23,312 bases of DNA, from the IMG/VR virus record IMGVR_UViG_3300037189_003995, positions 1 through 23,312 of that record; one strand, given 5' to 3'. The notes beneath the pieces were generated by a model. The model searched no databases. It saw only the letters and a list, made by a program, of their open reading frames with translations, and was not told the origin of the DNA. A program made the position numbers and the translations under genes. Positions within the stretch are counted from its first letter, which is position 1. Every line of letters begins with the position of its first letter. Origin of the DNA: a virus. Of this stretch, positions 1 through 23,312 are shown piece after piece.

Positions 1-129
1 GAGGCTTCTCCAAAGAGTATTGATTGGAGCCAACTTAGTGAATACGAGTTGGAGGACAATACTGATTCTAGTCAAACTCTGGCTTGTACAGCAGACGGAT
101 GTGAGGTGGTAAACATTGGCAACTCTTAG
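1..129 (+). CDS. C-terminal end of an unrecognised acidic protein (5' end outside window)
   Basis: Frame 1 is open from the first base to a TAG at 127-129, giving 42 residues that run off the left edge. The visible part is acidic and polar, with a CTADGC motif near the end, a close cysteine pair. I recognise no family and assign no function. It is probably real: its stop lies next to the following leader reading frame (14-base overlap with a TTG start at 116, or one base before an ATG at 131), as expected for tightly packed phage genes on the same strand. At 43 codons a chance open frame cannot be excluded. More upstream sequence would settle it. Confidence 0.5.
   Translation, partial: EASPKSIDWSQLSEYELEDNTDSSQTLACTADGCEVVNIGNS
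103..109 (+). promoter_or_regulatory. Ribosome binding site (GAGGTGG) suggesting a TTG start at 116
   Basis: GAGGTGG lies six bases before TTG at 116-118. It is the only good Shine-Dalgarno match in the first 210 bases of the plus strand. The ATG at 131 is too far from it (21 bases), and the lysin ATG at 203 has no comparable motif. This favours translation entering the lysin frame at 116, upstream of the in-frame UGA. Confidence 0.5.
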
Positions 130-199
130 TATGGTAATCGTGGCAGCAAGTCTGCTTATCCCTATGCCTAGAACTAAGCCGGAGTATCCTCCGACTTGA
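116..199 (+). CDS. Short hydrophobic leader in frame with the lysin, ended by UGA
   Basis: Starting at TTG 116 (or ATG 131) the frame encodes 27 (or 22) residues with a hydrophobic core, MVIVAASLLIPM, then a Pro-rich tail, KPEYPPT, before TGA at 197-199. Hydrophobic core plus polar Pro-rich linker resembles the signal or anchor region of a secreted lysin. The next codon but one in the same frame is the ATG of the catalytic domain at 203. The segment may be the true N-terminus of that lysin, separated by a nonsense change, by programmed UGA readthrough, or made as a separate leader with re-initiation at 203. It lacks a clear positively charged n-region and an obvious AxA cleavage site, so the signal-peptide reading is tentative. 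Confidence 0.4.
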   Translation: MATLSMVIVAASLLIPMPRTKPEYPPT

Positions 200-202
200 A
201 AG

Positions 203-475
203 ATGCTCGTTAAGATCGCTCAATGCGAACAACCCGGTAATGGTTGGATGGGCGTTGCTTGGCGGCAAAATTATAACTACAGTTTTGCTGGAGGAATGGG
301 CATGACAACCCGGAACTGGGACGACTTCAAACGCAAAGGTCAACCAGATAGTATGCATCATGCTACTATTAAAGAACAGTTATGGGCTGCTCATCGTCTA
401 GCAATGTGGGTCAAGAAAGAGTATGGTAATCCTTGGCTCGCTTGGGATTGTTATACTAAAGGTAATTTAAAATAA
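203..475 (+). CDS. Small transglycosylase/Rpf-like cell-wall lysin domain
   Basis: This 90-residue protein is likely a peptidoglycan-cleaving domain of the lysozyme-like transglycosylase/Rpf type used by actinobacteria and their phages. The N-terminal motif IAQCEQPGNGW matches the family pattern with its catalytic glutamate in 'A-x-C-E' (Glu at about residue 9). It is followed by a Gly-rich GGMGMTTRNWDDF block, and ends with WVKKEYGNPWLAWDCY, resembling the Gly/Trp/Cys end of such domains; the two cysteines could form a disulfide. It acts on the host wall, so export or holin release is needed, yet the ATG at 203 has no leader and no good Shine-Dalgarno. The leader lies upstream in frame behind a UGA at 197-199. 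The gene converges on the minus-strand late operon and its stop overlaps the terminator region. The fold call is by motif recognition only. Confidence 0.7.
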   Translation: MLVKIAQCEQPGNGWMGVAWRQNYNYSFAGGMGMTTRNWDDFKRKGQPDSMHHATIKEQLWAAHRLAMWVKKEYGNPWLAWDCYTKGNLK

Positions 476-477
476 AA

Positions 478-506
478 AAGGGAGGATGCCAACGGCATCC
501 TCCCTT
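478..506 (-). terminator. Intrinsic terminator of the minus-strand late operon, between convergent genes
   Basis: A perfect 13-bp inverted repeat (AAGGGAGGATGCC / GGCATCCTCCCTT, arms 478-490 and 494-506) encloses a 3-base loop. On the minus strand the stem is followed by CTTTTTTATTTT, a textbook U-tract, starting five bases after the stop codon of the last late gene. On the plus strand the following bases (AATATTATC) are only weakly U-rich, so termination of the lysin transcript there would be less efficient. The U-tract side overlaps the lysin stop codon at 473-475. Confidence 0.9.
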
Positions 507-510
507 AATA

Positions 511-1206
511 TTATCCTAAGAAACTATCTTCTGCTGCCTTCTCAAGACGACCTAACAAACGCATAACAAGGCCTTCTTTAAAACCCGGAGTAGTACGACT
601 CATATTCTCGCCAAGAGTACTCATCCCCTGAAAAGGATCATCAACATACTCAGAAAAACCCTTTAAAAACTTATTAGCAGTCTGAGGTTTAACACCAAGT
701 CTCTCTAACTCACTAATAAAATTAAATAATTCGTCTTCAGCGCCTCTACCAGCCCTAGTAACGCTACTCTGACCAAATTTAACTCCCTGAAGAGCACCCT
801 CCTCAAGCCACTGACCACCTAACTGCCTGCCCTCTGCCTGAGCCGTTTGAACCGCTCGTTGAAGAATAGGAGTAGCCAACTTATCTAACAAGCGCCCACC
901 ACCACCAGCGCCCATTCCAGCAACAGAACCCACACCAGCAACACCCGGCATAAACTCTATACCACTATCATTATACGAAAGTCGCTTTGAAGGACTCGTC
1001 ATAGCCGCTAAACGACCACGATTAGTCTTTTCAGCAACACCCCTAGCAAAATCATCCAAAGGACCAATAGGAATAATTCCAGTATTAGGCTCAACCATCT
1101 CAGGAATATCCTTAGACTTAGCAAACGCTGCCTCACGCTTAGTTGCATTCATCTTACGCTGTCGCTCAGCCAACTTCTTTCTATAATCATCATCAGCCAC
1201 AGGCAT
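511..1206 (-). CDS. Unrecognised 231-aa protein, last gene of the late operon
   Basis: No family is recognised. The N-terminal 35 residues are strongly charged (Lys/Arg-rich, probably helical). A short hydrophobic Gly/Ala/Val/Met segment with a GAGGGG run lies near residues 87-104, and the C-terminal half is a mixed, probably helical region. The start ATG at 1204-1206 follows the holin stop by two bases, and GAGGG lies about nine bases upstream within the end of the holin gene. It is translated directly after the holin and ends at the operon terminator. Given its place after XhlA-like, basic and holin genes it could be a lysis accessory or a minor virion protein; neither can be decided from sequence. 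Confidence 0.85.
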   Translation of the reverse strand: MPVADDDYRKKLAERQRKMNATKREAAFAKSKDIPEMVEPNTGIIPIGPLDDFARGVAEKTNRGRLAAMTSPSKRLSYNDSGIEFMPGVAGVGSVAGMGAGGGGRLLDKLATPILQRAVQTAQAEGRQLGGQWLEEGALQGVKFGQSSVTRAGRGAEDELFNFISELERLGVKPQTANKFLKGFSEYVDDPFQGMSTLGENMSRTTPGFKEGLVMRLLGRLEKAAEDSFLG

Positions 1207-1208
1207 AA

Positions 1209-1403
1209 TTAAACACCCTCTTTAGCAGCCAATTCCTTGACCACATTATAAACAAACGACAACAAAGAAGCAACAGCAGCAACCACAGCAGGCTTAAGAG
1301 CATCCCAAGAATCAACATTCTCAATACCAGTAACAATAAGCACAGCAAGAAACGCCTGTAAAAACGTTAACACCGCACGGGTGATTACATTCCGCCAGTT
1401 CAT
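1209..1403 (-). CDS. Holin, r1t-type, two transmembrane helices
   Basis: The 64-residue protein resembles r1t-type phage holins, which form inner-membrane lesions that release the lysin. The N-terminal block MNWRNVITRAVLTFLQAFLA matches the family's 'R-A-x-x-T-F-x-Q-A-F-x-A' pattern. The first hydrophobic helix covers about residues 9-27, a short acidic loop (ENVDSWD) follows, and a second Ala/Val-rich helix covers about residues 36-55. A charged tail (KELAAKEGV) completes it. Its ATG (1401-1403) overlaps the TGA of the upstream gene as ATGA, implying translational coupling, with GGGG six bases ahead as Shine-Dalgarno. The XhlA-like gene lies two genes upstream and the lysin converges from the other strand. 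Confidence 0.75.
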   Translation of the reverse strand: MNWRNVITRAVLTFLQAFLAVLIVTGIENVDSWDALKPAVVAAVASLLSFVYNVVKELAAKEGV

Positions 1404-1546
1404 CGCATACCCCGCTTCTTAGGCATCTTAGCCTTAGCAATCTTCTTAACTAACTTCTCCTTAGAAGACTCCTTCATAACAGGATTCATGCTACCAGTAG
1501 TAGCACCATAACCCTTCATATCAACCTTACCATTCTTATACGGCAC
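1400..1546 (-). CDS. 48-aa basic protein of unknown function (GTG start)
   Basis: The open frame extends to 1582, but the real start is most likely GTG at 1544-1546. AGGAG (1553-1557) directly follows the TAA of the upstream gene and sits six bases before this GTG, while no such site precedes the longer start, which would also overlap the upstream gene. The product begins MPYKNGKVDMKGYGATTGSM and ends in a Lys-rich helix-like tail (KLVKKIAKAKMPKKRGMR). It has no membrane segment. Small basic Gly/Lys-rich proteins of this sort occur in phage structural operons, but I cannot name a function. Its TGA overlaps the holin ATG. Confidence 0.7.
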   Translation of the reverse strand: MPYKNGKVDMKGYGATTGSMNPVMKESSKEKLVKKIAKAKMPKKRGMR

Positions 1547-1552
1547 AATAAT

Positions 1553-1557
1553 CTCCT
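1553..1557 (-). promoter_or_regulatory. Ribosome binding site AGGAG deciding the GTG start at 1546
   Basis: Minus-strand sequence reads TAA-AGGAG-ATTATT-GTG. The stop codon of the XhlA-like gene abuts the Shine-Dalgarno, which has ideal six-base spacing to GTG. This moves the start of the next gene from 1582 to 1546. Confidence 0.7.
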
Positions 1558-1794
1558 TTAAATAGCCTGAGTAACAAACCAAACAACAGCAGCAAGAATA
1601 CCACCACTAATAACACTAGTAGCAATCACAGTCTGCATACGCTTACCCTCTGCTACACCATCCCACTTAGCATTCTCCATCTCTAATTCTGTAACACGAC
1701 CATTAGTCCGCTTAACCTCAGCATGAATTTGATTAAGAGTAGCCTCCAAATGCTCTAACTTAACGAGAATAACCTCAACACTATCATTACTCAT
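1558..1794 (-). CDS. XhlA-like coiled-coil protein with C-terminal membrane anchor
   Basis: The 78-residue protein has a long amphipathic, probably coiled-coil region (about residues 5-45, with heptad-like Leu/Val spacing in VEVILVKLEHLEATLNQI), then a basic patch (GKRMQ) and a single C-terminal transmembrane segment (about residues 56-76). This architecture is that of XhlA/hemolysin-type phage membrane proteins that cooperate with holins, which fits the holin gene two positions downstream. A spanin-like or other anchored coiled-coil role is an alternative, though there is no lipobox. The start ATG at 1792-1794 is preceded by GGAGG that lies inside the last codons of the giant gene upstream, so translation is coupled. 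Confidence 0.65.
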   Translation of the reverse strand: MSNDSVEVILVKLEHLEATLNQIHAEVKRTNGRVTELEMENAKWDGVAEGKRMQTVIATSVISGGILAAVVWFVTQAI

Positions 1795-1800
1795 TACATC

Positions 1801-4800
1801 TTAGCCTCCTAACATTTCTAATAATCGTTGACTTTTCTTACTATTTGGCTTCTCATCTTGCAACTTAGCCAATACAAGATTAATTTGATCCTCAGCAAGC
1901 CCCTGAGACTGCGCAGCAGGCAACCAAACCTGCATAACATAATCACGCTTACGCTGCCAATCCTTAACACCATTAAGAGTTCTCTGAGCAGCCTCAGAAT
2001 ACTGCGACTCAGCAACCTTATTAACAACATAAGCACCGACCATATCACCACGAGCAGCCGGATCCATAGCATCCATATTAGTACGATACGTTTTAACACC
2101 AAGAATATTAAGAATAGCATTACCAGTATTACCAGTCATACTTTCTGTCTTACGCATCTCAGGAACATAAAGTTCCCAATCAGAAAACTTCTCATTATCA
2201 TCACGATTCTTAAGAATATCAATAGCATTATCAACAGTAGCATACTTATTAGACAAAGCATCCTTCTCATACTCAGTCTCCATAGAATCATAAATTCCCT
2301 TAGCACGACCAAGATAAGTACCCTTAACGATACCTTCACCCATATCCCAAGTAGAACTAAAAATACCATTACCAGACTGTTCACCACTAAAATCATACCG
2401 ACCAGTCTGAGGATCAACCCCAAGAGTGTCCTTAATAACACCATTAACATACGGATTAGTAAACTCAAAAACACTAGCACCAAGATCAGTACCAGTAAGA
2501 AGTTTAATAGCCGCAGCAGCCATATCACCAGTTGTAGAAAAAGGCGACAAAGCATTAGCATCAATACGGAAGTCAGTATCTTCCATACCAATCTTTTCTT
2601 TCAACCAGTTTGGAGCAGGAATAGTCATCATCATATAATCAGGCACACCACTATTAGCAGCCTGCACATAACCATACTGACCAATATTATACAACACATT
2701 ACTTGTAATAGGCTTATCAACCATCATACGATACGTATACGTAACAGAATGGCGCTGCCAAGCATAGAATGGCATTAAGAAATTACGCATCAACTGTTCA
2801 GTAGCACTAAACCTATGATAGTTACCACTAACAGTATTAGTAGTATAACGCATACGATGCTTTAATTGTGGATCAAAATGCGGCGAATTACGATCAAGCA
2901 AAAGATCAACCGCAGCCTCAAACGGAGTAATAGGATCATCTCCAGCACGAATAGCCCCATTCCAATCTACACCGCTATCAATATAATTACGAACCTCAGG
3001 CCCAGTCATAAACGAATTAAAACCAGCATCCTGCTTCAAATAATCAATAGCAACATTACGACGAATAAACTCTTCAAAAGCACTAATAGTAGTATAACCA
3101 AAATTCTGAACATACTTCCTAAACCACTCATGCTTATTAGACAAATCACGAATAGTATCAGGAGCATTATTACGAATACCAGAATCACGACGATAAACAT
3201 TATGATTAAACTCATACTGCAACTGTCTATTAACCGCCTCTGACTGGCGAACAATATCACTCATATTAGAATCACCACGCTTACGCGCAATACTCTGAGC
3301 AGTACGCATAAGAATAGTAATTGCAGCAGAAGGATTATGGATCATAAGCATTGTAATACCACCAATAACATTATTACTAATAAACTTAGGATTCATATTA
3401 AGAACAAGCCACTTAAAAATATTAGTAGGCCCTTTAACAAGAGGATTACTAAGCAAACGACTAGCATAATCATCACCACGAATAGCCATAACGCTTAACT
3501 GTGAATCAATCTGATTAGGCACAGCAAGCACATAACCATGATCCGGAATATCAATAGGATCACTATACATAACATCCTTAAAAGCAACTAGAGTACTATG
3601 GTTAGCAAGATCCTCATTAATACCATAAGGAGTCCAATCTTCAACACTACCACGTACAATATACTCAGTACGACCATCAGGAAGCACACGAATACCCATA
3701 CCAGCAGCAACATCAATAGTACTCTCAACCGGATCTAACAAACCCTGCTCAAGCAGCATCAAAGACTTTTCAAACTCGTCCTCAACACCACGCAACTTAG
3801 CAAACTCCCTAGCATCATTAACATTATCAAACGCCCTAACATTATGCAAGACACGATAACCAGAAACCTTAGGATCCTTACCACTCACAAGACTTGCCGG
3901 AACAAGCACCGCCTGATTCTCAGCAAGATTAGCAATATCACGCTCAACACGACTAACAAAATAATTAACCTGACTTCTAATAGCCTGAGAAAGACTATGC
4001 TCACGAAGAGCAGAATTAGCAATAACACCCTCATTCTTAACCATCTTCTCATTCATACGAGTACCATTACGACCAGACTCACTAACCTTCTCAGAATAAA
4101 AACGAGCATTAGGATACACATCAGCCATACCATTCAAAGCACCAGTCTCAAGCAACTCCTTAGCAGCAGACGGACTTTCTATAATAGTACTACCCTGACC
4201 ACGCTTCTTAGAAGCAAAAAATACCTTAGGGAGCGTAAAAACCTCTCCCTCATCAACAAGTTTACCAGTCTTAACAGCACCATTATCAAGTGTATGACGA
4301 AGCCTAGGAATATGAAACTGAACAAAATCAGGACCAGCGTTCTGCTGTTTAGCCAACACAAGAACAGGACGACCAATCTCTCCAGAACCACCCTGACCAT
4401 CCCTAAAAATACCAGCATTATCATCTGTTAACGCACGAACAGCAGTAACAAGTTCCTGCTTACGAAGAGTAGCCACATCAGGCTCAAGATCATCAAAAAC
4501 AGTACCAATCTTATCAGCACTCTGAGCCGCATCAATAATAGCAGCATCATCCTCAACATCAATCAAACGAGTCAAATACATACCTAAAGCATTATTAGGA
4601 CGAAGAACGCGATTAGTAAACTTACCAAGACGACCAGACTTACCATCCTTACCAAACAAATGACGATTAGTAAGACGCAAACCAAGCATAGCCTCAGAAT
4701 ACAATAACTTTAAATGAGCCAAAGTCGTAGGAGCCATATCCTCATGAATAAGCCTACTTCTAATAGACTCATCCTGACGAAGCATACCACGATAAAAGGC

Positions 4801-7284
4801 AACAGCCTCATCAAGTTCAACATCTCCAACCTTATACTCTGGATCAGCAAGCCTAGCACGTAAATCACCAATATTACGCTGACGATCCTCATCAAACTTA
4901 CGCGCAGCAGCAGCCTCATCAACCTTAGCCAACTCAGGATCCATCAACTTATTCAAACGACTAAGATATAATGCCTCATCATTACGAGCAGCAGGAAGAA
5001 CTTCCTTAGTAGTCTTATCACGAGGTAGTGCCTTTAACTTATCTCTAAGCGCTTGACGTTGAACACTAGACGAAGCAGCCATACCCAACTCACCAGTACC
5101 ACCAAACAACTCATTCTCAATAGCAGAACGCATAGGCTCACTAAGATTAACAGCACCATTAACACGCAACAACTTAGAAGCACGATACATCTCAGAAGTA
5201 GTATCGCCCCAATCATAAACCTCTTCATTCTGAATAGCCTTAGTATAATTCCAACGATAACCCAAACGAGGCATATCAATCATCTTAGTAGCAATCTTAA
5301 ACGCTAACTTATCAGGTGTACCCTTACTAAGTACCTTCTCCTGAGCAACATTCTCAACCTTACGACCAACCCAAGACCAACCCTCTTTAATACCGCGCAC
5401 AAGAGGACTAGCAGGAAGCCTAACAATGGCCTTATCAGAAGCATTAACAATACTATCTGGAGCCTCAAGAACCTTAGAACGAGGCTCAAACTGAGCAGAC
5501 AAACGCACACTCCAAGCATTCTCAGCCCCATTAAACTCCATACCCATAGCCTTCCAACGATCCAACTCAAGAATAGCATTACGCTCACCATTAAGAGCCG
5601 CACGAACTGTCTTCCTAAACTTACGAGGACTAGGTGCAGCAGCAAACTTACGATCTAACTCATCGCGCACACCAGTCTCATCCATATACGTACGTGCTTC
5701 AGCTAACTGTTCCGGAGTAAACCTATCAACAACAGAAGGAAACACATCATACGTACCCACACCCTCCTGCATATTACGAATAATAGGCTCATATAAAGGC
5801 CCACGCTCACCAATATCAGCAATAGCCTTATTAGCCGCCCCAAGTCGCGCAGTATCAGCCTTACTAACACCAATCTTACCAAACACACGACCAGTCTTAG
5901 CAGTAACACTAGCAACAGCAGCGCCCTTAGCAGCAAAACCAATAGCAGGAACCACGTCAAGAACATCCAAAGCAAGCGCAAGAGGATCAGTAGCAACCTC
6001 CTCACCCATACGATCATAATTATCAGGAGTAATCATACCACTCCAAAAACCCTGAAACTTCTTATTACCCTTCTCATCAAGAACATAATTACCATTCTTA
6101 TCAACCTGATAAGCAAACGGATCATAATAACGCTTAGCATAATCAGCCCAAATAGCATCGCCAATTTTAAAATCAACGCCCTCGCCCCAATCAGCCTTCT
6201 CACCGCTCACAACCTTAGCAGTTTCACTAACCGCTATAGCCGCCTCATCAGAAACAGCAGCAATACCACCGGGCAAACCAAGACCAAAACGAGCCAAACC
6301 ACGAGTAGCATTAATAGACAAACCAATAATACCAGCCTGATCAATGCCCTCCTGAAGGCCCTTATCACCCCAATAAACCTTACGACCCTTAAGCACATCA
6401 TGATCAGCAAGACCACTCATATAATCCATAGCCCTACTAGTCAAATCATTACCAGCAGTAGTACTACCAGTAATAGCGCCAATAGGTCCCGCAAGAAACG
6501 ACAAAGCAGTACTAGTCGCAACATTACTTGCAGTAGGAGCCTCACCGCCAATAGCCTGCTGAACCTCAGGAGAATAACGAGACTGAAACTCAGCAATAAT
6601 CTGCTCCATCTCAGTAATCTTTTCCTTATTAGGCTTAGACCTAGCAGTAGCACCTAACTTATAATCAGCATAACGAAACAACTCAGAACCATAAGCACGA
6701 TCACCCTCAGGCATATTAGGCTTAACAAGTTCCTTAGCAACATTAATAATACCCTTAGACAAATTATTCTGATACGTAGCCAACACATCATCATTACGAA
6801 TGGCTTTGTTATTAACATCGAAAAGAATACCATACTTACCAGTCTTAGACGGCATCGCACCATAACGCTTATAAAACTTGCTACCATCAGCACCATACTT
6901 AGTAGCAAAATCCGTATACATCTTTGCAAGCGAATTATACTGAGGACGACCCGGAATAAGTTGATTAGCAGCAGCAACATCTAAGAAAACATTCTTAGGG
7001 GTATTATCAAACAATTGAAAATCAGAAACATTCTTACTACGACGATAATTAGACAAAGCAACGGCTTGCTGCCATGGCTCGCCCATAAGACCAATAGTCT
7101 TCTTAGTTTTAGAACGACCATACAAACCAGCATAACCATACTTAGCCAGCCCCATAGCCTCATTAAAAGTATACTTAGGCTGCTTAACATCAGCAACACT
7201 AGTAATTTTACCATTAACTGTAACAAAGTTAGGCCGATTGGCTAACTGTGGATTATCTGTCTTAATCTCTGCATAACGAGCCAT
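1801..7284 (-). CDS. Giant 1827-aa internal virion / DNA-ejection-type protein
   Basis: This is by far the largest gene. Its place after two Ala/Gly-rich putative internal proteins and before the lysis genes matches the gp14-gp15-gp16 block of T7-like phages, whose products leave the head and form the ejection conduit. Visible features: hydrophobic Gly/Ala-rich stretches near residues 258-275, 325-345 and 433-460; an Asp/Lys/Arg-rich, mainly helical middle; a membrane-like segment near 1285-1325 (FISNNVIGGITMLMIHN); and an aromatic block near 1498-1555 (FLMPFYAWQRHSVTYTYRMM). The last two blocks recall domains of very large phage 'polyvalent' proteins. No catalytic motif such as a lytic transglycosylase ExxS was identified with confidence. 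GGAGG lies five bases before ATG 7282-7284. A tape-measure role is less likely given the podovirus-like tail genes. Confidence 0.6.
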   Translation of the reverse strand: MARYAEIKTDNPQLANRPNFVTVNGKITSVADVKQPKYTFNEAMGLAKYGYAGLYGRSKTKKTIGLMGEPWQQAVALSNYRRSKNVSDFQLFDNTPKNVFLDVAAANQLIPGRPQYNSLAKMYTDFATKYGADGSKFYKRYGAMPSKTGKYGILFDVNNKAIRNDDVLATYQNNLSKGIINVAKELVKPNMPEGDRAYGSELFRYADYKLGATARSKPNKEKITEMEQIIAEFQSRYSPEVQQAIGGEAPTASNVATSTALSFLAGPIGAITGSTTAGNDLTSRAMDYMSGLADHDVLKGRKVYWGDKGLQEGIDQAGIIGLSINATRGLARFGLGLPGGIAAVSDEAAIAVSETAKVVSGEKADWGEGVDFKIGDAIWADYAKRYYDPFAYQVDKNGNYVLDEKGNKKFQGFWSGMITPDNYDRMGEEVATDPLALALDVLDVVPAIGFAAKGAAVASVTAKTGRVFGKIGVSKADTARLGAANKAIADIGERGPLYEPIIRNMQEGVGTYDVFPSVVDRFTPEQLAEARTYMDETGVRDELDRKFAAAPSPRKFRKTVRAALNGERNAILELDRWKAMGMEFNGAENAWSVRLSAQFEPRSKVLEAPDSIVNASDKAIVRLPASPLVRGIKEGWSWVGRKVENVAQEKVLSKGTPDKLAFKIATKMIDMPRLGYRWNYTKAIQNEEVYDWGDTTSEMYRASKLLRVNGAVNLSEPMRSAIENELFGGTGELGMAASSSVQRQALRDKLKALPRDKTTKEVLPAARNDEALYLSRLNKLMDPELAKVDEAAAARKFDEDRQRNIGDLRARLADPEYKVGDVELDEAVAFYRGMLRQDESIRSRLIHEDMAPTTLAHLKLLYSEAMLGLRLTNRHLFGKDGKSGRLGKFTNRVLRPNNALGMYLTRLIDVEDDAAIIDAAQSADKIGTVFDDLEPDVATLRKQELVTAVRALTDDNAGIFRDGQGGSGEIGRPVLVLAKQQNAGPDFVQFHIPRLRHTLDNGAVKTGKLVDEGEVFTLPKVFFASKKRGQGSTIIESPSAAKELLETGALNGMADVYPNARFYSEKVSESGRNGTRMNEKMVKNEGVIANSALREHSLSQAIRSQVNYFVSRVERDIANLAENQAVLVPASLVSGKDPKVSGYRVLHNVRAFDNVNDAREFAKLRGVEDEFEKSLMLLEQGLLDPVESTIDVAAGMGIRVLPDGRTEYIVRGSVEDWTPYGINEDLANHSTLVAFKDVMYSDPIDIPDHGYVLAVPNQIDSQLSVMAIRGDDYASRLLSNPLVKGPTNIFKWLVLNMNPKFISNNVIGGITMLMIHNPSAAITILMRTAQSIARKRGDSNMSDIVRQSEAVNRQLQYEFNHNVYRRDSGIRNNAPDTIRDLSNKHEWFRKYVQNFGYTTISAFEEFIRRNVAIDYLKQDAGFNSFMTGPEVRNYIDSGVDWNGAIRAGDDPITPFEAAVDLLLDRNSPHFDPQLKHRMRYTTNTVSGNYHRFSATEQLMRNFLMPFYAWQRHSVTYTYRMMVDKPITSNVLYNIGQYGYVQAANSGVPDYMMMTIPAPNWLKEKIGMEDTDFRIDANALSPFSTTGDMAAAAIKLLTGTDLGASVFEFTNPYVNGVIKDTLGVDPQTGRYDFSGEQSGNGIFSSTWDMGEGIVKGTYLGRAKGIYDSMETEYEKDALSNKYATVDNAIDILKNRDDNEKFSDWELYVPEMRKTESMTGNTGNAILNILGVKTYRTNMDAMDPAARGDMVGAYVVNKVAESQYSEAAQRTLNGVKDWQRKRDYVMQVWLPAAQSQGLAEDQINLVLAKLQDEKPNSKKSQRLLEMLGG

Positions 7285-7309
7285 AAAAACCTCCCGCGTC
7301 TTGGAACAT

Positions 7310-7324
7310 TACAAAAATTTTGTA
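7310..7324. other. Small A/T palindrome in a 62-bp intergenic gap
   Basis: The only sizeable gap in this half of the operon (7285-7346) holds TACAAAA-A-TTTTGTA, a perfect 7-bp inverted repeat around one base. It lies between the 273-aa and 1827-aa genes. The minus strand also carries two GGAGG motifs here, one serving the giant gene and one (at about 7325-7329) without a usable start codon. The palindrome could be an operator or a chance A/T symmetry; no function can be claimed. Confidence 0.35.
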
Positions 7325-7346
7325 GCCTCCACGCTAAAATAAAATA

Positions 7347-8168
7347 TTATCGTCTACCCGGAGCAGGGCGCGTACCACCATAATAACCGGGACGCAACTT
7401 ACCGCCGCCCGGCATATCCAAATACTGATTACTAGTACCAGTCTTAATAAAGTTCTCAAGTTCCTTAGGATCAGTAACATTAACCTGATCACCAGTTCCA
7501 TTAGTTCCATCCGTTCCACTAGTACCACTACTACCAGAACCAGAAGCATTAGGAGCCAAACCAACAAGAGCAGAAATATACTTCAACAAATTAGCACGAC
7601 GATCACCACGAAGCGTAGCCAAACCCTCACGACGAGTATCATCCATCTGAGCAATCATATCCTCAATACTAGTACGAGAAGTCTCACGCGCCGTCTTAGC
7701 AGACTGCACACCCAACTGTTCCTGCAAAGCCGCCTGCGTAATACCAGCCAAACCAATATTACGAATATCATTAGCAGCAACCATGCTCGGAGCCTCAGCA
7801 CTTAAACCCGCATTAGCCAAACTACCAAGAGCACCAATATTACTACCAGCAAACGAAGACAAACCACCCATAGCAGAACCCAACCCACTAGTAAACGCAC
7901 TAGCAACATTAGGAGCAGACTGAATAGCCTGATTAGAAATATTACGAACAGTATCAAACGCAGCCTTCTGCTCAGCAGCAATTATCTCATCAGTCTTCAT
8001 ATTCTTAAGACGATCCATCAAAGTCTTTTCAGTCTTAGAACGAGTCTTTAAATACTTCTCCATGCCACTAGTATCCGTAAAAAATTGTGCTCCACGAATA
8101 ACATCAGAAGTCATCTTAGGATTCAAACCACTCAAAAAACTAGCCAAATTAAACTTAGAATCAGCCAT
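7347..8168 (-). CDS. Putative internal virion protein (273 aa)
   Basis: No named family is recognised. The N-terminal ~75 residues are helical and charged, and a Gly/Ser/Ala-rich hydrophobic block spans about residues 90-130 (SAMGGLSSFAGSNIGALGSL). A helical region follows, then a Ser/Gly/Thr low-complexity linker (about residues 208-228, SGSGSSGTSGTDGTNGTG) and a Gly/Pro/Arg tail (GGTRPAPGRR). Such Ala/Gly-rich amphipathic proteins just upstream of a giant protein are typical of ejected internal proteins. The ATG at 8166-8168 has GGAGG nine bases upstream; an ATG six bases further 5' is too close to that site. The assignment rests on context and composition. Confidence 0.5.
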   Translation of the reverse strand: MADSKFNLASFLSGLNPKMTSDVIRGAQFFTDTSGMEKYLKTRSKTEKTLMDRLKNMKTDEIIAAEQKAAFDTVRNISNQAIQSAPNVASAFTSGLGSAMGGLSSFAGSNIGALGSLANAGLSAEAPSMVAANDIRNIGLAGITQAALQEQLGVQSAKTARETSRTSIEDMIAQMDDTRREGLATLRGDRRANLLKYISALVGLAPNASGSGSSGTSGTDGTNGTGDQVNVTDPKELENFIKTGTSNQYLDMPGGGKLRPGYYGGTRPAPGRR

Positions 8169-8186
8169 CTAACATCACCTCCTTAA

Positions 8187-8849
8187 TCATTTAATAGAAA
8201 CCCAACCCTTAGCGCCCATCCAACGCCACTTCTTATCATTAGACAAATCATACATCTTACTTCCCGGCTGAGAAGGCTTAGTATTAGTCGGAGTAGAAGT
8301 AGATACATTACCAGCAGCCGCACTAATAGCCTGACCACCAGTACCAGCAGTCTCAACAGCACCAGAGAACAAACCAGTAAGACCTTGACCAATACCACCA
8401 TAAGTTTGACCAAGTGCACTAAGAAGTTCAGCACCAACGCCAGCCTGTTGTTGTGTCTGTTGTGCCTCAGCAGTGCTAGCCGCCTGCGACATTAAACCAC
8501 CACTAATACCACGACTGCGCAAACTAGCCTTAGCCAGTGCCTCACGACTAGCGCCAGCACCCATAGCCTCAGACATACGATTATAACCAAACGCAGTACC
8601 AAACTGTCCAGAAGCAAGTTGATCAACCTGAGCCTGATTAATACCAACAACACCAGTATTAGCATCATACGTAACAAGATTAGCCGGATTAAAAGCATTA
8701 GAACTAGTAGTCGTATTCCAAGCACCCGTAGAAGGATCCTGACGACTAAGGCCAAAAGAATTAAACAAATCCCTAGTAGTATACTTTGCTTGATCTAAAG
8801 CAGAATTAAATGCTGCCTGTGCTCTATCAACATCAGAAGTAAAAGCCAT
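8187..8849 (-). CDS. Putative internal virion protein (220 aa)
   Basis: No named family is recognised. The N-terminus is helical (DRAQAAFNSALDQAKYTTRD). The centre is Ala/Gln/Gly-rich (about residues 95-165, including SQAASTAEAQQTQQQAG and a Gly-rich hydrophobic stretch), and the C-terminus is short and aromatic-basic (KKWRWMGAKGWVSIK). The composition resembles gp14-like internal core proteins and the partner gene downstream. It ends in TGA, with TTAAGGAGG immediately following for the next gene. The start ATG at 8847-8849 lies five bases after the previous stop, with AAGGG about nine bases upstream. The function is inferred from position between adhesins and the giant internal protein. Confidence 0.5.
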   Translation of the reverse strand: MAFTSDVDRAQAAFNSALDQAKYTTRDLFNSFGLSRQDPSTGAWNTTTSSNAFNPANLVTYDANTGVVGINQAQVDQLASGQFGTAFGYNRMSEAMGAGASREALAKASLRSRGISGGLMSQAASTAEAQQTQQQAGVGAELLSALGQTYGGIGQGLTGLFSGAVETAGTGGQAISAAAGNVSTSTPTNTKPSQPGSKMYDLSNDKKWRWMGAKGWVSIK

Positions 8850-8854
8850 AATAC

Positions 8855-10081
8855 TCAGCCCTTAATAATATAGTTAAGAACAAGCGACGGCTGCATATTA
8901 TTATGCGCTGTACCAGACCCACTCGAATCACTTGTAAACGAGTGCGTATGACTAGCACTAACAGGCCCAGAGTTACCAGTAAAGGCAGGCACATCAACAG
9001 TATGCTGATGATTACCAACATTAGACACATCAACAGGAGCGGACTGTCCAGTACCACCACTATTTACAGAAGCACCAACAACAGCAGCATTACTACCAGC
9101 GCCAAAGAACATCTGACCACTAATACTAGCCGTATGACCATGCGATCCAGCAGCACCAGAATCAAAAACAGCATGATCATGACTAATCGTATGCGTATGA
9201 CCAACACTCTCATTACCAGTAGTACCAGTATGAGTATGCGAAGCCAACTCGCCCGTACTTAACGCATGAGACTCATTACCAACATTAGTAGCAATAGTAC
9301 GCGCAGTTAAACCAGCACCAGTACCAGCACCAAGAGGCACACGACCACGAAGATCAGGAAGGCCAGTAGGGAAGTTGCCCGAAATAGCCGTATGCAACGC
9401 GCTACCAGACGCAGGAGCGCCACTAACACCCCAAGCCCTACCATCACACAAATACCAGCCAGAAGGAACCGTAGACCCCGCAAAAGGCATCAGAGCGCCA
9501 GTAGGAGCAAGCCACTCTTGAGCACCACTAGACAAACGATCCTTAGGAATACTACCAACAACAATATTAGCATTAGAAGCAGCACCACTAAGATACGTAC
9601 CTCCCAGAGTGATGCTCGTACCAGTCTGAGCATAAGAAAGCGCATCCATAACAAAATCCGTATCAGCAATCTTATTATCAGGAGCATAACTAGGATCAAA
9701 ATCAGGAGCAGACTGAACCGTAGGCGAGCCCGGAAGTTGAGCATTAGAAACAAGACTAATAGTCACATCAGCAGACTCAACATCATTAGACGAAACCGCA
9801 ATCTGATTAGCCGTACCAAGCATAGTCTTAACATACGAACCCGTAGTCTTAGTACCAAGCGCAACAGCATTATTATCAATACTAGTACCATCAATAGTAC
9901 TAGCAGCCCACGTACTACCATTCCAACGAAGTAACTGACCAACAGCAGAGCCACCATCAGCCAAACCAGTAGACGCAGTATACAAAACACTATCAATACT
10001 ATTAATCAAACTATTAATACTACTATAACCAGCCCTCTCAGAACCAGTCAGCGTTTCAAAACTAAAATTATTTGTAGCCAT
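8855..10081 (-). CDS. Tail fibre/adhesin with tail-collar domain and histidine-rich metal-binding tip
   Basis: The N-terminal ~190 residues are a Ser/Thr/Ala-rich fibre-like region. A phage tail-collar domain starts near residue 193 (GALMPFAGSTVPSGWYLCDG) and continues to PDLRGRVPLG near 242-251. The rest carries many HxH pairs (HTHTG, GHTHTISHDHA, SHGHT, NHQHT, SHTHS) and ends in NNMQPSLVLNYIIKG. This pattern is known from T4 gp12-like short fibres and 'microcystin-dependent' proteins, where stacked HxH motifs hold metal ions along a trimer axis. It probably forms a trimeric receptor-binding tip. A strong Shine-Dalgarno, TAAAGGAGG, fuses with the upstream stop codon ahead of the ATG. It is the fourth of four consecutive adhesin genes. 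Receptor specificity cannot be read. Confidence 0.8.
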   Translation of the reverse strand: MATNNFSFETLTGSERAGYSSINSLINSIDSVLYTASTGLADGGSAVGQLLRWNGSTWAASTIDGTSIDNNAVALGTKTTGSYVKTMLGTANQIAVSSNDVESADVTISLVSNAQLPGSPTVQSAPDFDPSYAPDNKIADTDFVMDALSYAQTGTSITLGGTYLSGAASNANIVVGSIPKDRLSSGAQEWLAPTGALMPFAGSTVPSGWYLCDGRAWGVSGAPASGSALHTAISGNFPTGLPDLRGRVPLGAGTGAGLTARTIATNVGNESHALSTGELASHTHTGTTGNESVGHTHTISHDHAVFDSGAAGSHGHTASISGQMFFGAGSNAAVVGASVNSGGTGQSAPVDVSNVGNHQHTVDVPAFTGNSGPVSASHTHSFTSDSSGSGTAHNNMQPSLVLNYIIKG

Positions 10082-10094
10082 TCACTCACCTCCT

Positions 10095-10817
10095 TTAAAA
10101 TTTAATAATATAATTTAGTGTCATATATGGCACTGTACTAGTGCCACTATTATTCACGTTTGGACCGTTGCTGGTAAGCGTACCAGAACCATCCGTAGAA
10201 CCATAAACATTAGTAGCCTCACCAAAGTTAGCACCAATACCAGCGTTACCCTGACCACCATACTCGTTACCAAACCAGCCTACACCACCACGTTCAATCC
10301 AGTACTGAATATTACCACCAACAGTTTGTGTAGCGTATAAACTACCAGAACCATGTGTGTGCGAGTTAATGGTATGTGTATGGTTGCTAAGGTCGTGTGT
10401 GTGTTGTGGTGCGCGACTAGCAATACTAATTGCGTCTTGACTATTAAGGTTATTAACATTACCATTAGAAGTATTACGCCCAAATACAGCGCGACCCCTT
10501 AACTCTGGCAACTTAAAATTAGTATTATTAGTACCACCATAAGTATTACCAATCACACTATACAAATCAGCGTATTGTGGACTAGAAACCGCATTATAAG
10601 TAGTATCACTTTCACACAATAACCAGCCCGTAGGAAGTGTATTACTACTAAAGGCTTGTACTGTTCCAATTGGAATCATGCTCTGCCATAGTGTTCCGTC
10701 CCACCAGCGATAAGAAGCAGTATCAGTTTCGTAGATCATGTATCCAGAACTGAGTGATGCTGTTGCTGGACGTGTTGTGCTTGTGCAGATGTCTGGTCCA
10801 TGTCCAAAAACAGGCAT
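10095..10817 (-). CDS. Short tail-collar-domain adhesin (240 aa)
   Basis: The protein opens with a small module (residues about 9-47: ICTSTTRP...MIYETDT...WWDGTLW) closely matching the middle of the preceding 479-aa protein (about residues 263-297). A tail-collar domain follows (about 49-112: PIGTVQAFSS...LPTGWLLCES...LPELRGRAVFGR), then HxH clusters (QHTHDLSNHTHTINSHTHG, about 138-155), a Gly/Asn-rich region and a terminal MTLNYIIKF like that of the next gene. It looks like a gp12-type trimeric receptor-binding tip with a minimal N-terminal linker, so it probably docks on another fibre. The start ATG at 10815-10817 is preceded by TAAAGGAGGG fused to the upstream stop. Confidence 0.75.
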   Translation of the reverse strand: MPVFGHGPDICTSTTRPATASLSSGYMIYETDTASYRWWDGTLWQSMIPIGTVQAFSSNTLPTGWLLCESDTTYNAVSSPQYADLYSVIGNTYGGTNNTNFKLPELRGRAVFGRNTSNGNVNNLNSQDAISIASRAPQHTHDLSNHTHTINSHTHGSGSLYATQTVGGNIQYWIERGGVGWFGNEYGGQGNAGIGANFGEATNVYGSTDGSGTLTSNGPNVNNSGTSTVPYMTLNYIIKF

Positions 10818-10830
10818 ATGCTACCCTCCT

Positions 10831-12270
10831 TTAAATACTATCACGAATACCATACACTCTAATTGTCCCACTCATTGTTCCGCCGTTTGGACTCATACTA
10901 AAACCATCATAAGACCGCGCCGCGAACTGCCACGAATGAGTCTCTCCAACAAGGTTATTGGTTGAACCATACGAGTCGTGATGGCTTATGTAAGTCGTAT
11001 AAGTATTTACGTTAGGATCAAAAATATCCATTGTCCAAGTACTTCGTAGATCAGTTAAATACTGCCACTCAGCATAAGTAGTATTATCATTCGCTGCTGT
11101 CTGGAAACTGCCAACATGCTGATACCACATACGATTATAATAATTATTATCATAATCTACACCAGCCGCCCTCCACCTAAAACGCACATTCTGAACAGTA
11201 GCCAAACTACCATTACCATTAAAAATCAAACGATAATTCCTAAAAGCACTAGAAAAAACACCATTTACAAACACTTGTGACGTACCAGAAACAGACACAA
11301 CACCATTAGAAACAGTACCACCAGTAACACTAGTAGGATTAATAAGAACCATTGCAGGAGGACTAGCAGGAGCCATCATTTGAACCCAACTAGAACCATT
11401 ATAAACAACAATAAAACCAGTATCAGTTTCATAAATCATCGTACCAGTAGCAGGACTGCTAGGACGAGTACTAGAAGTACACACAATATGTCCTTGACCT
11501 GCAAGAGTATCAATACCCTTAAGATGGGCTGTAAGGTCTGTAACTGCACCAGCCTGAGCCGGACTAGAATCACGAGTGTAACGAGAAGGAACAAAATCAA
11601 TCTGATCACGATCAGCATCAAGCACATCAGAACCACCACGCACATGACTAGAACCATGCGCAACAGTACTAGGCTGAATAATACCACTAATAATAGCCTT
11701 AATATAATACAAAGGCGAACCAGCACCACTACCAGCAATATTAGGAAGATTAAACGTAGTAGAACCATCACCAGTACCATACGTAGTACCAATAGCCGCA
11801 AACAAATCAGCATACACAGTACGACTAATAGCACTACCATCAGCACGAAGCCAACCAGTAGGAAGACTACTCATAGCAAACAATTGCATAGCACCAACAG
11901 GCACAGCAAGAAGACTCTCAGTAGTCGTATAAACAACACTCTCATCATTAGAACGAATAATAAAATTACCATTATTACTACGAAAATCAGGAATATTAAA
12001 TGTTGTACCCGGACTAGAACCCGGACCAAAAGTAGTACCAATGATACCAAAAAGGTTAGGATAAGCAGTACGATTATAACTAGTACCATTGCATAATAAC
12101 CAGCCTGTTGGAGCACTGGTTCCACCATAGTTTACGATAGTTCCGATAGGACTAAAGGCGGATTGATTAGCCGCTTGAATGTTCCATTTGGATCCATCGT
12201 ATACCCATGTGATTGTTCCGCTTGAGAATAATTGTCCGTTTGTTGGACTGTTTGGAAAATCAATTGCCAT
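10831..12270 (-). CDS. Adhesin with two tail-collar domains and C-terminal head domain (479 aa)
   Basis: Domains in order: a small N-terminal 'DGSKW' module (about 1-30); a first tail-collar domain (about 41-97, PTGWLLCNG...FNIPDF); a second (about 125-180, LPTGWLRADG...FNLPNI); a linker (about 205-253) with HVRGGSDVLDADRDQIDFVP and DLTAHLKGID, also present in the upstream 796-aa fibre; a 'YETDT...W' module (about 263-297); and a C-terminal ~170-residue beta-rich domain ending GTIRVYGIRDSI. That last domain resembles the trimeric head domains that close many phage tail spikes. It lacks the HxH tip of its two downstream neighbours. Expected location is the tail. The ATG has TAAGGAGGTG upstream, fused to the preceding stop. 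Confidence 0.75.
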   Translation of the reverse strand: MAIDFPNSPTNGQLFSSGTITWVYDGSKWNIQAANQSAFSPIGTIVNYGGTSAPTGWLLCNGTSYNRTAYPNLFGIIGTTFGPGSSPGTTFNIPDFRSNNGNFIIRSNDESVVYTTTESLLAVPVGAMQLFAMSSLPTGWLRADGSAISRTVYADLFAAIGTTYGTGDGSTTFNLPNIAGSGAGSPLYYIKAIISGIIQPSTVAHGSSHVRGGSDVLDADRDQIDFVPSRYTRDSSPAQAGAVTDLTAHLKGIDTLAGQGHIVCTSSTRPSSPATGTMIYETDTGFIVVYNGSSWVQMMAPASPPAMVLINPTSVTGGTVSNGVVSVSGTSQVFVNGVFSSAFRNYRLIFNGNGSLATVQNVRFRWRAAGVDYDNNYYNRMWYQHVGSFQTAANDNTTYAEWQYLTDLRSTWTMDIFDPNVNTYTTYISHHDSYGSTNNLVGETHSWQFAARSYDGFSMSPNGGTMSGTIRVYGIRDSI

Positions 12271-12281
12271 TAATCACCTCC

Positions 12282-14672
12282 TTAAAGTTCTGCGGTAAGG
12301 GCCAATGTGCCACTAGCCACATCAATATGTGTTGATTGTCCTGCTGTAAAAGTACTAGTAAACCGAACTCCAATACCAGTTAAATCTGGATAAAAATAAT
12401 CGGGGGCTATACCTGTTCGCGCGGCAGAAGCGCTATAAATATTTACAAGAAGGCTCTTATTATCTACCCCTGTAGCAGGAAAACCAAATGCACCTTGTGA
12501 TCGCATCTGTGTTCTACCATAAAAATGACAAAATACAAGAGTAGACGAATAAGCAGTTGCTATTGTTTGATATTGATTAATTGCAGAACTTGCAACTATC
12601 TGATAATATCGTTCACATTTTCTCAATGTAGTCTCAAAAGGCTCAAACTCAAAAGGAGTAACAACACTACCAACCTCCAACTGAACACCAGTAACCTGCC
12701 AATAATTATTAACATTAGCAGCAAGATTAACCTGACCAACCGACTCATTAGCAGCAACATAAGTACCCCAAGAAGTCTGAAGAGTACCACTAGTATAATT
12801 AGAACCATCCGCCAACTCAAAACGAAGAGTTAAAGAACTATTAGCATCATTATCCAAAACACCAACCGTATCCGCAGGAAAAATAATAGTTTTCTTTTCC
12901 CAAACAGCACTACTAGTAATTGTATAACTTCTACTAACACTTCTATTATTATCCCCATCATAAAGCATCACAATATAAGTACCAGTAACATTTGCCTTAA
13001 CCCAAAAAGACAAGGCTAATTGTGCTGCCGAAGCAGTGCCCTTAGCAAGATATTGCAAATTTTGTCCCTCAATTTGCTGCTGAAAAAAACAAAGATCAGA
13101 AGCAGCAGGAGAAGCATCAGCCGTAGTACAAAGCATTTTAAGTGACTTACGATGCCCACTACCAGTAGGAGCATCATTCTCTACACTCTGAGTCCATGTT
13201 CCCAAAGCACTAATACCAACCTGCCACCGATCAGCCGTATTATAACTAGACGTAGTAATACTAGCCACACTAGAACTACGTTGAGCAACACTCATATTAC
13301 CATTAATAATAATATTACGATTAGCAGACGCATAACCCAAAAACATACTATCAATACCATTAAGATGAGCAGTAAGATCCTCCACATTACTCGCACCACT
13401 AGCACTAGCATTACGAGTATAACCAGTAGGAACATAACTAATATTAAGACGATCACCATCAATAACATCAGTAGAACCAGTAATATGCTTAGCAGCATGA
13501 TTAGTTGTTACATCACCAGTATTACCAACCTCAACCCAAAAAGAATCGTAATAAATATACGTTTTACCACTGGTCGAATCGTACCACAAGTTACCAGCAA
13601 CACCACTAGGAGCAGTATCACTAACCGTAATACTTCCACCACCGCCAACCTTCTTAAACGATGAACCATCAGAACGATACAATGCATAAGGCTCACCAAC
13701 AGTATTAACCGCAAACAAAACACCAACCGGATGCAACGTAGCACTAAACGTAGGAAGAGCCGTACCATAACCAATAATCTTAGAATAATCAAGAACATCA
13801 GTGCCACCCGGAATATGCGTAGCCGCATGAGTATTCACATTACCCGTATCACCACGAGGAATAGTAAAATCAAACACAGCAGCACTACTATTACCAGTAT
13901 TAGTAATACTAGCAGAACTACCCGGAGCACCAGTAGTAACAGTACCAACAGCAATAGTAGCCGCAGTACCCGTTGCACCCGTAGGTCCAGTAGGACCAGT
14001 CGCTCCAGTTGCACCAGTAGCCCCAGTAGGACCACGCTCACCACTCTGAATATTAGCCACAGGAAGAACATTAACAATAACACTAGGAGTCTGCGGACTA
14101 GTAGGACTAGTATGAACAGGATCAGCCTGCAAACTAAGACTAGTACTAGTACCAAACCACCACAACTCTACATAATCACCAACAGCAGTAGCCGTACCAG
14201 TAATATTAACAGTAACTAACTGACTACTAGGATTACCAGCACTCTTACGCGGCTGACAACTAACCTCCGTACTAGAATGCGGATAATCAACACCATTAAA
14301 ACGCAACCAAAAACTAGCATCCTCAACACTATTAGCATTATTAGAAATCTGAGCAACATAACTAAGACTATAAGTACCCGGATTACTAAACGTAACCTTA
14401 GAACCACCCACAACACTAATAGAATTAGAACCCCAAACACTATCAATAGTAACAACCTGTGGAGTATTAGCCGCAACAATAGCCTGATCCGTAGTATCAT
14501 AAAAAGCACCATAATACGGATTACCACTATCCGCAATACTAGCAATCTGACTACTCTGATTATAATTAGGACTATAACTAATAATCTCTTTACGAATAAG
14601 ATTAAGAATATAATTAATAAAAGTCTGCTTACCCTGATCCGTAGTAAGATCAAAAGTAGGAATACCAAACAT
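12282..14672 (-). CDS. Multidomain tail fibre with C1q-like, collagen-like and carbohydrate-binding-type domains (796 aa)
   Basis: After a short helical N-terminus (about 1-50), a beta-rich C1q/TNF-like domain follows (about 53-205; YYGAFYDTTDQAIVAANTP, then FWLRFNGVDYPHS and GDYVELWW). A collagen-like Gly-x-y run spans residues 211-236 (GERGPTGATG and so on). Two His/GG-D linker repeats (HAATHIPGGTDVLDY near 282, HAAKHITGSTDVIDGDR near 392) flank a YDSTSGKTY...W module near 360-380. The C-terminal region (about 451-695) reads NIIINGNMSVAQR...ADRW...VTGVQLEVGSVVTPFE...CERYYQ, a widespread tail-fibre ending thought to bind surface carbohydrate. About 100 residues of unassigned beta-rich sequence finish it. 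The ATG overlaps the nozzle stop as TAATG, with GGGGAGG upstream. It is the first adhesin after the nozzle and so the likeliest to attach directly. Confidence 0.8.
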   Translation of the reverse strand: MFGIPTFDLTTDQGKQTFINYILNLIRKEIISYSPNYNQSSQIASIADSGNPYYGAFYDTTDQAIVAANTPQVVTIDSVWGSNSISVVGGSKVTFSNPGTYSLSYVAQISNNANSVEDASFWLRFNGVDYPHSSTEVSCQPRKSAGNPSSQLVTVNITGTATAVGDYVELWWFGTSTSLSLQADPVHTSPTSPQTPSVIVNVLPVANIQSGERGPTGATGATGATGPTGPTGATGTAATIAVGTVTTGAPGSSASITNTGNSSAAVFDFTIPRGDTGNVNTHAATHIPGGTDVLDYSKIIGYGTALPTFSATLHPVGVLFAVNTVGEPYALYRSDGSSFKKVGGGGSITVSDTAPSGVAGNLWYDSTSGKTYIYYDSFWVEVGNTGDVTTNHAAKHITGSTDVIDGDRLNISYVPTGYTRNASASGASNVEDLTAHLNGIDSMFLGYASANRNIIINGNMSVAQRSSSVASITTSSYNTADRWQVGISALGTWTQSVENDAPTGSGHRKSLKMLCTTADASPAASDLCFFQQQIEGQNLQYLAKGTASAAQLALSFWVKANVTGTYIVMLYDGDNNRSVSRSYTITSSAVWEKKTIIFPADTVGVLDNDANSSLTLRFELADGSNYTSGTLQTSWGTYVAANESVGQVNLAANVNNYWQVTGVQLEVGSVVTPFEFEPFETTLRKCERYYQIVASSAINQYQTIATAYSSTLVFCHFYGRTQMRSQGAFGFPATGVDNKSLLVNIYSASAARTGIAPDYFYPDLTGIGVRFTSTFTAGQSTHIDVASGTLALTAEL

Positions 14673-17600
14673 TACTGCCTCCCCGGACGCAACGCCTTAA
14701 AACCAATACTCCAAGCATCAGTCTCCACACGAGTAGGCTTAGAAACAGCAGCACTAGACGCATCCTGCTGCTTCCAACGATTCAACTGATAAAACTGATA
14801 ACCAAGAGCGTTAGTACGCAAACTAAATCGCTTAGTCCGGCGCTCAAACGCTGGAAAAAACAAATCATCCCAACTCGTATCAAGCGAAAAAACACCCGAC
14901 CAAGTAGCAGGACTCTGATTAGTTTCCGCAGCCAAAAAACGTTCAGACTCAGACCAAGCATACAAAACCTCAGGCAAAAGAACCCAATTACGCTCCTTAA
15001 CCTGCGTATCAATATAATCATTATTCTCATAATCAAGCATATCAATACGAACAGCGCCACCCTTAATAAGCATACTAACCATAATACGCTGAAACCACTT
15101 CTTAATAACAGGATCACCAACAGTATAAACCTTAGTCTGAAAATACAAATCAGGACCCGGATAGCGCGAAGCAAGCGTAATAAAATCATCATACGCATTA
15201 GTTTCAATATCAAGCATAGCATCAATACCCACAAAATGACCACGATTAGACACAATATATTCTGGCTTTACAACACCAACAACATTCGTAGGCAACGAAC
15301 CAGAATACGTAAACGTCTTAGAATCTACACGCTTAACAAGCCAAGAAGTAATAGTACCACTACCACCAATAAGATTACTATTAATAATCACAACATTACT
15401 ACTAATGCTTGTAATAGGGCCTTCTACAAAATTAGCACTATTAGCAGACGAAACAATACGAACACGCTGACCAAGAGTAAATCCAATAGCAGAATTAAAA
15501 GTAAACGTCTTAGTACCAGTACCAATAGTTACACTAGATGATGAAGTAGCCGTCGTATTAGTAAGAACCGAAGTAACAGAACCCATAGTAATGCTAGACA
15601 CAACCGGATCATCATTACGATCAACAAGATCCACAACATTACCTGTTTGAAACGTGTCAGATGCAGCAGTAGTATAAGTAACAGTAACTGTACCCGACGA
15701 ACCAGATACACTAGTAACAGCATTACTAGGCTTACCAGAAATAAACTCAGAAGTAGAATTACGCTTCTTACGCGCATTAATACTAACCCAAGCCTTATCA
15801 TAATTAAGATCCGCCAACACACCAGCATTAACAGCGTCCAAAAATGCTGCACCAGTAAACTCAAAATTACTAAGTGTAGTAATGCTACCAGTAGGCATAT
15901 ACAAAGCCATAGTAATCGTTTTCAAAGAATTCTTAATAGGATCATACGTCAAAGCAGCCTTACGACTAACCATATCCTGCCAAGAAAAACCATAAGAAGT
16001 ATACGTACTAACAGGATACGTCACACCATTATAAACAATGGGCTGACCCTCCTGATCACCAGCAGCAGGATTAACATACACAGGCTCAAACTTTGTAAAA
16101 GAATACGAAGACTGCCACTTAGTAAAATGAACAAACAAATAATTTTTATACACAAACGAGTAAATACGATCAGCATTAGCATCAAAATGCTTAACACCAT
16201 CATAATAATACGTGCCAAGCATATCCTTAGTCATATTACGCACAGTAGAACCATCAAAATAAAGAATGCCACTAGTACTAGCCCAAATAACACCACCACC
16301 AATTTCAACAATGCTCCCCGCGCTTAAACAACCCTCAGGATAAAGAACCTCAAGACTAAAATTAGTACGATCATTACCACGAAGGATATACGTATTATCC
16401 GACATAAAAATAACAAGACCAGAATTAGACGTAGCCATACCACGCATAATATTAGTTCCCGGAATAACAATACTGTCCGCAGCATCAGGCGACAAATCAA
16501 CCGCCTCAGGATCATGATAAGAAGAAAAAACAATCTGATTCTCATAATCATTCTTACCAAGCGAACCATACCACTGCAACCCAGCATACGTAGCCGTAAA
16601 ATAACCCGGAGCGTTCTTCTCAGAACGCACAGAATCACTATACGTAGTACCCGCACCAGAATCATCAACTTTACCACTCAAACGAGGCTGATAATAAGGA
16701 GAACTCTCAAAAGCCCAACGAGAAGAACCAAGACTAGTCACATTATTATCCGAACTAAGCGTAGTCTGCTTCTTAACCATCATATACTCATCACTCGTAA
16801 GCGACAACTTAACTGCACCACTAGTCAAAGTAAACTGAGTATTACTCGTAGCACCATCCCACTTAACCTTACCAATAATAGCACCATCACTATTACGATA
16901 CACATACCACTCATCAGCAGACTCATTAATCTTAGCAGACGCAAAATGCCCATCCGCACCAGAACCCTCAATACCACTAGTAACAACATTACCAGAAGTA
17001 ATAGTAATAAGTCCACGACCATGCACATGCTGAAAACCACGCACATTACGAAAACTAAGCGTAACATCATTAACAGCAGACACAACATTAGTAGTCGAAT
17101 TAAACGAACCATTATGACCAAGCAAAGGACGCTTATCCAACACAATACTCGTAGGACTAGTCTCAGAATCAACACTCTTAACAACACCAATACACTGATA
17201 AGCCGCATCACCACTAGTATCAAAAACAAACATACCCGGAGTAATACGCGGAGTCTCACCAGAACCAGTAACAGACGTACTCAAAGAACCAGTACTAGTA
17301 ATAGTACTAGACCACTGAGTATTATTTGCCAAAGAACCAACAGTCTCAGTAGCAATATCACACAAAGACAAAGAACAATCAGTACCATGACCACCACGCC
17401 AATAATACAAAGATTGAAAACGAGAATACTGACTAGTATCAGAAAACGTAGGAACCCCATAACGAGTAAACACACTCAAAAACGAGCCAGCCGTCAAAGC
17501 AGGCTTACCAACAAACATAGTCATAGGATTATTCAAACGAACAGTCTCATTCTGACTATCCGTATTATCAAAACTATACGAACCATTAGGCATCTTAAAA

Positions 17601-17920
17601 GGCAACCACGACCAGCCCACAAGAGTACCATTAGAATTAAAAAACATAAAACGAGAAGAAACATTATCCGTAACAAGCGCACACAAATACCATTCACCAT
17701 TAGGCGTACTAGTACTCGTAATACCCGCAATCATCTCCCCATTATTCAAAGAACCCGTAAGAGTCTTCTCTAAAAAAGGACCACGACGACGAATAAAACC
17801 CGGACGATCAATAAGAATATCCTGCGCCCACACAAGATTAGCCTCACTAATACCAATATTAGGAGCAGCCTGCATAATGCCGCCGTCCGCCCCAATCTGA
17901 TTAACATACGTTAGCGCCAT
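14672..17920 (-). CDS. Tail nozzle / tubular-B-like protein (1082 aa)
   Basis: It begins MALTYVNQIGADGGIMQAAP and continues with IDRPGFIRRRGPFLEK, the 'D-x-P-G-F-x-x-R-R-G-P' type opening seen in large podovirus nozzle proteins. A beta-propeller-like block near residues 467-573 contains GLVIFMSDNTYILRGND, then LYPEGCLSAGSIVEIGGG and VIWASTSGILYFDGS. This is characteristic of nozzle subunits beneath the adaptor ring. An Ig-like Gly/Ser/Thr/Val-rich insertion sits near 733-777 (GSSGTVTVTYTTAASDTFQT). Its length exceeds T7 gp12 (about 794 aa), consistent with inserted domains. It lies between the adaptor and the first fibre gene, as in T7-like order. The Shine-Dalgarno AGGAGGTGG directly follows the upstream TAA and is four bases from the ATG. 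Confidence 0.7.
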   Translation of the reverse strand: MALTYVNQIGADGGIMQAAPNIGISEANLVWAQDILIDRPGFIRRRGPFLEKTLTGSLNNGEMIAGITSTSTPNGEWYLCALVTDNVSSRFMFFNSNGTLVGWSWLPFKMPNGSYSFDNTDSQNETVRLNNPMTMFVGKPALTAGSFLSVFTRYGVPTFSDTSQYSRFQSLYYWRGGHGTDCSLSLCDIATETVGSLANNTQWSSTITSTGSLSTSVTGSGETPRITPGMFVFDTSGDAAYQCIGVVKSVDSETSPTSIVLDKRPLLGHNGSFNSTTNVVSAVNDVTLSFRNVRGFQHVHGRGLITITSGNVVTSGIEGSGADGHFASAKINESADEWYVYRNSDGAIIGKVKWDGATSNTQFTLTSGAVKLSLTSDEYMMVKKQTTLSSDNNVTSLGSSRWAFESSPYYQPRLSGKVDDSGAGTTYSDSVRSEKNAPGYFTATYAGLQWYGSLGKNDYENQIVFSSYHDPEAVDLSPDAADSIVIPGTNIMRGMATSNSGLVIFMSDNTYILRGNDRTNFSLEVLYPEGCLSAGSIVEIGGGVIWASTSGILYFDGSTVRNMTKDMLGTYYYDGVKHFDANADRIYSFVYKNYLFVHFTKWQSSYSFTKFEPVYVNPAAGDQEGQPIVYNGVTYPVSTYTSYGFSWQDMVSRKAALTYDPIKNSLKTITMALYMPTGSITTLSNFEFTGAAFLDAVNAGVLADLNYDKAWVSINARKKRNSTSEFISGKPSNAVTSVSGSSGTVTVTYTTAASDTFQTGNVVDLVDRNDDPVVSSITMGSVTSVLTNTTATSSSSVTIGTGTKTFTFNSAIGFTLGQRVRIVSSANSANFVEGPITSISSNVVIINSNLIGGSGTITSWLVKRVDSKTFTYSGSLPTNVVGVVKPEYIVSNRGHFVGIDAMLDIETNAYDDFITLASRYPGPDLYFQTKVYTVGDPVIKKWFQRIMVSMLIKGGAVRIDMLDYENNDYIDTQVKERNWVLLPEVLYAWSESERFLAAETNQSPATWSGVFSLDTSWDDLFFPAFERRTKRFSLRTNALGYQFYQLNRWKQQDASSAAVSKPTRVETDAWSIGFKALRPGRQ

Positions 17921-17933
17921 TTAGCCACCTCCT

Positions 17934-18581
17934 TTAATAAGACCAATCAGCCGACTCAGACACAATATGAATACGATCAGGACGATCATACTGCTGAATC
18001 CACAAATCATTCCGCATCTGCTGATAACGAGACTCAAACAAATTCTGATAAACAGCAGCCTGAGGATCATCATTAACAAGAAACGCCTTAACAAGCGCAC
18101 CATACACAATAATACTATGATGCCGCTCAGGAATATAAAACTGATTACTATTATTAGTCGCAGCAACAGGAGTGCGCGTATAATACAAACGATAAACAGT
18201 TTCCATAGACACAGAAGGATAAATATACAATTCTTCACCAAGAAAATAATACTTATAAGGAGTCTCAGAACTATCAGTAACACGATAATTCTTTTCAACC
18301 ACATCCCCACGCTCAGGCATCATAACAATATTATTACTCGTATCAATAAACGATAAAACAGCATTAACATCCGTAGGACTATTAGTCACCGTAGGAGCAT
18401 TATTAGTAATCTTATCAGTACCACTAGGAACAGTTAACGATGTAACAGTCTCCAAAAAAGGCCACGGCTCACGAGTCACAACATCAAAATACGCCTCATT
18501 CAAAAGCGTTAATTTCTGATCATCCGAAAAATCATCAAATCCAAACAACTCCATTTCCTGATACATTTCCTCAAGCGTCAT
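17934..18581 (-). CDS. Head-tail adaptor / tubular-A-like protein (215 aa)
   Basis: The protein resembles gp11 of T7 and gp4-like adaptors, rings of which join portal to nozzle. Features: an N-terminal helical region (EEMYQEMELFGFDDF, then DDQKLTLLNEAYFDVVTREPWPFLE, where Asn-x-Ala-Tyr...Arg-x-x-Pro-Trp-Pro-Phe is the recognisable adaptor signature); a beta-rich middle; YYFLGEELYIYPSV; then RLYYTRTP; and a C-terminal helix ending in YQNLFESRYQQMRNDLW. Its length matches the family (T7 gp11 about 196 aa). Its ATG lies inside the end of the upstream gene (11-base overlap), and its TAA is part of the strong Shine-Dalgarno of the nozzle gene. Confidence 0.75.
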   Translation of the reverse strand: MTLEEMYQEMELFGFDDFSDDQKLTLLNEAYFDVVTREPWPFLETVTSLTVPSGTDKITNNAPTVTNSPTDVNAVLSFIDTSNNIVMMPERGDVVEKNYRVTDSSETPYKYYFLGEELYIYPSVSMETVYRLYYTRTPVAATNNSNQFYIPERHHSIIVYGALVKAFLVNDDPQAAVYQNLFESRYQQMRNDLWIQQYDRPDRIHIVSESADWSY

Positions 18582-18993
18582 CGTTACTCACCCCCTTAGG
18601 CAAAATTTTAATAATAGGCGACTTACCATGCTTACGAAGAAAATGCTCCACAACCTCCGCACTCTCCTCACTAGCCTGATCAGCATTATACTCTAAAGAC
18701 TTCTTATAATCATTCTGAGAACGCACAATCTCATCATAAATCTTATTACCAGAACGCATCGTATCCGCCTGCATAATACGCTCCATAACATGCTCAACGG
18801 GCGGAACCTCACGCCCAAAACCAATAACAGGATAAGGATTAGACGGACGAGGCATTTTAATAAAAACACACCAATCCCAAGTATCCGCATTCCGCGCAAA
18901 AAACAAACGCTCATCATACTGTTTAACAGCGCGATCAATACGAATCTCATCAAAACTCATCTCACCATGACCGGGAATATAAATACCACTCAT
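18571..18993 (-). CDS. Conserved-looking phage protein of unknown function (about 140 aa)
   Basis: The open frame reaches a GTG at 19003-19005, but the ATG at 18991-18993, overlapping the upstream TGA as TGATG, is the better start. GAGGAAG lies 11 bases before this ATG, and only two bases before the GTG. The product begins MSGIYIPGHGEMSFDEIRID, followed by ERLFFARNADTWDWCVFIKM and PRPSNPYPVIGFGREVPPVE. The second half is helical and charged. No membrane segment or recognised catalytic motif is seen. Its place between capsid and adaptor suggests a head-completion or structural accessory role, by position alone. It ends with TGA overlapping the adaptor start. Confidence 0.75.
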   Translation of the reverse strand: MSGIYIPGHGEMSFDEIRIDRAVKQYDERLFFARNADTWDWCVFIKMPRPSNPYPVIGFGREVPPVEHVMERIMQADTMRSGNKIYDEIVRSQNDYKKSLEYNADQASEESAEVVEHFLRKHGKSPIIKILPKGVSNDDA

Positions 18994-19262
18994 CAACAAT
19001 CCCACTTCCTCAAACTCTTATTAATACGACTATTAGGATCATTAGCAGTCTTAGACGACGTTAACTTAGCCTTCATACCACTCATACGCGCACAAAACGA
19101 CTTACGACGAGCAGCAGCAGACTTAGACTTAGCAGCCTGCTTACTACTAACAGGAGCCTTCAACGTACCACCAGTCTGACGCTTATACGAAGCCCTACCC
19201 TTAGCATTCAAACCACCCTCAGGATTCTTACCCTCTTTACGCTGCCAAGCAGGACTAGCCAT
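18993..19262 (-). CDS. DUF6321-like small basic protein (89 aa)
   Basis: The sequence has the hallmark PAWQRKEGKNPEGGLNAKGR at residues 4-23, SYKRQTGGTLKAPV, then RRKSFCARMSGMKAKLTSSK and a terminal SRINKSLRKWDC. I recall this pattern from a domain of unknown function (DUF6321-like) common in phages of aquatic bacteria; the exact accession is from memory. The protein is strongly basic, with two conserved-looking cysteines (FCARM and the last residue). Its function is unknown; a nucleic-acid or capsid contact is only a guess. The ATG overlaps the stop of the 41-aa gene as TAATG, and its TGA overlaps the next ATG as TGATG, so three small genes are translationally coupled. Confidence 0.8.
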   Translation of the reverse strand: MASPAWQRKEGKNPEGGLNAKGRASYKRQTGGTLKAPVSSKQAAKSKSAAARRKSFCARMSGMKAKLTSSKTANDPNSRINKSLRKWDC

Positions 19263-19387
19263 TACTTACCATCCTTCATCTTATTATACGCACTCCAAGC
19301 AGTAGCATAAATACGCGACTTAGGCCAAGAAGGATTCTCACGCTTAAGCGCCATAACCATATCTTCTACCTTTTTAGGCTTAGGCAT
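19262..19387 (-). CDS. 41-aa conserved-looking protein downstream of the capsid gene
   Basis: A short gene starts at ATG 19385-19387, with GGAGG four bases upstream (GGAGGCGTTATG), and ends at TAA 19262-19264, which overlaps the ATG of the next gene as TAATG. The product is MPKPKKVEDMVMALKRENPS followed by WPKSRIYATAWSAYNKMKDGK. It is basic and helical; the 'NPSWPKSRIYATAWSAYNK' pattern resembles small phage proteins in which a Ser/Ala motif precedes an 'A-x-A-W/Y' helix. The function is unknown. Reality is supported by the ideal ribosome binding site, the coupled overlap, and because it fills most of the gap between the capsid hairpin and the 89-aa gene. Confidence 0.75.
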   Translation of the reverse strand: MPKPKKVEDMVMALKRENPSWPKSRIYATAWSAYNKMKDGK

Positions 19388-19409
19388 AACGCCTCCTTCC
19401 ATAAATTAA

Positions 19410-19435
19410 GGGTGGAGGACCGAAGTCCCCCACCC
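19410..19435 (-). terminator. Stem-loop with UUCG tetraloop after the major capsid gene
   Basis: On the minus strand GGGTGGGGGAC-TTCG-GTCCTCCACCC forms an 11-bp stem with one G-U pair closed by a C(UUCG)G tetraloop, among the most stable RNA loops known. It begins about 10 bases after the capsid stop codon. The bases that follow, TTAATTTATGG, are only moderately U-rich, so it may act as a partial terminator, or as a 3' stabiliser that keeps capsid mRNA abundant relative to downstream genes. Both roles occur behind phage capsid genes. Confidence 0.7.
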
Positions 19436-19444
19436 CCAGTTTGA

Positions 19445-20740
19445 TTAGATACCAGTATCAGCAGCACCATCAACCTGAATACCCGACAACACAGCCTGAT
19501 TGCTGCGCTTCGTAGCACCAAGGTTAATGTAACGAGCCATGATCGCTTCAAAAGCGTCATAGTTGTTAACCTGACGCAACGTATTACCGTCAGCGTCAAG
19601 GAAATGCCAGTCCTGATCAGAGAACACCTTCATCGTGGACTCGTCAAGAATGTAGATCGAACCATACGGAGCATCAATATCCGAAACAATCGGCATACCC
19701 GCATACGAGAGCGTCTTGAAACCAGCAGCGTAACTAAGTGAAGCCGGATCAATATACTGCACGTTATCCGTCAAGGTGCTGTAAATCTCGCGCTGAATAC
19801 CCAGCGTCGTGACCATCAGCGACGGCGAACCACCCTCAAGACGAACAAGGTTAAGACCCTTCTGGATCTCATCAAGATCAGCCGACAGGTTGCCGTTGAC
19901 CGCGATGCGCTTGTTGTCCCACCAAGTGTTAGCCGAAGCATCAATCTCGCCGACATACGTAGCCGACTCAGAAACAAGACGCTTCAGACCATCAACCTCA
20001 TTCGAACGCGAACCATTCGCCGAAGCGCCACCATCAACAGCAGCACCCGAACGAGAAACAAAGTGCGAAGACGTAGTAGTAACCGCAGCACCACTAATCG
20101 TGATTTCGCCAGTGTCATAATTAATAGCCGTAATCGTACGACCATCCGCAATCGTGTTAACATCAGCAGCAGTGCCAATATCAACAATCATACCAACATA
20201 CAACTGACCCTTACGGATCGCCTCCTTGCCAGCATACTCTTCCGTAGTCGTAGTAGCAGCAAGAGTAACCGTGGTGGAAGCCGTCGTCGTACCACACTTA
20301 GCAACACGAGCCGTACCATCACCATAAACCTGACGAGCAAGATCCTTCTTCAGATCATTGCGAATACCATCCAACTCGCTCTTAAGAGCCTGAAGGAAAG
20401 CGCCAGCCTCATTCTTCGTCTTAGCCATCGAAGGACCAGTAACCTGCACACGACCATAAAGATACTTCAGATCGTATACAGCCTTGCTGTATCCCTGATT
20501 GCCAGCGGTCGGCAACTCGTCACGCTCAGCGCGAGCACCAATACCACCCGAACGGGTCGTATGCAGTGGCACGTAAGCGCGCTTACCAACCAGATCCTCC
20601 GAACGCGCCTCAAGACGCGAAACAAGAAGAACCTCATTATTCAACTGCTCAGCAACCGGTCCAAGGTAATACTCCTTAAGAATATCACTAACCGAAGAGA
20701 GCGTACTGTAAAACCCATTAGTTAAGGGCGTACCAGCCAT
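19445..20740 (-). CDS. Major capsid protein, HK97-fold type (431 aa)
   Basis: It lies directly after the scaffold gene. Its layout fits an HK97-fold capsid protein: N-terminal arm (DILKEYYLGPVAEQLNNEVL, then LVGKRAYVPLH), an E-loop-like Gly/Arg-rich segment (RSGGIGARAERDELPTAGNQ), and a spine-helix region (AGAFLQALKSELDGIRNDLK). A beta-rich inserted domain follows (about residues 155-240: GQLYVGMIVDIG, RTITAINYDTGEITISGA). The C-terminal part contains LMVTTLGIQREIYSTL, AGFKTLSYAGMPIVSD and LGATKRSNQAVL, typical of podovirus capsid proteins. GGAGG lies before ATG 20738-20740. Codons are visibly richer in C/G third positions than in neighbouring genes, as expected for the most expressed gene. 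A UUCG stem-loop follows the TAA stop. Confidence 0.88.
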   Translation of the reverse strand: MAGTPLTNGFYSTLSSVSDILKEYYLGPVAEQLNNEVLLVSRLEARSEDLVGKRAYVPLHTTRSGGIGARAERDELPTAGNQGYSKAVYDLKYLYGRVQVTGPSMAKTKNEAGAFLQALKSELDGIRNDLKKDLARQVYGDGTARVAKCGTTTASTTVTLAATTTTEEYAGKEAIRKGQLYVGMIVDIGTAADVNTIADGRTITAINYDTGEITISGAAVTTTSSHFVSRSGAAVDGGASANGSRSNEVDGLKRLVSESATYVGEIDASANTWWDNKRIAVNGNLSADLDEIQKGLNLVRLEGGSPSLMVTTLGIQREIYSTLTDNVQYIDPASLSYAAGFKTLSYAGMPIVSDIDAPYGSIYILDESTMKVFSDQDWHFLDADGNTLRQVNNYDAFEAIMARYINLGATKRSNQAVLSGIQVDGAADTGI

Positions 20741-20754
20741 TTAACACCTCCAAA

Positions 20755-21573
20755 TTAGGATGCGTTACGAATGCGCTCCATTGCAGCCTTATGCGCCTCA
20801 TCAAGACTAGTAAAAGCCTTAGGAGGAACGCTAGAAGGAGCATTCGGAGCAGGAGTAGCCCCATGTGGGACACTCTTAGCCTGCAAGTATCCGCCAAGCA
20901 AACGCTGCTGAATAGCATGATACTGCTCTTGAGCAGCAAACAAATCACCCTGCGTAGCATAAGCCAACGAATAAATAGCCTCAATATCATCATCACTATA
21001 ATCAGGATTCGTAGTACGAATCGTCTGTTCCATAGTTTCTAACTCTGATAAGACCTCTTGCTGAGCCTGCTGCGTCATAATATCCTCGCGGAACTGACGC
21101 ATCTCTTCCAATTCCTTCGCCAACTGTGGAGGAAGCCCATCGTAATCGCTATTATCATTATTAACTAGAGGATTAGTTTCGCCACCCTGTGCTACATCGG
21201 TTGTTCCCACATTCTGCTGAATCTGCGAGGCAATCTGCATAGCAAACGCCGGATCAGTATTCAACTGCTGTAAGAAGCCGACTGCCTGCAAAGCAGTATC
21301 AGCATCAATCCCCGCATCAGAGAACGACTCATAATTACGTCGTAACTCTGCAATTTCCTGAGTCTTACGAGTATAATCAGCCTGCATAGACTTATACACT
21401 GCCTGCATATCCTCAGGAAGAACGGTCGCATCAAACCCAGTAAAGGATTCAACCTCAGGCTGATTGTCCTCCACAATAGTTTCATCCGACACAACTGGAG
21501 TATCCAACTCGCCCTCAGACGGAAGAATCTCCGCAAGCGCCTCAGTAGCGCCAGCAATATCAATATCACTCAT
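20755..21573 (-). CDS. Scaffold protein (272 aa)
   Basis: The open frame extends to a TTG at 21591, but the start is almost certainly ATG 21571-21573, with AGGAG five bases upstream (21579-21583). The protein is very acidic at its N-terminus (MSDIDIAGATEALAEILPSE), then has the block VLPEDMQAVYKSMQADYTRK followed by TQEIAELRR (about residues 50-78), typical of phage scaffolds that share a 'DYTRKTQE' helix. A Gln-rich coiled-coil middle follows (MRQFREDIMTQQAQQEVLSE) and the C-terminus is basic (LDEAHKAAMERIRNAS), as expected for the capsid-binding end. It sits immediately upstream of the major capsid gene and assists procapsid assembly before release. No protease motif is visible. Confidence 0.8.
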   Translation of the reverse strand: MSDIDIAGATEALAEILPSEGELDTPVVSDETIVEDNQPEVESFTGFDATVLPEDMQAVYKSMQADYTRKTQEIAELRRNYESFSDAGIDADTALQAVGFLQQLNTDPAFAMQIASQIQQNVGTTDVAQGGETNPLVNNDNSDYDGLPPQLAKELEEMRQFREDIMTQQAQQEVLSELETMEQTIRTTNPDYSDDDIEAIYSLAYATQGDLFAAQEQYHAIQQRLLGGYLQAKSVPHGATPAPNAPSSVPPKAFTSLDEAHKAAMERIRNAS

Positions 21574-21578
21574 CGTGA

Positions 21579-21583
21579 CTCCT
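21579..21583 (-). promoter_or_regulatory. Ribosome binding site AGGAG deciding the scaffold start
   Basis: Minus strand reads AGGAG-TCACG-ATG, spacing five, placing the scaffold start at 21573 rather than at the upstream TTG (21591), which would put the Shine-Dalgarno inside the coding region. Confidence 0.75.
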
Positions 21584-21618
21584 ATCAACAAACGACTCCG
21601 GCTTATTCCGGTTGGTCG

Positions 21619-22122
21619 CTAATCATTAACAACAACACTAACAGGCTCAATTACTACAACCTCAGACGCGCGATCCTCAGCCGCAACAACAAGACTATCA
21701 GCAAAACCACTCATCAACTCGCGCATCTCATCCCTAGTAGGAAGAGTATGCACAGTCTCAGTACGCTTAGTAGCCAAACCCTGAGCAAGACGAATCTTAT
21801 CATCCATAATACCCACAACAGTAGCAAGCGTACCCAACTGCTTAACCTCAGCCTCAGGAATCAAATCCTCAAGCCTCCGCATAGCCTTCTCACGAATACG
21901 ATCCGCATGACTAACAAACTCATAAGCAGTAGCACGAATCTTACCATCAAGATTCTCAGGAGGACCATTCTTATCCCAATCCTTAGCCCAATAAGCAACC
22001 GTAGTATGTGGAACACCAGTCTCTCTACTTGTCTGACGAATATTCTTATCACAAGCAATCCAATGCACATACACAGACGCACGAGCATCATCATCCCACT
22101 CAGTACGATTCTTACTCACCAC
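21619..22122 (-). CDS. Helix-turn-helix protein, possible small terminase subunit (167 aa)
   Basis: Residues about 17-52 (SVYVHWIACDKNIRQTSRET then GVPHTTVAYWAKDW) form a homeodomain-like helix-turn-helix, the type found in phage small terminase subunits, which recognise packaging sites, and in transposase-like regulators. The middle is helical (AYEFVSHADRIREKAMRRLE, DLIPEAEVKQLGTLATVVGI, MDDKIRLAQG); this 'TVVGIMDDKIRLAQG' segment recalls the oligomerisation region of small terminases. The C-terminus is Glu/Asp/Val-rich. The start is taken as GTG 22120-22122, overlapping the portal end by 11 bases; a second GTG follows immediately and no strong Shine-Dalgarno is seen, so coupling is likely. 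Its place between portal and scaffold is unusual for a terminase subunit. A DNA-binding regulator is the alternative. Confidence 0.6.
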   Translation of the reverse strand: MVSKNRTEWDDDARASVYVHWIACDKNIRQTSRETGVPHTTVAYWAKDWDKNGPPENLDGKIRATAYEFVSHADRIREKAMRRLEDLIPEAEVKQLGTLATVVGIMDDKIRLAQGLATKRTETVHTLPTRDEMRELMSGFADSLVVAAEDRASEVVVIEPVSVVVND

Positions 22123-23311
22123 GAACCGCCATCATCTGCTGCTCCTGAACCAACCTCTGATCCGCCTCAGCCTGATTAGTCTGCAACTTCTGCAACAACT
22201 CCAACTGATACTTATCCATCTCAGCCGAAGTACCACCAGCCTCAGCATTAGGCTTATCCTTATTATCAATAACCACAGTATCAAGCGGTGGCTCCAACAA
22301 CTCTTGCGGAGTAACATTCTTAATACCCGAATTACCAATAATCTTAGCACCAGTCGTAGGCCCAACAGCACCACGCAACTGAAGACTAACCTTCGGAGCC
22401 TCACCCGTAGGCGAATTATCCTGCGCAACAGCCTGCTGCGTAAACTCAAAATGCTTATAAAACTGTGCCTTAATCTCACTAGGCAAAGTCTCAAACTCAG
22501 CACTCTTCATAAACGAAGCATGAGCCTCCAAATGCGCCGCCTTATTCTCATAAGCCAACGGCTGCAAACCAGCCTCAACACTCTGCTGCAACAACTGAGG
22601 ATCAATATCCCCACCCTGCATCATACTCATCATAAGTTGCTCCTGAGCCTTCTGCGCAGCCTGCTCATTAATAATATCACCATCAATCAACTTATCATGC
22701 TCACGCATAGCCTGCTCCTCATCCGCCTCAAACTGCATCTGAAGAGTCTTAAAATCAGCCATATCAAGATACTTATAAGCCTTAGTAGGCGAAAGAATAC
22801 CCATCTGCAACAACTGCATAACACGCGCCTGACGACCCGCTCGCGTACGAGGAAGACCAGAACCAGCCTCAACCTTAACACTCATACCCTTAATAAGATC
22901 AGCATCCTCAAAACGCTCAACCTTAGGCTTAGAACCAGAACCAACAACAATCATAGTCCTAGGCTCCTTATAATACGCCTGAGCCAACTGAAGCATAAGA
23001 TTACCAGAACGCTCCAACGCCTTCTCCATCAACATAATCTGCGGAGCCAACCGATCAGTAGCAGCCTCCTGAAGCAAATCAATCGCCACACCAGCCTCAA
23101 CATTAGGAGGAACACTACCCTCCATAATCTCATTCAAACCAAAAATATCCTTCAAACGAACACCAAGATCCTGCAAATGCTCAAACACATAAGGAGGAAG
23201 CGAAGGAATCGGAATAGCCTCAGGAACCTTACCAGCAACCGGATTATACTCAAAAATAGCGCCCGGCTCATCCGTAATACGCTGACGCAAAGAACCAACC
23301 GGAGCCAACAT
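22112..23311 (-). CDS. Portal protein, C-terminal 399+ residues (5' end outside window)
   Basis: The frame runs off the right edge; the Met at 23309-23311 is most likely internal. The visible part carries podovirus-type portal features: PYVFEHLQDLGVRLKDIFGL, EGSVPPNVEAGVAIDLLQEA, then RLAPQIMLMEKALERSGNLM (the long clip/wing helices), RTMIVVGSGSKPKVERFEDA, and GSGLPRTRAGRQARVMQLLQ near the start of a helical, Gln/Glu-rich C-terminal barrel-like tail. The ring of portal subunits is the DNA entry channel, the nucleus for procapsid assembly and the adaptor docking site. It is the most upstream late gene seen, followed by the HTH protein with overlap, the scaffold and the capsid. The large terminase normally expected nearby is not in the window. 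Confidence 0.8.
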   Translation of the reverse strand: MLAPVGSLRQRITDEPGAIFEYNPVAGKVPEAIPIPSLPPYVFEHLQDLGVRLKDIFGLNEIMEGSVPPNVEAGVAIDLLQEAATDRLAPQIMLMEKALERSGNLMLQLAQAYYKEPRTMIVVGSGSKPKVERFEDADLIKGMSVKVEAGSGLPRTRAGRQARVMQLLQMGILSPTKAYKYLDMADFKTLQMQFEADEEQAMREHDKLIDGDIINEQAAQKAQEQLMMSMMQGGDIDPQLLQQSVEAGLQPLAYENKAAHLEAHASFMKSAEFETLPSEIKAQFYKHFEFTQQAVAQDNSPTGEAPKVSLQLRGAVGPTTGAKIIGNSGIKNVTPQELLEPPLDTVVIDNKDKPNAEAGGTSAEMDKYQLELLQKLQTNQAEADQRLVQEQQMMAVRGE

Positions 23312-23312
23312 C

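What the first reader, a model, noticed from the sequence alone, without database searches (positions are those of the whole stretch)
116..475. Lysin catalytic domain separated from its hydrophobic leader by a single in-frame UGA
The lysin frame carries, just upstream, a good Shine-Dalgarno (103-109), a TTG start (116) and a hydrophobic leader with Pro-rich linker, then TGA (197-199), one Lys codon, and the ATG (203) of the catalytic domain, which has no good ribosome site. With UGA read as Trp the frame would run continuously from leader to catalytic domain. UGA ends at least five other genes here (8187, 8855, 18571, 18993, 1400), so the code is standard and this would be a local event: programmed readthrough, termination-re-initiation giving a leader-less and a leadered form, a nonsense mutation, or a sequence error. 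A readthrough fraction could set lysis timing or lysin location.
Basis: partly seen in the sequence, partly recalled or inferred. Interest (0 to 1): 0.62.

Follow-up and report, generated by a model that had tools for sequence, protein, structure and literature searches.

The report
Conserved UGA splits phage lysin gene
In at least seven related uncultured phages, a gene for a cell-wall-cutting enzyme is interrupted at the same place by a stop codon between its export leader and its catalytic part, whereas more distant cousins have one unbroken gene; the stop is therefore a lasting feature, probably a way to limit how much enzyme is made or exported, and not a sequencing error.

Summary
The window's lysin frame runs TTG 116, hydrophobic leader, YPPT, TGA 197-199, Lys, ATG 203, Rpf-like transglycosylase domain, TAA 475. 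The TGA is not an error: six further distinct viruses (72-88% protein identity, synonymous sites near saturation) keep it at the same place, always followed by ARR ATG. Fourteen more distant relatives have a continuous frame with Tyr or Trp there; one, L023, has the same gene neighbour, TTG start and leader. The code is standard: TGA ends five window genes, no other real gene is interrupted, and no UGA-reading tRNA was found.

Two mechanisms fit and may coexist. Readthrough is favoured by the leaky UGA-A signal (3.5% of stops in these phages), by invariant YPPT, a family motif belonging to the catalytic domain, and by the lack of a Shine-Dalgarno at ATG 203. Termination-reinitiation is favoured by an ATG three nucleotides after the stop that is fixed in this clade and absent from relatives. 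My best reading is a translational gate: mostly termination with some reinitiation, plus minor readthrough (as Trp) giving the exported enzyme. This is untested. These phages also carry a CHAP endolysin and a holin, so this enzyme resembles kayvirus Tgl.

The parts
1..129 (+). 3' end of a gene read as class II (B12-type) ribonucleotide reductase, stop TAG 127-129, overlapping the leader start
   Evidence: the complete gene is read in L011 and lies next to the lysin in L023. The assignment rests on my reading of the sequence, not on a family search.
103..109 (+). Shine-Dalgarno GAGGTGG for the leader
   Evidence: -12.5 kcal/mol; -6.1 to -12.7 in the seven viruses
116..196 (+). 27-codon leader: hydrophobic stretch LSMVIVAASLLI, Pro-rich linker, YPPT
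   Evidence: pooled pN/pS 0.34
197..199 (+). in-frame TGA, followed by A, kept in 7 of 7 viruses
200..202 (+). single codon between TGA and ATG (AAG, AGG or AGA; always Lys/Arg)
203..475 (+). Rpf-like lytic transglycosylase domain, ATG 203 to TAA 475 (90 aa), putative catalytic Glu in CEQP
   Evidence: PF06737, below cut-off; Rpf folds rank first; pooled pN/pS 0.18
480..507 (.). hairpin GGGAGGATGCC-AACG-GGCATCCTCCC, apparent shared terminator between convergent operons
   Evidence: sequence
1209..1403 (-). holin (late operon, opposite strand)
   Evidence: phrog_443, E 3.9e-9

Best explanation
The TGA is a conserved translational gate in the gene of an accessory, exported peptidoglycan-cutting enzyme. 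Ribosomes start at TTG 116 and translate the export leader. At UGA-A most terminate; some re-initiate at ATG 203, three nucleotides on, and make a leaderless domain that stays inside the cell. A minority insert an amino acid, most likely Trp from host tRNA-Trp, and make the full leadered enzyme that the relatives make from an unbroken gene. The gate keeps the exported, lytic form scarce, which fits a gene placed at the end of the nucleotide-metabolism operon and not in the late operon with the holin. Shown: the layout, its conservation, purifying selection on both sides, and the unbroken homologues. Inferred: readthrough, reinitiation, the residue inserted, export, and the effect on lysis.
For: TGA in 7 of 7 distinct viruses with pairwise synonymous divergence mostly near or above 1. 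All non-TGA relatives keep an aromatic residue at or next to the position in an unbroken frame. UGA-A makes up 6 of 170 stop signals in these phages (3.5%) but 7 of 7 here; UGA followed by A is reported as particularly prone to misreading by tRNA-Trp in E. coli (PMC5289835). YPPT just before the stop has no amino-acid change despite 6 nucleotide changes, against 1.28 amino-acid changes per codon in leader codons 6-23; PP is invariant in all 21 homologues. In the model the ordered domain begins at residue 23 and helix 1 at residue 28, the TGA position. No Shine-Dalgarno at ATG 203 in any of the seven. Reinitiation across very short stop-start gaps is documented (PMC10666635, PMC12548453). Kayvirus Tgl, a secreted transglycosylase, lysed E. 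coli unless its signal peptide was removed (PMC7150955).
Against: No expression data. No conserved 3' RNA structure that might stimulate readthrough. No UGA-reading tRNA on the contigs. The stop staying TGA and not TAA is only moderately unlikely by chance: about a quarter of two-fold sites are invariant. Seven sequences from one clade are few independent events.
Confidence: 0.45

Rival explanations
1. Split gene by termination-reinitiation only. The leader is a separate 27-residue membrane peptide and the catalytic domain is made only by coupled re-initiation at ATG 203; it reaches the wall through holin holes. UGA is an ordinary stop.
For: ATG three nucleotides after the stop is fixed 7/7, and Met is absent from that column in all non-TGA relatives. 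The spacing lies within the -8 to +10 nt range taken as predictive of coupling (PMC10666635). The domain from Met30 keeps nearly all of the Rpf-aligned region. The same phages have a split DNA polymerase A, joined by a GTGA overlap in G004. A holin is present.
Against: It does not explain why YPPT, part of the enzyme's own family motif, stays invariant on the leader side, why the linking codon stays Lys/Arg, or why the stop is always UGA-A.
Confidence: 0.35
2. Readthrough only. ATG 203 is not used; the only enzyme is the UGA-read fusion protein.
For: No Shine-Dalgarno at ATG 203; UGA-A context; motif conservation; aromatic residue in homologues.
Against: The clade-specific ATG right after the stop would be a coincidence; no stimulatory structure or suppressor tRNA found.
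Confidence: 0.12
3. A degenerating gene: an old nonsense mutation tolerated because the CHAP endolysin suffices.
For: A CHAP plus peptidoglycan-binding endolysin exists in the same phages.
Against: Leader and domain both remain under purifying selection (pN/pS 0.34 and 0.18) with no frameshift in seven lineages and an intact catalytic motif.
Confidence: 0.05
4. Sequencing or assembly error, or a phage that reads UGA as Trp genome-wide (code 4).
For: Only the in-frame TGA itself.
Against: Same TGA in independent contigs of six other viruses; TGA ends five window genes and no real gene besides the lysin has one inside.
Confidence: 0.01

Closest known systems
Phage Q-beta coat/A1 UGA readthrough
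   Same: A phage gene whose UGA, read as Trp at a low rate (1/15), gives an extended protein (PMC8067240)
   Different: Q-beta is an RNA phage and the extension is structural; here it is a dsDNA phage lysin, the stop lies between leader and enzyme, and readthrough is not shown
Termination-reinitiation coupling, including RNA phage coat/lysis genes
   Same: Downstream start within a few nucleotides of the upstream stop, no own ribosome site (PMC12548453, PMC10666635)
   Different: Here both parts are in one frame and appear to derive from one ancestral protein
Kayvirus Tgl
   Same: Accessory secreted lytic transglycosylase beside a CHAP endolysin, transcribed apart from the late genes (PMC7150955)
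   Different: Different sequence family; Tgl has a signal peptide, and my term search of the paper found no mention of a stop codon
Stop-codon-recoding phages (code 15, code 4)
   Same: Stop codon inside phage genes, discussed for lysis genes
   Different: Genome-wide reassignment, usually with suppressor tRNA; here one site, standard code, no such tRNA found
Split lysA genes of Gordonia phages
   Same: Actinophage lysin in two ORFs (PMC9671378)
   Different: There each ORF has its own enzymatic domain; here leader and enzyme are parted

Membership tests
Programmed UGA readthrough | Stop conserved with coding selection on both sides in one frame | tested here: met
Programmed UGA readthrough | Leaky stop context (UGA-A) | tested here: met
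   7/7; 3.5% of stops in these phages
Programmed UGA readthrough | Stimulatory 3' RNA structure (not obligatory) | tested here: inconclusive
   no consistent conserved stem near the UGA, covariation term unfavourable; only seven sequences
Programmed UGA readthrough | Fusion product detected | not testable with these tools
   needs mass spectrometry or a reporter
Termination-reinitiation pair | Start codon within about 10 nt of the stop | tested here: met
   ATG 3 nt after TGA, 7/7
Termination-reinitiation pair | Downstream product depends on upstream translation | not testable with these tools
   needs a reporter; absence of a Shine-Dalgarno is consistent
Code 4 / recoding phage | In-frame TGA in many genes | tested here: not met
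   only the lysin; other hits are antisense shadow frames by my reading
Code 4 / recoding phage | Suppressor tRNA | tested here: not met
   none on the contigs scanned, some of them fragments
Rpf / PF06737 transglycosylase | Pfam gathering score | tested here: not met
   19.1 bits against cut-off 27; so called Rpf-like only
Rpf / PF06737 transglycosylase | Rpf fold | tested here: inconclusive
   Rpf structures rank first, Foldseek E 0.03-0.05, VIA Z 6.9 over 70 residues
SAR endolysin | N-terminal membrane helix that exports and later releases the enzyme | tested here: inconclusive
   12-residue hydrophobic core, mean KD 2.4-2.7, no basic N-terminus; export not tested

The most novel reading that the evidence does not exclude
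A dsDNA phage with a standard genetic code and no suppressor tRNA uses UGA readthrough by a host tRNA at one site to meter export of a lytic enzyme, with the leaderless form made by reinitiation from the same junction.
Probability: 0.4. Interest if true: 0.75.

Novelty: new variant of a known kind. Interest (0 to 1): 0.55.

Why it matters
Genome-wide stop-codon recoding in phages has been linked to lysis genes, but with changed codes. This would be a similar control point reached with a single leaky codon and an ordinary code. The junction is about 30 nucleotides long and can be put straight into a reporter. It also shows that gene callers will report only the catalytic part as a cytoplasmic enzyme and miss the export leader.

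Tried and rejected
Code 4: rejected. Suppressor tRNA: none found. RF2-like +1 frameshift at ACU-UGA: rejected because leader and domain share one frame, so no shift is needed. Selenocysteine: not favoured, since homologues have Tyr or Trp at the site; no SECIS search was run. Conserved RNA structure: none convincing. More clade members: three further viral scans, including a DNA pattern allowing any TNN codon at the site, gave no additional TGA-clade virus and none with TAA, TAG or TGG. Bacterial genomes: no relative. Named phages: no relative of the lysin. PHROGs: no family. PDB by sequence: none. A shallow first structure model was weak and was replaced by the deeper one.

Full report
OBSERVATION. 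The window is a 23,312-base IMG/VR viral record. The frame described is exactly there: TTG 116, 27-codon leader, TGA 197-199, AAG, ATG 203, 90-residue domain, TAA 473-475. The leader overlaps the end of an upstream gene that I read as a class II ribonucleotide reductase. The leader start has a strong Shine-Dalgarno; ATG 203 has essentially none, weaker than three quarters of internal ATGs in the same phages.

THE STOP IS CONSERVED. Two protein-based scans of IMG/VR found the relatives, 24 loci in the larger one. Six distinct viruses besides the window (L010 to L015; L016 and L031 look like copies of L010) have the same layout, with CCN-ACT-TGA-ARR-ATG in every case. Synonymous divergence is mostly near or above 1 while proteins stay 72-88% identical. 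Pooled pN/pS is 0.34 for the leader outside the gene overlap and 0.18 for the domain. Only 6 of 24 two-fold and 4 of 26 four-fold third positions are invariant in all seven. A sequencing error or fresh mutation is excluded.

RELATIVES ARE UNBROKEN. Fourteen more distant relatives (L017-L030 and L032, with L024 and L025 alike) have a continuous frame with Tyr or Trp at or next to the TGA position. One of them, L023, has the same reductase neighbour, a TTG start at the same overlap and a hydrophobic leader, followed by YPPHYM. So the TGA clade appears to derive from an unbroken leader-enzyme gene. The leaders of several relatives look like signal peptides by eye; no signal-peptide program was available.

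THE CODE IS STANDARD. TGA ends five window genes and occurs inside none of 19. A translated search with the relatives' proteins found the lysin as the only recurrent interrupted real gene; the other hits were on frames antisense to real genes, by my reading. No tRNA reading UGA was found, though several contigs are fragments.

READTHROUGH OR REINITIATION. For readthrough: UGA-A is 3.5% of the stop signals in these phages and 7 of 7 here, and a study of termination cites it as especially prone to misreading by tRNA-Trp in E. coli (PMC5289835). YPPT before the stop has no amino-acid change with six nucleotide changes, against 1.28 amino-acid changes per codon in leader codons 6-23; at that rate four unchanged codons have a chance of about 0.006 (0.11 at the domain's rate). 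PP is invariant in all 21 homologues. In the model, order begins at residue 23 and helix 1 at 28, so the stop cuts off the domain's own N-terminal edge. The codon between stop and ATG stays Lys or Arg. For reinitiation: the ATG is fixed in this clade and Met is absent from that column elsewhere, and such spacings support coupling (PMC10666635, PMC12548453). Neither excludes the other, and the data cannot give rates. These tests are post hoc and rest on seven related sequences.

THE ENZYME. Pfam PF06737 matches below its cut-off (19.1 against 27 bits). Structures of mycobacterial resuscitation-promoting factors rank first in Foldseek (E 0.03-0.05) and VIA-align (Z 6.9 over 70 residues). I call it Rpf-like. 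G004 and relatives also carry a CHAP plus peptidoglycan-binding endolysin, and the window has a holin. The arrangement resembles kayvirus Tgl, a secreted accessory transglycosylase beside a CHAP endolysin, which lysed E. coli when cloned with its signal peptide but could be overproduced without it (PMC7150955). That gives a motive for limiting the leadered form here. The host is probably an actinobacterium: the major capsid protein is nearest to Arthrobacter, Microbacterium and Cellulosimicrobium phages, at 25-30% identity.

VERDICT. A real, conserved, in-frame UGA junction in a phage lysin gene under a standard code. Its function as a translational gate is likely; whether the gate works by readthrough, reinitiation or both is open and easily tested. 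I found no report of such a junction in a dsDNA phage lysin in the papers searched, a library that lacks most subscription journals.

Noticed in passing
L023 7841-7925: Odd tRNA gene right after tRNA-Leu(UAA): long variable arm and 8-nt anticodon loop without the usual U33, ARAGORN anticodon 'acca'. Not seen after tRNA-Leu in L011.
   Followed up: partly
L039 6484-8186 (minus): DNA polymerase A split into two ORFs joined by a GTGA overlap in G004; in G002 and G014 the two halves are separated by extra DNA.
   Followed up: partly
L035 3963-4882: Array of 12 tRNA genes in G002, absent from the G003 and G004 contigs.
   Followed up: no
L015 499-909: A probable HNH-type endonuclease gene (by eye) sits between the ribonucleotide reductase and the lysin, and ends in the same GGCAACTCTTAG overlap.
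   Followed up: no
window 480-507: Perfect hairpin between the convergent lysin and late operons, flanked by A and T runs, probably a two-way terminator.
   Followed up: no
window 1801-7284: 1827-residue protein with no Pfam match.
   Followed up: no
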